NCBI RefSeq assembly: GCF_004352855.1
Contig: NZ_SJSC01000002.1
Location: forward strand, 248,001-312,000
Direction: 5' to 3'
Length of the DNA: 64,000 nt
From: Marinomonas sp. KMM3893
GTDB lineage: Bacteria; Pseudomonadota; Gammaproteobacteria; Pseudomonadales; Marinomonadaceae
A program made the translations under genes and the position numbers. A model generated the notes under the pieces. That model had not been told where the DNA came from and did no database searches. It saw nothing but the letters and a program-made list of their open reading frames with translations. Below, piece by piece: positions 1 through 64,000 of the stretch. Numbering within the stretch: position 1 is the stretch's first letter; each line of letters begins with the position of its first letter.

Positions 1-470
1 TACTTCTATTGGCCTGCATTCTTCTCATTCTAATTGATATTCTGTTGCGAGAATTTGGTATTAGCTTTGGTGGCTCCGAAGAAATTTCTGGTTATGTCAT
101 GGCGTCTATTTCTAGTTGGGGGATCTGCTATGCCTTAACGGAAAAAGCGCATGTTCGTATTGATGTTATAAGGAATAAGTCCAAAGCAGCTGGTCGTTCT
201 TTATCTGATCTTGTTGCTTTGTGTGCAACGTCATTTGTAGCTATTTATGCCGCTTATTATGTAATTCCTGTTGTTGAAAAAACGCTTAAGAGACAGTCCC
301 TTGCAAATACATCTTTAGAGACCCCTTTAATCATTCCTCAATTCTTTTGGATGGCTGGTTGGATTTGGTTTGCGATTACTTCATGTGTTTTGCTGCTTTG
401 TGCCGTGTATTTGGCTGTTCAGCATAAGCACGACCAGATAGATGACATTATTGGCACGGGGACAGAATAA
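1..470 (+). CDS. TRAP transporter small permease (DctQ type), 5' end cut off
   Basis: This is the four-helix small membrane subunit of a TRAP transporter, which pairs with the large permease to drive sodium-coupled uptake of organic acids. The frame is open to the window edge. The first possible start inside the window is a TTG at 9, but the protein begins in the middle of a helix, so I infer that about 10-25 residues lie upstream. Hydrophobic stretches alternate with the short charged loop around KAHVRIDV, typical of the DctQ family. The stop codon overlaps the ATG of the large permease (TAATG), which indicates translational coupling. The solute-binding protein would be expected just upstream of the window. 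Confidence 0.85.
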   Translation, partial: LLLACILLILIDILLREFGISFGGSEEISGYVMASISSWGICYALTEKAHVRIDVIRNKSKAAGRSLSDLVALCATSFVAIYAAYYVIPVVEKTLKRQSLANTSLETPLIIPQFFWMAGWIWFAITSCVLLLCAVYLAVQHKHDQIDDIIGTGTE

Positions 471-1750
471 TGCTTCCTTTTACATTTTTTGGCCTTTTGG
501 GGCTGCTTGCATTATCGATACCTGTCGGCATTGTGCTGTTTCTTTTGGCGTTTGGTATAGATACCTTTTTTAGCCCTTTCCCATTAATGAGAGGCTTGGG
601 GCAAGTCTTATGGTCCTCTTCTAATCATGCCACTTTGATTGCGGTGCCTCTATTTGTCTTGATTGGTGAGATTTTATTGCGTAGCGGTGTCGCCCAAAGG
701 ACTTATGGTGCACTCAATGCGTGGGTTTCTTGGTTACCTGGCGGTTTGATTCACGCCAATATAGCGACTGCAACCATGTTTTCGGCGACGTCTGGATCGT
801 CTGTAGCAACCGCCGCGACAGTAGCCACTGTTGCGACACCTCAAGCTGAAAAATTAGGCTACGACCAACGCCTGTTTACTGGGTCAATTGCTGCTGGTGG
901 TACTTTGGGTATTTTAATTCCGCCATCAATCAATTTGATTGTGTACGGTTTTTTAACCGAGAGCTCGATTCCGAAGTTGTTTTTAGCTGGCATTGTTCCA
1001 GGTATCAGTATGGCGCTGATGTTTATGATAGTGACCGTGATTATCTGTTCTATCTGGCCACGTCTAGGAGGGCCAAAACAGCATAGTAGTTGGAAAGAAA
1101 AAATTGTTGCTCTGAAGTCTCTTTTACCAGTGTTGGTTTTGCTATTTAGTATCGTGGGTTCCATCTATTTAGGTTGGGCGACGCCGACTGAGGCTGCAGC
1201 CATAGGTGTGTTGATTTCGATTCTGTTGGCGGTGGCTTACAAAGCATTTTCAAAGAAAATGCTGCTCGATAGTTTATCGGGCACGATCCGAATTACTGCG
1301 ATGATCATGTTGGTGGTATTAGGTGCCTATGTTCTCAATTTCGCTTTGACGGCAGCGGGCGTGGGACGCACCTTACAAGACCTATTAACTGGCCTTGGGC
1401 TCAGCGCCTTGATGACCTTGTTGATCATAGTGGTGATGTACATCGTATTAGGCTTTTTTATTGAAACACTTTCCTTGATGGTCGCGACTATTCCGATCGT
1501 TGTTCCCATTATTGTGGAGCTAGGCTATGACAAAATTTGGTTTGGTATTTTAATGATCATTTTGGTCGAGATGGCGCTTATTACACCACCTGTAGGTCTC
1601 AATTTATACGTTGTTAACTCCGCTCGGAAAAATGGCAAGATCACAGATGTGGTTATGGGGAGCTTGCCTTATGTTGGAGTAATGATTTTGATGATAATTC
1701 TGTTGATCATCTACCCAAGTATCTCTCTTTATTTACCTGATAATTTTTAA
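470..1750 (+). CDS. TRAP transporter large permease (DctM type)
   Basis: This is the large transport subunit of a TRAP system, located in the inner membrane. At 426 residues it has the usual DctM length, with about 12 hydrophobic segments. It shows the family hallmarks near the middle, including the stretch GTLGILIPPSINLIVYG and a later segment reading LITPPVGLNLYVV. Its ATG overlaps the stop of the small permease by one base. It is followed 9 bases later by a DUF2848 gene and then an amidase, so the imported compound is probably a carboxylate or amide handled by those enzymes. That substrate is inferred from context only. Confidence 0.93.
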   Translation: MLPFTFFGLLGLLALSIPVGIVLFLLAFGIDTFFSPFPLMRGLGQVLWSSSNHATLIAVPLFVLIGEILLRSGVAQRTYGALNAWVSWLPGGLIHANIATATMFSATSGSSVATAATVATVATPQAEKLGYDQRLFTGSIAAGGTLGILIPPSINLIVYGFLTESSIPKLFLAGIVPGISMALMFMIVTVIICSIWPRLGGPKQHSSWKEKIVALKSLLPVLVLLFSIVGSIYLGWATPTEAAAIGVLISILLAVAYKAFSKKMLLDSLSGTIRITAMIMLVVLGAYVLNFALTAAGVGRTLQDLLTGLGLSALMTLLIIVVMYIVLGFFIETLSLMVATIPIVVPIIVELGYDKIWFGILMIILVEMALITPPVGLNLYVVNSARKNGKITDVVMGSLPYVGVMILMIILLIIYPSISLYLPDNF

Positions 1751-1758
1751 GGATCACC

Positions 1759-2412
1759 ATGCTATTTACTGTGAATGAAAGCACAAAACAAATTGATATC
1801 AAGCATCTTGTTGTTGCAGGTTGGACCGCAAGAGATATGAAGTTTGTCCAAGAACATATCGATGAATTGGTGGAAATCGGTGTCGCGCCACCTTCGACCG
1901 TGCCGCTGTTTTACCGTGCATCTAACTTACTTGTAACACAAGACCCCGTTGTCGAGGTGTTGAGTGGCGACACTTCCGGCGAAGTTGAGCCATTAATTAT
2001 CAAGGCAGAAGGAAAATTATGGTTAGGTGTTGGCTCGGATCACACTGATAGAAAGTTAGAGGCCTTTTCTGTCGCTCACTCAAAGCAAGTATCGGTTAAG
2101 CCTGTGTCGTCTACGTTATGGGATTTTGATGAAGTTGCTGATCACCTGGATGCGTTGCTCATTGAATCCTGGGTTGATGAAGGAGAAGGTTGGACACAAT
2201 ATCAAAAGGGATCTTTAGCCAATATTCGTCCTTTAATGGAATTGGTAGAGCAAAGTAATTTGTCAGAAGGTAGTGCTATGTTATGCGGAACTTGCCCAGC
2301 GATTGGCGGTGTTCGTCGTACGGAAAAATTTCGCATGAGTATTCATGATCCTATTTTGAATCGTACGATTGAATGCGAGTACACCACCAAAGAATTGCCA
2401 ATAGTGAGTTAA
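1759..2412 (+). CDS. DUF2848 family protein
   Basis: This 217-residue cytoplasmic protein has no signal peptide or membrane segment. The sequence fits the DUF2848 family, whose members are often found beside amidases and uptake systems. The central part (around residues 85-100, LWLGVGSDHTDRKLEA) and the C-terminal part (GSAMLCGTCPAIGGVR) look like the conserved blocks. The second block recalls the fumarylacetoacetate-hydrolase fold, but that is inference. It lies 8 bases after the TRAP large permease and 3 bases before the amidase, so it belongs to the same transcript and probably the same catabolic route. The reaction is unknown. Confidence 0.75.
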   Translation: MLFTVNESTKQIDIKHLVVAGWTARDMKFVQEHIDELVEIGVAPPSTVPLFYRASNLLVTQDPVVEVLSGDTSGEVEPLIIKAEGKLWLGVGSDHTDRKLEAFSVAHSKQVSVKPVSSTLWDFDEVADHLDALLIESWVDEGEGWTQYQKGSLANIRPLMELVEQSNLSEGSAMLCGTCPAIGGVRRTEKFRMSIHDPILNRTIECEYTTKELPIVS

Positions 2413-2415
2413 TTC

Positions 2416-3690
2416 ATGACACAAATAAAATCATCTGGCTTTGCTTGGCAGGGCCGCAAGTTGAATGCCAAGTGGAAAAGCGCTTTAGATATTCTTGATA
2501 CAAAAGGCCAAGCCGTTTTCACTGAGCTTTTTGATTATGTTGAGCCTCAGCAAGGGCCTTTGAACGGGGCGATTATCTCAATCAAAGACCTATTCCAAGT
2601 GCAAGGCTATAAAACCCAAGCGGGTTCAGTGTTTATTGATCCCCAACTTGCTGGGGAAGATGCTGCCGCCGTTGCTTTATTAAGAAAAGCAGGTGCGAGT
2701 TTCTTAGGCCACACAAATATGACGGAATTGGCCTATTCGGGGTTGGGGCTTAATCCCCATTATGGCACGCCAGATAACCCTATTAAGCCAGGACGCATTA
2801 CGGGTGGTTCGACCAGCGGTGGCGCCGCGTCGGTAGCGTTGGGCGTTGTCGATGCTGCGTTAGGAACGGATACCGGTGGCTCCTTACGTATACCAGCAGC
2901 TTTCTGTGGCTTAACAGGTTTTAAACCCTCAGAACAGACCGTATCGAGACAAGGTTGCCTACCATTGTCTGATTCTCTGGATTCAGTTGGCCCATTAGCC
3001 AATACAGTGGAAGAATGTGAATTGTTGTGGTATCTGCTATCAGAAGCGTCTGAATCAACGGCAACCCCAACTCATACAGATCTCTCGCAGTTGACTCTTG
3101 TTATACCAAGTAATTTTGGTATGGATGGCTTGGATGTTGTGGTTGAACAAGGTTTCGAACATGCAATAGCGCGTCTTGAAGCCTCAGGGGTGAAGGTTGA
3201 GCGGCGTGCTGTTGAGGCTTTCGAAGACTATAAAAAATTGCCTGTATGGCAATTCTCAGCGTTTGAATGCCAAGCTTATTATGGTTCGCGTTATGCTTTG
3301 GCAGAAGCTGAAATTGATCCTCGTGTGGCGTCTCGTATTGCCCGCGCGGCAACGATTAGCGAGAAAGAGTTTCAACAAACTCAAATGGCTCGACAAGCGT
3401 TTATTCAGCGGATGGCAATTGAGGAGCCTAATACAGTATTTTTACTGCCTACTGTGGCCATTGTTGCGCCCAAGTTATCTGATTTTTCACAAGATGCAGA
3501 ATACGACCGTTTAAACTTATTGTGCTTGCGTAACACATCGTTGGCGAATGTGCTGAATGGTTGCAGTATCTCTTTGCCATTATGCTATCAGAATGAACCT
3601 ATGGGGTTTATGCTGACGGCAGGTAATGGAATGGATCAGCAGATTCTTGACTTAGCAAAAGCGTTGAAGCCCATTGTCACTATGTCGTAG
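2416..3690 (+). CDS. Amidase (amidase signature family)
   Basis: This serine hydrolase of the amidase signature family cleaves a C-N amide bond. The Ser-cisSer-Lys triad can be read: Lys57 in ISIKDLF, Ser132 in the glycine-rich GGSTSGG loop and Ser156 in TDTGGSLRIPA. The 24-residue spacing between the two serines is the usual one. The 424-residue length is typical of the family and shorter than GatA. No gatB or gatC is nearby, so a role in tRNA amidation is unlikely. It is the last gene of the TRAP-DUF2848-amidase run, and a terminator follows at 3720. The substrate amide is not known. Confidence 0.88.
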   Translation: MTQIKSSGFAWQGRKLNAKWKSALDILDTKGQAVFTELFDYVEPQQGPLNGAIISIKDLFQVQGYKTQAGSVFIDPQLAGEDAAAVALLRKAGASFLGHTNMTELAYSGLGLNPHYGTPDNPIKPGRITGGSTSGGAASVALGVVDAALGTDTGGSLRIPAAFCGLTGFKPSEQTVSRQGCLPLSDSLDSVGPLANTVEECELLWYLLSEASESTATPTHTDLSQLTLVIPSNFGMDGLDVVVEQGFEHAIARLEASGVKVERRAVEAFEDYKKLPVWQFSAFECQAYYGSRYALAEAEIDPRVASRIARAATISEKEFQQTQMARQAFIQRMAIEEPNTVFLLPTVAIVAPKLSDFSQDAEYDRLNLLCLRNTSLANVLNGCSISLPLCYQNEPMGFMLTAGNGMDQQILDLAKALKPIVTMS

Positions 3691-3719
3691 TTGATTCTAC
3701 GAGTGTCCCATTGACTCTA

Positions 3720-3747
3720 AAAAGCTTGGTATTCGCCAAGCTTTTTT
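3720..3747. terminator. Terminator between the amidase and a convergent LysR gene
   Basis: The arms AAAAGCTTGG and CCAAGCTTTT pair around a six-base loop, and T and A runs lie on the outer sides. The hairpin can therefore stop transcripts from both convergent genes. Confidence 0.8.
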
Positions 3748-3761
3748 ATTTCTAGAAACCG

Positions 3762-4655
3762 CTATTTGTTGTAGTTCTGTGCGGAGATAACCGCAATATT
3801 AGTGACCACCTCTGCAATGGGATTAAATGGCGTATTGGAATAAGATGCCGTAAATGCTAAGTCGCTAGGCGTCCAAATGGCCCTCAATCTGCGCAGTTTT
3901 CCGTCGGCTAGTTCTTTTTCTATCATGACGTTGGGTATGGTAGAAATACCGACGGCGTTAACCGCCAAACTGAGGCAAGCGGCTAGCGAAGTGGACGCGA
4001 AAAAGTTGACGGGAGCCCCTTCTAATTCACGAAATTTCTGTGCGATTTCAATGTAAGGTTTGGTGGAGCGTGCATAAGTCACAATCGGCCATGGTGCAAG
4101 CTCTTCTAGGTAAAGCAAACGATCTGGCAGCTCAAGAGTGGGGCTGGCAACCCAGGATAAAGAGAAAGTACAGAGCGCTCGATTTACAATATAGGGTTCT
4201 GAAATAGGCCCCATCAAGAAGGCCAGATCGAGCGTTCGGTCTTTAATGCCCTCAGCCAAAGAGCTGGTCACATCAACGGTTAGTTCCACATTAAGTTTCG
4301 GCATTTCTTGGTGGAGTTGTGCCAAAAAATCTGGCAACCAAGTGTTCACTATGGTTTCTGATACCCCTAGTCGCAAGACCCCAGAATAGGTGCTAGAAAC
4401 ATCCGCCTGTTTTCTAAGTTGCTCAGATTGATAGAGAATTTTTTCCGCATAAGGGAGTAATTCTTTTCCTTTTGGTGTCAATATGATGGGACTTGAACCG
4501 CCTTCTCTTTCAAAGAGCTTCACCCCCAATTCTTGCTCAAGACCGGCAATGCGAGCTGAAATAGCGGGCTGGGTAGTATGAAGGCGCTCAGCGGCTTTAC
4601 GGAAATTGCCTAAAGAGGCTACCCAAACAAAGGTTTCTAGTCGCTTATAATTCAC
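3762..4655 (-). CDS. LysR-type transcriptional regulator
   Basis: This is a LysR-family regulator. An N-terminal helix-turn-helix (NFRKAAERLHTTQPAISARI) is followed by the usual substrate-sensing domain. I chose the GTG at 4655, giving 297 residues starting VNYKRLETFVWV, because the family starts 5-10 residues before the helix-turn-helix. The reading frame extends 38 residues further upstream to an ATG at 4769, but that extension is not LysR-like. A weak GGA lies before the GTG. The gene is convergent with the TRAP-amidase run and is a reasonable candidate regulator of it, although the direct target is not shown. Confidence 0.85.
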   Translation of the reverse strand: MNYKRLETFVWVASLGNFRKAAERLHTTQPAISARIAGLEQELGVKLFEREGGSSPIILTPKGKELLPYAEKILYQSEQLRKQADVSSTYSGVLRLGVSETIVNTWLPDFLAQLHQEMPKLNVELTVDVTSSLAEGIKDRTLDLAFLMGPISEPYIVNRALCTFSLSWVASPTLELPDRLLYLEELAPWPIVTYARSTKPYIEIAQKFRELEGAPVNFFASTSLAACLSLAVNAVGISTIPNVMIEKELADGKLRRLRAIWTPSDLAFTASYSNTPFNPIAEVVTNIAVISAQNYNK

Positions 4656-4824
4656 GTTGTTATTCCAGTGAGTAATGAAGTGGAGATAATAAATAAGAAG
4701 GTATTGAGCAAAAGAGTATAAGCCCCATGATGTTTCGGCAATCTTTTCGTTAAGTATTGCGAGAGTCATAGGTCTGGCATAAAGCTTGCGTTATGCTGTT
4801 GTAAACTTAAGAGACGATGTAAAA

Positions 4825-5415
4825 ATGAACAAACTAATTACCTTATTATTAAAGGGTTTGGTGGCGGTGTTACCGATCAGCCTGACCGTCTATTTGATTT
4901 ATTGGTTATTGGCGACGGGCGAGAAAATAGCCAAGCCAGTGATCACTTGGATTCTTCCTGACGCCTTGTACTTTCCAGGTTTTGGCTTATTGGCTACGCT
5001 GGGCGCTTTGATTTTGATTGGCTTCTTGGTCAATCTGTATGGCATTCGCTATCTAGTGAAGTTAAGCCAGAATATTTTCGAGCGTATCCCGTTAGTAAAA
5101 TCCATTTATGGGGCGTTTAAAGACATGATGACGGTCTTTAATTTGTCCGAAAAGAAAGAAATGAAAAGCGTTGTTTCGTTAGAGTGGAATGGCGCTCAGG
5201 TCATTGGCTTTATCACAGGTGAAAAAACCGGAGAGAGACTGTTCGGTGATCAAAACCTTGTGGGCGTGTATGTGCCATTGAGCTATCAAATTGGTGGTAT
5301 CACCTTGTACATTTCTCGCGATCGCTTAACCGAACTGGAGATTGGCGTGGAAGAAGCCATGCGCCTAGCATTGACCGCTGGCATCCAATCGTCAAAAGAA
5401 GGCCCTAAGGCCTAA
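4825..5415 (+). CDS. DUF502 family inner-membrane protein
   Basis: This 196-residue DUF502 protein has two N-terminal transmembrane helices (LLLKGLVAVLPISLTVYLIYWL and a second near residues 45-70). A soluble domain with the family blocks PLVKSIYGAFKDMM and VYVPLSYQIGG follows. The start is the ATG at 4825, whose product begins MNKLITLL; an in-frame codon 39 bases upstream would only add non-conserved residues. The function is unknown. It is transcribed divergently from the LysR gene and converges on the deaminase operon, so it is probably a single-gene unit. Confidence 0.85.
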   Translation: MNKLITLLLKGLVAVLPISLTVYLIYWLLATGEKIAKPVITWILPDALYFPGFGLLATLGALILIGFLVNLYGIRYLVKLSQNIFERIPLVKSIYGAFKDMMTVFNLSEKKEMKSVVSLEWNGAQVIGFITGEKTGERLFGDQNLVGVYVPLSYQIGGITLYISRDRLTELEIGVEEAMRLALTAGIQSSKEGPKA

Positions 5416-5417
5416 CA

Positions 5418-5456
5418 ACAAGGCAAGCGGCCCTCGTTTCTTACCGCTTGCCTTGT
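5418..5456. terminator. Perfect 13-bp hairpin without a U tract between convergent genes
   Basis: ACAAGGCAAGCGG at 5418-5430 pairs perfectly with 5444-5456 across a 13-base loop. It sits between the stop codons of the DUF502 gene and the deaminase gene. Neither strand has a T run after the stem, so it may block or stabilise transcript ends rather than act as a classical intrinsic terminator. Confidence 0.5.
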
Positions 5457-5462
5457 GTCCGC

Positions 5463-5939
5463 TTACCAGACTCCAGCGTGAAGGGCTGCGGCATCGTCTT
5501 CTAAGACGGGGCCGATTACTTCTGTGTCTCTTTGGCCAGATGCAAAGACGGTACGGCAAGGCAGTGCGAGTGTTGGGTTCTCTGGGTGATTGCCAGTAAT
5601 CGCTTTTAAGCGCTCTTCACTTAAGCCATAAACCACGCGTCCGACGCCCGCCCAGTAAATTGCGCCAGCACACATAGCACAAGGTTCTGCTGAAACAAAC
5701 AAGGTGCATTGGTTCAAGAAATCTGGACGGTACGCTTTGCTAGCACGAGTCATAATAATGCGCTCAGCGTGACCGGTCATGTCCAGATCGGGCAAATAAC
5801 CATTTACCTGATCCATCAACACCTTTCCTGTGGCATCCACCAATACGGCGGAAAAAGGATGGATACCTTGTTGTTTCGCCTCATTGGCTAACTGAAAGCT
5901 GTATCGTAAATGTTGTTCATCTTGCGAGGTTAATAACAT
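5463..5939 (-). CDS. Nucleoside/nucleobase deaminase (cytidine deaminase-like)
   Basis: This zinc-dependent deaminase of the CDA superfamily (CMP/dCMP and guanine deaminase branch) shows His57 and Glu59 in the HAE motif and Cys87 and Cys90 in PCAMC. These are the zinc ligands and proton shuttle. At 158 residues it matches the short nucleoside deaminases. It is the last gene of a leftward operon with an ABC importer, starting 12 bases after the permease gene. This suggests that the imported compound is an amino-substituted purine, pyrimidine or similar heterocycle that is deaminated after entry. The exact substrate (guanine, cytosine or another) cannot be told from the sequence. Confidence 0.85.
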   Translation of the reverse strand: MLLTSQDEQHLRYSFQLANEAKQQGIHPFSAVLVDATGKVLMDQVNGYLPDLDMTGHAERIIMTRASKAYRPDFLNQCTLFVSAEPCAMCAGAIYWAGVGRVVYGLSEERLKAITGNHPENPTLALPCRTVFASGQRDTEVIGPVLEDDAAALHAGVW

Positions 5940-5951
5940 GTCTTCTCCTGG

Positions 5952-6755
5952 TTATTTTTTCTTCGGCAAACTCCACGGAAACAGCCAAAGCTGTAGCCAT
6001 TGCACGGATTTAAACAGTAATAAACTGATGGCTGATAGAAAGATTAAGCCAGCGAATGCTTGAGGGATTTTAAAGAAGGAGGTAGAAAATTGAATGAAAT
6101 ACCCCAGACCTTGTTCTGCTGCAACAAACTCCGCCACGACGGCACCAATGATCGCCAGCGTAATCGATACCCGTAAGCCACTGAAAATATGAGGAATCGC
6201 ATAGGGAATACGAATTTGCCAGGTTTCACGATAACGAGGTGCCCGCAGAGATTGGCTTAACTCGATTAATTCTGGTGGTGTTTCCAACATGCCAGTGGTG
6301 GTTGAGACCACCAAAGGAAAGAAGGTGATTAAACAGGTAATGAGCACCCGTGAAGGGTCATCGGTGCCCATCAATACAATGATCAAGGGCGCAACCGCGA
6401 CCACGGGAGTGGATTGAATAACGATGAGGGCCGGATACAAGGTGCGGTTTAATAGCTCAGAGCGAATCATCCCTATCGACAGTGGCAAGCTAATGAGAAT
6501 AGACAAGCCAAAGCCCATTAAAGCGACCCGTAAGGTTGCCCATAAGTGAGTCATCCAGCGGGAGAATTCGACGTTAAAAAAGGCTTCTACAATCGCAGAC
6601 GGGGAAGGCAAAATATATTGTGGTACTTGCCCTAGGCGACAAATTAGCTCCCACAGGATAATTAAGCTAATGAAAAACAGAGCCGGTGCGAAACGGTAAC
6701 CTTGTTTGCTTAGCCACTGGAGAGCCGTTCGTTTAGGCACGGGTGATTGGTTCAT
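5952..6755 (-). CDS. ABC transporter permease (SsuC/TauC/ThiX type)
   Basis: This 267-residue inner-membrane permease has about six transmembrane helices. It contains the EAA loop region (SLRAPRYRETWQIRIPYAIPHIFSGLR, split by the usual glycine) that docks to the ATPase. It belongs to the nitrate/sulfonate/taurine/pyrimidine-precursor group of binding-protein-dependent importers. Its start lies inside the end of the ATPase gene (23-base overlap), so the two are probably translationally coupled. The substrate is not determined by the permease sequence. The downstream deaminase points to a nitrogenous base. Confidence 0.9.
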   Translation of the reverse strand: MNQSPVPKRTALQWLSKQGYRFAPALFFISLIILWELICRLGQVPQYILPSPSAIVEAFFNVEFSRWMTHLWATLRVALMGFGLSILISLPLSIGMIRSELLNRTLYPALIVIQSTPVVAVAPLIIVLMGTDDPSRVLITCLITFFPLVVSTTTGMLETPPELIELSQSLRAPRYRETWQIRIPYAIPHIFSGLRVSITLAIIGAVVAEFVAAEQGLGYFIQFSTSFFKIPQAFAGLIFLSAISLLLFKSVQWLQLWLFPWSLPKKK

Positions 6756-7533
6756 AAATATGCCCTCGAATGATGTTAGTAAGTTCAGAAAAGCGTGGGG
6801 AGTTAATGGTGTCAGAGCTTCGCGGTCTGGGCAGGTCGACGTCGATTAAATCCAGCACAGTACCAGGGCGCTTGCTCATGACCAGAATACGGTCAGCCAA
6901 CAGCACGGCCTCGCTAATAGAGTGAGTGATAAACAGCACGGTTTTGGGGTGGTCGCGCCAAATATCTAACAGATCGAAACCTATTTGTTCTCGTGTGAGA
7001 GCATCGAGTGCGGAAAAAGGCTCGTCCATCAGCAGAATGTCAGGGTTTAACAACAAGGCGCGCACTATGCCAACCCGTTGCTGCATGCCCCCTGAAAGTT
7101 CTTCTGGCATTTTGTCGGCAAAGGCACCCAGCCCAGTCATTTGCAACAGCTCATCGGCGCGCTTTTTATCTTCTTCTCTGACTCGGCCATATTTGTGTTT
7201 TAAGGGAAACAGAACATTCTTTTTTACCGTTAGCCAAGGCAACAAATTCGGCTTTTGAAACACTATCCCTACGTCATCACGAGGCTCTGTTACTGGTCGA
7301 TTAAACACAGAAACCTCCCCGTGGCTTGGTATTAACAGGCCCGATACCATGCGTAATAGGGTGGATTTGCCACAGCCAGAAGGCCCGACAACCGCCACAA
7401 ATTCATGGCGATGGATATCCAGATCGATGGCTTGTACTGCCATGGGAGCTTGCGGGTCTGGGTCATAGCGATGGCCTACGTTTTTCATGCTAACGTAAGC
7501 TTGCAGGCTGTTTTTTTCGTTTGATTCAGTCAT
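6733..7533 (-). CDS. ABC transporter ATP-binding protein
   Basis: This ATPase energises the importer. Walker A is GPSGCGKST at residues 50-58, the signature LSGGMQQR begins at 146, and Walker B is ILLMDE at 166-171, followed by the D-loop SALD. All motifs are intact. The 266-residue length and the sequence place it with the SsuB/TauB/ThiZ type. It lies between the binding-protein gene (30 bases upstream) and the permease gene, which it overlaps. It is cytoplasmic and attached to the membrane through the permease. Confidence 0.92.
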   Translation of the reverse strand: MTESNEKNSLQAYVSMKNVGHRYDPDPQAPMAVQAIDLDIHRHEFVAVVGPSGCGKSTLLRMVSGLLIPSHGEVSVFNRPVTEPRDDVGIVFQKPNLLPWLTVKKNVLFPLKHKYGRVREEDKKRADELLQMTGLGAFADKMPEELSGGMQQRVGIVRALLLNPDILLMDEPFSALDALTREQIGFDLLDIWRDHPKTVLFITHSISEAVLLADRILVMSKRPGTVLDLIDVDLPRPRSSDTINSPRFSELTNIIRGHIYEPITRA

Positions 7534-7562
7534 TTATTCTCTTCCCTTCAATTCGTCGTGGC

Positions 7563-8555
7563 TTAGTCGTGGCTTGGTATGAAAGCTCGGTTGACGACTG
7601 TCTCAGGATCGAGTGAATCCAGGCTGAGGTTATTTGCCTCAGCAACATACTTCCATGTGGCTGCGATGCGCTTTGGTGTCAGCATGCCAAAGCCATCGTG
7701 TTGACTGATCTTGTTAAACACTAAGTTGTGAATACTGGTGATTTGCGCTGCGACAATGTCGGCATCGACTTCGGGCACCATTTTGTGAAGGTCCTGTCCT
7801 GCCTTATCTGGATGTTGGTAGGTGAATTGGATCGATTTTGCATAGGCTTTTATGAAGCGTTTGGCCACGTCTGGGCGTGAGGCTAAGAATTTATCAGACG
7901 CTAATAACGCAGAGCTATAGAGGGATAACCCCCCTTCAGACCAAGGTAATACCTTGATTTCTTTACCTGTTTGCGCGGCTTGTTGTTCGAATAATGCGGT
8001 GTTTGTTACCCAAGCAATAATGGCTTGGGTATTGCCTACCATCAGCATAGGGCCAAGAGCGCCGGGGTCGACTTTGCTTAATTTAATGGAGTCGACTGGC
8101 ACGTTATTTTGTTTGAGCACTAGTGGTAAAAAGGCATTTGAGGAAGTAAAAGGCGAGGTGGCAATTTTCTTGCCCTGTAAGTCTTTAATGCTGTTTATGC
8201 CGCTGTCAGCGAGTACATAAAATGCATGAGGCGCTTCAGTAAAATAAGACATTACGGCACTGACTGGAACATTATCTTGGGCTCTTGCGGCCATCAAGGC
8301 ACCAATATCTGAGCTACCAACGTCTGACTGTCCTGTCGCGAGTTTGGTCACCGCGTCGGTGGAGCCACGGCCGCTGGCTATTTTTACCTCTAAATCGAGT
8401 GCGGCGAAGAAGCCTTCTTGAATACCAACATACACGGGCGCTTTGTCTCCGCCTGGTAACCAATCAAGCTGAAACGTCACCTTGTCAGCAGCGAAAGCAC
8501 TGCCAGTCATGGCGAGGGCCATGATGATCATCGATAAGCGGTTCAATTTTTTCAT
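7563..8555 (-). CDS. ABC transporter substrate-binding protein (NMT1/THI5-like)
   Basis: This periplasmic binding protein has a clear signal peptide ending in GSAFA before ADKVTFQ. The mature part begins VTFQLDWLPGGDKAPVYVG, the typical opening of NMT1/THI5-like proteins, which bind pyrimidine precursors, sulfonates or nitrate-like ligands. A later block, SGRGSTDAVTKLATGQSDVG, is also characteristic. It is the first gene of the operon, with a good Shine-Dalgarno sequence (AGGAGAACAG) just upstream. No TPP riboswitch was seen in the leader, so assignment to thiamine-precursor uptake is not supported. Confidence 0.88.
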   Translation of the reverse strand: MKKLNRLSMIIMALAMTGSAFAADKVTFQLDWLPGGDKAPVYVGIQEGFFAALDLEVKIASGRGSTDAVTKLATGQSDVGSSDIGALMAARAQDNVPVSAVMSYFTEAPHAFYVLADSGINSIKDLQGKKIATSPFTSSNAFLPLVLKQNNVPVDSIKLSKVDPGALGPMLMVGNTQAIIAWVTNTALFEQQAAQTGKEIKVLPWSEGGLSLYSSALLASDKFLASRPDVAKRFIKAYAKSIQFTYQHPDKAGQDLHKMVPEVDADIVAAQITSIHNLVFNKISQHDGFGMLTPKRIAATWKYVAEANNLSLDSLDPETVVNRAFIPSHD

Positions 8556-8894
8556 GGGCTGTTCTCCTTAATATGACGAGTCATAAAGATATCGTTGCAA
8601 CGTTTGTTTCAGTCTGCAAAAAATGAGCCTGTTCTTTTCGCTATTAATGTAAAGGCGCTAACGCAATGAAATATCTATCATTTTTTATAGGGAAGAAGGC
8701 CATGTCTGAGAGACAAAGTGATTTTCTGTGTTTGCGTATCGTCTTTGCACGTAAATAGCGCCACTTAAGACGTCGGTTGCTGGTTACTGGTGCATGAGGT
8801 TTGCGAAGCGCTTTTGTGAAAACTTTTCTTATGAAACATTGGTGCAGTGCGTGTTTTTCTTTATCATGCGCTCTTTTGGTTTAGGGTGATCTTG
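8556..8894. other. Divergent promoter region, no gene recognised
   Basis: This 339-base gap separates the leftward ABC operon from the rightward flavoprotein gene and must hold both promoters. I found no convincing riboswitch, repeat or small gene. A GTG at 8847 in frame with the flavoprotein was judged too far upstream to be its start. Confidence 0.5.
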
Positions 8895-10121
8895 GTGCAA
8901 CAACAGAAATCTGTCATGGTAATTGGCGCAGGCCCAGCTGGCTTGATGGCGGCAGAGCGTCTTTGTGCGGCGGGATTTAAAGTCGATGTTTACGATGCTA
9001 AGCCAAGTGCGTGCCGCAAATTCTTACTGGCGGGCGTGGGTGGCATGAACATTACACACTCAGAACCTTACGATGATTTTATCCAGCGCTATTACGACAA
9101 AGCCCAATGGCTCGATACCTCGATTCGTGACTTTGATGCGAATGCGTTACGCCAATGGATTCATGATTTGGGTATCGACACCTTTATCGGCACGTCTGGA
9201 CGAGTATTTCCAAGTGATATGAAAGCCGCGCCGTTACTGCGTCATTGGCTCAAGCGGCTGCGAGATGCTGGCGTGCATTTTCATATGCGCCATAAAATGA
9301 TCGAGCTTAAAGCCAATCACGCCACGTTCGATCATGATGGTGAACAGGTGTCTGTTAATGCCGCTGCGATTATCTTGGCAATGGGCGGCGCTAGCTGGCC
9401 TAAGCTTGGATCTGATGGTGCTTGGCACAAAGTGTTGGCCGAGCAAGGCGTGAACCTGGCGCCACTAGAAAGCGCGAACTGCGGCTTTTATAGTGATTGG
9501 AGTGACCATTTACAGAGCAAGTTTGCTGGCAGCCCATTGAAAGACATGGCGTTCACTTTTATCCCATTGGAAGGCCAGCCAATCGTTCGTAAAGGTGAGT
9601 GTATTGTGACTAAAGATGGGTTGGAAGGCAGCCTTGTGTACGCTTTTTCAAAACACCTTAGAGACACCATTAAGCAGGCAGGAGAAGCCAATTTGCTGAT
9701 TGACCTGCTACCGGCTTTTAGCGAAGAGCAGCTCATCAGCAAACTGAAAAAGACAAAGCCGAAAGAATCCTTCAGTAAGTATTTAAAGCGTACTGTTGGC
9801 ATTAGTGGTATCAAATCGGCGTTGCTTTATGAGACTCATGAAAAAACCACGTGGCAGACCCCTGAAGGATTGGCGCGTTGTTTAAAAGCCATTCCGGTGC
9901 GACTCAATCAGGTCAAACCAATAGAGGAAGCGATTTCCAGTGCGGGTGGCGTGTGCGAAAGCAGTGTGGATGAGTATTTGATGTTGAAGCATCTGCCTGG
10001 TGTATTTTGTGCTGGCGAAATGTTGGATTGGGAAGCGCCAACCGGAGGTTATTTGTTAACCGCGTGTTTTGCGACCGGCCATCGTGCAGCACAAGGTGTG
10101 CGTCGGTATTTAATCGGCTGA
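8895..10121 (+). CDS. FAD-dependent oxidoreductase, HI0933/YhiN-like (PP_4765-type flavoprotein)
   Basis: This flavoprotein has an N-terminal Rossmann FAD motif (VIGAGPAGLMAAE at about residues 9-21), the HI0933-family block CRKFLLAGVGGMNITHSE, and a C-terminal FAD-contacting block (GVFCAGEMLDWEAPTGGYLL). It appears to match the uncharacterised group named after Pseudomonas putida PP_4765. I chose the GTG at 8895 because AGGGTGAT lies just upstream at the right spacing. A TTG at 8892 is also possible, and the longer form from 8847 adds residues not expected before the FAD motif. The reaction is unknown. A terminator follows at 10160. Confidence 0.85.
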   Translation: MQQQKSVMVIGAGPAGLMAAERLCAAGFKVDVYDAKPSACRKFLLAGVGGMNITHSEPYDDFIQRYYDKAQWLDTSIRDFDANALRQWIHDLGIDTFIGTSGRVFPSDMKAAPLLRHWLKRLRDAGVHFHMRHKMIELKANHATFDHDGEQVSVNAAAIILAMGGASWPKLGSDGAWHKVLAEQGVNLAPLESANCGFYSDWSDHLQSKFAGSPLKDMAFTFIPLEGQPIVRKGECIVTKDGLEGSLVYAFSKHLRDTIKQAGEANLLIDLLPAFSEEQLISKLKKTKPKESFSKYLKRTVGISGIKSALLYETHEKTTWQTPEGLARCLKAIPVRLNQVKPIEEAISSAGGVCESSVDEYLMLKHLPGVFCAGEMLDWEAPTGGYLLTACFATGHRAAQGVRRYLIG

Positions 10122-10159
10122 TCGTTAGCCCATCTTTTTGCTTTTATTCTGCTCCAATA

Positions 10160-10192
10160 AAAAATGCCCAATGATATTCATTGGGCATTTTT
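10160..10192. terminator. Bidirectional terminator
   Basis: A 15-base arm containing ATGCCCAATGA pairs with TCATTGGGCAT around a TAT loop. An A run lies on one side and a T run on the other, between two convergent genes. Confidence 0.9.
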
Positions 10193-10213
10193 GTTGGTGG
10201 GCTTGCCGCTAAG

Positions 10214-10762
10214 TTATAGGGCCGCTGGCTTGCCGAAATTGTATTGCACACCGACGGAAGTGATGTTGTCGAACTTAGTATTGGTCAAATCTTTGGTAAG
10301 GCGAAAATCTGCACGCAATGAAACGTCTTGATTGATTGCGTATTTTACGCCACCGCCAGCATTCAAAAAGGTGTTGTTGTCGGTCGCTGAAGCATTGTTG
10401 GTGTAGTAGTTGTTACCGATACCCGCCGCGACATAAGGTGTGAATTTAGCGTTGGTAAATTCAGGCAAGGAATAGAGCCCATCTAGGCGATATTGATCAA
10501 GATCGACACTGCTGCCGCGGTGTTTTAAGTCGGAATGCAAATACGTTAACTCTGCAGCCCACGGTGTTTTGGTTTGATAACCCACGCTGATGGCATACGT
10601 CGCATCATTAGAAAGATGGCGGTCCGAATCGGTATGAATGTAACCAAGGCTAGGCGTTATGGTAAAGCCTTCTTTTGGTTGTTCTGCATACGCCATGGTG
10701 GACAGGGAGGTTGCCAATATTACACCGCTAAAAAGAGTTCGTTTTTTCAATGAAATAGACAT
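10214..10762 (-). CDS. OmpA-like beta-barrel outer-membrane protein without a peptidoglycan domain
   Basis: This 182-residue protein has a signal peptide (cut near AYA-EQP) and an eight-strand OmpA-type barrel. Alternating aromatic strands end in the terminal VGVQYNFG. It aligns along its whole length with the barrel of the OmpA gene just upstream (shared blocks EGFTI, YRLDGLY, TPYVAAG, NAGGG, YAIN, LRADFRL). It lacks the C-terminal OmpA domain that binds peptidoglycan. It is most simply a tandem duplicate that lost the C-terminal domain. A strong AGGAG lies upstream of the ATG, and its own terminator is at 10160. Confidence 0.85.
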   Translation of the reverse strand: MSISLKKRTLFSGVILATSLSTMAYAEQPKEGFTITPSLGYIHTDSDRHLSNDATYAISVGYQTKTPWAAELTYLHSDLKHRGSSVDLDQYRLDGLYSLPEFTNAKFTPYVAAGIGNNYYTNNASATDNNTFLNAGGGVKYAINQDVSLRADFRLTKDLTNTKFDNITSVGVQYNFGKPAAL

Positions 10763-11081
10763 CTTTTGTATCTCCTAATGAATCCGTTGTTTGTTGTTCT
10801 GTCGTCCAGAATACGTGCTTTTCAGAGACTTAAAAGCCCCTAGAAAAGTGGTGAAAGAAGAGGGCTTTACGGCTATTTCGTAATCATTACATAGGATTGA
10901 CTAACTAGACTGAAAACTAGGGTTGGATAGTTTTTGAACGGTGTTTTTTCATCGAAAGCGTGGAATAAAAGGGGGGAATATTACAGACTATTTTCACTTC
11001 ATATTGATGTCTCGTGACCTTTTTCAGGCAATTAACGCTGGCAGGCAGGGCTAATGGAGAGCGGCGGCCTGAAGTGGCCAT
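10763..11081. other. Intergenic region between two barrel genes
   Basis: This stretch holds the Shine-Dalgarno sequence and presumably the promoter of the short barrel gene, downstream of the OmpA terminator. I see no gene, RNA or repeat in it. Confidence 0.4.
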
Positions 11082-11116
11082 AAAAAAAGCCTCTGATGAT
11101 ATTCATCAGAGGCTTT
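11082..11116 (-). terminator. Terminator of the OmpA gene
   Basis: AAAGCCTCTGATGA pairs perfectly with TCATCAGAGGCTTT around TAT. On the minus strand it is followed by a run of T, as expected for the leftward OmpA gene. Confidence 0.88.
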
Positions 11117-11166
11117 AGAGACGAATCGTCTAAGGTTACCTTGGTAACAAGATACCCCTGTAAACG

Positions 11167-12192
11167 TTAGGCTTCGTTAGTAGAAACGACAGCAACAACG
11201 CGACGGTTAGCTTCTCGGTTTGCGGCCGTATCATTATCCATTAATGGTTTTTCTTCACCGTAACCAATGGAAGAAACACGATCGGCAGAGACGTTGAAGG
11301 TGTTGATCAATACATCTGAAATCGCAGCAGCACGTTTTTCAGAAAGTGCTTTGTTGTAACTAGCAGCACCACGGTCATCGGTATAACCTTCAATGACTAC
11401 CGTTGCACTAGGCATTGCTTCTAGGTAATCCGCTAGTTTTTGGATTTCTGGGTAGTATTTTTGTTGAACGTCAGCAGAGTTAGTGGCGAACGGAACCACA
11501 AGATCTACTTTATGAACCGGTACAACAACAGGCTCTGGCTCAGCAACAGGTTCTGGTGCTACGACAGGCTCTGGTTGCGCAACGACTGGTGCAGGTTCTG
11601 CTTCAGCTTCTTGTGGTTGAGCATAAGCCTCTGAATCAGAGTCATCACTAGTAGAAGACTGATGAGACGTACCAAAGGTGTATGTCACACCAACAGTGGT
11701 CAGGTTATCTAGGTGATTGTCTTCTACGTCTTTAATTAGACGGAAGTCAGCACGCAATGCTAAGGCATCATTGATGGCGTATTTTAGACCACCACCGGCA
11801 TTAACGAAGGCGTTAGTGCTGTCTGACGCGTCACTGAAATCTGCAATACCAGCACCGGCCGCTACATAAGGCGTAATGCGAGTGTTTGAGAACTCAGCGA
11901 AATGGTATAAACCATCAAGACGATACTCGTCGACACCAACGTCCTGGCCGTTTTTCTCGCTGTCTGCATTTAGGTAAGTAAATTCAACGGCCCATGGGTT
12001 ATCGAATTGGTAACCTAAACCGAGTGAATAAGCGGCATCGTTATCCGTGTCACGGTCGCTATCAAAATTGTAGTAACCGATACTAGGAGATATTGTAAAA
12101 CCTTCTGTTGGAGCAGCGAGTGCTACAGTAGAAATAGACGACGCGGCGATAATTCCGCTAACAATAGTTCGTTTAGTCAATGTTAAAGACAT
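11167..12192 (-). CDS. OmpA family outer-membrane protein
   Basis: This is a full OmpA-type protein of 341 residues. In order it has a signal peptide ending VALA-APTEG, an eight-strand barrel (to about residue 180, ending VGVTYTFG), a Pro/Glu/Val-rich linker with PEPV repeats (about 195-230), and a C-terminal OmpA domain. In that domain the GYTDDRG and later KALSEKRA blocks carry the Asp and Arg that hold diaminopimelate in peptidoglycan. I chose the ATG at 12192 because a strong TAAGGAG sits seven bases before it; the frame stays open 45 bases further upstream. It tethers the outer membrane to the wall and may act as a slow porin. Confidence 0.93.
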   Translation of the reverse strand: MSLTLTKRTIVSGIIAASSISTVALAAPTEGFTISPSIGYYNFDSDRDTDNDAAYSLGLGYQFDNPWAVEFTYLNADSEKNGQDVGVDEYRLDGLYHFAEFSNTRITPYVAAGAGIADFSDASDSTNAFVNAGGGLKYAINDALALRADFRLIKDVEDNHLDNLTTVGVTYTFGTSHQSSTSDDSDSEAYAQPQEAEAEPAPVVAQPEPVVAPEPVAEPEPVVVPVHKVDLVVPFATNSADVQQKYYPEIQKLADYLEAMPSATVVIEGYTDDRGAASYNKALSEKRAAAISDVLINTFNVSADRVSSIGYGEEKPLMDNDTAANREANRRVVAVVSTNEA

Positions 12193-12722
12193 TTCCTTTC
12201 TCCTTAAATGAGCTTTTAAATATGTTTGTTTACGCATGTTTGTTGTGTGTTCTGCTTCATACCATAAGCCTGTTTTAACTATAGGAAAAGCCTCCCCCGA
12301 TTGCCTATAAAATGCCTTTAAAAAATTCTATTTCACATTCATGACGAGGGGTTTACGTATATGGCAACTTTACCACAGAGCCACCTCGGTAATAGGTGGA
12401 GATATGTTTAGAAATGTCTGGAAATGTAGTTAATCATTACAGGACTTTTTCGAAATATATTTTTGTATCATTGAATTGTGGCGATATTAAGTAGGTGTCA
12501 TGATGAAAAAGCACGATAGTATCCGATTTATTTTTAGCCATTATAGTGTTAATAGATAAATCGACACTTAGCGACTAGGCTTATCGACACTGTGAATGCG
12601 CTTTGTCTTATTAGGCTACTATTTTCCATTCACAGGACTTTTACAAAAATTTAACCCTAATTTTGCAGTAGCTGATATGAAAATCAGGTAGCGTAGATGC
12701 ATCTGTTTTCAAGGAGAGAAGC
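12193..12722. other. Intergenic region with a hairpin in the OmpA leader
   Basis: This 530-base gap lies between the leftward OmpA gene and the rightward 49-codon gene. CCACCTCGGTAATAGGTGG at 12382-12400 can fold into a 6-bp hairpin that would lie in a long OmpA leader, or upstream of its promoter. The rest is AT-rich, with no other gene that I can support. Confidence 0.4.
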
Positions 12723-12872
12723 ATGGAACATCTATCACGACTGCTTTTGGAGTTAGAGCGCATTACCCTTCAAGACATTGCCCAAATCCCCAAACCTCAA
12801 CAACATATCTTGGTTGAGCACATAGAAGAGCTGCAAGACGAATTGCGTGAGTTAATAGAAGAGGAAGTATGA
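12723..12872 (+). CDS. Small hypothetical protein, 49 residues
   Basis: This short gene starts with ATG at 12723 behind a strong AAGGAGAG Shine-Dalgarno sequence at good spacing. It ends at a TGA that lies inside a terminator-like hairpin. The product begins MEHLSRLLLELERITLQDIA and ends with an acidic amphipathic helix (EHIEELQDELRELIEEE). It is rich in Leu, Glu and Gln and is probably all-helical. It has no signal peptide, cysteine or membrane segment. I do not recognise a family. The ribosome site, helix-like composition and snug terminator together make it likely to be a real gene. Confidence 0.65.
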   Translation: MEHLSRLLLELERITLQDIAQIPKPQQHILVEHIEELQDELRELIEEEV

Positions 12873-12885
12873 CCTTCCTCTTTAT
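12861..12885 (+). terminator. Terminator overlapping the end of the 49-codon gene
   Basis: GAGGAAG (12861-12867) pairs with CTTCCTC (12874-12880) around a six-base loop that contains the stop codon. It is followed by a T-rich stretch. Confidence 0.65.
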
Positions 12886-12888
12886 CAT

Positions 12889-13662
12889 TTAAAAAGAATA
12901 AAGCATTGATACGGTTGTTTCTGTGTCTGTTTTTTCTGTATCAGCAGGCACATCTGAAGAATACTTCACCCGATAGGACACCTTCATCGCTAGGTTATCA
13001 ACCACATTGGCTTGCAATGACGAAACCGATTCTGTGATAGAGCTGCCGTTTTCTGTGCCTATCTCTGTGTTTAACTCTTGTTTAAATAGCGAGGTCGTTG
13101 AGAGGTGCTTTTCATAGGTTCCGCTAAAACGAACGATGGGAGTGCGCTCAGAATCGTCTGTTGTATTGTCTTCATCAATTTTATTGTTCCGATAACCGCC
13201 ACCGACAGAACCCTCTAAATAAGAGCCGTCTTCTTCTTGCCAAAACCGATTACCGTAACCTGTTGATGCCGAGCTTTGATAATCGTAACCAGAAAATAGG
13301 TTTTTATCGTAGGCGCCACGGATATACCAAAACTGATGGTCATTAAAAATGTAGTCCGATTGAATAGCACCACGGTATTGTTCTTCGGTCTTGGTGTCAT
13401 CGGAGTTGGCATAAAGCGAAGTGAAGGTGTAGGTGTTACGCCATGTTTCCAGCTGTTGAACAACATTAAACTTACTGTTTATGTTGGTGGTATCGCTGTT
13501 GCCTGTGGTGAGTATCACGCCTAATTCCACAGACCCTTGCCAAGGCTTCTGAGTTTTATTTTGTGGGTTTGTCTTTTTGGCTGGTGTTGTTTCATTCTCC
13601 GCCGCGTGTACCGCTTGCGTGGCAAGCAGAGCGATAAAGGGTAAATGATATCTGGCTTTCAT
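12889..13662 (-). CDS. DUF481 family outer-membrane protein (copy 1)
   Basis: This DUF481 protein of 257 residues belongs to the family that includes the salt-induced outer-membrane protein YdiY. It has a signal peptide (cut after VHA) and a Lys/Thr/Asn-rich linker. The predicted beta-barrel carries the family pattern SVELGVILTTGNSDTTN near the start and ends in an aromatic strand (VSMLYSF) typical of barrel assembly. A second, closely similar gene lies 246 bases upstream in the same direction. The barrel probably sits in the outer membrane. The role of this family is not well established. Confidence 0.85.
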   Translation of the reverse strand: MKARYHLPFIALLATQAVHAAENETTPAKKTNPQNKTQKPWQGSVELGVILTTGNSDTTNINSKFNVVQQLETWRNTYTFTSLYANSDDTKTEEQYRGAIQSDYIFNDHQFWYIRGAYDKNLFSGYDYQSSASTGYGNRFWQEEDGSYLEGSVGGGYRNNKIDEDNTTDDSERTPIVRFSGTYEKHLSTTSLFKQELNTEIGTENGSSITESVSSLQANVVDNLAMKVSYRVKYSSDVPADTEKTDTETTVSMLYSF

Positions 13663-13908
13663 TGAGTCTTCTCCATGTCTAATAAGCTAGCTGGCAGTTA
13701 ACAACCGCTTTTGCATTCACCGCTGTCACATAACAAAGGAGCAGAAGTAGCGCTTTGTTTTTGACCTAGTGTGGGGATGTTTTGTGGCTAGAAAATTAAC
13801 ATGTCTAATAATAATATTCGGTTAAATCACCAAGGTTACACCTTTGCTTCACGATATTTAGACACTGTAATCGCTTGTGACAAAATCTATATTAAAGCCG
13901 AGAGTAGA

Positions 13909-14649
13909 TTAAAAAGAATAAAGTAAAGTGATTGATGTTTCGGTGTCTGTTTTCTCGGTATCGAGGGGAACTTTGGATGAATGCTGGACGCGATACGAGA
14001 GTTTCATGGCAAAATTTTCTACAATATTTGCCTGCAGAGATGAAACGGATTCTGTGACCGTGCCTAAATGTTCTAAATTAACTTGAGTGGTTAAAGACTG
14101 CCGAAAGGTGGAGGATGCGGAAAGCTTCTTCATATACTTTAATGCGAAGCGAGTGATAACACCACGATCAAAAATAGCCTCTTCGGTGCCTGTTTCAAGC
14201 TGATTTCTGCGATAACCGACACCGACCGACGTTTCTAGGAATGAGCCATCTTCTTGTTGCCAAATTCGATTCCCATAACCTGTGGACATATTCGTTTTGT
14301 ATTTATAGCCAGAGAAACGGTCTTTTTCGGCTTCCTCACGGACATACCAAAACTCTTTACTGTTGTATTTATAATCGCTTTGCAAGGAGCCTCGATAAGT
14401 TTCGGTGGTCGCAACATGATCTGAATCCGAGTAAAAGGATTCAAAGGCATAATGGTTACGCCAGTTTTTTAAGTTCTGGTTAATATGTAGGCCACTACTA
14501 AGATTGTTGGTATTACTGTTGCCAGAGGTCATTTGCAGACCAAATTCAGCGGAGCCTGTGACGCCTAATTTGTCGATGGCCTTGCCTGCTGCAAACGCCG
14601 TTTGTGTAGCAAGCATCACCAATATCGCGAGGCTGTACTTTAAAATCAT
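13909..14649 (-). CDS. DUF481 family outer-membrane protein (copy 2)
   Basis: This is a 246-residue paralogue of the downstream DUF481 gene, sharing GNSNTNN, YRGSLQSDY, STGYGNR, TESVSSLQANIV and the C-terminal TDTETSITLLYSF. It has a signal peptide ending AFA-AGKA. The ATG at 14649 was chosen because GGAAAGG stands before it; an ATG 15 bases upstream has no good ribosome site. The pair looks like a tandem duplication followed by divergence. The 246-base spacer between the copies suggests separate promoters. Confidence 0.85.
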   Translation of the reverse strand: MILKYSLAILVMLATQTAFAAGKAIDKLGVTGSAEFGLQMTSGNSNTNNLSSGLHINQNLKNWRNHYAFESFYSDSDHVATTETYRGSLQSDYKYNSKEFWYVREEAEKDRFSGYKYKTNMSTGYGNRIWQQEDGSFLETSVGVGYRRNQLETGTEEAIFDRGVITRFALKYMKKLSASSTFRQSLTTQVNLEHLGTVTESVSSLQANIVENFAMKLSYRVQHSSKVPLDTEKTDTETSITLLYSF

Positions 14650-14975
14650 GAAAACCCTTTCCATTGGGGAAACGGTAAAAAAACCGGATCGTTCAAGGTG
14701 AAATGTGACGTTAAGTGTTCGTGTTAAGCGGTAAAGAGCATGAGAATAGAGAAAAATTTAACATAAACCTTGAGGTGCTTTTAGCGTTCTGAGCAGAAAC
14801 TTTCTTCTACCTTCGTTATTTTCATATTCATGCTTTTATACATGGAAAAAACTGACATAGCGGGCGTGAGTACTCGAATAAAAGCCTGGTTTAGATTCCT
14901 TTTTACCAGCGACGCAGCGTGATATTTAGTAAACTGATGCCTTAAATTTAGCGGTCATACTGAAGAGAAATAGTG
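14650..14975. other. Divergent promoter region, no gene seen
   Basis: This 326-base gap lies between the leftward DUF481 copy and the rightward YgjP-like gene. It should hold both promoters. No repeat, RNA or small gene was recognised. Confidence 0.4.
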
Positions 14976-15500
14976 ATGAGTCAGAGCCATCAAAAAACAC
15001 CTAACTTACGTTACCTTAATGGCTATAGTCCGCAACTTCAGCAGCAAGCTCAGGCGCTGTTAGAGGCAGAAAAAACGGCGGGTTTTTTCTTAAAAAAATA
15101 CCCTGAAGCACACAACTTGAATGGCACTCGTCCGTTGTATGACTATGCGATGGCGCTGAAAAATCAATTTATGCGCAGTTCTGCCCCCATTAGTAAAGTC
15201 ATCTACGACGACAAAATCCATGTGATTAACAACGCATTGGGGCTGCACACTTATGTGTCTCGAGTGCAGGGCAATAAACTGAAATCAAAGAATGAAATTC
15301 GAATCGCGTCCTTGTTTCGACGTATTCCAGAGCCATTGCTAAAAATGATTGTGGTGCATGAATTGGCGCATTTGCGGGAGAAGGAACATGACAAGGCGTT
15401 TTATAAGCTGTGTTGCTATATGGAGCCAGATTACCATCAACTAGAGTTCGATTTGCGCCTCTATTTATGCCATCGAGATCGTTTTGGCGACCTTTGGTAA
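14976..15500 (+). CDS. YgjP-like metallohydrolase (M48/DUF45 family)
   Basis: This soluble 174-residue protein carries the zinc motif HELAHLREKEHD in its C-terminal third. That is the HExxH signature of the YgjP/WLM branch of M48-like metalloenzymes. The last block, YHQLEFDLRLYLCHR, is also typical. It has no membrane helix, unlike HtpX-type M48 proteases. E. coli YgjP has been reported to act on UTP, but proteolysis has also been assumed for the family, so the reaction is open. The start is the ATG at 14976 rather than the GTG one codon before. Confidence 0.8.
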   Translation: MSQSHQKTPNLRYLNGYSPQLQQQAQALLEAEKTAGFFLKKYPEAHNLNGTRPLYDYAMALKNQFMRSSAPISKVIYDDKIHVINNALGLHTYVSRVQGNKLKSKNEIRIASLFRRIPEPLLKMIVVHELAHLREKEHDKAFYKLCCYMEPDYHQLEFDLRLYLCHRDRFGDLW

Positions 15501-15552
15501 GTGCGGACCGGTGAGGTTTTACGAAACACGAGAAGTGGAGAATCTTAGGCGT

Positions 15553-15580
15553 GCGCTGGGAACCGACGGGTTCCCAGCGC
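15553..15580. terminator. Perfect 12-bp GC-rich hairpin without a U tract
   Basis: GCGCTGGGAACC (15553-15564) pairs perfectly with GGTTCCCAGCGC (15569-15580) around a GACG loop, between two convergent genes. No T run follows on either strand. Confidence 0.5.
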
Positions 15581-15588
15581 GGATCAGG

Positions 15589-16260
15589 CTAGGCTTTGAC
15601 GCTTTCCAATTTGAAATCGGGTTTCACGGCGGTGATTTTTTTCACGAGATACGCCAACAAAACACCGTACATTGGGATGAACAATCCAATGCTAATAAAC
15701 AGTTTGAAGCTGTAGTCAGCCAAGGCAATTTCTTGCCAGTGCTGTGCCATAAAGGCATCAGGACTTTGGTAGAAAGCAATGCCGAAAAAAGCCAAGGTAT
15801 CTAAACCATTGCCAAAAATAGTGGAAGCGGCTGGAGCGATCCACCACTGCTTCATTTGGCGTAAGCGGTTGAAAACCTGTACGTCCAGAATCTGTCCGAG
15901 CAAGTAGGCCATTAAACTGGCGATCGCGATACGCGCCACAAACCAATTCAATGATGTCAGTGCTTCAGCCCCTTGAAATTGTCCCTGCGCGAAGATAACA
16001 GACAACACGTAAGACACAATCAGCGAAGGAATCATGACTAGGAAAATAATTCGACGAGCCAGTCGAGCGCCTAGCACGCGTACGGTGAGATCCGTCGCGA
16101 GAAAGATAAAGGGGAAAGTAAATGCCCCCCATGTAGTATGGAAACCCAATACCGTAAAGGGAATTTGGACTAGGTAGTTGCTGGACGCAATAACCAATAA
16201 GTGGAACGCAGCAAGATACCAGAGCGCCTTGCGCTGCTGTTCTGGGGTAAAACTATTCAT
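15589..16260 (-). CDS. yhhQ: Queuosine precursor transporter YhhQ (VUT family)
   Basis: This 223-residue inner-membrane protein of the vitamin-uptake transporter (VUT, DUF165) family has six hydrophobic segments. It shows the family blocks TTWGAFTFPFIFLATDLTVRVLGA and ASTIFGNGLDTLAFFGIAFY. Its E. coli homologue imports the 7-deazaguanine precursors of queuosine (preQ0 and preQ1). The gene stands alone and is convergent with the YgjP-like gene. A TATAAT-like -10 box is visible about 120 bases upstream on its strand. The leader was examined for a preQ1 riboswitch without a convincing match. Confidence 0.88.
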   Translation of the reverse strand: MNSFTPEQQRKALWYLAAFHLLVIASSNYLVQIPFTVLGFHTTWGAFTFPFIFLATDLTVRVLGARLARRIIFLVMIPSLIVSYVLSVIFAQGQFQGAEALTSLNWFVARIAIASLMAYLLGQILDVQVFNRLRQMKQWWIAPAASTIFGNGLDTLAFFGIAFYQSPDAFMAQHWQEIALADYSFKLFISIGLFIPMYGVLLAYLVKKITAVKPDFKLESVKA

Positions 16261-16380
16261 GGTGACACCTTTTTTTTAATTTCGGCTGTAATGCTGTTTG
16301 GGGTGAGGGAACCCAAATAAAAACATCAAGGATTTCAGTATTAACATTGGCTTTGTTTTCTTCGCCAAAGTTGGGGCGTG

Positions 16381-16386
16381 ATTATA
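16381..16386 (-). promoter_or_regulatory. Candidate -10 box of yhhQ
   Basis: The plus strand reads ATTATA here, giving a perfect TATAAT on the minus strand about 120 bases before the yhhQ start. No good -35 hexamer is evident, so this is tentative. Confidence 0.3.
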
Positions 16387-16533
16387 CATTAACCGACTGT
16401 TTAGGAAAGCGTCTTGGTGAGTGTTTTTTATACAAAATACGCTTTCTCTCTTTGTAGTAATGACCTAATACCTGCTCACTTTTAACTGTTGTTACCATCG
16501 GTGCTCGATAAAAAAACAGTTTAGGAGCCAGTG

Positions 16534-17097
16534 ATGACAACAAGAAAAATTCTACTGATTACCGGAGACTTCACCGAAGATTATGAAACCATGGTGCCAT
16601 TCCAAACCTTAATGGCGGTCGGACATACGGTTCATGCGGTTTGTCCTGACAAAGTCAGCGGAGACACAGTTAAAACTGCGATCCATGATTTCGAAGGGGA
16701 TCAAACTTACACCGAAAAGCCGGGTCATAATTTTGCGCTGAACGCCGATTTTGACAAGATTAATGTTGAAGACTACGACGCCTTGGTTATTCCTGGTGGT
16801 CGTGCTCCTGAGTATTTGCGTTTAAATCCTGCGGTATTGGAGATGGTTCGTCACTTCTTTACGACAAATAAGCCGGTTGCTGCTGTGTGCCATGGCGCGC
16901 AAATCTTATCCGCTGCGGGTGTGTTGAATGGTAAAAAATGCTCAGCTTACCCTGCGTGCCGTCCAGAAGTAGAGCAAGCTGGGGGAGAATACGCGGACAT
17001 TCCTGTGGATCAAGCCGTGACCAGTGGCAATCTTGTGACTGCGCCTGCATGGCCTGCTCACCCCGCTTGGTTAGCGCAATTCATCGCCTTGCTATAA
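16534..17097 (+). CDS. DJ-1/PfpI family protein
   Basis: This 187-residue protein is of the class I glutamine-amidotransferase-like DJ-1/PfpI superfamily. The nucleophile elbow AAVCHGAQ places Cys119 and His120 in the usual site. An acidic residue near position 15 (GDFTEDYE) could complete the active centre. Relatives are described as proteases, deglycases or stress proteins, so the activity is uncertain. The ATG at 16534 follows TTAGGAG with ideal spacing; the GTG one codon earlier is less likely. A long T-rich terminator follows, so it is a single-gene unit. Confidence 0.87.
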
Positions 17098-17105
17098 CGC
17101 ACAAA

Positions 17106-17147
17106 GAAAGAAGAAAACCGCGTATTTGGTTTTCTTCTTTCTCTTTT
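17106..17147 (+). terminator. Terminator after the DJ-1/PfpI gene
   Basis: GAAAGAAGAAAACC pairs perfectly with GGTTTTCTTCTTTC around an eight-base loop. CTCTTTT follows. Confidence 0.8.
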
Positions 17148-17278
17148 ACTCTCTTCCTCTCTTTGTCTTTCCCTTTTAACTGTCTTAGTCATCGGCCGAT
17201 TGTGTGTTTTTTTGTCTTATTGCCCTTTCGGATTTCTGTCGCTACACTTTTTGCTCAGCCCATAACGAGGTAAGCACC

Positions 17279-17641
17279 ATGTGTAAGCTCTTTATTAATG
17301 CCGATGCAGATCTCTGGTCATCAACCACGCATTCCTTGCGGATCGATGGCATGGTAACCAGTGTGCGTCTTGAGAATGCGTATTGGGGACTATTAACAGA
17401 AATTGGTGCGCGAGATGGTTTAACGGTGACCCAGTTAATTACGCGGCTTTATCAAGAGTCGATTAACGTCGGCCACGATGTTGCCAACTTCACGTCTTTC
17501 TTGCGTGTTTGTGCCTTGCGTTATCAAGCATTGCAGTTAAATGGCGATATTCCGGCTCAAGCGGAAGTGTCGATCGCATCGCTAGATTCAGACCGCATTT
17601 TGCAAAATGAGTCCAAACTAGCGAATCGAGGAGTGCACTGA
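17279..17641 (+). CDS. Ribbon-helix-helix domain protein
   Basis: This 120-residue protein has a central block that reads like a ribbon-helix-helix DNA-binding domain of the RHH_4 type: SLRIDGMVTSVRLENAYW, then LLTEIGARDGLTVTQLITRL. The start is the ATG at 17279, which has GAGGTAA upstream; the frame stays open further upstream without a ribosome site. Such proteins are usually small regulators. The target is unknown. The gene stands between the DJ-1/PfpI terminator and the convergent RIO kinase gene. Confidence 0.75.
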   Translation: MCKLFINADADLWSSTTHSLRIDGMVTSVRLENAYWGLLTEIGARDGLTVTQLITRLYQESINVGHDVANFTSFLRVCALRYQALQLNGDIPAQAEVSIASLDSDRILQNESKLANRGVH

Positions 17642-17673
17642 CACCGATATGTGTATCCTGTGCCAGTGAGTGA

Positions 17674-18531
17674 TTAGTTCTCTTCGTCGTCTGCGCTCAT
17701 TCTGGCGAGACGGGCTTCTTCTTCGGCTTGCGCTTCTTGGATTTCAAGCAAGACTGCATCCACATCCGCTTCTTCGGTAGGCTCCTCAAATAAACCGGTC
17801 AGTTCGGTATCTGGTGTGAGTTTACCGGCTTCGTAAATAGACCAGATTTCTTTCGCGTATTGGGTTTCTAGAATCTCCGGTGCAAACATGCCGTAATAGT
17901 CACGCATGTTGTTTACATCACGTTCTAGCATCCACTCAGCATGGTTGTTGGCAACGGCGTCAACGGCTTGCGGCAAGTCGATGATCACAGGGCCATTCGA
18001 GTCAACCAACACGTTAAACTCTGATAGATCGCCATGCACCAAGCCTGCGCATAACATACGCACTATGTCATGGATGATGACATCGAAATCTTCGCGAGCT
18101 TGCTCAGCAGACATGGTAACGTCATTGAGACGAGGTGCGACATCGCCATCGTCATCTGTGATGAGTTCCATCAACAAGACGCCGTCAAAGCAACCGTATG
18201 GTTTTGGTACTCGTACACCGGCGTTGGCGAGTTTGTACAAGGCGTCTACTTCGGCGTTGTGCCATAAGTTCTCTTGTTCTTCGCGGCCAAATTTTGAGCC
18301 TTTTTCCATCGCCCGAGCGCGACGGCTGTTTTTTACTTTGCGGCCTTCACGGTATTGAACCGCTTGTTTAAAGCTACGTTTACTGGCTTCTTTATACACT
18401 TTGGCACAGCGAATATCTGAGCCACAGCGAACAACATACACAGTGGCTTCTTTGCCACTCATTAATTGTCGAAGTACTTCGTCGACCAAACCGTCTTCAA
18501 GAAGCGGTTGAATTCTCTTAGGGATTTTCAT
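17674..18531 (-). CDS. RIO-type serine protein kinase (PA4780-like)
   Basis: This 285-residue bacterial RIO-family kinase has a nucleotide loop SGKEATVYVV (about residues 25-34) and a lysine in CAKVYK. The catalytic loop HGDLSEFN is at 166-173, and the metal-binding IDLPQ is at 184-188. All key residues are present. The C-terminal 60 residues are strongly acidic (Glu/Asp/Ala-rich). Related Pseudomonas proteins phosphorylate serine; the cellular target here is unknown. The gene is monocistronic as far as the flanks show and is convergent with the ribbon-helix-helix gene. Confidence 0.88.
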   Translation of the reverse strand: MKIPKRIQPLLEDGLVDEVLRQLMSGKEATVYVVRCGSDIRCAKVYKEASKRSFKQAVQYREGRKVKNSRRARAMEKGSKFGREEQENLWHNAEVDALYKLANAGVRVPKPYGCFDGVLLMELITDDDGDVAPRLNDVTMSAEQAREDFDVIIHDIVRMLCAGLVHGDLSEFNVLVDSNGPVIIDLPQAVDAVANNHAEWMLERDVNNMRDYYGMFAPEILETQYAKEIWSIYEAGKLTPDTELTGLFEEPTEEADVDAVLLEIQEAQAEEEARLARMSADDEEN

Positions 18532-19023
18532 GCTGCTCCTTGTACAGGCATTAGATAACAGATGTCACTAACAGAAATAAAAAACAAAAACATATTCCTT
18601 ATCTTGGTCAAATTAGACTTAATTAGGTCACTATATATAGTAGCTCAGAGCCGATCTGGCCGTTATCCCTTCTTTTCCTTTTTCAAGGCTAACGAATATC
18701 AGCTCGAAACGATAAATCGTTCCAGTTATTTGGTCAATTTATCACTTTTTAGAGTGAAAACGCTTATATCTTACAGCAATAACCTTGGATAGCCGACTTT
18801 CTCTACGTGGATTTTAACCGTATCGTAAATGAAAATGCGCAATAATGGCTCTCTTTCATGACGCTTCTTTTTTGAATGAATCGTTATCGTGGCGAATGTA
18901 AATAGAACCGCGGGATCGGGGTGGATAAAAAAACCAGAAGAGAAGGCATTGACCTTTCGCGAGTAAGCCTTTTTACTAGCCTGATTCTTTTCGTACTTCA
19001 TTTTGTTTTAAGGCAAATATAAC
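18532..19023. other. AT-rich divergent intergenic region
   Basis: This 492-base gap lies between the RIO kinase gene and the aminotransferase gene. A 12-base palindrome, ACTATATATAGT, at 18630-18641 resembles a promoter core. Open frames exist on both strands but lack ribosome sites and recognisable sequence, so I call no gene. Confidence 0.4.
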
Positions 19024-20169
19024 GTGGCTATTTCTTCTAAACTTCCTGCCGTGGGCACCAATATTTTCAGTAAAATGTCTGCTCTAGCGGCGGAAAAAGG
19101 CGCGATCAATTTATCTCAGGGTTTTCCCGACTTTAAGCCGGATGAGCGTCTTTTAACACGAGCATCCAATGCCTTGCTAGAGGGTAATAATCAATATTCT
19201 CCGATGACAGGATTGCCTGTATTGCGTGATGCGATCGCCAGTTTGATTGCTCGCCACTATGGTCGACAGGTCGATTCAGCAGAAGAAGTGACTGTGACCA
19301 GTGGTGCTTCAGAAGCCATTTTCGATGCCATTACCGCGCTTATCCAGCCAGGCGACGAAGTGGTGCTTTTTGATCCCGCTTATGACCTGTATGAGCCTGC
19401 GATCACCCTAGCCGGTGGTGTGTGCCAACGGATGACGCTCACCGCGCCAGATTTTCGCCCCGATTGGCAAGCGTTTGCGTCTTTGCTAACAGAGAAAACG
19501 CGCTTGGTGATCATTAATACGCCTCATAATCCTACTGGCAGTTGTTGGACCGAGGACGATTTGGCGTCTTTATGGCAAGCCATTAAAAGCCAGGATATTT
19601 ATGTTTTATCGGATGAAGTGTATGAGTTTATTCATTTTGGCGAGCAAGCCGTCAGTGTGCACAAACACCCAGAATTAAGGGCTCGCAGTTTTGTTGTGTC
19701 GTCGTTTGGGAAAAGCTTCCACCTGACAGGCTGGAAAGTCGGTTACGTGGTGGCGCCAACAGAGCTGACGGCCGAGCTGCGCAAGCTTCATCAATATGTG
19801 ACCTTCTGCACGGCGACGCCATTGCAACAAGCCTTGGCTGAGCACCTACAGGAAATACCGGAAAGCAGCGCCGAATTGGCGATGTTTTATCAGCGAAAGC
19901 GCGATGTGTTAAGAAACGCGCTAGCCAACAGCCGTTTTACTTTATTGCCTTGTGATGGCACCTATTTCCAATTGTTAGATTACAGTGCGATCAGTGATCT
20001 GGATGACGTGGCATTTTGTGAGTGGTTAATCGATGAAGTGGGTGTGGCAGCAATACCCGTTAGTGTTTTCTATCAGCAAGCACCACAAGATCAACGGCTG
20101 ATTCGTTTGTGCTTTGCCAAAGAAGAGCACACCTTGCTGGAAGCGGCGCAGAAATTAAGCCGCTTATAG
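19024..20169 (+). CDS. PLP-dependent aminotransferase, methionine aminotransferase (YbdL) type
   Basis: This fold-type I class I/II aminotransferase of 381 residues has the PLP lysine Lys230 in SSFGKSFHLTGWKVGY, with Asp197 and Tyr200 in SDEVYE contacting the cofactor. The NTPHNPTG block is at about 165-172. The sequence is closest to the YbdL/methionine aminotransferase group, which interconverts methionine and its 2-oxo acid. The start is a GTG at 19024; the upstream AAGG is somewhat far away, so the exact start is less sure. It appears to be a single-gene unit. Confidence 0.87.
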   Translation: MAISSKLPAVGTNIFSKMSALAAEKGAINLSQGFPDFKPDERLLTRASNALLEGNNQYSPMTGLPVLRDAIASLIARHYGRQVDSAEEVTVTSGASEAIFDAITALIQPGDEVVLFDPAYDLYEPAITLAGGVCQRMTLTAPDFRPDWQAFASLLTEKTRLVIINTPHNPTGSCWTEDDLASLWQAIKSQDIYVLSDEVYEFIHFGEQAVSVHKHPELRARSFVVSSFGKSFHLTGWKVGYVVAPTELTAELRKLHQYVTFCTATPLQQALAEHLQEIPESSAELAMFYQRKRDVLRNALANSRFTLLPCDGTYFQLLDYSAISDLDDVAFCEWLIDEVGVAAIPVSVFYQQAPQDQRLIRLCFAKEEHTLLEAAQKLSRL

Positions 20170-20180
20170 TAAGAAACTCA

Positions 20181-20213
20181 GGCGTTGACCGTGGCTAAGT
20201 CACGGACAACGCC
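20181..20213. terminator. GC-rich hairpin without a U tract between convergent genes
   Basis: GGCGTTG-A-CCGTG pairs with CACGG-A-CAACGCC with a single A:A mismatch and a seven-base loop. No T run follows on either strand. It lies between the aminotransferase and helicase genes. Confidence 0.45.
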
Positions 20214-20240
20214 GCGTTACGCGCATGCTATAACGTGCGC

Positions 20241-21530
20241 TTAACGTCTGTTTTGTCTTGGTTTCTTCATTGGTTTTTTATCGTTTCGCGGGCCTTTTCC
20301 TAACGCTTTGGCACGTAAGGTTTTTTTCGATGGCGGGCGTTTTGTGCTGCTTTCTTGCTTGTCTAAGTCTGGTTCAAAGCCTGGAAACCATTGTGGATTG
20401 AAGTGTTCACCAACCAGTTTTTCGATATCGGCCAATAAGTAGCTCTCTTTTGCAGACACGAGCGAAATGGCTAACCCTTCTAAACCGGCACGACCTGTGC
20501 GGCCAATACGGTGGATATAATCTTCAGCGTTGTAAGGCAATTCATGGTTTACCACGTATTGCAGTTGCTGGATATCCAAGCCCCGCGCCGCGACATCGGT
20601 TGCCACTAAGGCTCTCACATTGCCTGCTTTGAAGTCGGCCAGAACGCGATCTCGCGCTCCTTGAGATTTATCCCCATGGAAGGCTTGCGTGGCAATACCA
20701 TCTTTCTGCATTTCTTTAGCAAGCTCGTCTGCGCCTTGTTTGGTGCGGGTGAAGATCAAGACTTGTTTCCAGTTCTTTGAGCCAATCAAGTAAGACAGCA
20801 AACCGCTTTTCTTGTCGTTATCGACTTGGTATACCAGCTGTTTAACCTTGCTCGCGGTGGCATTACGCTGATCTACCTCGATCAGTTTAGGGTCTTTTAA
20901 TAGCGTTTTACTGAGTGCGAAAATTTCATTATTGAAGGTCGCAGAGAAAAACAGCGTCTGGCGATTGCTTGGGATTTTGGTCAGGATGCGTTGGATATCA
21001 ACAATGAAGCCCATGTCTAGCATGCGGTCCGATTCGTCTAAGACCAGCGTTTTTAAGTCATGCAACTTGACCAAGTTTTTCATCAAGAGTTCGAGCAAAC
21101 GGCCAGGGGTGGCGATCAACACATCACAGCCTTTGTCGAGTGCATTGATCTGAGTGTTGATACTCGCACCACCGTAAACCACCACAGATTGCACCGAAGA
21201 GTTCTGGCTATAGGTGACAAAACTATTGTAAACCTGCTGGGCTAATTCCCGTGTTGGGGTGAGCACCAGCACGCTGATTTTTTTGTACTTTTGATTGGTT
21301 AAGCCTGCTTCACTGGTTTGGTCGAGATCGAATTGTTCTAATAAACGATGCAGCAAAGGCAGAGCAAAGGCCGCTGTTTTGCCCGTCCCTGTTTGTGCGC
21401 CAGCCATGACATCTCTTTGTTTCAGTATCGCTGGTATGGCCGCTTTCTGAATAGGGGTAGGAATACTGTAACCACGCTCAGAAACCGTGTTGACCAGTGT
21501 TTTATGAAGGCCTAATGACGCAAAACTCAT
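20241..21530 (-). CDS. DEAD-box RNA helicase, RhlE-like, with DESD motif
   Basis: This 429-residue RNA helicase has a Q motif (TPIQKAAIP near 25-33) and motif I AQTGTGKT at 45-52. Motif Ia is PTRELAQQ, motif III is SAT at 196-198, and motif VI is HRIGRTGRAG. Motif II reads D-E-S-D at 165-168 instead of DEAD, and the nucleotides confirm a TCG serine codon. The C-terminus is a basic tail rich in Lys/Arg/Pro, as in RhlE proteins, which remodel rRNA and mRNA and are often cold-induced. DExD variation normally keeps ATPase activity. Confidence 0.9.
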   Translation of the reverse strand: MSFASLGLHKTLVNTVSERGYSIPTPIQKAAIPAILKQRDVMAGAQTGTGKTAAFALPLLHRLLEQFDLDQTSEAGLTNQKYKKISVLVLTPTRELAQQVYNSFVTYSQNSSVQSVVVYGGASINTQINALDKGCDVLIATPGRLLELLMKNLVKLHDLKTLVLDESDRMLDMGFIVDIQRILTKIPSNRQTLFFSATFNNEIFALSKTLLKDPKLIEVDQRNATASKVKQLVYQVDNDKKSGLLSYLIGSKNWKQVLIFTRTKQGADELAKEMQKDGIATQAFHGDKSQGARDRVLADFKAGNVRALVATDVAARGLDIQQLQYVVNHELPYNAEDYIHRIGRTGRAGLEGLAISLVSAKESYLLADIEKLVGEHFNPQWFPGFEPDLDKQESSTKRPPSKKTLRAKALGKGPRNDKKPMKKPRQNRR

Positions 21531-21615
21531 GAACTTGCTCGCTTAAATAGTAGACGGAGAACGAAAGTCGCTAGTGTAGCATTTTGAGAAAACCGACGGC
21601 TTTTTTTCTACTGCA

Positions 21616-22461
21616 TTATACCGGCCATTGATCTGTGCTTTTGAGAACACTTTTAAGACGTTGTTTTACTTGCTCAAACTCATTAGGCAAATGACCCCGA
21701 TGGGAAACAAGATATATGGGGTAGCTAAATTCAGGCGCATTTGGTACTCGCTCCAAGCGGCCTTCTTGTAGGTATTGATCAACGACGCGGGTGCGAAAAT
21801 AGCCGTTTCCACCTTGTTTAAGCATGACTTTGAGCGCCATAGGGCCGAGTGAGAACTGCATGGCTGTCTGTCGATTAAAGGGCAAACAGCGATCAAATTG
21901 CTGGGTAAACTCTTCCCCCCAATCGATAAACAAATTCGGTTTAGGCGTGTGTGTGCAGGCGACATGTATGAGCTTCTCTTCGGCAATTTGCTCAATGTTT
22001 AAATCTGGGTAATAACGTGCGCTGTGCACCACCACCGCATCCAGCTGGAATTCACGGATGGCGCTATAAAGCGCATCCGTAGAATCTACTCGGCTATGCA
22101 GACGCAAATGATCAAACTCTGCCAGCTGCACAAGCCATTCCACCATAATCGGGTTCCATAAGCTGTTTTCCGCGCCTAGCGACAGTGTTATTTTTTCGTC
22201 GGGCAGTGGATTGCGACAGACTTCTTGCGCGGCATGCCACGAGGCGATCATTTCTTTGGCATATCGAACAAAACGCTCACCCTCTGGCGTGAGTCGCGCC
22301 CCGCCACGATTACGAATAAAAAGCGAGCAATTCATGCTGGCTTCTAAGGCGTGAATGCGAGCTGTGACGGTGGTTTGGGTGACATGGAGCCGCTCGGCCG
22401 CTTTGGCGAAGGTGCCTGATTGCATGATCTCGATAAAGGTTTTTGCTAGCTCAATGTCCAT
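21616..22461 (-). CDS. LysR-type transcriptional regulator
   Basis: This 281-residue LysR regulator has its N-terminal helix-turn-helix near residues 15-40 (GTFAKAAERLHVTQTTVTARI), followed by a co-inducer domain. It is transcribed divergently from an HPP-family membrane gene across 124 bases containing T- and A-rich partial palindromes. That layout usually means the regulator controls its neighbour and itself. The co-inducer is unknown. Confidence 0.9.
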   Translation of the reverse strand: MDIELAKTFIEIMQSGTFAKAAERLHVTQTTVTARIHALEASMNCSLFIRNRGGARLTPEGERFVRYAKEMIASWHAAQEVCRNPLPDEKITLSLGAENSLWNPIMVEWLVQLAEFDHLRLHSRVDSTDALYSAIREFQLDAVVVHSARYYPDLNIEQIAEEKLIHVACTHTPKPNLFIDWGEEFTQQFDRCLPFNRQTAMQFSLGPMALKVMLKQGGNGYFRTRVVDQYLQEGRLERVPNAPEFSYPIYLVSHRGHLPNEFEQVKQRLKSVLKSTDQWPV

Positions 22462-22585
22462 ACGTACTCAATTTGAATGCAATTTAATTGAATTTATAAT
22501 CACTTAATATTCATTATACTGATCTTAAGAGTTTCCGTACCATACCTGCTCTTTATTCTGCTGTGTCGTACTCGTTGTTCCTATT
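22462..22585. promoter_or_regulatory. Divergent LysR/HPP control region
   Basis: This short region contains CAATT-T-AATTG at 22480-22490, flanked by further ATTGAAT and CAATTTG copies. TATACT-like and TATAAT-like cores lie nearby. LysR proteins bind T-N11-A palindromes between divergent genes, so these are candidate sites. The exact operator cannot be fixed by eye. Confidence 0.4.
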
Positions 22586-23338
22586 ATGGTGATTTCTGCT
22601 TTTAAAACGTTTTGCCAATTTATTGGCATAGAAACCAATCGTACGTCACATATAGAGCGTTTGATTTCGGGGCTGACGACCTGCTTAGCGATAGCCGTTG
22701 TCGTATTGGTGACGAAATGGAGCTTATCTACTGACGTCCATATCCTATTTTTCGCATCCACGGCGGCGACCGCTTTTCTTGTGTTTACCTTGCCTCATGG
22801 CGCCTTATCACAGCCTTGGCCAGTGTTGGCTGGGCAAATCATTTCCATTGTAGTGGGCGTGAGCTTTGCGAGTGTGCTGGATTCTAGCTTGATGACAGCC
22901 GCATTGGCGGTAGGGCTAACGGTTATCTTGATGCATTATCTGGGGTGTCTGCACCCACCAGGCGGCGCGACGGCCTTTTACTTTGTGGTTAACTTTGAAC
23001 ACATTAACGTGTCTGAATCTGTGGTCGTTTTTATTGTGAATATTTTGATTATCTTAGCGTTGGCGATGATCATTAATAATTTGTTTCATTGGCGACGTTA
23101 TCCACTTTTTTGGTTGAACAGAAAAGCCACCGCGCAGCACGCTCATAAAGACGCTTCTAGTGTTGAGCATTTCAATGTGGAAGACCTGCATCAAGTACTG
23201 CAACAGCAAGATGTGTTTGTGGACGTTAGCCTAGATGAATTGCAAAGTATTTATGATGCGGCGCACACCATTGCTAAGCAAAGGCGCACCGTCAGCGCGC
23301 CGATTAGAGCCAAGCGTAAGCGTCCTAAAGCGGCATAA
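22586..23338 (+). CDS. HPP family inner-membrane protein
   Basis: This 250-residue membrane protein has four to five hydrophobic segments and the defining block GCLHPPGGATAF at about residues 118-129, which gives the HPP family its name. The C-terminal 70 residues are hydrophilic. They end in a basic tail and may form a regulatory domain. Some plant and cyanobacterial members transport nitrite, but the role of most bacterial members is unknown. Its divergent LysR neighbour is the likely regulator. Confidence 0.85.
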   Translation: MVISAFKTFCQFIGIETNRTSHIERLISGLTTCLAIAVVVLVTKWSLSTDVHILFFASTAATAFLVFTLPHGALSQPWPVLAGQIISIVVGVSFASVLDSSLMTAALAVGLTVILMHYLGCLHPPGGATAFYFVVNFEHINVSESVVVFIVNILIILALAMIINNLFHWRRYPLFWLNRKATAQHAHKDASSVEHFNVEDLHQVLQQQDVFVDVSLDELQSIYDAAHTIAKQRRTVSAPIRAKRKRPKAA

Positions 23339-23346
23339 GTCTCTTG

Positions 23347-23619
23347 CTATTTGACCGCTCGTTTCATGAGGGTAAGGCAAGAAAGCCCGTATAAAACAAG
23401 AATCAAAGCAGAGAAGAACGTAGGGTCTATGCCCCAGTGTAGACTGATAGGGCGAATCATGATCAGACTAAAAGCGACGGGTATCAAGAGTAAAAACATG
23501 CGCCCAATACTGATAGTGAGTGCGTAGCCTTCTTTGCAGCTTTGGCATGCTTGAGGGCGTAGTAGGCTTTTTCTTAGTATCGAGAATGGCAGTTTTTCTT
23601 GGCAGTGTGGGCACTTCAT
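23347..23619 (-). CDS. Small zinc-ribbon membrane protein, function unknown
   Basis: This 90-residue protein begins with a likely zinc ribbon, with CPHC at 3-6 and CQSC at 25-28. Two hydrophobic helices follow (FLLLIPVAFSLIMI and FFSALILVLYGLSCL). The architecture suggests a membrane-anchored zinc protein facing the cytoplasm. I recognise no named family with confidence. It is convergent with the HPP gene (8 bases apart) and follows the metallo-beta-lactamase-fold gene on the same strand beyond a hairpin. Confidence 0.6.
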   Translation of the reverse strand: MKCPHCQEKLPFSILRKSLLRPQACQSCKEGYALTISIGRMFLLLIPVAFSLIMIRPISLHWGIDPTFFSALILVLYGLSCLTLMKRAVK

Positions 23620-23702
23620 CTGGTCAATCTAACTCTTTTTTATTATGAATGCCTGCTAGTTTGCATCAGTCTTGAAGGTCATACAAGTTGTGCTGTTCTC
23701 CT

Positions 23703-23737
23703 GCTAAAGAGTGGCCGATTTTCGACCACTCTTTAGC
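23703..23737 (-). terminator. 12-bp perfect hairpin downstream of the MBL-fold gene
   Basis: GCTAAAGAGTGG (23703-23714) pairs perfectly with CCACTCTTTAGC (23726-23737). It lies 18 bases past the stop of the metallo-beta-lactamase-fold gene. The outer arm supplies only a short T stretch. Confidence 0.55.
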
Positions 23738-23754
23738 CGCTGTGTGTGCTTGTT

Positions 23755-24744
23755 TTATTTGTTCATTTCACCTTTCCATGGCACCACTTTCACTGTGTCT
23801 CCGATTTCGAAAGACATCAGGTCTTCACCGACAACAAGCGGACCTTTATACGTTTCACGGGTCATGGCAATTAACTCATCGACGCTTAGTTTCGGAAAGT
23901 CCTTGGTGCCTAGCAGCGCAACATGGGTAAAAGCCGCCAACTTAGGTTTTGCTTCTGTGAATACTTCTCCGGCTTGTCTTGGATTAATATGGTGTTCGAA
24001 AATGGCGCGCAGATTGGGGTGTTTCTGTAGCAAACCATCTCTGACGGCTGCGACTTCATGCACCAGTAAGTCTGCGCCTTTTGCTTCATTTATGACGGTT
24101 TGCGACTTTCTAGTGTCTCCCGAAATAACCACGGTTTTACCCTTGTATTGTATTTTATAGCCAACAGATGGGTGAATAAATTTACCGTGGTCATTTTTGA
24201 ATGATGTCACTCGGATGCCGTATTTCTGATAGACCAAGTGCTCTCCTTCTGTGAACTCGGTCACGACAAGTTTGATGCCTTCAGGCGGTAAATGCTCATC
24301 TTCAATATGAATCCTAGTGTTATCTTTGAAGGTTTCGGTTAGACCATTTGCGATGTTTTTAATGCCTGTTGGACCATACAGATGAAGAGGGGTTGTGCGG
24401 CTGGGAGAAACGGGAGGTAGTGGCATCCAGCCTGTCATCCAGAAGTCAGATAAGCCATTAATGTGGTCAGAATGATAGTGCGTTAGAAAGACATCGGTTA
24501 TTTTGTTAATAGGGGCTTTAAGCTGCCAAAGACGAATAATACTGCCACGGCCTACATCGAATAAGAGATAGTGACCACCGGCTTCGACAAGCGTGCTTGG
24601 GCCGAATCGCTGGGCACTGGGAATTGGGTTCCCTGTGCCCAGTAAGGTCACCTTCATAACATAGGGCTTGGACGCTGTGCTAGCGGCGTATGAAGAGGGG
24701 CTGAGTAGCACACATAGCATAAGTGTAATGAGATATTTTCGCAT
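23755..24744 (-). CDS. Exported metallo-beta-lactamase-fold hydrolase (RNase Z-like group)
   Basis: This 329-residue protein has a signal peptide ending SYA-ASTAS and a metallo-beta-lactamase domain. The motif THYHSDHINGL supplies His89, His91, Asp93 and His94. Further metal-site blocks are ISGDTRKS and the late FEHHINPRQ. The fold resembles the arylsulfatase/RNase Z branch, but export to the periplasm argues against tRNA processing. The substrate is unknown. It appears to be transcribed alone, with a hairpin after the stop. Confidence 0.83.
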   Translation of the reverse strand: MRKYLITLMLCVLLSPSSYAASTASKPYVMKVTLLGTGNPIPSAQRFGPSTLVEAGGHYLLFDVGRGSIIRLWQLKAPINKITDVFLTHYHSDHINGLSDFWMTGWMPLPPVSPSRTTPLHLYGPTGIKNIANGLTETFKDNTRIHIEDEHLPPEGIKLVVTEFTEGEHLVYQKYGIRVTSFKNDHGKFIHPSVGYKIQYKGKTVVISGDTRKSQTVINEAKGADLLVHEVAAVRDGLLQKHPNLRAIFEHHINPRQAGEVFTEAKPKLAAFTHVALLGTKDFPKLSVDELIAMTRETYKGPLVVGEDLMSFEIGDTVKVVPWKGEMNK

Positions 24745-24857
24745 GAAGGCTTCCTTATTAACGTTATTATTTGGCAGTCATCATTTGAATCTATCGAGTT
24801 TTACACGATTCTAGTAATTGCTTTTTCGCGGACAGAATAAGAAATTACGAACACCGC

Positions 24858-25265
24858 CTAACTTGGCATCCCTTCAAACGCAGGCAGATTTTCAAAACCG
24901 TCATCCCAATTACCTTTGCTACTAGTAAATACATGGGCTTGTGGACTGATATCAACATCTGTATCCAAACAGCCTGCAGGCACAATAACTAAGCCTCGAG
25001 CTTTTGCATCGGTGGGTACGTTAGAGCCGCAAACAGAGCAGAAAGTACGAGCAAAGTTAGTGTCTTCATGCTGATAAAAACGGAGTTTTTCTTCGCCACT
25101 GAGCCATGTGAGTTGAGCCCCAGGCGCAAAAAGGTTTGAGCAATGGGCGGAGCCAGAGCTTTTTCGGCAACGGCTACAGTGGCATAAAAAGAACTTTTTA
25201 AACTCACCTTGCAACTCGAATTTGGCAGTGCCACACAGGCATGATCCAGTGTGTTTTTGATCCAT
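24858..25265 (-). CDS. GFA family (Mss4-like) zinc protein
   Basis: This 135-residue protein is of the glutathione-dependent formaldehyde-activating (GFA) family. Its zinc cysteines can be read in GSCLCGTAKF, CHCSRCRKSSG and FCSVCGS. The start at 25265 follows AGGAA at good spacing; an ATG 15 bases upstream is less likely. Although named for formaldehyde activation, most family members have no proven activity. The neighbours give no metabolic hint. Confidence 0.83.
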   Translation of the reverse strand: MDQKHTGSCLCGTAKFELQGEFKKFFLCHCSRCRKSSGSAHCSNLFAPGAQLTWLSGEEKLRFYQHEDTNFARTFCSVCGSNVPTDAKARGLVIVPAGCLDTDVDISPQAHVFTSSKGNWDDGFENLPAFEGMPS

Positions 25266-25671
25266 AACTGTATTCCTCATGGTCTTTTTTGGTGGGTAGC
25301 GACAGCGAAGTTAGCGCGGATATCGACCTTTTAGATTGTGCTAATCAGCAAACGAAGGTGGCAGATTAGTCCTTCTTTACAGTCAAAAGTGCCTAATTAG
25401 TGACCAGCTTCACGCTAAATTTCTCTTATCGCCGCTGTTTATGTTCAACATAGAGACGCTATTTTGCGTCTATTATATCCGCTCTAAGCTAGATATTACG
25501 GGGCTTTAAGGAGAAAAGGTATTGGCTTTTTAGATGGATATTGAAAATAGAGGTTTTGATACGCTTTGATGACATGTATCATGCCCCACTTTTATTTTCA
25601 GCCATATTTATTTGGCAATAATTATTGGGCATAGCAAATCAACGTAACATATAAAAACTAGAGAGAGTGTT
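25266..25671. other. Divergent promoter region
   Basis: This 406-base gap lies between the GFA gene and the symporter gene. It ends with a purine-rich GAGAGAG ribosome site before the symporter ATG. I see no small gene or structured RNA in it. Confidence 0.4.
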
Positions 25672-26958
25672 ATGAGTACTACAATGAAAGTATTGCTGGG
25701 GATGGCGCTGGGCATCTCCGTTGGGCTAGTCATCAATTTAACAGGACTAAATGCCTCTGGCACATGGGTGAATCAATATCTAACGAATGGCCTGTTCCAT
25801 ATTGTCGGCAGCATGTTCGTTAATGCACTAAAAATGTTAGTCGTGCCTTTGGTCTTTTTCTCATTGGTCTGTGGTGTGTGTGGCATTGGCGACATTAAGC
25901 TACTTGGCCGCATTGGCTCAAAAGCCTTTGTTTTGTATTTGATGACCACGGCGATTGCGATTGCTTCTGCCCTTTTCATCGCCTCAGGTTTAGGCATAGG
26001 CGAAGGCATGAACGCTGTTGCCAATAGTAATTTCTCCGGTAAAGCGGCGCCGCCACTGTCCTCTGTAATCATCAACATAGTGCCATCTAACCCGATTAGT
26101 GCGATGGCGAAAGGCGAAATGTTGCCGGTTATCTTTTTCTCAATTGTCTTTGGTATCAGCTTGCTAATGGTTGGCAAAAAAGCAGACTCAGTGAGCAGCT
26201 TTATTGAAGCATTGAACGAAATCATGATGAAAATGGTTAACGTGATTATGGCGGTCGCACCTTATGCGGTGTTCTGTCTTATCGCGAAAGCCATCGCCAA
26301 CCTAGGGTTGGATCTATTAGAGCAGCTACTTGGTTATGTGTTGGTCTTGATTGGTGTCTTAATGTTCCACTTGTTTGTGACATTGCAGATTATCTTGAAA
26401 CTGATGTCGGGTTTAAACCCACTGACGTTTATTAAGAAAATGCGCAGTACTCAAGTGTTTGCGTTTAGTACCTCTAGCTCAAATGCCACTATTCCTGTGA
26501 CCTTGCGCACTGTGACTGACCGTTTGGGTGTTAATAACTCTGTCGCGTCTTTTACCGTCCCGTTTGGAGCGACCATTAATATGGATGGCACCGCCATCAT
26601 GCAAGGGGTTGCTACCGTCTTTATTGCGAACATCTACAATGTTGACCTTGGCATGATGGGTTACTTAACCGTTATCTTGATGTCGGTATTGGCTTCCATC
26701 GGAACAGCCGGTGTACCAGGTGTTGGTCTGATCATGTTGTCTATGGTGTTTGCTCAAGTAGGTTTGCCGATCGAAGGCATTGGCTTGATTCTCGGTGTTG
26801 ACCGTCTATTGGATATGATTCGTACCGCGGTTAATATTTCTGGTGATGCGGTAGTGACGGCGGTTGTCGCGAAAAGTGAAGGTCAGTTAGATGAAAGTAT
26901 CTACAACGATCCTAACGCTGGCAATGACACAGCAGACATACACCTAGAAAGAGTCTAG
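25672..26958 (+). CDS. Dicarboxylate/amino acid:cation symporter (DAACS family)
   Basis: This 428-residue inner-membrane symporter is of the glutamate/aspartate/C4-dicarboxylate family. It has the serine-rich loop FSTSSSNATIPVTL, the NMDGTAIMQG motif that binds cation and substrate in helix 7, and the VPGVG and DRLLDMIRTAVN blocks of the hairpin 2 and helix 8 region. All key residues are in place. Substrate choice among glutamate, aspartate and dicarboxylates cannot be settled by eye. A strong terminator follows. Confidence 0.92.
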   Translation: MSTTMKVLLGMALGISVGLVINLTGLNASGTWVNQYLTNGLFHIVGSMFVNALKMLVVPLVFFSLVCGVCGIGDIKLLGRIGSKAFVLYLMTTAIAIASALFIASGLGIGEGMNAVANSNFSGKAAPPLSSVIINIVPSNPISAMAKGEMLPVIFFSIVFGISLLMVGKKADSVSSFIEALNEIMMKMVNVIMAVAPYAVFCLIAKAIANLGLDLLEQLLGYVLVLIGVLMFHLFVTLQIILKLMSGLNPLTFIKKMRSTQVFAFSTSSSNATIPVTLRTVTDRLGVNNSVASFTVPFGATINMDGTAIMQGVATVFIANIYNVDLGMMGYLTVILMSVLASIGTAGVPGVGLIMLSMVFAQVGLPIEGIGLILGVDRLLDMIRTAVNISGDAVVTAVVAKSEGQLDESIYNDPNAGNDTADIHLERV

Positions 26959-27004
26959 TCGCGTCTGGATACCCAATTAGCCATCTGTAGGGTTAATTGA
27001 ATAT

Positions 27005-27062
27005 AAAGCGCCAGACTGACGTGAGCCTGTAATTAGAGGACACGTTAGTCTGGCGCTTTTTT
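27005..27062. terminator. Strong bidirectional terminator
   Basis: The long arms AAAGCGCCAGACT-ACGTG and CACGT-AGTCTGGCGCTTT pair with one mismatch and are followed by a T run. The structure separates the symporter gene from the convergent adhP. Confidence 0.9.
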
Positions 27063-27070
27063 ATAGCGTT

Positions 27071-28081
27071 TTAAAGGGACATGACGATACGACCTGTGAT
27101 ATCGCCTTTTTCCATATCTTCGAAGATGTCGTTGATATCCTCTAACGACTTCTCAGTAATGATGGCTTTGACTTTACCGCGTGCGGCAAATTCCAGACAC
27201 TCTTCTAAGTCTTTACGAGTGCCGACGATTGAGCCAATGACACTGATGCCATTGAGTACGGTATCGAAAATAGGCAATGGCATATCTTCTGGTGGCAGGC
27301 CAACCAGTACACATTTTCCACCGCGACGAATCACATCATAGCTTTGTCTGAAGCCCGCTTTGCTGACCGCAGTACAGACAGTGGCGTGCACGCCATTGGT
27401 TGTTGCTAGAATGTCTTTCACCACATCGTCTGTTTTGAAATCGAAGAAGTACTCAGCGCCGAGTGACATGGCCAATTCTCGTTTAGCGGCTCCTGTGTCT
27501 ACCGCCACAACACGAAATCCCATCGCGACCGCGTACTGCACCGCCAGATGACCAAGCCCGCCAACACCGAACAGAGCCACCCAATCACCTGGCTTTGCGC
27601 CTGACACTTTGAGTGCTTTATAGGTGGTAACGCCCGCGCAGAACAATGGTGCTGCTTCGACATAGCCTAGACCTTCAGGCACTTTAACGACATATTCAGC
27701 GTGAGCAGCACAATATTCAGCGTAACCACCGTTTACAGAATAGCCTGAATTTTGTTGTGACAAACAAAGGTTTTCGTTGCCTGTTAAGCAGTATTCGCAA
27801 TGGCCACAAGCACTGTACAGCCAAGGTATACCGACGCGATCGCCTAGGGCGATGTGCTGGACGGCGCTGCCCACTTCAACCACTTCGCCAACACCTTCAT
27901 GCCCAGGAATAAAGGGTAATGTTGGTTTGACTGGCCAATCGCCGTGGCAGGCGTGTAAATCCGTATGACACACCCCACAGGCGTGTATTCTGACAAGAAT
28001 TTGGTGTGCTTCGATGCTTGGTTTAACCACGTCTTTAATATTTAGAATCTCACCAAACTTATTAGCGACTGCTGCTTTCAT
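27071..28081 (-). CDS. adhP: Zinc-dependent alcohol dehydrogenase AdhP
   Basis: This is a medium-chain alcohol dehydrogenase of 336 residues. The catalytic zinc site is visible at GVCHTD (Cys38) and GHE (His61). The structural zinc site has Cys92, Cys95, Cys98 and Cys106. The NAD-binding Rossmann loop is [13 protein letters not shown]. The sequence is close to AdhP, which oxidises ethanol and other primary alcohols. The ATG at 28081 was chosen because GGAG stands six bases before it; the frame extends four codons further upstream. It appears to be a single-gene unit. Confidence 0.92.
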
Positions 28082-28511
28082 AACGAACTCCATCTCAGAT
28101 TTATTATTTTATTGAACGAGTGTTAAAGCGATGTGATTTTCACTATTCCACTTTAAGCACAATGCAGATAAAAGTTTTCCTCGCAGTCCAGCATATTTGC
28201 ACCACAGTACAATTTACCTTTCAGGAAGGCCGCTTATGGTGTCATTGTCATGCTTTATTGCATGGCGTGTCGGGGTGTTGGATCTCACATAGGTTTGCGA
28301 ATGATTACAAAAAGGAACGAATACATTTAGATATGTATGCTAGTTTCAAGAGATATAAACAAGGGCGATATTGGTTGCATACATGGCACAAAAGACTTTA
28401 TCAGGAGAACGCTTAGTTTTTAGTTGAATATTGATGTATTAAAAATCAGGTGAATATTTCTTATTGTCTCGTGAGTATGCCGAGCAGGTATCTTTAGGTA
28501 TAGAGAGCACA
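28082..28511. other. Divergent intergenic region, no gene supported
   Basis: This 430-base gap lies between adhP and the GGDEF-EAL gene. An open frame of 98 codons at 28120-28416 has no ribosome site and a composition unlike its neighbours (many His, Cys and Trp), so I do not call it. Promoters for both flanking genes should lie here. Confidence 0.4.
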
Positions 28512-30860
28512 ATGTTAAACACACTCAAAGGACGACTCTATTTTCTCTCTGTCTTGATCGTCACTCCCTTCTATTTCTTTATCTATTTTAGCTTCAACTA
28601 CAGCAGTGAAATCATTGAAGATGAATTTCTAAAAACCGCTAAAATTGTCTCTAATCAGGTGGCTGAGAATCAGAATCAGCTGGTGGCCTCTACGCACCGA
28701 TTCCTAGCTTCTCTAGCGGCTCTCCCGCAGATACAAAAGCCAAACTCCGAAAGTTGCCGCCGTTTTGTGAGCGATATTACGCCGTTATTTGAGCGTTATG
28801 TAAATATTGGTATTCCCAATACAGAGGGAGTGTTGACCTGTAATGGCACGCCTCTTATGTCTTCTATTGACGTGTACGATCGTCGCTACATCCAGCAAGC
28901 CTTGACGCAAAATAGATTTACGACCAGCGGCGTACAGCTCGACCGTGTTGTTGGTCGTCCGACGATTAATTTTGCGTACCCCATTCATGTCGAGGCCGAA
29001 AACAATGATGCCTTGGGTGTCGTAGTGGCCGTTATTTCACTGGACTGGTGGAATTTATTACTGAGTAATAGTCAGCTGCCAGAGAAGAGTGTGGCTTATG
29101 TGCTAGATGGCTATGGCAAAGTGGTGGCCAGTTACCCTAATGACATTTTGTTTGATCCACCAGAATACTTTGATGCCATCGTGGAGGGAAATGACGACAT
29201 TCATCGAGTATTTGTTTACCACCCAGTACTGGGTGAAGATGGCCAAGTGCTGCTGACCTTTTTGACTGGCATTTCAGTCGATCAGCCATTATCCATTCTT
29301 AAAAACCGTTATACCCTGATCTTGGTGAGCTTTACCATCATGGTTGTGCTGATGTTTGTGCTATTGAGAGTGTTTTTTATAAACGCGATTTCTAAGCCTT
29401 TAAGTCGCCTTGGGGATCTTGCCATGAGACTGGGTCAAAATGAGAAAATAGAAGCGGTTTTGCCCACTGGCGTAAAGGAAATGGACGATTTACAAAGCCG
29501 CTTCATTGACATGGCTGAGCGTAAAGCGCGAGCCGAAAAGGTGATAATAAGCCAAGCACAAACAGACAGTCTGACCGGCATCTCTAACCGCGATGCGCTT
29601 AATAGAAGCCTATCCAACATGTTGTTGGCCAATCATAACAATCATCATATTGGGGTTATTCTGCTCGATCTAGATAACTTTAAAGAAGTGAATGACACTC
29701 GAGGGCATGAGACAGGGGACGGTGTGCTAAAAATGATTGCCTCTCGTCTTATTGCTTGTGCACCATCGGCTCAACTGATCAGTCGCCTAGGCGGTGATGA
29801 ATTTATTCTTTTACTAGAAGGTTTTGACGAAGACCAAATAGCGACACTCAGTGAGAGAATCAGACTCTCCATTAAACAGCCTTTTACCGTTTCGCATTGC
29901 GAAATCGTCGTGACGGCGAGCATTGGCATAGCGCTTTACCCAGAGGATGGGGCGAGTGTCGGCGAGCTGATGGTGGCGGTTGATCAGGCGATGTATTTTG
30001 CTAAACAAAGTGGCCGAGATGCCTCTAGGCGTTTTAGCTGGGAGTTAAAAGAAGCGCTGACCAGAAAAATAGAGCTTATTCAGGACTTGCGCCAAGCGAT
30101 TATTAATCAAGAGTTCTATTTGCTCTACCAACCCATCATTAACAAACAGGGCGATGTGGCCAAATTTGAAGCGCTTATTCGCTGGCATCACCCGCAAAAA
30201 GGTTTAATACCGCCGGATCATTTTATCCAATTTGCAGAAGAATCGGGGCAGATTATCGAAATCGGGCATTGGGTTATCCAAGAAGCGAAACGGGCCCTGG
30301 CGCCAATTCGTGATGTATACGGTAACGGTATTCAGGTCAGTGTGAACGTATCGCCAATGCAGCTTTCAAAGCAACAAGGTGAAGATGGCCGCTTACTTAC
30401 CGAACTGCTTAGCAAGCCTGTGGGAGGCAACCCCACACACATTCAAAATGGCTTGGTAGTAGAGATTACCGAACACCTTCTAATGAACTCAGATGAAAGC
30501 ACACGAAGGGCATTATTGGCGTTTAGAGAAGAAGGCATTCAGGTCGCGCTAGATGACTTCGGGACGGGCTATTCGTCGTTGGCTTACATCATGAACTACG
30601 ACATCGATTATTTAAAAATAGACCGTGAGTTTGTGCAGAAGTTAGGGCAAGAGTCTGCTTCGGAAACCCTGTGTGAAGCCATTATCTCAATGGCGCACGC
30701 ACTGGGTGTGTCGGTTATTGCAGAAGGGGTAGAAACACAAATACAAGCCGATTTATTGTTAGGTTACGGGTGTGATTACCTACAAGGTTACTTTTTCTCA
30801 AAACCCATTCCCTTGAAGCAAATACTGAAATACCAGCAAGATAAGGATTTATCGGTTTAA
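28512..30860 (+). CDS. Membrane GGDEF-EAL protein (diguanylate cyclase/phosphodiesterase)
   Basis: This 782-residue inner-membrane c-di-GMP protein has an N-terminal helix, a periplasmic Cache-like sensor (about 40-270) and a second helix. A HAMP-like linker, a GGDEF domain and an EAL domain follow. The cyclase signature RLGGDEF is intact near residue 427, but no RxxD inhibitory site precedes it. The EAL block FEALIRW near 553 and the later DDFGTGYSSL and IAEGVET blocks are intact, so both activities are possible. The start at 28512 fits the membrane helix that follows directly. Confidence 0.92.
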   Translation: MLNTLKGRLYFLSVLIVTPFYFFIYFSFNYSSEIIEDEFLKTAKIVSNQVAENQNQLVASTHRFLASLAALPQIQKPNSESCRRFVSDITPLFERYVNIGIPNTEGVLTCNGTPLMSSIDVYDRRYIQQALTQNRFTTSGVQLDRVVGRPTINFAYPIHVEAENNDALGVVVAVISLDWWNLLLSNSQLPEKSVAYVLDGYGKVVASYPNDILFDPPEYFDAIVEGNDDIHRVFVYHPVLGEDGQVLLTFLTGISVDQPLSILKNRYTLILVSFTIMVVLMFVLLRVFFINAISKPLSRLGDLAMRLGQNEKIEAVLPTGVKEMDDLQSRFIDMAERKARAEKVIISQAQTDSLTGISNRDALNRSLSNMLLANHNNHHIGVILLDLDNFKEVNDTRGHETGDGVLKMIASRLIACAPSAQLISRLGGDEFILLLEGFDEDQIATLSERIRLSIKQPFTVSHCEIVVTASIGIALYPEDGASVGELMVAVDQAMYFAKQSGRDASRRFSWELKEALTRKIELIQDLRQAIINQEFYLLYQPIINKQGDVAKFEALIRWHHPQKGLIPPDHFIQFAEESGQIIEIGHWVIQEAKRALAPIRDVYGNGIQVSVNVSPMQLSKQQGEDGRLLTELLSKPVGGNPTHIQNGLVVEITEHLLMNSDESTRRALLAFREEGIQVALDDFGTGYSSLAYIMNYDIDYLKIDREFVQKLGQESASETLCEAIISMAHALGVSVIAEGVETQIQADLLLGYGCDYLQGYFFSKPIPLKQILKYQQDKDLSV

Positions 30861-30893
30861 CGCAGGCCTAGAGTGGCGTGTAAATGACCTCTC

Positions 30894-30929
30894 ATCAGAG
30901 CCGAAAAACGCGTGTTTTTTGACTCTGAT
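30894..30929. terminator. Hairpin terminator between convergent signalling genes
   Basis: ATCAGAG pairs with CTCTGAT, with inner GAAAAA/TTTTTT pairing. It lies between the convergent GGDEF-EAL and chemoreceptor genes. Confidence 0.65.
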
Positions 30930-30947
30930 AATGTACTTACCGACGCA

Positions 30948-32570
30948 TTATTTTACTTTGAAGTAATTGATGTCGTCTTTCAGGGTTTCAGAGAGCTGCT
31001 GTAAAGCCAGCGTTTCTTCTGAGCTGACTTGCAACGCTTGGCTGGTCTCTTTCGACATATTGGCCACTTCTTGGATCTCACTGTTAATCTCAGAAATGGT
31101 CACTACTTGCTGAGAGGTGGCCGCGACAACGTCCAATACATTGGCTAATGAATTCTTCGATTGCTGCTGAATCTCATTAAGCAGTGCATTGGCTTCATTG
31201 GTGAGCGTTAGGCTATTTTGGACTTGAGGTACCGTTGTCTCCATTGCTTCAACAGAGGCTTTGGTTTCTTCTTGTACTTGAAGAATCATCTTCTCAATGT
31301 CACCGGTCGCGTCACCGGTACGCTGCGCCAAATGTCTTACTTCATCGGCGACCACTGCGAATCCTCGGCCTGTTTCCCCAGCTCGCGCGGCTTCAATGGC
31401 CGCATTTAAGGCCAGCAGGTTCGTTTGCTCTGAGATACCGCGAATAACATTGATGATGTCGCCAATGCTGCGAGTACGCTCTTCTAGCACATTCACTTGC
31501 TCAACAGTGGCTTTGACAGTCTGCGACACTTTTTCAATTTCTGTTGCGACTTTTTGTACGGCAGTTTGCCCTTTCAAAGAAAGCTCAGCAGTAATGTTTG
31601 AGTTGTTTTCCGTTTCTCTAACTCGCTCTGAAATAGAGTGAATACTCTCGTTCATTTCGATCAGCTTATGCGCCGCTGAGTTTGTGTATTCTAATTGAGT
31701 GTCCGCCGCCACCAAGGATTGCTTGGTGCCCGAGGCGACTGTTGCTGAGCGCTGAGACAGCTCCGTCGACGAGGTAATAATGCTGTTTACAATGGTGACT
31801 AGCTGCTTCTGCATAACTTGCACCGACGACATCATACTGTCTGGGCAACAAGAGGAGATGGCGCCGGTTAGATCGCCTTTAGAAATCTCCGCAATCACAT
31901 CGGCGGCTTCTTGAGGCTCGCCACCCACCGCGTTTTTAATGCGACGGGCAATCAAGTACGCCACACTGAGGCCAATAATAATGGCAATGCTGGTGAGGGA
32001 AATCATCCAACTTTGAAAGGAGCTAGAGACCTCTCGAGTTTCTATGGTGGCTTCTTGGTTCGCCATTTCTTCAAGATTAATAAACGCATTGATCGCCGCG
32101 AGCCATTCCACAAAAGACGGCTTGGCTTGGTTCAGTAACACCGCGTTGGCGGACTCTAAGTCATTGGCTTGTTTGGCGCTGATGACTTGCTGAATCAGTG
32201 GTAGGGTTTTTTTCTCAATGCTTTGTATGTTGTTGTAAATAGATTTTTCTTGCGCCGTCATTGGAATGTCGGCTGAGTTAAGCATTTTTGCAGACTGTTG
32301 ATAAAAGAGATGAAGATCAGCGATGTCTTTTAGAATAATAGACAATTCGTTGTCGTTCCTCGCCAACACCACATCACGCACCGCAATAGCTCGGTCGTGT
32401 ACACTGCCACGGAAGTCAATGGCATAGCGTTGTTTTACTGAGTTGATGTCCGTCATCTGGGTGATGGTGGTATCAATGAAATTCACTCGGTGGATCGCAA
32501 TGACCGTTAATATAACCGTCAGAGCCAGCGTGATACCAAAGCCAAAAACGAGGCGGGCGTTAATCGTCAT
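30948..32570 (-). CDS. Methyl-accepting chemotaxis protein
   Basis: This 540-residue chemoreceptor has an N-terminal membrane helix, a periplasmic four-helix-bundle sensor (about 30-190) and a second helix. A HAMP domain leads into the long cytoplasmic coiled coil. The hairpin tip that binds CheA and CheW is intact ([19 protein letters not shown], followed by [12 protein letters not shown]). An unusual Cys-Cys pair (SSCCPDS) lies just after HAMP. No C-terminal CheR-tethering pentapeptide is present; the protein ends INYFKVK. The ligand is unknown. Confidence 0.92.
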
Positions 32571-32790
32571 AAATTGAATCCGTTTAGTCTATTCAAGCGT
32601 TACAGAAAACAGGTGTTTGTTAGTCAACAAGACACCCACAGAAGTTCCTGCCGTATTGTCTTGTCTTACATGATAAAAATGAGAAGCGAGTGTAGCCTAA
32701 TCTGTTCTGAGAGCCTGTTACAAAATGTGTTTCTTGCATAAGGTTCTGACTTATATCAGTGCTATTTATCGTTTCTTTTAGGCGATGTGA

Positions 32791-34719
32791 CTAGCTGCGA
32801 GCAATCACATCGTTGACGGCTTTGGCAATTAGATCCTGTCGCATGGTGGTACGTGCCACCGGTCGTTTAAACCAGAAATCCATTGGCTGATCAAAGCCAA
32901 TACCGTGCATGTAATTGTAGAGCGCTTTGCGCAACCCTTCGCCGAGCATTTCGTGCTCAGTGCCGGTTGGGTCGGTAAAGTCTACGTCGTTTTCTGCAAA
33001 TAAAATCTCAGGGCGTTCAGCAAGTGTGATGCCATAGTCGTCAGGATTAATCCCGATTGGGCTGTGAATCGTCGCCGCGAATCTGTGCCAAAATGCGGAT
33101 TGGAAGCAGCCTTGTGCCATCATTTGTCGAACCATTTCTAATGCATCAATGGTTTCTTGCTCTGTTTGTGTCGGGAAGCCATACATCAAATAGGCGTGAA
33201 CCAGAATGTCCGCATCACTAAACGCTTTCGTGACGCGGGCGACTTGATCGACGCTAACGCCTTTTTTCATCAGTTTTAGCAATCGGTCTGACGCGACTTC
33301 AAGTCCGCCACTGACAGCGATACAACCTGAATCTGCCAATAATTGACAGCGCTCAGGCGTGAAGGTTTTCTCAAAACGAATATTACCCCACCAACTGATC
33401 ACGACGCCGCGTTCGATCAAACGATTGGCGAGAGCGAATAAGGCTTTTGGTGGCGCGGCTTCATCCACAAAATGGAATCCAGTTTGTCCGGTTTCTTCGA
33501 TCAGCTCTTCAATTCGGTCGACTAACAGGTCCGCACCGGCGGCATCGTAGCGGTCGATGTAATCCAAACTCACGTCGCAAAAGCTGCATTTGCGCCAATA
33601 GCAACCGTGGGCAATGGTCAGTTTATTCCAGCGTCCATCGCTCCAAATGCGGTGCATCGGGTTAAGCATTTCACAAAGAGACAGATAGTCGCCTAATGGC
33701 AAGCCGTCGTAGATTGGCGTGCCCACATCGGTTTGGGGGATATCGTGCAATGCTTTATTGTCATTCAAATGCACATAAGGCTCGCCGTTTTGATCTTCTG
33801 CGAGAAAGTAAGTACGTACTAACTCGTCAATTTCTCGTTGACCGTCGAAGAATTCCAGCAAGGTAATGAAAGGGCGCTCGCCGTCATCAAGACAAATGAA
33901 ATCAACAAATTCAAACACGCGGGTATCTTTGAGAGCACGTAATTCTGTGTTTACAAAGCCGCCGCCCATGACGATGGGCAAATCAGGATTGATCGCTTTA
34001 CAGGTTTGCGCGATGCGCAGTGCGCCGAGCATATTGCCCGGGAAAGGCACGGTTAAAGCGACCACACTGGGTTGAGTCTCTTCTAAATACTGCTCGACCA
34101 ATTGTTCTAAAATCTCAGAACTAAAACTAGGTTCCCCCATGAGAGTATCGTAGAGATTGTCGAAGCTTGGGTTTGCCGCGGCAAGGCGCTCGCCGTAACG
34201 GCTTACTTCGAAATAAGGGTCAACACCTTGGGTGATCACCGCTGATAAATCATTGATAAACAAGGTAGCCAAATACTTGGCTTGATCTTGTACCCCTAGG
34301 TTACCAAACGCGGCTTTTAGAACATCCCCAGAGACCGCTTCCATTTGTTCTATGGTGTCGAAAGCTGGGCCTTCAGGCAGAAAACGTCGGGAAATAATAC
34401 GCAACGCTAGGCTTGGATCTTTACCTTGTAAAAAACGAATGACAGGCTCAACCGCAAGGCGGTAACGATCGAATTCCGCTAAGAAGGTGAAAATCACATC
34501 GGGCAGTTCGTCGTCTTCAAATTGCTCGAAGTTTTCCTCTACATGCTGGCGGATAATATCCAATGCAGGCGCTGTCATCATCTCAAGAAAAAGCTCGATG
34601 GCAGGGTCTCGCTGCACCGCCTCATAGCCCCGAGAGCGTAAAAAACCAGTGAGATACGCCGTCGCCGGATACGGAGTATTTAACTGAGTCATAGGAGGGG
34701 TCATTAGAAGAACGGTCAT
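32791..34719 (-). CDS. B12-binding-domain radical SAM protein
   Basis: This 642-residue protein has an N-terminal cobalamin-binding-like region (SVVALTVPFPGNMLGALRIAQ, then PIVMGGGFVNTE around residues 210-260). A radical SAM domain follows with the cysteine cluster CYWRKCSFC starting near residue 373. The spacing is C-x4-C-x2-C, one residue longer than the classical x3 form. Downstream blocks (GGLEVASDRLLKLMKKG and HAYLMYGFPTQTEQE) are typical of the B12-radical SAM group. The substrate is unknown. Flanks suggest a single gene. Confidence 0.85.
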   Translation of the reverse strand: MTVLLMTPPMTQLNTPYPATAYLTGFLRSRGYEAVQRDPAIELFLEMMTAPALDIIRQHVEENFEQFEDDELPDVIFTFLAEFDRYRLAVEPVIRFLQGKDPSLALRIISRRFLPEGPAFDTIEQMEAVSGDVLKAAFGNLGVQDQAKYLATLFINDLSAVITQGVDPYFEVSRYGERLAAANPSFDNLYDTLMGEPSFSSEILEQLVEQYLEETQPSVVALTVPFPGNMLGALRIAQTCKAINPDLPIVMGGGFVNTELRALKDTRVFEFVDFICLDDGERPFITLLEFFDGQREIDELVRTYFLAEDQNGEPYVHLNDNKALHDIPQTDVGTPIYDGLPLGDYLSLCEMLNPMHRIWSDGRWNKLTIAHGCYWRKCSFCDVSLDYIDRYDAAGADLLVDRIEELIEETGQTGFHFVDEAAPPKALFALANRLIERGVVISWWGNIRFEKTFTPERCQLLADSGCIAVSGGLEVASDRLLKLMKKGVSVDQVARVTKAFSDADILVHAYLMYGFPTQTEQETIDALEMVRQMMAQGCFQSAFWHRFAATIHSPIGINPDDYGITLAERPEILFAENDVDFTDPTGTEHEMLGEGLRKALYNYMHGIGFDQPMDFWFKRPVARTTMRQDLIAKAVNDVIARS

Positions 34720-34789
34720 AGCCTGCCTTTAAGCGTAACAACGGATAAAATAAGGGGGCATTCTAGCAGTAAAGAAGGGGTATATCCTG

Positions 34790-35470
34790 CTAATTATCGA
34801 GTATAGGATTTAGGTAGCCTGCGCCGAGTTGCTGCATTTGCCGCTCAATCCAATCCACTCTTTGACGAAGATTCGGGGTTAATCGGTTTGGGTCACGTTT
34901 GCGTGGGCTAGGTAATAGTACCGCCAATCGGGCGGCTTGGTTCGCTGTCAGGTGGCGGGCAGATTTGCCAAAATAATGCTGGCTAGCGGCTTCGACACCA
35001 TAAATCCCTTTGCCGAATTCTGCGACGTTCAAATACACTTCTAAAATGCGTTTTTTACCCCAAATGGCCTCAAGGCTGATGGCTAGTCCGGCCTCTAACC
35101 CTTTGCGAATAAAACTGCGTCCTGGCCACAGAAACAGGTTTTTTGCTGTTTGCTGGGTAATCGTACTGGCGCCGCGAAGCCCTTCACCATCATCGTATTG
35201 GCTAAGCGCTTTGGTGATCGCCGTAAAATCGACACCGAAATGGTCGGGAAAGCGTTGATCCTCTGAGCCAATAACCGCTAATGGCACCTGTGGTGGCAGT
35301 TTATCGATACTGATCCAATGCTGAGTCACCGGATAATCACTTTGCAACATAAACGCCGTTGTCGGTGGCGGCACAAATCGAAAGAGCAGTAGAATCAAAG
35401 CAAACGCGATCAAAACACGCCATAAAACAGTCCATGCTTTGTTGAAAACACCCGGTTTACGCTTTGCCAT
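34790..35470 (-). CDS. mtgA: Monofunctional peptidoglycan glycosyltransferase MtgA
   Basis: This 226-residue GT51 enzyme polymerises lipid II glycan chains. One N-terminal membrane helix (about 14-32) anchors it in the inner membrane. The catalytic Glu70 lies in GSEDQRFPDHFG, and the second key block, KKRILEVYLNVAEFGKGIYG, is present. There is no transpeptidase domain, which marks it as MtgA rather than a class A PBP. It is divergent from the YdjM-like gene. Confidence 0.93.
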   Translation of the reverse strand: MAKRKPGVFNKAWTVLWRVLIAFALILLLFRFVPPPTTAFMLQSDYPVTQHWISIDKLPPQVPLAVIGSEDQRFPDHFGVDFTAITKALSQYDDGEGLRGASTITQQTAKNLFLWPGRSFIRKGLEAGLAISLEAIWGKKRILEVYLNVAEFGKGIYGVEAASQHYFGKSARHLTANQAARLAVLLPSPRKRDPNRLTPNLRQRVDWIERQMQQLGAGYLNPILDN

Positions 35471-35710
35471 TCATTACCTCAAGGGGGAAAGAGGCCATAC
35501 CTCTCTGAAAGACTATAATAGCAATTTTTCACTGGTTGATGTTTAACCTATTTATTGCTTTAAGGCGTTCTCTTTACTGGAAAGGATCAGGTCTTTTACT
35601 TATTGGTGCGCAGACCCTATTGCTCGATTCCTGTAGCATACGCGCACCGAAATTCACAGTGGTCGCAATGTGCCCCTTCTTTTACACCATCGCAACAAGG
35701 ACAACGCCTG

Positions 35711-36370
35711 ATGGCCAATTTTAATACCCACGTTACCGTGGCTGCCGCGCTTAGTGCCCCCTTGGCAGCCTGCGCTTTTGTTATGGGTTTTGCCAATATG
35801 AACGACGCCATTCTTTATGCTTTAGCGGGGACGTTAGGTGGACTATTACCCGATATCGACGCCGACGAATCGATTGCCATTCGGTTGGTATTTCGCCTGT
35901 TCGGCGCACTGGTTGCAGGCTTGATCATCGCCGCTTGGGTGAATCAACTTCCCCACTGGCAAGTACTTGCACTGGCGGCGGCAGGCTACCTAATCGTACG
36001 CTTCCCAATACAATGGGTGTTTGAGCAACTCACCATACACAGAGGAACATTGCACAGTTTGCTGGCCAACGTCATGTTTGCTGCTCTTGCTGTGCCCATC
36101 TCATACCATGTGTTTGGCCTTAGCGCGAAAACCGCCTGGGGAATCGGCGCTTTTACCTTTTTAGGCGCCACCATACATCTGATACTCGACGAGCTATACA
36201 GCATCGAACTCTCAGGCATGCGCATCAAACGCTCCTTCGGCACCGCACTTAAACTCACCGACTGGGGCGAACCACTGGCATCGCTGGCGCTAGTACTTGG
36301 CTGCGCAGTGGGGTACTGGCTCAGCCCAACGCCAGATGCTTGGGTGTCTGCTTTTGCTTTATTGCATTGA
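35711..36370 (+). CDS. YdjM-like membrane protein (DUF457, metal-dependent hydrolase family)
   Basis: This 219-residue inner-membrane protein has about five hydrophobic helices. The family's metal-ligand pattern is visible: NTHVTVA near the N-terminus, LLPDIDADES around residue 50, and TIHRGTLHSL in the middle. A late HLILDELY completes the set. The ATG at 35711 has AAGGA upstream; the frame is open to 35603. E. coli YdjM is induced by the SOS response, but no such link is shown here. It is convergent with hipB, 5 bases apart. Confidence 0.82.
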   Translation: MANFNTHVTVAAALSAPLAACAFVMGFANMNDAILYALAGTLGGLLPDIDADESIAIRLVFRLFGALVAGLIIAAWVNQLPHWQVLALAAAGYLIVRFPIQWVFEQLTIHRGTLHSLLANVMFAALAVPISYHVFGLSAKTAWGIGAFTFLGATIHLILDELYSIELSGMRIKRSFGTALKLTDWGEPLASLALVLGCAVGYWLSPTPDAWVSAFALLH

Positions 36371-36375
36371 GAAAA

Positions 36376-36696
36376 TCAGTTTTCGGTTATTTTCGATGAA
36401 CTGATGTTCATAACATGCCTAGCGACATGTGGATGAATCGGTGTGAGTCCAGATTTCATACCAAGTGGTTTAAACACTTTATCGATAATACTCTGAACCT
36501 GACTACCCTTGTCTTGTTCAATGTCTGTCAAAGTGCGACGGCTGACTCCGACTAACTCTGCATAGCGAGTTTGAGAAAAACCAAGCACTTCTTTGCGAAG
36601 GCGTTTTAACATCTGTCCTTGAGTGAGCTCACCTAATATATGTTGTTGTAGAAGCTCTACTAATAAAGCTTGGCGCTGTTCTGCTGTCATGCTCAT
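36376..36696 (-). CDS. hipB: HipB-like helix-turn-helix antitoxin
   Basis: This 106-residue protein has a Cro/C1-type helix-turn-helix in its middle (LGFSQTRYAELVGVSRRTLTDIEQ). Such proteins neutralise HipA kinases and repress their own operon. The start at 36696 gives the classic ATGA overlap with the hipA stop. An in-frame start 36 bases upstream lies inside hipA and is less likely. The antitoxin gene comes after the toxin gene, the reverse of the usual hipBA order. The palindromes upstream of hipA are the likely binding sites. Confidence 0.85.
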   Translation of the reverse strand: MSMTAEQRQALLVELLQQHILGELTQGQMLKRLRKEVLGFSQTRYAELVGVSRRTLTDIEQDKGSQVQSIIDKVFKPLGMKSGLTPIHPHVARHVMNISSSKITEN

Positions 36697-38018
36697 AAAA
36701 GCCCCCAACGGGTGAGTTTTGTTTCTAACCATTTGACTTGGATAACCTCTAAAATTCGTTCAGGAACCCCTCTTGCCTCCAAGCGTTGCTGTAAGCCAAT
36801 TAGTTGACGTGCTGTTTTTTTTAATGCTGATAATGAGGTTTCACTCGGGCATAAGTCGCTAAGTTCTTCAGTAATAGATTGCCAGCGGAACTCTCCACCT
36901 TCTTCAAATGGAGGCCCCCATTTTGTTGTTCTAGTGACACCTTCCGGATCTACTTTCATTGGTGCAAAATCATAAATAGGGGATAGCCAAATTCCGCTAG
37001 GCTTTTTAAGAAGTGCGGTATTACGACCATGATTATCAGAGTTTCCGAAAGCAATGTTTAGTAGATCGCGTGTTAACCATTCGCAAACAAACCGAGCAGT
37101 ATCAAACTCTACTGACTGTCTTTTCAGCAAAGCGCACACAGAGCGGATGACATCAAAATGATTAAGGTAGCTTCCCGCCGGTTTGTTTAATACAGAAAAA
37201 ATAGACTCCAAACCGTAACGATCCCAGTGGCGTTTATTCCAATGAATATCAAACCTAGGCAGCCAAAGAGAAGGATAGCGGCTACCTTCAAGCAGCTTCA
37301 TTTTCTCCGTACTGATCGTGTTAAATCCCATATCCGTTAATTCATGATAGAAGTGATATTCCGCTCGTAAAATATCGCAATCGTCTTGCGTCTTTCGACC
37401 TCGTGGAAATTTCACTAAGTAATGCATATCAGTAATATCGTGTTGCTCTTGGAAGGTGTCAATCCAGACTTCATCTAGCTCAGAACAGCGCAGTAATAGC
37501 TTTGGTGCTTCACCACCTGCGCCAGTCGCGCCCCCACTAATGGCCCCCATTTCTTGAGCGTATTCTAGAAAGCTTGAATCGCGTTCGGCTACATCATTTA
37601 AATTAAACTTGCGAAGGTGAAGGGTAGAATCAGCAGGTAAGCTGGGAAGCGATTCTTTAATTCTCAAATTGCCAACGGGCGCGATAGTGCCTTTTTCCAA
37701 TAAGGCAGTATCCTGCTCACCGGCAGAGAGACTTTTCAGCCCCCAAAAATCCACTAGATAGCGGCGAGCTGCACCAGCGGGAACAATGTCTTCTAAAAAA
37801 CCAAACCAACGATCAGCTTCATGTTCAACCATAATTTGCACTGGTAGTACTAAGCTGCAAGCGTGTTCATTATTACAGTCTAACCACTTGATAGAATATT
37901 CAAACTCATAACCAAGGCGGCTTGGGCTGGCGATCCCTTTTTCAGGACTGAGTAGCTGCAATGTCGCGATATCGCGCCATTGTTGTTGAATCAGAGCTTG
38001 AATAGTGAGAGTTTTCAT
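36693..38018 (-). CDS. hipA: HipA-family toxin kinase
   Basis: This 441-residue HipA-type serine/threonine kinase has the conserved SGGATGAGGEAPK block at about 161-173, which corresponds to the glycine-rich activation loop. The catalytic GNSDNHGRN is at 325-333, and the metal-binding PIYDF is at 348-351. No key residue is missing. E. coli HipA phosphorylates GltX and causes persistence; the target here is unknown. The stop overlaps the hipB start. The insertion of this pair between YdjM-like and polA genes suggests acquisition as a module, but no mobile element is seen. Confidence 0.87.
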   Translation of the reverse strand: MKTLTIQALIQQQWRDIATLQLLSPEKGIASPSRLGYEFEYSIKWLDCNNEHACSLVLPVQIMVEHEADRWFGFLEDIVPAGAARRYLVDFWGLKSLSAGEQDTALLEKGTIAPVGNLRIKESLPSLPADSTLHLRKFNLNDVAERDSSFLEYAQEMGAISGGATGAGGEAPKLLLRCSELDEVWIDTFQEQHDITDMHYLVKFPRGRKTQDDCDILRAEYHFYHELTDMGFNTISTEKMKLLEGSRYPSLWLPRFDIHWNKRHWDRYGLESIFSVLNKPAGSYLNHFDVIRSVCALLKRQSVEFDTARFVCEWLTRDLLNIAFGNSDNHGRNTALLKKPSGIWLSPIYDFAPMKVDPEGVTRTTKWGPPFEEGGEFRWQSITEELSDLCPSETSLSALKKTARQLIGLQQRLEARGVPERILEVIQVKWLETKLTRWGLL

Positions 38019-38031
38019 TGAACAGCCTGTG

Positions 38032-38049
38032 TGAGCATAGTTTTGCTCA
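38032..38049 (-). promoter_or_regulatory. Candidate HipB operator 1
   Basis: TGAGCA-N6-TGCTCA is a perfect inverted repeat 13 bases before the hipA start, in the initial transcribed region. The same half-site recurs in operator 2. Confidence 0.6.
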
Positions 38050-38062
38050 TTATAGTCTTTTA

Positions 38063-38091
38063 AAATTACTTATGAGAAGAGTATTGCGCAA
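38063..38091 (-). promoter_or_regulatory. Candidate hipA promoter
   Basis: On the minus strand TTGCGC (38091-38086) and TAATTT (38068-38063) are separated by 17 bases, as expected for a sigma-70 promoter. The two palindromes flank it. Confidence 0.5.
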
Positions 38092-38108
38092 AAATATTTT
38101 GAGACACC

Positions 38109-38136
38109 AATGATGAGCAAAGTTTTGCTCGTCATT
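38109..38136 (-). promoter_or_regulatory. Candidate HipB operator 2
   Basis: This 28-base imperfect palindrome matches at 12 of 14 positions per arm. Its core TGAGCAAAGTTTTGCTCG shares TGAGCA..AGTTTTGCTC with operator 1. The centres are 82 bases apart. Confidence 0.6.
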
Positions 38137-38163
38137 GGGTCGGTCGTGATACTCAAACTCCCA

Positions 38164-38183
38164 AAAAGGATCTGACTCCTTTT
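38164..38183 (-). terminator. Weak terminator of polA
   Basis: AAAAGGA pairs with TCCTTTT around a six-base loop, about 35 bases past the polA stop. The stem is mostly AT, so the call is modest. Confidence 0.5.
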
Positions 38184-38216
38184 AGTCTATTGGGATTGTA
38201 AGTTTAGAAAGAAACC

Positions 38217-40985
38217 CTAATGCGCCTCGTCCCAGTTGTCCCCAATCCCAGCTTCCACAAGCAAAGGCACATCAATCTGACTGCTATTCTGCATGATGTC
38301 GACGATTTTTTCTTTGGCGGCGTCTAGGTCTTTTTCGGCCACTTCGAAGATCAATTCATCGTGTACTTGCATGATCATTTTCACGTCTAGGTCGGTGTCG
38401 GCAAGCCAGTCGTGCATCTTGATCATGGCGCGTTTGATGATGTCAGCGGCGGAGCCTTGCATCGGTGCGTTGATCGCGGTGCGTTCGGCGGCTTGGCGCA
38501 TCATGGCGTTTTTCGCTCTGATGTCAGGCAGATACAAACGACGACCGTAGATGGTTTCGACAAAGCCTTTTTCTTTCGCGCCTTCGCGGGTGTTTTCCAT
38601 GTATTGCTGTACGCCTGGGTAGCGCTCGAAATAACGCTGAATGTATTTCGCGGCTTCTGGGCGGCTAATGCCAAGTTGTTTCGCCAGACCAAACGCAGAC
38701 ATACCGTAGATCAAGCCGAAGTTGATGGCTTTGGCGCGGCGGCGTTGTTCGGTGGTGACTTCGTCTAGGCTCACTTCAAACACTTCTGCTGCTGTGGCTT
38801 TATGCACATCGGCGTCTCTAGTGAAGGCATCAAGTAAGCCTTTGTCTTGTGACAGGTGCGCCATAATGCGAAGTTCGACTTGCGAGTAATCGGCTGCGAG
38901 CAGCTTGTAGCCGGTTGGCGCAACGAAAGCTTGGCGAATACGACGGCCTTCTGCCGAGCGAATCGGGATGTTCTGCAAGTTCGGATCTGTGGACGACAAG
39001 CGACCGGTGGCGGTGATGGCCTGATGGTAAGAGGTATGGATACGGCCGGTTTTCTGGATCATTTCTGGCAGCTTGTCGGTGTAAGTGGATTTCAACTTAG
39101 ACAAGGTGCGGTGTTCCATGATCAAGCGTGGCAGTTCGTGGTCTTGTGCCAGTTCTTGCAAGATAGGCTCGGCGGTAGATGGCTGACCCTTCGGCGTTTT
39201 CTTGATGACAGGCAAACCTTGTTTTTCGAACAAGATCACTTGCAGCTGTTTTGGTGAGCTTAGGTTGAAGCTTTCGCCAGCGTGTTCGTGAGCTTTGATC
39301 TCCAGTTCCTGTAACTTCCCTGCGATTTCAGCGCTTTGCGCATGCAATAAATCTGGGTCGATCAAGGCGCCGGTTTGTTCCATTTTCGCCAATACGGGTA
39401 CAAGAGGGCATTCGATATCTTTAAAGATGCTCACCAGTTCAGGTGTTTTTTCAACTTGTGGCCAAATCGCTTGGTGAAGTCGCAAGGTAATATCGGCGTC
39501 TTCTGCGGCATAAAAAGCGGCTTGTTCTAGGTCGATTTCATTAAAGGTTTTCTGTTTTTTACCTTTGCCAGCCAAGTCTTCAAAACTTACGCAGGTGTGA
39601 TCGAGGAACTTTTTCGCCAGCGTGTCCATGTCGTGGCGCGAGCTGACAGAGTTGTACACGTACGATTCCAGCATGGTGTCGTAGGCGATGCCGCGCAGCG
39701 TAATCTTGTAGTTATTCAATACGTTAGCGTCGTACTTAAGGTGTTGGCCGACTTTTGCTTTGCTGTCATCTTCTAGCCAAGGTTTAAGTTGTTCTAATAC
39801 CCAATCACGATCGAGCTGTTCTGGTGCCCCTTCGTAGTCGTGGGCAAAGGGCACATACGCTGCAACGCCGGCTTCTACTGAGAAAGACACGCCAACTAAT
39901 TCGGCGGCCATGTAGTTTAGGCTGGTGGTTTCGGTGTCGAAGGCGGTGAGTTCGGCGTTTTGAATTTTCTCAAACCAAACGGCGAAGGTCTCCTTATCCA
40001 AGACGGTGGTGTAGTCTGCGACAAGGTTAGACGCAACGGGCACGGCGACTTGCCCGTCTGTATTCAGAGTATCGCTGGCAGTTTCAACGCTCGGAGCTTG
40101 GTCAAGTTCGGCCACCCAGCGTTTGAATTCTAGTTTGGTGAACCATTCTTTTAGCGTGTCTTTATCGGCTTCTTTGTTTTTCAATTCAAGCGCATTAAAT
40201 GGCAATTCCACATCACACTTGATGGTCGCTAGCGTGTAAGACAACTCGGCCATTTCTTTGTTGTCTTCCATTTTTTTCGCTAAGGTTTTTGAGCCGCGAA
40301 AGCCTAAACCGGCGATCTCATCTAATCGCGTGTAGATTTCTTTGATGCTGCCCAAACCTTGCAAGAGCGCGAGAGCGGTTTTTTCACCAACCCCCGGCAC
40401 GCCTGGAATGTTATCGACCTTGTCACCCATAAGGGCAAGGTAATCGATGATGAGTTCTGGTGGAATGCCGAACTTGTCTTTTACGCCCTGAATGTCCATC
40501 ACGGTATCATTCATGGTGTTGACCAAGGTGACCTTGTCTGTCACCAGCTGCGCCATGTCTTTGTCGCCTGTCGATACGATGACTTCGCGACCAGTTTCGC
40601 CCACTTGTTTGGCGATGGTGCCGATGACGTCGTCAGCTTCTACGCCATCGATGATGACCAGCGGCAAGCCCATGGCTTCTACCATGCGGTGAATCGGCTC
40701 GATTTGTGGACGTAAATCGTCCGGCATAGGTGGACGTTGTGCTTTGTATTCGCTGTAAATCTCATCGCGGAAGGTTTTACCCTTGGCGTCAAAGATGATG
40801 ACCATAGGTGAATCTGGGTAACTCTTGATGAGGCTACGTATCATGCTGATCACACCACGAGTCGCGTTGGTCGGTTGGCCGTCGCTGGTGCTCATCGGTG
40901 GAATGGCATGGAATGCTCGGTAAAGGTAAGACGAGCCGTCTACCAAAATCATCGGTGAAGTGTGTGTCTTAGAATCGGTAGCCAA
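38217..40985 (-). CDS. polA: DNA polymerase I
   Basis: This is a full-length 922-residue Pol I. The N-terminal 5'-3' exonuclease domain (to about 300) carries the acidic blocks IFDAKGKTFRDE and STGDKDMAQLV. The 3'-5' exonuclease domain retains AFDTETTSL, so proofreading should be active. The polymerase domain shows DYSQVELRIMAHLS, RRRAKAINFGLIYGMSAFGLA and VHDELIFEV. It fills gaps and removes Okazaki primers. It is divergent from thrB, an arrangement also familiar from Pseudomonas-type chromosomes. Confidence 0.97.
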   Translation of the reverse strand: MATDSKTHTSPMILVDGSSYLYRAFHAIPPMSTSDGQPTNATRGVISMIRSLIKSYPDSPMVIIFDAKGKTFRDEIYSEYKAQRPPMPDDLRPQIEPIHRMVEAMGLPLVIIDGVEADDVIGTIAKQVGETGREVIVSTGDKDMAQLVTDKVTLVNTMNDTVMDIQGVKDKFGIPPELIIDYLALMGDKVDNIPGVPGVGEKTALALLQGLGSIKEIYTRLDEIAGLGFRGSKTLAKKMEDNKEMAELSYTLATIKCDVELPFNALELKNKEADKDTLKEWFTKLEFKRWVAELDQAPSVETASDTLNTDGQVAVPVASNLVADYTTVLDKETFAVWFEKIQNAELTAFDTETTSLNYMAAELVGVSFSVEAGVAAYVPFAHDYEGAPEQLDRDWVLEQLKPWLEDDSKAKVGQHLKYDANVLNNYKITLRGIAYDTMLESYVYNSVSSRHDMDTLAKKFLDHTCVSFEDLAGKGKKQKTFNEIDLEQAAFYAAEDADITLRLHQAIWPQVEKTPELVSIFKDIECPLVPVLAKMEQTGALIDPDLLHAQSAEIAGKLQELEIKAHEHAGESFNLSSPKQLQVILFEKQGLPVIKKTPKGQPSTAEPILQELAQDHELPRLIMEHRTLSKLKSTYTDKLPEMIQKTGRIHTSYHQAITATGRLSSTDPNLQNIPIRSAEGRRIRQAFVAPTGYKLLAADYSQVELRIMAHLSQDKGLLDAFTRDADVHKATAAEVFEVSLDEVTTEQRRRAKAINFGLIYGMSAFGLAKQLGISRPEAAKYIQRYFERYPGVQQYMENTREGAKEKGFVETIYGRRLYLPDIRAKNAMMRQAAERTAINAPMQGSAADIIKRAMIKMHDWLADTDLDVKMIMQVHDELIFEVAEKDLDAAKEKIVDIMQNSSQIDVPLLVEAGIGDNWDEAH

Positions 40986-41227
40986 AATGAAACCTCTGTA
41001 TTAATCGGCGATTATTGGCGCCTATTCTAAGCACTTACGAGGATTTTTTCAGTCTAAATCGCGTTTTAACTGTTAAAAGGTCTGTTGGGCGTGGTATCGC
41101 GTTTAATAGAAAATCGCGGCAGAAAGCGACGATTTCCGTGACTTCGAATTGACCTTTCGTCGCTTATTGTGGAGCATAGGCGTTTTCTTAATCGCTCTAT
41201 CCCCTTGACGATCAATAGGTAGCAAAC

Positions 41228-42184
41228 TTGGCTGTTTACACTTCCCTCTCAGACTCTGACATGAAAGCCCTAGTGGCTGATTATTATTTAGGTGAATTGG
41301 TTTCGTACCAAGGTATTTCTGGCGGTGTTGAAAACACCAATTATTTCCTCAATACCACCACTGGTAAATACGTCCTCACCTTATTTGAAGAGTTTGAGTT
41401 TGACGAAGTGCCTTACTTTTTAGATGTGGTTGCGCACCTTAAACACAAAGGCTTTAACGTACCTGCGGCGCTGATCGACATTCATGGCGAGCGTTTGCGC
41501 ATCGTGAAAGATCGCCCAGCGATCATTGTGGATTGCTTTCCTGGCGAGGGCTTAGAAAGCACCAGCGTAGAAAGTTGTCGTCTGATGGGGTCTGCCTTAG
41601 CGCAGCTACATATCGCGGGAGAAGATTTTCCTGAGCATCGTGAAAGTCATCGCGGAGAGACATGGTGGAAAACCACCAGTCAGGCGCTTGCCCCTGAATT
41701 AGAGCCAGAACAAGCGCATCTTTTGTTGTCACAAATTGAAGCCTTTGATGACTTTGTAAAGCAGCATCCTGATTTGCCTAAAGCGACCATTCACGGGGAT
41801 TTGTTTTTTAACAATACTCTGTTTGAAGGAAGCCAACTGTCGGCGATTATCGACTTTTACAACGCCTGCCATTCTTGGGTAATGTACGATCTGGCCATTG
41901 TGGTGAACGACTGGTGTTCTGACATCGACACCGGTGAGCTGGATATGGAGAAATATCGCGCCTTGTTGCATTCTTATATTCACGAGCGCCGTCCTAATGC
42001 AGAAGAGATTCTTGCCTGGCCACACATGTTACGCATTGCCGCAGTGCGCTTTTGGCTGTCTCGTCTTGAAGCGTGGCATGGTGCAAAAGGGGACCCTGAG
42101 CGTTTGGCGCAACAGCATGATCCAAAAGAGTTTCAGCGTATTTTAGAAGCGCGTGTGCGTCATGCACCTGCGTTAATGGAGTAG
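41228..42184 (+). CDS. thrB: Homoserine kinase (ThrB, aminoglycoside-phosphotransferase fold)
   Basis: This 318-residue homoserine kinase of the APH-fold type phosphorylates homoserine on the way to threonine. The catalytic HGDLFFNN is at 189-196 and the metal-binding IIDFYNACH is at about 207-215. This is not the GHMP-kinase form found in E. coli. The start is a TTG at 41228 with AGGTAG just upstream; the protein then begins AVYTSLSDSDM, as in relatives. The DUF1007 gene follows after 3 bases and is probably co-transcribed. Confidence 0.9.
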   Translation: MAVYTSLSDSDMKALVADYYLGELVSYQGISGGVENTNYFLNTTTGKYVLTLFEEFEFDEVPYFLDVVAHLKHKGFNVPAALIDIHGERLRIVKDRPAIIVDCFPGEGLESTSVESCRLMGSALAQLHIAGEDFPEHRESHRGETWWKTTSQALAPELEPEQAHLLLSQIEAFDDFVKQHPDLPKATIHGDLFFNNTLFEGSQLSAIIDFYNACHSWVMYDLAIVVNDWCSDIDTGELDMEKYRALLHSYIHERRPNAEEILAWPHMLRIAAVRFWLSRLEAWHGAKGDPERLAQQHDPKEFQRILEARVRHAPALME

Positions 42185-42187
42185 CGC

Positions 42188-42754
42188 TTGTTTCGCTTGA
42201 TTGGGGTTTTATGGTTTGCCTTACTCGGGGCGAACTCTGCGCTAGCGCATCCGCATATTTGGGTGGATGTTCAATACCAAGCGGTAGTAGACGCGCCCAC
42301 CATAGAGACCTTGAACGCGACTTGGTCATGGGATGTTTTTACCTCGTTGAGCTTGCTTGAAGCCTACGATGAAAACGCCGATGGCCAGTTCACCGGCAAT
42401 GAAAGAGCCGAGTTGCTAGAAGGCCTACAAAACCTCAAAAAAGACGATTACTTCGTTCATCTCAAGGTCGCGGGTAACGTAATAAAACCCAAGTCAGTGA
42501 CCATTACTGATTTTGGCATGAAAGACAAAATGCTATGGATGACGCTTAAGGTAAGTCTGTCGACGCCCATTAATTTAGAAAAAACGCCGCTGAGTATGGC
42601 GTTTGGCGACTCTGAGTATTATTTTGCTATGGTGCCATTAGAAGAAGGTTTGTTACGCCTCTCTGGCGCTTTGGCGGAAAGTTGTACCCCTCTAGATCAT
42701 GATGCCAAAGAACAAGGCATTGAAACCTGGGTGGATTTGAGTTGCCAACCTTAA
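42188..42754 (+). CDS. DUF1007 family periplasmic protein
   Basis: This 188-residue exported protein has a signal peptide ending ALA-HPHIWVDV, so the mature chain starts with a His-Pro-His metal-binding-like motif. That start and the DADGQF-like loop (DENADGQFTGNE) are typical of DUF1007. The family is usually next to a NicO/RcnA-type metal transporter; here such a transporter lies 1.8 kb downstream, past LysE and MarC genes. The start is a TTG at 42188 with GGAG overlapping the thrB stop, so it is probably translationally coupled to thrB. Confidence 0.82.
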   Translation: MFRLIGVLWFALLGANSALAHPHIWVDVQYQAVVDAPTIETLNATWSWDVFTSLSLLEAYDENADGQFTGNERAELLEGLQNLKKDDYFVHLKVAGNVIKPKSVTITDFGMKDKMLWMTLKVSLSTPINLEKTPLSMAFGDSEYYFAMVPLEEGLLRLSGALAESCTPLDHDAKEQGIETWVDLSCQP

Positions 42755-42814
42755 CGAAAGGTTGTTAATAACGGTCGTTACTCTTAATAATTGTCATTAA
42801 ATTGGAGAGCCTAA

Positions 42815-43450
42815 ATGCTAGAGCATTTTCACTGGTTGCCGTTCTTGGCTGCCATTACGGTACTGACTATGAGTCCTGGTGTGGATACGATTATCGTGAT
42901 GCGTAATGCCGCCGCGGGTGGTTGGCGTTTGGGGTTTTTGACAAGTTTGGGTATTTGTATGGGACTATTTGCCCATGCAACTGTGTCGGCACTGGGTTTA
43001 TCCGTCATTTTATTAGGCTCAGCAAGCGTATTTACCGGGTTTAAATTGTTAGGTGCGGCGTATCTAGTGTATTTGGGGGTTCAGGCAATTCGTAGCGCTA
43101 TTAGACCTACTGGCATGTCTTTTAAAGACGCTAAACCCAGCAAAGCAATGACGGGTTGGGGAAGTTTTCGCCAAGGTATTTTGTCCAATGTATTGAACCC
43201 TAAGCCGATTATTTTCTACATGGCTTTTTTGCCGCAGTTTATTGATCCAAGCCATTCTGCCTTAGCGCAATCCTTGTTTATGGCGTCGCTTCACTTTGTG
43301 ATCGCGATGGTGTGGCAAACCTTTTTAGCGCTAATGGTGCACAAAGCGCGTGTTTGGCTAGCGCGTCCAAGAGTGGCGCAAGTGTTAGACAGCGTAACCG
43401 GATTACTCTTGTTAGGTTTCGGCGCTAAGCTCGCGCTAACCCAGCGCTAA
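42815..43450 (+). CDS. LysE/RhtB family amino-acid exporter
   Basis: This 211-residue inner-membrane exporter has six hydrophobic helices. The N-terminal block FLAAITVLTMSPGVDTIIVMRNA and the later FRQGILSNVLNPKPIIFYMAFLPQF are the LysE/RhtB hallmarks. Members export lysine, threonine, homoserine or related amino acids. With thrB two genes upstream, homoserine or threonine export is a natural idea but is inference. A terminator follows. Confidence 0.9.
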   Translation: MLEHFHWLPFLAAITVLTMSPGVDTIIVMRNAAAGGWRLGFLTSLGICMGLFAHATVSALGLSVILLGSASVFTGFKLLGAAYLVYLGVQAIRSAIRPTGMSFKDAKPSKAMTGWGSFRQGILSNVLNPKPIIFYMAFLPQFIDPSHSALAQSLFMASLHFVIAMVWQTFLALMVHKARVWLARPRVAQVLDSVTGLLLLGFGAKLALTQR

Positions 43451-43524
43451 ACCTTATTCGACTAGGGCGATGTTTTGCAGCCAAAGGCTAAGCCTTTAGG
43501 GCGTAATCGAATTGCCAGAAAAAC

Positions 43525-43565
43525 AACCGGCATAAAGTCTCACTTTGTGCCGGTTTTTCTTTTTT
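43525..43565 (+). terminator. Terminator after the LysE gene
   Basis: AACCGGCATAAAGT pairs with ACTTTGTGCCGGTT (one G:T) around CTC. TTTCTTTTT follows. Confidence 0.85.
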
Positions 43566-43758
43566 GTTTGCCTATTTAAACATCGATATTTGACGTTATT
43601 TTGCTAGAATTATCGTGTCTATGAAGACGCCTTCTAGACAAACATTTAAGACGCCACAAGCGGGTTAAATGAGGTAGGCCTTAACGATGACCTCGCAAGG
43701 CTTAAGATAAATCGGTAATTGGCTTATGCGCTGATTGCTTTTTCTGGTACTTCCCTAA

Positions 43759-44370
43759 ATGAGCCTATTGATCTCCACTTGGATTAAATTCTTTTTCCTG
43801 TTTGCCCCATTCTTTGTGCTATCGATGTTTTTGGCACTGACCCGAGGTGAAACCTCTGCGGTGCGTCGACAAGTGGCAAATAAAGCCATTATCTCGTCTG
43901 TGGTGATTTCGTTTGTGTTGTTTTTCTTCGGCGGCAGCTTGTTTGCCGTGCTAGGCATTACCCTAGATGCCTTTCGTATTGGTTCAGGCGTGTTGTTGTT
44001 TTTGTCGGCCTTGAGTCTGGTCAGGGATGGCACGAGAAATCATGCCGTAGGGATGCCAAGTGAAGAGCGTGAAGACGTGTCTGTTGTGCCATTGGCTGTG
44101 CCGATTATTATTGGTCCGGCAACGATTGGTACGATTCTGGTTTATGGTGCAGAACTTCATGGCTGGGAAATGGCGCTGGGGTTAGGTGGTTTGCTGTTGG
44201 CGTTGGCGAGTTTGACGCTGATTTTGTACTCCGCGTCTTTGATAGAGCGTCTTTTGGGCCGTACCGGATTGAATGTGCTTTCAAAGATTACCGGTTTGAT
44301 TCTAGCGGCCATGGCGTCTCAAATTTTCATGAGCGGTCTGATGGGCTTTTTAAAACCTATCGCCAGTTAG
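43759..44370 (+). CDS. MarC family inner-membrane protein
   Basis: This 203-residue MarC/UPF0056 protein has six hydrophobic helices and the family blocks FAPFFVLSMFLALTRGE and PLAVPIIIGPATIGTILV. Despite its name, MarC is not needed for multidrug resistance, and the function is unknown. It stands between the LysE terminator and the Zur-box region and is probably a single-gene unit. Confidence 0.87.
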   Translation: MSLLISTWIKFFFLFAPFFVLSMFLALTRGETSAVRRQVANKAIISSVVISFVLFFFGGSLFAVLGITLDAFRIGSGVLLFLSALSLVRDGTRNHAVGMPSEEREDVSVVPLAVPIIIGPATIGTILVYGAELHGWEMALGLGGLLLALASLTLILYSASLIERLLGRTGLNVLSKITGLILAAMASQIFMSGLMGFLKPIAS

Positions 44371-44475
44371 ACGGTTTTATGGGGCTGTTTATGTTGCTTG
44401 TTAGTGAGCAAAACAGCCCAGCGAATAGGGTTCAAAAAAGGCGTTTGATCGTTTGTACTTCTTCTTGATTTTCTT

Positions 44476-44492
44476 TTGTTATAGTATAACAA
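44476..44492 (+). promoter_or_regulatory. Zur box upstream of the zinc operon
   Basis: TTGTTATAGTATAACAA is a perfect 17-base palindrome centred on a G. It matches the core of gammaproteobacterial Zur boxes (GTTATAnTATAAC). It lies 28 bases before the start of the transporter gene, over the likely -10 region. Confidence 0.8.
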
Positions 44493-44519
44493 GAATTAAT
44501 CCATTGAAGTGAGTGCGTC

Positions 44520-45466
<947 letters not shown>

Positions 45467-45467
<1 letters not shown>

Positions 45468-45958
45468 TGAGTGAAGAACATCACCCACACTCGGGTCACA
45501 ATCATAACGATTGTATTGAAGCGGCGCTAGAAACCGCAGAACAGTTATGTACTGAACAAGGGCAGCGTTTGACCAAGGTGCGCCGCCGAGCATTAGAGTT
45601 GATATGGGAAAGCCATCGTCCTCTAGGTGCGTATCAGTTGTTGGCAAAATTGGCGGAAGAGGGATTTAACTCGGCGCCACCAACCGTTTATCGTGCGTTG
45701 GACTTTTTGTTGGCCGCCGGTTTGATTCATAAAGTCGAGTCAATGAACGCCTTTTTAGGCTGTGCCCATGCGGATAAAGTGCATAAAGGGTATTTCTTGA
45801 TTTGTGATGAGTGCCACAACGTTATGGAATTTGATTATCAAGATATTCACGCCTCGCTGATAGCCAGAGCCGCAGAACAGGATTTCGAATTACGCTCAGA
45901 AACCATTGAGCTCACTGGGTTGTGTTCTGCCTGCAAAGCCGCAGGAGCCTCCGCATGA
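45467..45958 (+). CDS. zur: Zinc uptake regulator Zur (Fur family)
   Basis: This 163-residue Fur-family repressor is of the Zur type. It has a His-rich N-terminus (residues 5-13) and a winged helix with the recognition block [21 protein letters not shown]. The structural zinc site comprises Cys113, Cys116, Cys153 and Cys156. With zinc it should repress zinc-import genes through boxes like the one at 44476. It sits inside the operon it probably controls, with its ATG overlapping the previous stop and its own stop overlapping the znuC start. Confidence 0.92.
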
Positions 45959-46731
45959 GTCAGCGTTTAGTTACCTTTGATAAAATCGGCATCGAATTTG
46001 GTGGGCGAGTCCTATTAGACAACATAGACATGACCATTAATGAAGGCGAAATTGTGACGCTTATTGGTCCGAATGGCAGCGGAAAAAGCACCTTGATTCG
46101 CACTTTATTAGGGCTGCAAGAGCCGACGCAAGGCGAAGTGATTCGAGATCAAGTGTTGCGTATTGGCTATATGCCTCAGAAGTTGCATATCGACCCAACG
46201 TTGCCGCTCACGGTTAAGCACTTTTTGGCTTTGGTGCGCAGAGTGGATAAAAAACAAATTCTACCCACGTTAGAAAAGGTGGGCATTGCTCATCTTATTC
46301 ATTCTCAAGTGCATGTCTTATCTGGCGGTGAAACACAGCGTGTTTTATTGGCCCGAGCTTTATTGAATAAGCCTAATTTATTGGTCTTGGATGAGCCTGT
46401 TCAAGGGGTAGATGTGAATGGTCAGGTAGAGCTTTATAACCTGATTGAAGGCATTCGTAACGAGTTAAATTGCGGTGTGCTGATGGTGTCCCATGATCTG
46501 CATTTGGTGATGGCGAAAACCGATACTGTGGTGTGTATTAATCAGCATGTTTGTTGTTCAGGTAGCCCACAACATGTGACAGGTCATCCGGCTTACCAAG
46601 CGTTGTTTGGTATTCCAGGTGCTGATGAATCGATTGCGATTTATGCCCATCAACACGACCATGTTCATAATGAGCATGGCAGTATCTTGTCTGAAGATGA
46701 CAATGCTCATTCGCATTGCTCTCATCATTAA
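45955..46731 (+). CDS. znuC: Zinc ABC transporter ATPase ZnuC
   Basis: This is the ATPase of the ZnuABC zinc importer, 258 residues. Walker A is GPNGSGKS at 38-45, the signature LSGGE is at 122-126, and Walker B is LLVLDE at 142-147. The C-terminal 40 residues are His-rich ([11 protein letters not shown] and HSHCSHH), as often seen in ZnuC. The ATG at 45955 overlaps the zur TGA (ATGA). znuB follows after 27 bases. Confidence 0.93.
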
Positions 46732-46758
46732 TCGTGCGGCTTTGGAGCGAACGGTAGC

Positions 46759-47553
46759 ATGTTAGAATTTTTAATCAGAGCCTTGCTTGGTGGATTAGGC
46801 GTGGCGGCAGTGGCCGGTCCATTAGGCGCCTTTGTTGTCTGGCGTCGCATGGCGTATTTTGGCGATACATTAGCGCACTCTGCCTTGCTTGGCGTAGCGC
46901 TGGGTTTTTTATTCAATATTAATTTGAATCTGGCGATTGTGGTTTTGTGTGTTGGCTTGGCCGCGGTGCTTGTGACACTGCAAAAGAAACACATTATTGC
47001 GACCGATACCTTATTGGGGATTTTGGCGCATTCTGCGCTTTCTCTTGGCTTGGTCGCGGTGAGTTTTCTAGACAACATTCGTATCGATCTGATGGCGTAT
47101 TTGTTTGGTGACCTGTTGGCGGTGAGCCAAACGGATCTTTACTGGATTTATGGCGGAGGTTTCGCGGTACTGACGTTGCTGGTGGCCTTTTGGAAACCCT
47201 TGCTGGCGGTCACGGTTAACGAAGAGTTGGCGAAGGTAGAAGGTTACCCCGTCGAAGCGATTCGTTTATTGATGATGTTGTTGGTGGCGTTAGTCATCGC
47301 CGTGGCAATGAAAATTGTAGGGGTGTTATTGATTACTTCGTTGATGATTATTCCTGCTGCGACGGCGCGTAAGTTATCGAATACACCGGTTCAGATGGCC
47401 GCCATCTCTAGCGCGATAGGCTGCTTGGCGGTGTGTGGTGGTGTGTGGTCCTCTTATCATTGGGATACACCAACAGGACCAAGCGTGGTGGTTTGTGCCG
47501 CTTTACTCTTCCTGATCGCTTACACGTCACCATTAAAGCGTCGGACGGCCTAG
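46759..47553 (+). CDS. znuB: Zinc ABC transporter permease ZnuB
   Basis: This 264-residue membrane permease of the ABC-3 (zinc/manganese) family has about eight helices. The family blocks FVVWRRMAYFGDTLAHSALLG and KIVGVLLITSLMIIPAATAR are present. It forms the channel of ZnuABC with the ATPase encoded just upstream. The periplasmic zinc-binding protein ZnuA is not in this window and must be encoded elsewhere. Confidence 0.93.
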   Translation: MLEFLIRALLGGLGVAAVAGPLGAFVVWRRMAYFGDTLAHSALLGVALGFLFNINLNLAIVVLCVGLAAVLVTLQKKHIIATDTLLGILAHSALSLGLVAVSFLDNIRIDLMAYLFGDLLAVSQTDLYWIYGGGFAVLTLLVAFWKPLLAVTVNEELAKVEGYPVEAIRLLMMLLVALVIAVAMKIVGVLLITSLMIIPAATARKLSNTPVQMAAISSAIGCLAVCGGVWSSYHWDTPTGPSVVVCAALLFLIAYTSPLKRRTA

Positions 47554-47674
47554 CGCTTGATATTCAAGCGGCCGTAGCGCGCTTTTTCCTTCCTTGTGAT
47601 GACAAGACGTTGCTCTGATTACTTTTATTAGAGCAGCATTCTCCTCTTTTTTGTTGATATCTGTAATAAAGCCT

Positions 47675-47704
47675 TATCTAGTAACGTCATATCTAGTAAC
47701 GTCT
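47675..47704. repeat. Two tandem 15-bp copies
   Basis: TATCTAGTAACGTCA at 47675-47689 is followed directly by TATCTAGTAACGTCT. The copies differ only in the last base. They lie in the 248-base gap between znuB and the chemoreceptor gene. Confidence 0.8.
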
Positions 47705-47801
47705 TACTGCTATGCTTAGACCAATAGGGTTTTCCCTTGTGACTTTTGTCTACTGGGTCTTTTGACTGTTTTATCATCTCGTTTTGACTGTGGGGAATGC
47801 T

Positions 47802-49436
47802 ATGCTTGGTTTTTCAACGATTAGAGGTCGCCTGTGGGGCAGCTATCTAATTCTGTTTGTGTTGTTGCTTTCGGTGTTGTTTTTTTCGGTGACACGTTTT
47901 CAATTTTTATCTAACAATATCAAAAGTATTGTTGGTGAAAATGCCGCTCTGGTTGAATTGACCGGTGAGCTAAATGTGAATGCCGAGAGTTTGGCCAGTC
48001 GTCTTTTGATGCTCTTTGTCCTTGAAGAGAGACAAGCCCGCATCTCTATTTATAAAGAAATTGATGAACGCAATCGGATGATGGACGAGAGCCTTGCCAA
48101 GATGCAAACCTTGGTGAAATTGCCAGAAGATCAGCGCAGTGTTGAGCAGTTAAAGCAGCAGAGAGGAGTCTACCAAAAAGCCCTTCAAGCCACCGTAGAA
48201 GCGCTTGAATTGGGTGAGTTGGAAGAAGCTAAAAACCTAATGGCTGGGCAAACTCGTAATGATTTGCAAACCTTTTTAGATCAAACCTCCGTCTTTGCGG
48301 AGCGTCAGCAAAATCTTATCCAATCCAAACAGCAACAAATTTTATCAGAAACTGAATCTGGCATTATGCTGATTCTTGGGCAAGGTGTATTGGCGCTTGT
48401 CATAGGTGCGGTCATGTCTATCTTGATTACTCGCAGTATTGTAAAACCGCTTGGGCAAGTGGTGCAGTTATTGGATCGTGTTGCCAAAGGCGATTTGTCT
48501 CATGATATTTCGATTAAGCAACGAGGCGAAATCGGCTTACTAGTAGACAGTGTGGTGAGTATGCGAACCAGCCTTGCTGGGGTGATCGAAAAAATAGACA
48601 ACAGTGCGCAAACCGTTGTTGGTGCAGTCAAAAATATTCGTTTAAGCATGGAAGATGTACAGCAAGGTTCCAGCCAGCAGCAAACCATGGCGAATGACAT
48701 TCATGGCTCTGTCGGTGAACTCTCTGAAGGCGTAAAAGTGATGGCGGAGCACGTTGCTGTGTCTCGTAATCAAGCGGAAGCTGCTCACCACTTGGCACAG
48801 CAGGGCAAGGTAGTGATTACATCTGCAGCGCAAGATATTACCTCTGTAGCAGCCTATATTGAAGAAACATCACATTCTGTCGCCAAACTGAAAGAAAGTG
48901 CGTCCACTGTTTCTAATTTGGTGAATAGTATTCGCAATGTGGCGGAACAAACAAACTTGTTGGCATTAAACGCGTCGATTGAAGCGGCACGAGCAGGCGA
49001 GAGCGGTCGAGGTTTTGCCGTTGTCGCAGATGAAGTACGAAACCTTGCTACCAGCACCGCAGAGGTGACTGGGTCGATTGATAAAGTCATCACCGACATC
49101 AGCGCCTTGTCTATTCAGCTTTCTGACGAAATGTCTAAAGGCCAAGAGAAAATGCGTGAAGGTGTATTGCATATCGAAGAAGTGGTTATACCACTAAGTC
49201 AGCTAGAGGCGGATTCAGCGGAGTCGTTACACAGTCTTGATGAGTTGTCTTTACTGGCTCAGCAACAAGCCAATGAGGTGCAGGACATTGCGACTCATAC
49301 CACGCTTATTGCGGAGGTAACACAGAGCAATGCTGAAACCTCATTACGCTTGAGTCGTTTAACCGACGAGCTGTTTGATTCAGCAGGGCAAACGAAAGAA
49401 GCCACTTCCATCTTTACCCTGCCTACTCGTTCGTAA
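47802..49436 (+). CDS. Methyl-accepting chemotaxis protein
   Basis: This 544-residue chemoreceptor has a first membrane helix at about 14-34, a periplasmic four-helix-bundle-like sensor, and a second helix near 190-210. HAMP follows, with the signalling hairpin ([19 protein letters not shown], then [15 protein letters not shown]). The ATG at 47802 was chosen because GGGGA precedes it. The ligand is unknown. It converges with the DoxX end of the bufferin operon, only 7 bases away. Confidence 0.92.
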
Positions 49437-49443
49437 GGTAGGG

Positions 49444-49914
49444 TTAGCGTTTTAGGAGCCAGTGATCTAGAGAAAGCACCCCTGCGCCGCGATACATAAG
49501 CAGTAACGCAATAGCGAGCCATGTGGCGTGGGTTGGGTAAGCATCTGGATAGATAAAGAGTTGGATAACCAAGGTCATGCCTGCTAGGCCTAATGCGGCG
49601 AAGCGTGTAAAGAAGCCTGTTAGAATTAAAATGGGCAATACATGCTCAGCTATCGCTGCCAGCAAAGCGGCAATGGCAGGAGAAAGCAACGGAAGGTTGT
49701 ATTCGAACTCAAAGAGAAACAGTGTGGAATCTTTTAAATGTGGCCAGCCTAATTGAATCTGGCCACTAATAATATCGAGAGCAAAGCCTTCGATTTTGGT
49801 TTGTCCTGATTTCCAGAATACCGCCGCGATCGCAAATCTTGCGATAAAAAGCACCAGCGATTCTGGAATGCGACGAAACAAAGCATCACTTTTAGATAAT
49901 ATTAAAGACAACAT
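49444..49914 (-). CDS. DoxX family membrane protein (BufD-like, end of the bufferin operon)
   Basis: This 156-residue protein has four hydrophobic helices and DoxX-family sequence (LFIARFAIAAVFWKSGQTKIEGF near the start, AEHVLPILILTGFFTRFAALGL later). DoxX-type proteins are regular members of bufferin operons and of the related Hvf clusters. There they may help with electron or metal handling in the membrane, but their role is not proven. It is the last gene of the leftward operon, 21 bases after bufC. Confidence 0.83.
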   Translation of the reverse strand: MLSLILSKSDALFRRIPESLVLFIARFAIAAVFWKSGQTKIEGFALDIISGQIQLGWPHLKDSTLFLFEFEYNLPLLSPAIAALLAAIAEHVLPILILTGFFTRFAALGLAGMTLVIQLFIYPDAYPTHATWLAIALLLMYRGAGVLSLDHWLLKR

Positions 49915-49935
49915 TTTTTACCCCACAGTTTACAG

Positions 49936-50700
49936 TTATTCAGCTTCTAAGGGCTGATTAGCGATATTCGTAATTAATTTCCATTCTATTAACTTTGCCA
50001 GCGTAGCCCCTAGATCGAAATCATCTGAGTCTGGTAGCGCCTCTTCCAATTTTTTGTTCTGTAATAACTGCTTGAAGAAACGAGCCTCTTCATAGCTAAT
50101 CACATGCAATTGGGCAATTAAGTGAGACTTTGCGAGCAGCAAATATTCGCCTTCGTTGATGGCAACCTGATTCAAGCGCAAATGCCCATCGTTACGGTGG
50201 GCTTGATAGAGTGAGCCGATAGCAAAAGGAGACGCCAGTAATTGCGAGGTTGGCGGTAAGCTTAAATACAGCGCCGAGGGATCGTCTACTTGAGCAAAGG
50301 CTTCTGCTACTTGTTCATGGTTTAGTGTGGCGTGTTCTGTGTCATGGGTGAGTGCCAATAAACTGTATTCGAGTGCGGCTAAGTCTGCAAGAAACGGCAA
50401 GCTTTGAGCGGCTTCAAATTGACGAATGAAGTCTGAAAAAAGATGACCATATTCGCTGATAATAGGGGATTCTGGTGGCGAAACGAGCAGGTACTGTTTT
50501 GCCATGGCACGAAAGAAATCATCCCCTACCAATGCCTGAGTAACTGGAAATATATCGGACAGAGCATCGATCAATGAGACCACAACATTGTTCCGGTAGA
50601 CGTTCAATCGAATTTCTTTTTCTTGCATTGATAAGGCGTCTATTTCACGATAAAAGCGGGTATCTTCGCCTAATAAGGCAGCTTTAAATTCGTTGTTCAT
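49936..50700 (-). CDS. bufC: BufC/HvfC family protein (DUF2063), partner of the MNIO enzyme
   Basis: This 254-residue cytoplasmic protein has an N-terminal domain of the DUF2063 type (RLNVYRNNVVVSLIDALSDIFPVTQALVGDDFF). In MNIO systems this domain recognises the precursor peptide and works with the DUF692 enzyme. The ATG at 50700 was chosen because the product then starts MNNEFKAALLGED, just ahead of the conserved domain. The gene overlaps the end of bufB by 17 bases, which implies tight coupling. The symbol follows the bufferin naming and is by analogy. Confidence 0.82.
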   Translation of the reverse strand: MNNEFKAALLGEDTRFYREIDALSMQEKEIRLNVYRNNVVVSLIDALSDIFPVTQALVGDDFFRAMAKQYLLVSPPESPIISEYGHLFSDFIRQFEAAQSLPFLADLAALEYSLLALTHDTEHATLNHEQVAEAFAQVDDPSALYLSLPPTSQLLASPFAIGSLYQAHRNDGHLRLNQVAINEGEYLLLAKSHLIAQLHVISYEEARFFKQLLQNKKLEEALPDSDDFDLGATLAKLIEWKLITNIANQPLEAE

Positions 50701-51595
50701 AGCGACTCTCCCGCAACGCCGTTTGGCGAATTGTGTCGGCATAGCGCGCTTCAGCAAGTAGCTCGGTCAGCGGTGGAAGGTTGCCATCGCGCTCAATCAG
50801 CGTCGGGCAAGCTTGGTTCATCATATTAAGTTGGAGGCAGGTGTATTGATATAAAGCCCAAACGTCTTGGGAGACTGGTTCATCATGACTGTCTATTTTC
50901 AATGGCAATGTGGTGTTGCTGTCTATGGTGTGACCGGCAAGGTGCATTTGCCCCACGGCATTTAGTGGGAAATCATTGAGGTAGTCGTATGGGTTGGTTC
51001 TATTGTTAAAACAAGATACTTCGACATTATTCACATCCAGTAATAAGCCGCAGCCAGTGCGTTTGGCGATTTCACGAATGAAATCCGTTTCGCTCATATC
51101 GCTGCGTGTGAACTCAAAATAAGTCGATGGGTTTTCAAGCAGAATTTGTCTTTGTAGACACTCTTGAACTTGCTCAATATGTCGGCACACACGGTCTAAT
51201 GTTGGGCCATCATAAGGTACTGGTAATAAATCATTTAAGAATTGACTATGGTGCGTTGACCATGCCAAATGTTCTGAAAAAACAGCAGGTTGAAGCTCGT
51301 TAACCAGTTTGGCAACGCGCTTTAAATGTTCGATATTTAGAGGAGTTTCACCACCAATGGACAGCCCAACACCATGTACGGTGAGAGGGTAATGCTCGCG
51401 GATTTTATGCAGATAATGGCGCGCAGGTCCGCCGTTACTTAAATAGTTTTCGGCATGAATTTCAAAAAAACCTACCTCAGGTAGATCCGCTAATATGCCT
51501 TGATAATAAGCAGGCTTTAAGCTGATACCAGAGAGGGATGAAAAGGTCGAAGAGGCAAGCATTGCATCTTCGACTTTTGGTGTGAAACGAGACAT
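50684..51595 (-). CDS. bufB: BufB/HvfB family MNIO enzyme (DUF692), modifies the bufferin precursor
   Basis: This 303-residue protein is of the DUF692 family, now called multinuclear non-haem iron-dependent oxidases (MNIOs), which modify cysteines in small precursor peptides. TIM-barrel blocks with likely iron ligands are visible: EIHAENYL at 45-52, TVHGVGLSIGG at 72-82, SEHLAW at 107-112, LENPSTYFEF at about 153-162, LLDVNNVEVS at 185-194 and HLAGHT at 218-223. It lies between the peptide gene and bufC. Together they suggest conversion of the precursor cysteines into thiooxazole-type groups. Confidence 0.88.
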   Translation of the reverse strand: MSRFTPKVEDAMLASSTFSSLSGISLKPAYYQGILADLPEVGFFEIHAENYLSNGGPARHYLHKIREHYPLTVHGVGLSIGGETPLNIEHLKRVAKLVNELQPAVFSEHLAWSTHHSQFLNDLLPVPYDGPTLDRVCRHIEQVQECLQRQILLENPSTYFEFTRSDMSETDFIREIAKRTGCGLLLDVNNVEVSCFNNRTNPYDYLNDFPLNAVGQMHLAGHTIDSNTTLPLKIDSHDEPVSQDVWALYQYTCLQLNMMNQACPTLIERDGNLPPLTELLAEARYADTIRQTALRESRYEQRI

Positions 51596-51615
51596 GGGAA
51601 TGTGAGTCCGTTTAT

Positions 51616-51891
51616 TTAGAAAGCTTTCAATTGGCCGTGGCCAGTTGGTGATGTTTTAGAGTCCATTTCTAAACAAGTGCCAGCAGGGACGATTTTCCAA
51701 GCATTGCCTTGATAATCTGTTTTAGAAGTACCTGCACAAGAAGTGCCTGGGCCTGCTGCACAATCATTTTGGCCAGCTAATGCCACGCCGAAACATTTTT
51801 CTTTGCTGGCAGCTTGTGCTGGCACAGATACCGCAGAGATTGCAACGGCTGTACCAAGTGCTAGGGCTAGAGATGCTTTTGTGTTTTTCAT
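51616..51891 (-). CDS. bufA: BufA1-type bufferin precursor peptide (DUF2282)
   Basis: This 91-residue exported peptide has a signal peptide ending AQA-ASKEK. Its mature part has four cysteines at 33, 44, 52 and 73, in the family pattern [17 protein letters not shown], then TSCAGT and GTCLEM. DUF2282 peptides of this type are bufferins: the central cysteines are modified by BufB and the product binds copper in the periplasm. This gene has a strong GAGGAT ribosome site and leads the operon bufA-bufB-bufC-doxX. It is placed just after its ECF sigma and anti-sigma genes. Confidence 0.87.
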
Positions 51892-51930
51892 TGGTGTATC
51901 CTCATTTTCTATTAATTAGTATGTCAAAGG

Positions 51931-51967
51931 GGTAACAAGCAATGCCTTATGCTTTGCTTGTGTTACC
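51931..51967 (-). promoter_or_regulatory. Inverted repeat in the bufA leader
   Basis: GGTAACAAGCAA pairs with TTGCTTGTGTTACC with a two-base bulge. It would lie at the 5' end of the buf mRNA. No T run follows on the minus strand, so it is not a classical terminator. Confidence 0.55.
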
Positions 51968-51974
51968 TATCTTT

Positions 51975-52001
51975 GACGAGGGCGGAAAAGGTTTTATTAC
52001 A
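51975..52001 (-). promoter_or_regulatory. Candidate ECF promoter of bufA
   Basis: On the minus strand TGTAAT is followed after 17 bases by CGTCAAA. This resembles ECF-type -35/-10 spacing with a CGTC -10. The match is by eye and tentative. Confidence 0.35.
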
Positions 52002-52028
52002 TAATTTGCGGAAAAAAATGGAAAAAAA

Positions 52029-52214
52029 TTATTTTACGTCAGGATCTTTCATATAACGTTTTGAAATAGAACGTAATTCTTCCATCTGTTGTGCAAAGCG
52101 ACGGCAGGGTGGACACATGGTGGTGTGTACCCCTAGCGCGATTTTTTCTTTCGTATCGAGTGGTCGATCCAACTTTTCAGACAACAACTGAGTGGCTTGG
52201 TGGCAGCTCATCAT
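52029..52214 (-). CDS. Zinc-finger anti-sigma factor, short
   Basis: This 61-residue protein carries a zinc-binding anti-sigma pattern: Cys4 in the N-terminal helix, then HTTMCPPC (His-x3-Cys-x2-Cys). There is no transmembrane segment, so it acts as a soluble anti-sigma factor that could release sigma on zinc loss, oxidation or metal stress. Its ATG overlaps the sigma factor stop (ATGA), as usual for sigma/anti-sigma pairs. It directly precedes the bufferin genes. Confidence 0.8.
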   Translation of the reverse strand: MMSCHQATQLLSEKLDRPLDTKEKIALGVHTTMCPPCRRFAQQMEELRSISKRYMKDPDVK

Positions 52215-52843
52215 GATGACTTCTCCGCTTGATACCAGTTATCTTCTAGACATTCTCTTAACCGTAAACGAGCACGATAAAGGGTGACATTGAGGTTGGT
52301 TACGGTTAAATCTTCGTTATGGCAAATTTCTGCGGTGTCCATTTCGAGAAATTCTCGCATCATAAAAAAGCGGCTGTATTTTTCGGGGAGGGCGTTTAGG
52401 CAGGCGTCAAATACTCGCCAGAAATGTGCGTTTTCAACACAGTGATCCGGCGTGTCCCATTTTTTAGGGCGCTCACTTTTTTGCCAATGACCGTGTTTGT
52501 TGAATAAAACTTCAATCAGCTCTTCGCCATTCACATTCGGACCATCTTCTAGTTGGCTGGCCGCGGTATGACGTTTCTCTTTGCGCAACAGGTCGATGAG
52601 TTTGTTTTTTAGAATGGAAAAGACCCATGTTTTGAGTGCCGCTTGGCGTGAAAAACGATCGATATTTTGATAGGCCGAGAGCATGGCCTCTTGCACAGCG
52701 TCTTCAGCAAGTTGTTCATCTCGGACTTGAATGCGCGCAAATTTTACCATTTGCAGTCGAAGGTCATTCATAAACTCGGCATTCATAAAGATGCTTGCAG
52801 CTTGTGTGTGTGCAGGGTTTGAAGAGATACTGGCGTTTGTCAT
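52211..52843 (-). CDS. ECF RNA polymerase sigma factor
   Basis: This 210-residue ECF sigma factor has region 2 with RDEQLAEDAVQEAMLSAYQNIDRF and the following KTWVFSILKNKLIDLLR. Region 4 near the C-terminus holds MDTAEICHNEDLTVTNLNVTLYRARLRLRE. The middle linker is longer than usual (about 45 residues between the domains, around KHGHWQKSERPKKW), as in several metal-response ECF groups. It is paired with the overlapping anti-sigma gene and probably drives the bufferin operon. Confidence 0.88.
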   Translation of the reverse strand: MTNASISSNPAHTQAASIFMNAEFMNDLRLQMVKFARIQVRDEQLAEDAVQEAMLSAYQNIDRFSRQAALKTWVFSILKNKLIDLLRKEKRHTAASQLEDGPNVNGEELIEVLFNKHGHWQKSERPKKWDTPDHCVENAHFWRVFDACLNALPEKYSRFFMMREFLEMDTAEICHNEDLTVTNLNVTLYRARLRLRECLEDNWYQAEKSS

Positions 52844-52876
52844 TTAAGCCTCTACTGATGGATTATCATCATTGTA

Positions 52877-52900
52877 GACTGCACAATGCTTTAAATGTTC
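52877..52900 (-). promoter_or_regulatory. Candidate autoregulated promoter of the ECF sigma gene
   Basis: On the minus strand GAAC is separated by 17 bases from GTC, an ECF-like arrangement 34-57 bases before the sigma gene start. It differs from the motif before bufA in the -35 part, so it is only suggestive. Confidence 0.25.
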
Positions 52901-52921
52901 GGGTAATAGGAAAAGATTTGC

Positions 52922-52957
52922 TAAGAAAAGTAACAGCGCTTATCGGTTAAGCGCTGT
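52922..52957 (-). terminator. Terminator overlapping the stop codon of the 157-residue gene
   Basis: ACAGCGCTT (52933-52941) pairs with AAGCGCTGT (52949-52957). On the minus strand TTACTTTTCTT follows. The arm includes part of the stop codon. Confidence 0.75.
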
Positions 52958-53413
52958 AAATGCTTTATGGATGCTTTCTACGGTATAAGGTGGTGCGATA
53001 TTACCCGCTAATTGATTGTGCTTATTAACTAATAGCAGTAACCCTTGGGAGTCTGAGTAGCCGACTTTGCTGAGTAATACGGTGGTCTTTTGGTAGGCGG
53101 AATCCGCAGGGCGAAGAACCGATTGTCCGCTGGCTTCAAAAGTGGACACCTCACCCTGGCAAATAGCATCACAAATGAGAGGTTGTACTAAGAGTCCGTA
53201 CCATTGACCTTTCTTGGCATTGAGAGCCGCCGACAAGTCAGGCAGGTCTCTTGGTTCAGGCAAGAGGCTAATGTTTAGTTCTGCTTGTTCTACTTTTGAT
53301 AGATGCGGTTCTTCAAAGTAATTACGGAAACTTTCACTGAGGCCACAAAGAATACCAGCGACGGCGATAAGGGTGAAAATCCAAGCAGCGGTGGAGTTGT
53401 TTTTACGTTTCAT
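52940..53413 (-). CDS. Membrane-anchored hypothetical protein, possibly a diverged SCO/thioredoxin-like fold
   Basis: This 157-residue protein has one N-terminal membrane helix (AAWIFTLIAVAGILCGL), and the rest is predicted periplasmic. The stretch YGLLVQPLICDAICQGE places a Cys-x3-Cys pair after a beta strand, like the CxxxC copper site of SCO proteins. However, the domain is short and lacks a clear downstream histidine. The assignment is inference. Its start overlaps the gamma-carbonic anhydrase stop (ATGA), so the two are co-translated. It ends about 100 bases before the ECF sigma gene. Confidence 0.6.
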   Translation of the reverse strand: MKRKNNSTAAWIFTLIAVAGILCGLSESFRNYFEEPHLSKVEQAELNISLLPEPRDLPDLSAALNAKKGQWYGLLVQPLICDAICQGEVSTFEASGQSVLRPADSAYQKTTVLLSKVGYSDSQGLLLLVNKHNQLAGNIAPPYTVESIHKAFTALNR

Positions 53414-53982
53414 TGAGTGTCTTTCTCATGGTTATTCTGGGTCAATTGGGCGGCTTCCGCTAGGTATTCGTCTTTGAGTTTGACGTAATTTAGACCCGCA
53501 TATTGGAAGTATTCGATCTCTTTTTCGCTCAATGCTCGAGCCTGTTTGACGGGCGATCCGAGGTATAAAAAGCCGGATTCCAATCGTTTACCTGGGGGGA
53601 CTAAAGAGCCTGCGCCAATGATGACTTGGTCTTCGACGACGGCACCATCTAAAATGGTGGTGCCCATACCCACTAAGACTTTATTGCCTATTTGGCAGCC
53701 ATGCAGCATGGCCATGTGACCTATGGTGACATCGTCGCCGATTGATAGCGGGTGACCTTCTGGTTTGTAGGCGCTGGCGTGCGTTATGTGCAGGCAGGAG
53801 TTGTCTTGAATGCTGGTTCGGGCGCCAATGCGAATATGATGCATGTCACCACGAATCGCCACTAGAGGCCACACAGAGCTGTCGTCACCTATGGTCACAT
53901 CGCCAATAATGACAGCATGGTCGTCAACCCAAACACGCTCACCTAGTTGTGGCGTTTTACCACGAAACGATCTCATCACCAT
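53410..53982 (-). CDS. Gamma-class carbonic anhydrase-like protein (YrdA type)
   Basis: This 190-residue left-handed beta-helix protein has hexapeptide repeats (VIIGDVTIGDDSSVWPLVAIRGD, split by turns) and a C-terminal helix. The zinc histidines can be read at 65 (NSCLH) and at 89 and 94 (IGHMAMLHG). It belongs to the YrdA/CaiE/PaaY group related to gamma-carbonic anhydrases, in which anhydrase activity is not always shown. It is divergent from prlC, and its stop overlaps the next gene's start. Confidence 0.9.
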   Translation of the reverse strand: MVMRSFRGKTPQLGERVWVDDHAVIIGDVTIGDDSSVWPLVAIRGDMHHIRIGARTSIQDNSCLHITHASAYKPEGHPLSIGDDVTIGHMAMLHGCQIGNKVLVGMGTTILDGAVVEDQVIIGAGSLVPPGKRLESGFLYLGSPVKQARALSEKEIEYFQYAGLNYVKLKDEYLAEAAQLTQNNHEKDTQ

Positions 53983-54201
53983 ACAGACTCTCTTTTTAGG
54001 GTGTTTTGTGTGCAGTAAAGATGAACTATCGACATGATAGCGATAGCGTCATTGAAAAAAATCAAACACCACATATCTTATTACATATAGATTGCTTTTA
54101 ATAAGGCCATAAATTCAAAGCCTAACCATTTTTATGAAACGCGATGCACAAGTGACCATGGTGGTCTTAGCGCGTTTTTTCGCATAGAAGGATAACATGA
54201 T

Positions 54202-56232
54202 ATGTCACAGTCCGTATGGGATGCGACCAGCTTACCAACCTTTTCCACGATTGATGTAACGAGCATTGAGGCGGAATTGACAGAGCGCTTGAGTAACACA
54301 CAAGCCGCGATTGATGCGTGCGTGAACGAAAACAGCGATCCGACGTGGGAAAGCCTAGTACTGCCGTTGGATCAGTTGCACGACGACCTTGCTAATTTCT
54401 GGTCGCCTATCAGTCACCTTAACTCTGTTAAAAATACGCCAGAGCTGCGAGAAGTGTACAATGCTTGCTTGCCTAAACTTACCCAGTATTACACAGACTT
54501 AGGGCAAAATAAGGCCTTGTATCAAGCTTACAAAACCTTAGCAGAAAGTGATGCGGCCAAACATCTATCGCCCGCGCAAACCGAAGCCTTAGTACAAACC
54601 ATTCGTGACTTTGAATTGTCCGGTGTTGGCTTAGAAGGCGACGCCAAAAAACGTTATGGTGAAATCAGTCAGCGTTTGTCTGAGCTGAGCAGTCAATTCG
54701 GTGAAAATGTCTTGGACGCCACTCAAGCGTGGAGCAAGTTAATTACGGACGAAAAAGAGTTGGCCGGTTTACCTGACTCTGCGTTAGCACAAGCTAAGCA
54801 AATGGCAGAAGCCAAAGAGAAAGAAGGCTGGTTGTTTACTTTGGATTTTCCATCTTACATGCCAGTCATGAGCTACGCGGATAACGCCGCGTTGCGTGAA
54901 GAAATGTACCGAGCTTTTGCCACCCGCGCCTCTGATCAAGGGGGAGATATCAAGTTTGATAACGCTCCTTTGATTGATGAGATTTTGGCATTGCGTCATG
55001 AAATGGCTCACATTCTGGGCTTTGATAACTACGCTGAATTGTCCGTGGCGACCAAGATGGCCGATAACGGTCAGCAGGTCATCGACTTCTTGCAAACCTT
55101 AGCGCAACAATCAAAAAGCTCAGCAGAACAAGATCTTGCCCAATTAACCGCGTTCGCAAAAGACGAAAATGGTGTCACCGAGTTGAATGCTTGGGATATG
55201 GGGTATTATGCCGAGAAGCTGCGCCAGCATAAGTACAGTATCTCTCAAGAAGAGCTGCGCCCTTACTTTCCAATGAATAAAGTCTTATCGGGACTGTTTC
55301 ACGTGGCACAAACTTTGTTCGGCGTGGATATTCGAGAAGAAAAAGAATTCGATAGCTATAACAAAGACGTACAGCTCTTTACTATCAGTAAAGGTGGAGA
55401 AGACATTTCTCGCTTCTACCTAGACCCTTACTCCCGTGAAGCAAAACGTGGTGGCGCATGGATGGATTCGTGTCGGACTCGTCGTCGTTTGAGCGACAAT
55501 CGTCTGCAGCTTCCTGTTGCTTACTTAGTGTGCAACTTCACTCCGCCAATTGGCGACAAACCTGCCTTACTCACACACGATGAAGTGACGACCTTGTTCC
55601 ATGAATTTGGCCATGGTTTGCACCATATGTTGACGCAAGTTGATGTGTCGTCTGTGTCTGGGATTAACGGTGTCGCCTGGGATGCGGTTGAGCTACCAAG
55701 TCAATTTATGGAGAACTGGTGCTACGAACCAGAAGCCTTGGCCTATATCGCAGGGCATTTTGAAACCAATGAGCCATTACCAGACGCCTTGCTAGAAAAA
55801 ATGCTGGCGGCGAAGAACTTCCAATCTGGTATGCAAATGATGCGTCAGTTGGAATTCTCATTGTTCGACTTCCGTTTGCACCGCGAATACCAAAAAGGCA
55901 TTTCTGTACAATCCGTTATTGACGAAGTGCGTCGTGACGTTGCGGTAACGACACCACCAGAATTTAACCGTTTTCAGAACGGCTTCTCACATATCTTTGC
56001 GGGCGGATACGCTGCGGGTTATTACAGCTATAAATGGGCAGAAGTGTTGTCTGCAGATGCTTTCTCGAAATTCGAAGAAGACGGCATTTTCAATAAAGAC
56101 ACGGGTGCACGCTTCCGTGATACCATATTGGCCAATGGCGGCTCTCGCCCAGCGGCAGAATTGTTTGCTGAATTCCGTGGTCGTGAGCCAAGTACCGACG
56201 CTTTATTGAGACACAGTGGCATTGCAGCCTAG
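54202..56232 (+). CDS. prlC: Oligopeptidase A
   Basis: This 676-residue M3-family zinc metallopeptidase is cytoplasmic and degrades short peptides, including cleaved signal peptides. The HEFGH motif begins at His467 (LFHEFGHGLHHMLTQ). The third zinc ligand, Glu, lies in the following AWDAVELPSQFMENW block. The length is normal. yheV follows after 89 bases, an arrangement also seen in other gammaproteobacteria. Confidence 0.95.
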   Translation: MSQSVWDATSLPTFSTIDVTSIEAELTERLSNTQAAIDACVNENSDPTWESLVLPLDQLHDDLANFWSPISHLNSVKNTPELREVYNACLPKLTQYYTDLGQNKALYQAYKTLAESDAAKHLSPAQTEALVQTIRDFELSGVGLEGDAKKRYGEISQRLSELSSQFGENVLDATQAWSKLITDEKELAGLPDSALAQAKQMAEAKEKEGWLFTLDFPSYMPVMSYADNAALREEMYRAFATRASDQGGDIKFDNAPLIDEILALRHEMAHILGFDNYAELSVATKMADNGQQVIDFLQTLAQQSKSSAEQDLAQLTAFAKDENGVTELNAWDMGYYAEKLRQHKYSISQEELRPYFPMNKVLSGLFHVAQTLFGVDIREEKEFDSYNKDVQLFTISKGGEDISRFYLDPYSREAKRGGAWMDSCRTRRRLSDNRLQLPVAYLVCNFTPPIGDKPALLTHDEVTTLFHEFGHGLHHMLTQVDVSSVSGINGVAWDAVELPSQFMENWCYEPEALAYIAGHFETNEPLPDALLEKMLAAKNFQSGMQMMRQLEFSLFDFRLHREYQKGISVQSVIDEVRRDVAVTTPPEFNRFQNGFSHIFAGGYAAGYYSYKWAEVLSADAFSKFEEDGIFNKDTGARFRDTILANGGSRPAAELFAEFRGREPSTDALLRHSGIAA

Positions 56233-56270
56233 CTGTAGAAAACTGCATAACGAGCGTGGCGAATAACGAA

Positions 56271-56301
56271 ATAGAAAAGTGGCGACGCGCTGCTTTTCTA
56301 T
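56271..56301 (+). promoter_or_regulatory. Hairpin between prlC and yheV
   Basis: ATAGAAAAG-tg-GCG pairs with CGC-tg-CTTTTCTAT. It is directly followed by the yheV ribosome site AAGAGG. It has no following T run, so it may cap the mRNA or dampen read-through. Confidence 0.45.
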
Positions 56302-56321
56302 AAGAGGCAATAGGCAATATT

Positions 56322-56582
56322 ATGACGGTAAAACGCTTTATCGCGGGGGCTGTTTGTCCTCGTTGTAGTGAAATGGATAAAATACGCGCTTGGCGTGATG
56401 ATGACGCTGAAAAACAATATCGTGAGTGTATTTCGTGTGGTTACACGGATGAGCAGTCTACGGTAATACAGGCGCAGCCAACCGAAATTCCAACGCGAGT
56501 GAATACGCCTCACAGCAGCGCGCCAGAGGCTGAAGAAGTGGTGATTAACTTTATTCCGAACCCTGGAATGACGAAGCACTGA
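56322..56582 (+). CDS. yheV: YheV family zinc-ribbon protein
   Basis: This small 86-residue protein has a zinc ribbon formed by CPRC at 12-15 and CISC at 36-39. Its N-terminal block VKRFIAGAVCPRC is typical of YheV. The C-terminal half is Pro/Glu/Thr-rich and probably disordered. The function is unknown. Its place after prlC supports the assignment. A strong terminator follows. Confidence 0.85.
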   Translation: MTVKRFIAGAVCPRCSEMDKIRAWRDDDAEKQYRECISCGYTDEQSTVIQAQPTEIPTRVNTPHSSAPEAEEVVINFIPNPGMTKH

Positions 56583-56621
56583 TCGTCTTTTGCTCTAACG
56601 TTTGCGTTCTAAAACGTATGT

Positions 56622-56656
56622 AAAAACGGAGTCGTGAATAACGACTCCGTTTTTTT
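56622..56656. terminator. Strong bidirectional terminator
   Basis: AAAAACGGAGTCGT pairs perfectly with ACGACTCCGTTTTT around GAATA. A-rich and T-rich flanks lie between yheV and the convergent lipoprotein gene. Confidence 0.92.
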
Positions 56657-56682
56657 ATGGAAAAGGGATTCGCAGTGGTTTC

Positions 56683-57213
56683 TCAGTCTGCGTAGCCACT
56701 ACCAATGGCATTAAATGGCATCTTCAAGCCAAGATCCGGTACTTGCAAACCAATCCAAGTAGGGAAGGTGTTGCTGTTTGGGCCTGGGAACACAGTGTAT
56801 TGATTCGCCCATGGATAGCGGGCCACGGCGTCCGTGATTTGTGGGATCAAGCGCTGGGCTTTTTCGCCTTGTATCGACAATACCTTTTCTGGCTTCGCAC
56901 CATACCAATAGCGATCGGGTGTTTTTGTCTGATATTCATGGAGCGCAGGCAAGCCTCTTTTTACACGCCAGCCAACCACTTCGTAGACATTATATTCTTT
57001 GGCGTTTTGTGGCTTAGTCGCGATCCAAGTGTGTACCGCAAACCAACCTCGCCAACTGAACGCATCCGCCGCATAGACTTCAATAACCGCTTCTTGATCT
57101 GTCTCTGGGTTGGGCGCTATACCTGCCGGCTCACGACTTGCCGTTTGCCAATCATTGTTAGAACAAGCGCTGATTAGCACGGTTAGTAATACGATTCCAA
57201 TGTGTTTTAGCAC
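56683..57213 (-). CDS. DUF3750 lipoprotein
   Basis: This 176-residue protein has a lipoprotein signal (VLISAC, with the lipid-attached Cys17). The DUF3750 domain follows, with blocks FAVHTWIATKP, VYEVVGWRV, DRYWYGAKPE and FPGPNSNTFPTWIG. It is probably anchored to a membrane facing the periplasm. The function is unknown. It shares a bidirectional terminator with yheV and has no other operon partner. Confidence 0.82.
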   Translation of the reverse strand: MLKHIGIVLLTVLISACSNNDWQTASREPAGIAPNPETDQEAVIEVYAADAFSWRGWFAVHTWIATKPQNAKEYNVYEVVGWRVKRGLPALHEYQTKTPDRYWYGAKPEKVLSIQGEKAQRLIPQITDAVARYPWANQYTVFPGPNSNTFPTWIGLQVPDLGLKMPFNAIGSGYAD

Positions 57214-57506
57214 CTTCTCATTCCTTGTTTGTTTTTGGGTAGTATCGCGTGTTGCTTACTCAGAGTACAAGTGTCTGTATTAGTGCCCGAAATGATCATT
57301 TTTTTGTATGTTCGATCAGACTAATGCACGTGATAAAAGCAAAAATACCGCTCGCCATCCGTGACGCGATCGACTGGTATCGGTCAATTAAAGAGGATTT
57401 ATCCTTCAAATCGCAAAATTTGGGAAGAAAACGCCCACAAATGGTTCATTTATGGGACGTGATGTTTTAAGGTGCCCCACTTAAAAAATTTGATGGATTT
57501 TTTCCC

Positions 57507-58724
57507 ATGACTTCAAATACGACCCCGTCCTTGTTTCAACGCTACATGAAAGGCAGCTTAGTCCTGCAAATTATCATTGGTGTGCTGTGTGGTATTGCAC
57601 TAGCGTATGCGTTACCCAGTGCCGCTCAGTCTGCTGGTTTACTCGGTGGATTCTTTGTCAAAGCGCTGAAAGCCATTGCGCCTGTGTTGGTGTTTATTTT
57701 GGTGATGGCCTCGATTGCCAACCACAAACAAAATGAACAAACCTTTATCCGTCCGGTACTGGTTTTGTATGGTGTTGGTACATTGATTGCGGCGTTTGTT
57801 GCTGTGTTGTTTAGTTATGCCTTCCCTACTCAGTTGGATCTAGTCACCGCGGATTTGAGCCGTTCTGCCCCTCAAGGTATTGCTGAAGTACTGCATACTT
57901 TGTTTTTTAATATGGTTGATAACCCAGTGAATGCGTTGGTGAAAGGCAACTATATTGGCATTTTAACGTGGGCTGTTTGTTTTGGTATCGGTTTACGTCA
58001 TGCGTCTGATGCGACCAAAGATCTGTTGCAGAACCTAGCCGACAGCGTCACCACAGTGGTGGGCTTTGTGATTCGCTTAGCACCATTTGGTGTGTTTGGT
58101 CTGGTCGCGAATACGATTGCCACAACGGGCTTTAGTGCCTTGTTAGGTTACTCACATTTGTTGCTAGTATTGATCGGCTCTATGCTGTTTATTGCCCTAG
58201 TGACTAACCCGATTTTAGTATTTTTGAGCACGCGTCAAAACCCTTATCCTTTGGTGTTTCAATGTTTAAAAGAAAGTGGTGTGACCGCTTTTTTCACCCG
58301 CAGTTCAGCAGCCAACATTCCGGTAAACATGGATTTGTGTAAACGCTTAAAACTAGATGAAGACACCTATTCTGTGTCGATTCCTCTGGGTGCGACCATC
58401 AATATGGCAGGCGCGGCGATTACGATTACGGTATTAACCTTAGCCGCCGTGAATACATTAGGCATTCCAGTTGATTTCGCTACTGCGATTCTATTGAGCT
58501 TTATCGCGGCTGTGTCCGCCTGCGGTAGTTCTGGTGTAGCGGGTGGGTCGTTATTGCTGATTCCTTTGGCTTGTAGCTTATTTAACATTCCTAATGATGT
58601 GGCAATGCAGGTTGTGGCCGTCGGCTTTATTATTGGTGTCTTGCAGGATTCTGCAGAAACCGCACTTAATAGTTCGACCGACGTATTGTTTACAGCAGCG
58701 GCATGCCGTGCGGCACAACGCTAA
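57507..58724 (+). CDS. sstT: Serine/threonine:sodium symporter SstT
   Basis: This 405-residue DAACS-family symporter is of the SstT type. The substrate-loop block is [19 protein letters not shown], and the helix 7 motif reads [16 protein letters not shown] in place of the NMDGTA of glutamate carriers. Those two features set SstT apart from the glutamate/dicarboxylate symporter at 25672. The protein imports serine and threonine with sodium. A terminator follows. Confidence 0.93.
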
Positions 58725-58749
58725 TCTCATCTCTTGATGTCGTGAGTCA

Positions 58750-58784
58750 GAAAGCCGCGCAGTGTCGCGGCTTTCTTCGTTTTA
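58750..58784 (+). terminator. Terminator after sstT
   Basis: GAAAGCCGCG pairs perfectly with CGCGGCTTTC around six bases. TTCGTTTT follows. Confidence 0.88.
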
Positions 58785-58794
58785 GGGAAGGTGA

Positions 58795-60420
58795 TTAGGC
58801 GTGTGTTTTCTTGAGCGGTTGTGAGATCAGTAGCTTACCTATTTCTTCGGCGAGGACTGGGCGTGAGTAGAGCCAGCCTTGGCCGATCGCATTGGGGCTT
58901 CGCTCCAGAATATAATCCTCTTCACGTTGCTCTTCTATGCCTTCAAACACCACGTGCATTTTCAGGTTTTCAATAAGTTGGAAAATGCCATTGAGCATGT
59001 TTTGATTGATGGAGTCGGTGCCGATGGCTTGAGTAAACATCTTGTCTATTTTGATCTCGTCTGCTTCCAGTGCGCTCAACCAAGAGAGGTTGGAGTAGCC
59101 TGTACCGAAATCATCCAATGAAACTTGATAGCCCTTTTTGACGAACTGTTTTGTCGTGTTCGACATGGCGTCTTGGTCGGCAGCAGAGCGTTCGGTAATT
59201 TCAAAAATGAGCTGTTCTGGTCGAATGCCATGCTGCTGTACTAGGTCATCAATAAATAACAAGAATTGAGAGTCTGTTAAATCTTGAATCGATAAATTAA
59301 TACTGACAAAGAAGGCTTTATTGTTCACCAAATAGTCGCGCATGTCAGAGAGCGTTTTTGACACAATCAGCTTAGTCAGTTCTTTAATCTGATTATTTTG
59401 CTCGGCTAAGGCGATAAATACATCAGGGGAGACATAGCCATATTCCTCATCATTCCAACGGGCTAATGCTTCGACACCGATTATCATTCCTGATTGTAAC
59501 TGTATTTTGGGTTGGTATTGAACGTGCAATAGTTTCTTATCAATAGCCTGTTTGAGTCGTGCACCAAGAGAATTTTTTCGCAGACGTGCAAAGGACAATA
59601 ACAGGGAAAGAATGCCACCAAATAAAAAACCGATGACGATAATAATAGCATGGTAGGTGTTTGAAATACCGAATATCCCTAATTGAGAATCCGTCGCTGT
59701 GGTGCAAATAACGGTACTGCCTTGCGTGCAAAGCTGAGTTTGTATTTGACGTCCTTTGACAGGCAACCAGAAAAAAGGATCTTCTTTCTTTTTCAGTAAT
59801 TCAATGGCTTGTTGTTTAGTGAGGTCGCCAAAAGTTTTATAAATGTAATCGCTGTGCTTAGTCGTCAAAACTGCGGCAATAAACTCAGGGTTATGGGGTA
59901 AGTTTTTAAAAACATAATGAGAGACGAACGCAATACTATTGCGACGCGCGATGGCATTACTGGTGATGCCTTCTGTCGGAATGTCTTTCAATCTTTTCCA
60001 AAATTGATAACCATCTGGCGTGAGTTCACTAAAGTGTGGCAGTTTCTTTTGCTCTGCTAAGAGTCCCCAGCCAGCCGTGCATTCTATTGCGCCGTTTTTG
60101 ATTCGGCCTATGTCATGAATAAAGTCGTAGTTCCACAGACTTTCACGAAGATACTCAATGTCTTCTGGTGAACATTGTTCAAACTGAGATTGTTGAGCAA
60201 ATTTTAATGAAAGGCGACTTTCTTTATTGGCCTGTAGTCCGCGATTTAGGATTGCCTCAGAGTACCCCCGTAGAAACTCACGCTCATGTTTTATAATAAC
60301 CACATGAACCACACTGATGGCGATCACTGTCCCTAATAATCCTGATAGTAATGCCATCCAGTGCATTTTTTTAGGCAAAGAAAAAAAGCTAGAAGCGGTA
60401 GGCTGAAAAGCGCTGTGCAT
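58795..60420 (-). CDS. CSS-motif EAL c-di-GMP phosphodiesterase
   Basis: This 541-residue inner-membrane protein has two helices (about 22-44 and 255-280) around a periplasmic CSS-type sensor. Its motif Cys-Ser-Pro starts at Cys83 (EQCSPEDI), with a second cysteine in GAIECTAGW. The EAL domain follows, with GVEALARWN, NLSIQDL, ITERSA and DDFGTGYSNL intact, so phosphodiesterase activity is expected. In E. coli such proteins are controlled by disulfide formation in the periplasm. It stands alone, convergent with sstT. Confidence 0.9.
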   Translation of the reverse strand: MHSAFQPTASSFFSLPKKMHWMALLSGLLGTVIAISVVHVVIIKHEREFLRGYSEAILNRGLQANKESRLSLKFAQQSQFEQCSPEDIEYLRESLWNYDFIHDIGRIKNGAIECTAGWGLLAEQKKLPHFSELTPDGYQFWKRLKDIPTEGITSNAIARRNSIAFVSHYVFKNLPHNPEFIAAVLTTKHSDYIYKTFGDLTKQQAIELLKKKEDPFFWLPVKGRQIQTQLCTQGSTVICTTATDSQLGIFGISNTYHAIIIVIGFLFGGILSLLLSFARLRKNSLGARLKQAIDKKLLHVQYQPKIQLQSGMIIGVEALARWNDEEYGYVSPDVFIALAEQNNQIKELTKLIVSKTLSDMRDYLVNNKAFFVSINLSIQDLTDSQFLLFIDDLVQQHGIRPEQLIFEITERSAADQDAMSNTTKQFVKKGYQVSLDDFGTGYSNLSWLSALEADEIKIDKMFTQAIGTDSINQNMLNGIFQLIENLKMHVVFEGIEEQREEDYILERSPNAIGQGWLYSRPVLAEEIGKLLISQPLKKTHA

Positions 60421-60831
60421 TAGATATAGGGCTCTATTTAGAAGGGTTAATATGGAGCAGGGGCTCAGGAAGCGCGCATAATATAGAAAACACTCATGAT
60501 AATTGTGCGTTGTTTGTGTAAATATGAAGCTTTTTGTTAACAGAGTTGTTTATTATTATTTCGTCATTCTTTATTACACATTAATGCGATACTTCTGTCT
60601 TTTTTGTCCTCTTTTTATCCTAATTAATCGCCACTATGATGGACTTTTGCTGATGATTTTAACGTTCGTGCGGGATGTTGTTTTGATCAGTAATAAAATA
60701 TGCACTAAGTATTAATACGTAGTGGCTCATGTTTTTTTGCGTATTCATACGAATAGCTTACAAATCCCCAGTGAGTGATTATCCTGTCTGCTTGATCCCG
60801 TTTTAAAAATAATAAACAACAGGACACAAAG
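60421..60831. other. AT-rich divergent promoter region
   Basis: This 411-base gap lies between the EAL gene and the TRAP operon. The TRAP binding-protein ribosome site (CAGGACAC) ends it. I see no credible gene; a 70-codon frame at 60503 is a low-complexity hydrophobic reading of AT-rich DNA. Confidence 0.4.
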
Positions 60832-61917
60832 ATGAACTCTTTAAAAATAACGACATTAGTGGCTGCTGCGGCAGTGACTATGACTACTTTCTCCATGTCT
60901 TCTACTGCTGCTGACAGAGTATATAAACTGAAGATGGCAGAAACATGGACAACAAACTTCCCTATCTTTGGCGATGCGCCACGTAATATGGCTCGCATTG
61001 CAGACGAAATGTCTAACGGTCGTCTAAAAATCACCATCGACTCTGCGAACAAACACAAAGCGCCTTTTGGCATCTTTGATATGGTTCGTTCTGGGCAATA
61101 CGATATCGGCCACTCAGCGTCTTATTACTGGAAAGGTAAAGTAGCCAACACACTGTATTTCACGACTATGCCATTTGGTATGACCGCCCCTGAGCAATAT
61201 GGCTGGTTCTACGAAGGTGACGGCATGAAGTTAATGGAAAAGGTTTATAAGCCATTTGGCCTATTGTCTTTCCCAGGTGGTAATACCGGCATGCAAATGG
61301 GTGGTTGGTTTAAAAAAGAAATCAACACTGTGGATGACCTGAAAGGTCTGAAAATGCGTATTCCAGGGTTTGCTGGTGAAGTGCTTGCGAAACTGGGCGC
61401 GAAGCCAACGAACATTCCACCAGGTGAGCTATACACAGCACTAGAGCGTAATACCATAGACGCACTAGAGTGGGTTGGTCCTTCTCTTGATTTGCGTATG
61501 GGTTTCCACAAAATCGCACCTTACTACTACACAGGTTGGCATGAGCCAGCGACTGAGTTGCAGTTCTTAGTGAATGAGCGTACTTGGAAGCGTTTACCAG
61601 ATGACCTGCGTGAAATCCTTCGTGTTTCTATGAAACTGTCTGCTTATGACATGTACATTCAGTCTTACCATGAAAGTGGTGTGAACTGGGCGACGATGAA
61701 AACAGACTTCCCAAATATTCAGGTTAAAACCTTCCCTACTCCTGTGCTAAAAGCCATGAAAAAAGCTAACGACGAATTGTTGGCAGAAGCGGCCGCGAAA
61801 GACCCTCTTACTAAAGAGATTCTAGACTCGCAAAAAGAGTACATGAAAACGGCCCGTGTTTGGACGAACATCTCTGATCGTGCTTACCTTGAAAGTTTAG
61901 ACAGTATCTCTGAATAA
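60832..61917 (+). CDS. TRAP transporter solute-binding protein (DctP/TakP-like)
   Basis: This 361-residue periplasmic binding protein has a signal peptide (cut near STAA-DRVYK). The DctP-family block reads LERNTIDALEWVGPSLDLRMGFHK; in TakP-like proteins the acid and aromatic residues here hold 2-oxo acids. The sequence recalls the mannitol/chloroaromatic or 2-oxoacid group, so a carboxylate substrate such as pyruvate or lactate is likely but not shown. It is the first gene of a complete three-gene TRAP operon. Confidence 0.92.
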   Translation: MNSLKITTLVAAAAVTMTTFSMSSTAADRVYKLKMAETWTTNFPIFGDAPRNMARIADEMSNGRLKITIDSANKHKAPFGIFDMVRSGQYDIGHSASYYWKGKVANTLYFTTMPFGMTAPEQYGWFYEGDGMKLMEKVYKPFGLLSFPGGNTGMQMGGWFKKEINTVDDLKGLKMRIPGFAGEVLAKLGAKPTNIPPGELYTALERNTIDALEWVGPSLDLRMGFHKIAPYYYTGWHEPATELQFLVNERTWKRLPDDLREILRVSMKLSAYDMYIQSYHESGVNWATMKTDFPNIQVKTFPTPVLKAMKKANDELLAEAAAKDPLTKEILDSQKEYMKTARVWTNISDRAYLESLDSISE

Positions 61918-61925
61918 CCCTCTAC

Positions 61926-61962
61926 GACGCACGACGAGCCAATCTCGTTGTGCGTCTTTTCT
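61926..61962 (+). terminator. Intercistronic hairpin between dctP-like and dctQ-like genes
   Basis: GACGCACGACGAG pairs with CTCGTTGTGCGTC (one G:T) around CCAAT. TTTTCT follows. It lies only 9 bases past the stop and 12 bases before the next ATG, so it may allow partial read-through. Confidence 0.75.
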
Positions 61963-61973
61963 AGGAGTTTTGC

Positions 61974-62513
61974 ATGTTTTTAACAAACCTAGAGAGAGGA
62001 ATCACTCGTTTCTCTAATCTGCTTGGTAGTATTTCAACTATCTTGCTAATCGCGTTGTTGTGTAATGTCTTTTACGACGTCTTATTGCGCTATGCCTTCA
62101 ATGATGTGTCGATTGCGATGCAAGAGCTTGAGTGGCACCTGTACTCAGCGATTTTCTTATTAGGCATCCCTTACGGTATCCAACATGGCGGTCATGTCCG
62201 TGTTGATTTGATTTATGAAAATTTGTCCATCAAGAAGCGTGCTTGGATCGATTTATTTGGCTGTGCCTTTTTCATGCTGCCGTTTACGTTATTGGTTGGC
62301 TATTACGGTATTGGTCACGCACAAGAAGCGTTTGCTTTAGGTGAAGGCAGTGGTGACCCAGGTGGTCTACCGTATCGCTGGATTATCAAAGCCGTAATTC
62401 CATTTGCTTTTTTCTCCATGGCCATCAGTGGCGTGGGTATGATGATTCGTTCTATTAATGCCATTCGCGGTATCAGCGAAGATGGCTTTAAGAACCCACC
62501 GATTCAACACTAA
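61974..62513 (+). CDS. TRAP transporter small permease (DctQ type)
   Basis: This 179-residue protein with four hydrophobic helices is the small membrane subunit. The first block, LLCNVFYDVLLRYAFNDVSIAMQELEWHLYSAIF, and the HGGHVRVDL loop are typical. The ribosome site AGGAG lies in the base of the preceding hairpin region. It is followed 33 bases later by the large permease gene and works with it. Confidence 0.92.
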   Translation: MFLTNLERGITRFSNLLGSISTILLIALLCNVFYDVLLRYAFNDVSIAMQELEWHLYSAIFLLGIPYGIQHGGHVRVDLIYENLSIKKRAWIDLFGCAFFMLPFTLLVGYYGIGHAQEAFALGEGSGDPGGLPYRWIIKAVIPFAFFSMAISGVGMMIRSINAIRGISEDGFKNPPIQH

Positions 62514-62546
62514 GCGCACTTCCAGCTCATTGCATATAGGTCATTT

Positions 62547-63836
62547 ATGATTGGAATTATTATGTTTTTCGTTGCCTTAGCTATGTTGATGCTAGGGTTC
62601 CCCGTCGCTTTTACGTTTGGCGGTATTGCACTGATCTTTGGCGTCTTTGCCGAAGGTTTCGACATGTTTGCTTTTATGCCTTTTAGGATTCAAAGCTACA
62701 TGGAAAACACCACCATGATGGCGGTGCCTCTGTTTGTTTTCATGGGGATTGTGTTACAGAAAACACAGCTTGCTGAGCAGTTGCTGGAAGCAATGGGCAA
62801 GTTGTTTGGCCGCGTACGTGGCGGCTTGGCGATTTCTACTATTTTGGTCGGTGCGCTGTTGGCGGCTTCGACGGGTGTGGTTGGTGCCAGCGTAGTGGCG
62901 ATGGGACTCATCTCCCTCCCTGTTATGCTGAAGTACAAGTACAATAAATCCCTTGCCTGCGGCACCATTTGTGCCTCTGGTACGCTTGGACAGATCATTC
63001 CTCCATCGATCATTTTGATCATTCTTGGCGATGTATTGGGGATTCCTGTTGGCGACTTGTTCCACTCTGCGATCCTGCCTGGCATGGTGTTGATCGGTTG
63101 TTACATTGTTTATATTTTGATTCTGACCTTCCTAAAACCGGAATTAGCTCCGGCGTTACCTGAAGATCTAGATGATGAAACTCGCGCGCAGCAAATCATC
63201 AGCGCGCTTAAAGCCATCATTCCGCCATTGGCATTGGTATTGGTGGTATTGGGTTCTATTTTCACCGGGATTGCGACACCAACAGAGTCTTCTGCATTGG
63301 GTGGCGTTGGCGCGATTGTTCTGGCGTTGTTGTACCGTAAGTTTAACTGGAAAATGCTGTATTCAAGCAGTATGGAAACAGTGAAAGTTACCGCCATGGT
63401 ATTCGCTATCTTGATGGGCGCAACCGCCTTCTCTATGGCCTTTAGTTACACCGGTGGTGATCAAATAGTTGAAGAAGTGTTATTGAATCTACCAGGCGAA
63501 AAATGGGGGTTCATCATTTTAGCCATGGTTGCCATTATGATTCTGGGCTTCTTTATCGATTTCGTCGAAATTGCGTTCATTATTGTGCCAATCTTGGCGC
63601 CTGTTGCTGAGGCATTGGGCATCAATATGGTGTGGTTTGCGATTCTGATTGCGATGAACTTGCAGACGTCTTTCTTAACACCTCCCTTTGGTTTTAGTTT
63701 ATTCTATCTCAAAGGGGTCGCCCCAAGTTCAATCAAGACGACGGATATTTATAAAGGGGTCATGCCTTTTATCCTGATCCAAGTATTGGTGCTTGCAAGC
63801 CTTATGATCTTCCCTGAATGGTATGGCATGAGCTAA
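62547..63836 (+). CDS. TRAP transporter large permease (DctM type)
   Basis: This 429-residue large TRAP permease has about 12 helices, with blocks GTLGQIIPPSIILIILGD and FLTPPFGFSLFYLKG. It completes the TRAP operon with the binding protein and small permease. The sequence clearly differs from the large permease at 470, so the two systems probably import different carboxylates. Confidence 0.94.
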   Translation: MIGIIMFFVALAMLMLGFPVAFTFGGIALIFGVFAEGFDMFAFMPFRIQSYMENTTMMAVPLFVFMGIVLQKTQLAEQLLEAMGKLFGRVRGGLAISTILVGALLAASTGVVGASVVAMGLISLPVMLKYKYNKSLACGTICASGTLGQIIPPSIILIILGDVLGIPVGDLFHSAILPGMVLIGCYIVYILILTFLKPELAPALPEDLDDETRAQQIISALKAIIPPLALVLVVLGSIFTGIATPTESSALGGVGAIVLALLYRKFNWKMLYSSSMETVKVTAMVFAILMGATAFSMAFSYTGGDQIVEEVLLNLPGEKWGFIILAMVAIMILGFFIDFVEIAFIIVPILAPVAEALGINMVWFAILIAMNLQTSFLTPPFGFSLFYLKGVAPSSIKTTDIYKGVMPFILIQVLVLASLMIFPEWYGMS

Positions 63837-63855
63837 ATCAAAGGGTAATATCACG

Positions 63856-63896
63856 AAAAGCGGGGGTGCTTCAGACGATGGTACCGCCGCTTTTTT
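63856..63896 (+). terminator. Terminator after the TRAP operon
   Basis: AAAAGCGG pairs with CCGCTTTT across a 23-base loop that itself has GGTACC. Six T follow. Confidence 0.6.
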
Positions 63897-63958
63897 GTTT
63901 CTGCGGCCTTCGCATTATTTAATCAGTTGTTATCCAATCATCATAAGCAGGCCTTCGT

Positions 63959-64000
63959 GTGGGACTAAAAATAAAAATCATTCTGCTGGCGGTTGTTCCT
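63959..64000 (+). CDS. Start of a probable membrane sensor gene, cut by the window edge
   Basis: A GTG at 63959 opens a frame whose 14 visible codons read GLKIKIILLAVVP after the start. This basic-hydrophobic opening is common in inner-membrane sensors (chemoreceptors, sensor kinases). The weak GCAGG upstream gives some support. The frame is open to the end of the window, so the product cannot be named. Confidence 0.4.
   Translation, partial: MGLKIKIILLAVVP

Follow-up and report, generated by a model that had tools for sequence, protein, structure and literature searches.

Regulons in which an ECF sigma factor is paired with a small zinc-finger anti-sigma factor of the ZAS type are known from Neisseria and Haemophilus. 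In Neisseria meningitidis, the ZAS factor MseR is encoded directly after sigma-E in the operon NMB2140-NMB2145, which also holds a DoxX-like gene, and msrA/msrB belong to the regulon (PMC2893595). The neisserial sigma-E promoter reads GTMAGBWTT-12/13-CGTCTAAH, and the ligand positions given for MseR are Cys4, His30, Cys34 and Cys37 (PMC2893595), its zinc content being left open by the authors. The sigma-E targets of this species were reported as not raised by H2O2, diamide or singlet oxygen. In Haemophilus influenzae, RpoE2, paired with the cytoplasmic 67-residue ZAS factor HrsE, drives msrAB and a DoxX/DUF2063/COG3220 cluster under HOCl, and a strain without rpoE2 keeps wild-type oxidant resistance in vitro (PMC7907618). 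The searched parts of the Neisseria and Haemophilus literature on these regulons do not mention the word copper.

A second line of work concerns the bufferins, or captophorins, whose cysteine-containing precursors are acted upon by an MNIO enzyme and a PME1-type partner; DUF2282 precursors are among them (PMC13097082). According to the Fig. 3 legend of PMC12452194, modification in Buf1 affects the two central cysteines, and a disulphide joins the outer pair; bufferins improve growth under copper stress (PMC12452194). A DoxX gene is frequent, but not universal, in Buf1 clusters. In Caulobacter, the sigma-F regulon contains two DUF2282-DUF692-DUF2063 operons, DoxX genes and YedY, while the msrA homologues are given as unchanged in that study (PMC3511200). 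The anti-sigma factor there is NrsF, with six predicted membrane segments (PMC3511200), and Buf1 clusters with NrsF are known (PMC12452194). Searches of the open-licence literature brought up neither a ZAS anti-sigma factor at a DUF2282 cluster nor any study of the Marinomonas system described here.

The Marinomonas locus

The window, a stretch of 64,000 nucleotides from Marinomonas sp. KMM3893, contains a leftward cluster of six genes (49444-52843) for an ECF sigma factor, a 61-residue ZAS anti-sigma factor, a DUF2282 (BufA1) precursor, the MNIO enzyme BufB, its DUF2063 partner and a DoxX protein (Table 1). An initial annotation had taken these genes, in this order, for a bufferin-type copper peptide operon governed by the ECF sigma factor and its zinc-finger anti-sigma factor. 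Comparing Pfam and NCBIfam profile scores with their curated cut-offs places all six families above threshold, the precursor included, and this agreement together with recurrence in the genus supports a Buf1-type operon. At the finer equivalog level, BufC falls below the HvfC cut-off (46.1 vs 142) and DoxX below that of HvfX (39.7 vs 80), and a PDB sequence search gave no match for BufC. The overlaps described earlier are found at two junctions, sigma/anti-sigma (4 nt, 52211-52214) and bufB/bufC (17 nt, 50684-50700); the latter uses the bufC ATG at 50700, an earlier TTG at 50757 having been given in the open reading frame listing. The other three junctions are gapped, with 137 nt before bufA, 20 nt between bufA and bufB, and 21 nt between bufC and doxX. 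The anti-sigma residue C4, a promoter within the 137-nt gap and the convergent chemoreceptor gene had gone unremarked in the initial annotation.

Table 1. Features of the bufferin locus and its predicted promoters (positions in the window).
Feature	Position	Strand	Basis or remark
ECF sigma factor, 210 aa	52211..52843	-	NF009196 / TIGR02943 family; NF009196 310.8 vs cut-off 287
ZAS-type anti-sigma factor, 61 aa	52029..52214	-	zf-HC2 30.2 vs 22.2; NF052368 75.6 vs 50
bufA, DUF2282 precursor, 91 aa	51616..51891	-	PF10048 88.1 bits vs 22.4
bufB, MNIO (DUF692), 303 aa	50684..51595	-	NF050167 357.5 vs 310 bits; PDB 3bww E 4.1e-43
bufC, DUF2063 partner (PME1 type), 254 aa	49936..50700	-	PF09836 82 vs 27.2 bits
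doxX, DoxX family protein, 156 aa	49444..49914	-	PF07681 58.7 vs 23.6
Predicted sigma promoter of bufA, TGTAATAAAACCTTTTCCGCCCTCGTCAA	51973..52001	-	81 nt before bufA ATG
Degenerate motif counterpart upstream of sigma gene (GAACATT...GTCTA)	52875..52900	-	by eye
Predicted sigma promoter of chemoreceptor gene	47662..47690	+	1 mismatch; upstream of MCP gene
Methyl-accepting chemotaxis protein, 4HB_MCP_1-HAMP-MCPsignal	47784..49436	+	convergent with doxX; predicted regulon member

Conservation

In 48 Marinomonas genomes, this one included, 35 of the 43 MNIO loci carry all six genes (at one of the 35 the contig starts inside the sigma gene), so the arrangement is not due to chance. The sigma factor itself is present in 43 of the 48 genomes, 42 times over the cut-off and once as split fragments below it, and in 8 of these 43 the sigma/ZAS pair stands without any MNIO gene. 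Four Vibrio records hold the same set of six, one of them with an apparent fusion of bufB and bufC. On Klebsiella and Enterobacter plasmids, a sigma-zf-HC2 pair adjoins DUF2282-DUF692-DUF2063-DoxX-...-MsrPQ; the exact Marinomonas promoter motif was not found at the Klebsiella plasmid locus. A ZAS search across the class matched 81 of 369 genomes, 56 of them over the cut-off. The cargo at 30 such loci viewed by eye, the window among them, is mixed (EGKCG precursors, ArsS-/TVP38-like genes, DoxX-BufC), and thus a ZAS factor does not imply a bufferin. A search for NrsF found none in the 48 genus genomes, and NrsF-type control of the Marinomonas operon was set aside.

Anti-sigma factor and precursor peptide

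The anti-sigma factor fits the ZAS pattern: it is short, encoded just after sigma, free of membrane segments by eye, and carries HxxxCxxC with an upstream cysteine. Residues C4, H30, C34 and C37 are invariant in all 35 genus copies, and these positions are identical to the MseR ligands. Its predicted structure consists of three helices (mean pLDDT 91.8). The top five VIA-align matches are all anti-sigma domains at modest scores (Z at most 6.9); RsiW, MucA, ChrR, RslA and PupR match best, but weakly (Foldseek E about 1), and a PDB sequence search likewise returned weak matches only. By analogy with MseR, HrsE and RsrA, the protein is expected to bind zinc and to inhibit its sigma factor.

The four spaced cysteines of BufA that had drawn attention (C33, C44, C52, C73) are also invariant in 35/35 genus copies, and the N-terminus looks Sec-like by eye, with a lysine-containing start, a hydrophobic stretch and PAQA-A. 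Since the central cysteines are modified and the outer ones paired in Buf1, C44 and C52 can be proposed as the modified residues, with a disulphide between C33 and C73. BufB and BufC would turn C44 and C52 into thiooxazoles, and the exported peptide would bind Cu(I) in the periplasm. Both the chemistry and the copper binding are extrapolated from characterised relatives.

Promoter motif and predicted regulon

Directly upstream of bufA lies the motif TGTAAKAA-N15-CGTCWA. It is found there with at most one mismatch at 35/35 loci (23 exact), against 1 of 700 shuffled sequences, and bases beyond the searched pattern are also conserved (A 0.92 after the -10). With a 13-nt spacer, the neisserial sigma-E consensus fits the Marinomonas motif in both sequence and spacing, and the motif agrees with the pattern GTAAG...CGTCTAA expected of a sigma-E/RpoE2-type promoter. 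Exact matches number 123 across the genus, compared with 11 for the reversed pattern. At least one match occurs in 42 of the 43 genomes with sigma and in 1 of the 5 without it (Fisher p 1.3e-4, phylogeny ignored); the two exceptions are a genome with sigma and ZAS but zero exact matches, and one with a match but no sigma. With at most one mismatch, the motif also precedes the sigma gene at 28/35 loci. The canonical form is absent before this gene in the window and in the two closest relatives, and in the window a degenerate counterpart can be seen by eye. When three mismatches are allowed, the window gives 24 matches against 16.1 expected, and 3 of 100 shuffles are as high, which is near chance.

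In the KMM3893 genome, six of the seven sites with at most one mismatch precede bufA or members of the regulon families, and the remaining one-mismatch match sits within a coding frame. Besides bufA, the motif stands before genes for MsrA, a YnjB-like transporter (followed by a permease-like gene that matches no Pfam family), a DedA-like protein, a DUF547 protein and the chemoreceptor convergent with doxX. In all, 83 non-bufferin sites were considered, made up of 80 of 81 genus matches and 3 from the KMM3893 genome; the downstream genes were clustered by BLAST and one member per cluster was scanned for families. The first genes encode YnjB-like proteins (22), MsrA (20), chemoreceptors (13), DedA-like proteins (13), DUF547 proteins (3), MsrB (3) and RecJ (2), with two singletons and five sites without a near open reading frame. 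At two of these five, MsrP, the enzyme formerly called YedY, is encoded about 500 nt downstream. By motif, then, MsrA is included in this genome and 19 others of the genus, MsrB in three and MsrP in two. Two genus matches have no sensible downstream gene. A homologous chemoreceptor gene has an exact upstream motif in 13 genus genomes and a homologue lies beside doxX at 21 of the 35 loci, although at some loci the stretch inspected stops short of this position.

This wider predicted regulon sets Marinomonas apart from N. meningitidis, where the in silico motif is reported for the operon and msrA/msrB only and the gene order is different (PMC2893595). In H. influenzae, the DoxX cluster is not linked to the sigma gene, as it is here, and its precursor belongs to the EGKCG type (oxazolin) rather than to DUF2282 (PMC7907618); the gonococcal precursor is also of the EGKCG type (PMC13097082). 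The Caulobacter sigma-F promoter shares a -35 starting with GTAA but has CGAA as its -10, and NrsF is unrelated to the 61-residue ZAS factor (PMC3511200).

Signal and alternative explanations

Given the wider regulon predicted from the promoter motif, the bufferin operon is probably one of several outputs of a sigma regulon of the MseR/HrsE type, like those of Neisseria and Haemophilus. That this Buf1-type (captophorin) operon belongs to such a regulon, freed by thiol-reactive stress, is in our judgement a reasonably probable reading, with anti-sigma action and signal both drawn from characterised relatives. At rest, the small cytoplasmic ZAS factor, probably zinc-loaded through C4, H30, C34 and C37, would sequester sigma. 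The trigger would be thiol-reactive stress, with hypochlorite or related oxidants that enter the cytoplasm as the likeliest agents; it would oxidise or strip this site, and the freed sigma would transcribe bufABC-doxX from TGTAAKAA...CGTCWA promoters. It would also drive the envelope methionine-sulfoxide reductase, the chemoreceptor, the YnjBCD-type transporter, and the DedA-like and DUF547 proteins. The regulon may answer envelope oxidants, and the predicted sharing of one switch with the repair of oxidised envelope proteins suggests that BufA helps to protect against oxidants in addition to copper. Several observations weigh against this reading: the neisserial sigma-E targets that H2O2, diamide and singlet oxygen did not raise, the wild-type oxidant resistance of H. 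influenzae without rpoE2, the metal response of Caulobacter sigma-F with its unchanged msrA homologues, the missing canonical motif before the sigma gene in the window, the lack of an exact motif at the Klebsiella plasmid locus, the few motif matches without a sensible gene or inside a coding frame, and the two genomes in which motif and sigma do not go together.

The initial annotation had favoured the anti-sigma factor as a direct metal sensor. Here, Cu(I) or another thiophilic metal would displace zinc at C4/H30/C34/C37 and free sigma; the operon would primarily be a metal response, with msr and the other genes co-regulated because metals damage methionine and thiols. The benefit of bufferins under copper stress is in line with this, as are the invariance of all four ligands, the proposed His-x3-Cys-x2-Cys site among them, and the response of Caulobacter sigma-F to chromium and cadmium, described by its authors as independent of oxidative stress (PMC3511200). 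But 8 of the 43 genomes keep the pair although they have no MNIO gene, and the 83 other sites lead to methionine-sulfoxide reductases and unrelated families, with no copper exporter among the genes assigned. A copper-only sensor has accordingly been lowered as lead explanation. The MseR ligand set and the HOCl response of the homologous Haemophilus pair (PMC7907618) also speak against a dedicated copper sensor, which is less likely than the oxidant regulon; we regard the metal-sensor account as rather unlikely.

Another sigma factor could own the motif, with the ECF/ZAS pair controlling little past its own operon. Each genome does hold further ECF-like genes of weak similarity, and the sigma gene in the window lacks the motif. 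However, the co-occurrence of motif and sigma/ZAS pair, the sites before sigma at most loci and the match to the neisserial consensus make this improbable. Still further down the scale, and very improbable, is a ZAS factor that reports zinc status, zinc loss freeing sigma in a tie to the neighbouring zur-znuCB. Genes resembling zur, znuC and znuB (named by eye) adjoin the locus, and a znuB homologue falls within the fetched stretch at 28/35 loci, but neighbourhood is weak evidence, and no known zinc gene is among the assigned regulon genes of this genome and the genus sites.

Implications

Regulons of this kind are known from Neisseria and Haemophilus; what is new is the predicted regulon in Marinomonas, its DUF2282 precursor and its wider gene set. 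The cellular role of such peptides is stated as open in the conclusions of the captophorin work (PMC13097082), and the promoter sites offer an answer that is concrete and can be tested, for a marine genus of free-living bacteria: expression of the peptide is predicted to be coupled to methionine repair in the envelope through a small anti-sigma factor of the redox type. Bufferin and methionine-sulfoxide reductase are also paired in Caulobacter, where the anti-sigma factor is unrelated, and in the plasmid clusters, a hint that the connection may be general. The chemoreceptor predicted to share the regulon offers another lead. As a tentative generalisation, for which the case is still somewhat short of even, DUF2282 copper-buffering peptides in part of the Gammaproteobacteria could be a component of an envelope-oxidant regulon, a single cytoplasmic redox switch ordering together the sequestration of copper, the repair of methionine sulfoxide and, in Marinomonas, a chemoreceptor dedicated to escape from the stress. 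If this is true, the main task of the bufferin would be to prevent copper from making hypohalous or peroxide damage worse.

Organization and conservation of the operon

The six genes named in the initial annotation are all present, with scores exceeding curated family cut-offs, and two of the junctions overlap, by 4 nt between the sigma and anti-sigma genes and by 17 nt between bufB and bufC. In the window, a gap of 137 nt separates the anti-sigma gene from bufA, and doxX ends 7 nt from a convergent chemoreceptor gene (see table). At one related locus (L040), a DUF547 gene occupies the anti-sigma-bufA gap on the opposite strand, and is 61.5% identical to the DUF547 protein of the window genome's predicted regulon. 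A short lysine-rich ORF lies within this gap in some relatives.

Members of the MNIO family occur at 43 places in 39 of the 48 Marinomonas genomes. The stretches around the 42 other places were fetched and compared with the window, and the sigma-ZAS-bufA-bufB-bufC-doxX set (ZAS being the zinc-finger anti-sigma) is present at 35 of the 43 loci, including the window and one locus (L042) whose contig begins within sigma. At four loci (L034, L035, L037, and L067) there are other MNIO genes and no match to bufA, and at four more (L072-L075) there is a distant bufA but no sigma. The four BufA cysteines and anti-sigma residues C4, H30, C34, and C37 are identical in all 35 genus copies, and a znuB homologue is retained close by at 28 of these loci. 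The closest copies to the window's operon are those of genomes G011 and G025.

Among the best 80 of 248 BufA-relative loci, which are named loci and not an even sample, the sigma/ZAS pair occurs in 30 (L193-L222; 26 Marinomonas and 4 Vibrio). There was no ZAS match at the remaining 50, several of which are on short contigs, and two of these gave a weak sigma match; they are mostly from alphaproteobacteria, with some Granulosicoccaceae and one unassigned bin. In an uncultured Vibrio (L221), the anti-sigma and MNIO genes flank four tandem bufA copies, more than one of which is preceded by the sigma motif. In Vibrio ruber (L207), the MNIO match is a single 550-aa ORF, and since no bufC of its own is listed for the locus, this ORF looks like a bufB-bufC fusion.

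Features of the operon, its surroundings, and related loci
Feature	Location	Position	Remarks
Operon: sigma, anti-sigma, bufA, bufB, bufC, doxX	window	49444-52843 (-)	in this order
Exact motif site	window genome	51973-52001 (-)	upstream of bufA
Exact motif site	window genome		upstream of MsrA with export-like N-terminus (by eye)
Exact motif site	window genome		upstream of YnjB-like binding protein gene
Exact motif site	window genome		upstream of DUF547 protein gene
Chemoreceptor gene with sigma motif (1 mismatch)	window	47662-49436	convergent with doxX
zur-, znuC-, znuB-like genes	window	45467-47553	named by eye; adjoin bufferin locus
Tandem bufA copies	L221	5594-7084	uncultured Vibrio
550-aa ORF	L207	6292-7944	Vibrio ruber
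Plasmid cluster	L274	5387-11142	Klebsiella/Enterobacter

Promoter motif and predicted regulon

The motif TGTAAKAA-N15-CGTCWA was recognized by setting the upstream regions of the sigma gene and bufA side by side. With at most one mismatch, it precedes bufA at 35/35 loci (23 exact), compared to 1 of 700 shuffled sequences, and the sigma gene at 28/35 (21 exact). Conservation extends beyond the searched pattern, with an A after the -10 element (0.92) and another after the -35 element (0.86), and the core GTAAKA-N16-CGTC is also upstream of bufA at the four Vibrio loci. The published sigma-E consensus from Neisseria, in which 12-13 nt separate GTMAGBWTT from CGTCTAAH (PMC2893595), has the same element and the same spacing. 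In the window and the two relatives closest to it, the bufA site is perfect while the sigma-gene site is absent, which suggests that sigma in this small clade may regulate itself weakly or not at all.

The genomes with sigma are also those with ZAS, 43 of 48, one of them counted with a sigma that is split and under the cut-off. At least one exact motif site is present in 42 of these 43 (the exception is G015), and in one of the five genomes without the pair (G029, upstream of ynjB).

In the window genome there are four exact sites (one for the reversed control). Lengthening the pattern slightly and allowing one mismatch gives seven (control, one) and adds the operon-adjoining chemoreceptor gene, a DedA-like gene (its protein shares 39.8% identity across 191 aa with a DedA/VTT relative that was scanned), and one site within a coding frame. 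Downstream of the YnjB-like gene come a membrane-protein-like gene, for which Pfam gave no match, and then an ABC ATPase. Genus-wide, 123 exact sites were found versus 11 for the reversed pattern. The 38 at the bufferin operon were removed by hand before gene assignment, leaving an assigned set of 80 of the other 81 sites outside the window genome plus three from within it, and the family scan was run on one member per downstream-gene cluster. For these 83 sites, the first downstream gene is YnjB-like (22), MsrA (20), a chemoreceptor homologous to the one beside the window's operon (13, in 13 genomes), DedA/VTT (13), DUF547 (3), MsrB (3), RecJ (2), or a singleton (2: one without a family match, one a VTT and FAD-oxidoreductase fusion). 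Five sites have no ORF close downstream: two have MsrP about 500 nt away (L095 and L111), and one stretch stops at the contig end (L132). The other two (L115 and L146, from two genomes) have an exact sigma motif in common with no sensible gene downstream, possibly reflecting a non-coding RNA or chance.

Comparison with known systems

Meningococcal MseR, with Cys4, His30, Cys34, and Cys37, restrains sigma-E, whose targets are its own operon and msrA/msrB (PMC2893595). In H. influenzae, the 67-aa cytoplasmic HrsE restrains RpoE2, which under hypochlorite drives msrAB and a DoxX/COG3220/DUF2063 cluster (PMC7907618). Since both characterized relatives have their parts list in common with the Marinomonas system, its operon looks like, and probably is, the same regulatory device, but with a DUF2282 precursor. 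In Caulobacter, sigma-F is held in check by NrsF, an unrelated anti-sigma factor, and the sigma-F targets include YedY and two DUF2282-DUF692-DUF2063 operons, of which one contains DoxX (PMC3511200). By analogy with known bufferin chemistry (PMC12452194; PMC13097082), in which the central cysteines become thiooxazoles and the outer pair a disulphide, Marinomonas BufA would be modified in the same way.

On Klebsiella/Enterobacter plasmids (L274), sigma-zf-HC2 faces DUF2282-DUF692-DUF2063-DoxX-carboxymuconolactone decarboxylase-MsrP-MsrQ; this cluster is found in 5 records at ≥99% identity, and of the 7 records that match, 5 are classed as conjugative. Bufferin genes are again paired with a methionine-sulfoxide reductase in these plasmids and in Caulobacter, whose YedY is the enzyme now called MsrP. 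On an Acinetobacter plasmid (L273), the same sigma type lies beside CcdA, thioredoxin, peroxiredoxin-like, ArsS, TVP38/FAD-oxidoreductase, and DUF547 genes, with a matching motif upstream of a YiiX/YebB-like gene and no bufferin gene within the stretch.

The hypochlorite response points to oxidants as the input, and several reports count against this. Meningococcal sigma-E targets are not raised by H2O2, diamide, or singlet oxygen, and an H. influenzae sigma mutant shows no oxidant sensitivity in vitro (PMC7907618). In Caulobacter, the chromium and cadmium response is termed oxidative-stress independent by its authors, and the msrA homologues are unchanged (PMC3511200). Copper is a possible but less likely input to the Marinomonas pair; the word is absent from the searched text of the Neisseria and Haemophilus papers, so copper was apparently not tried as a signal there.

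Buf1 clusters with sigma/NrsF are already known (PMC12452194), as are sigma regulons under ZAS control that include msr and an EGKCG-type cluster (PMC2893595; PMC7907618), and such clusters have been tied to oxidative stress and metals (PMC13097082). Each half is known; within the portions of the literature searched, we did not find their combination, in which a DUF2282 precursor and a ZAS anti-sigma are joined with an internal bufA promoter and a wider predicted regulon that adds a chemoreceptor, a transporter, and DedA/DUF547 proteins.
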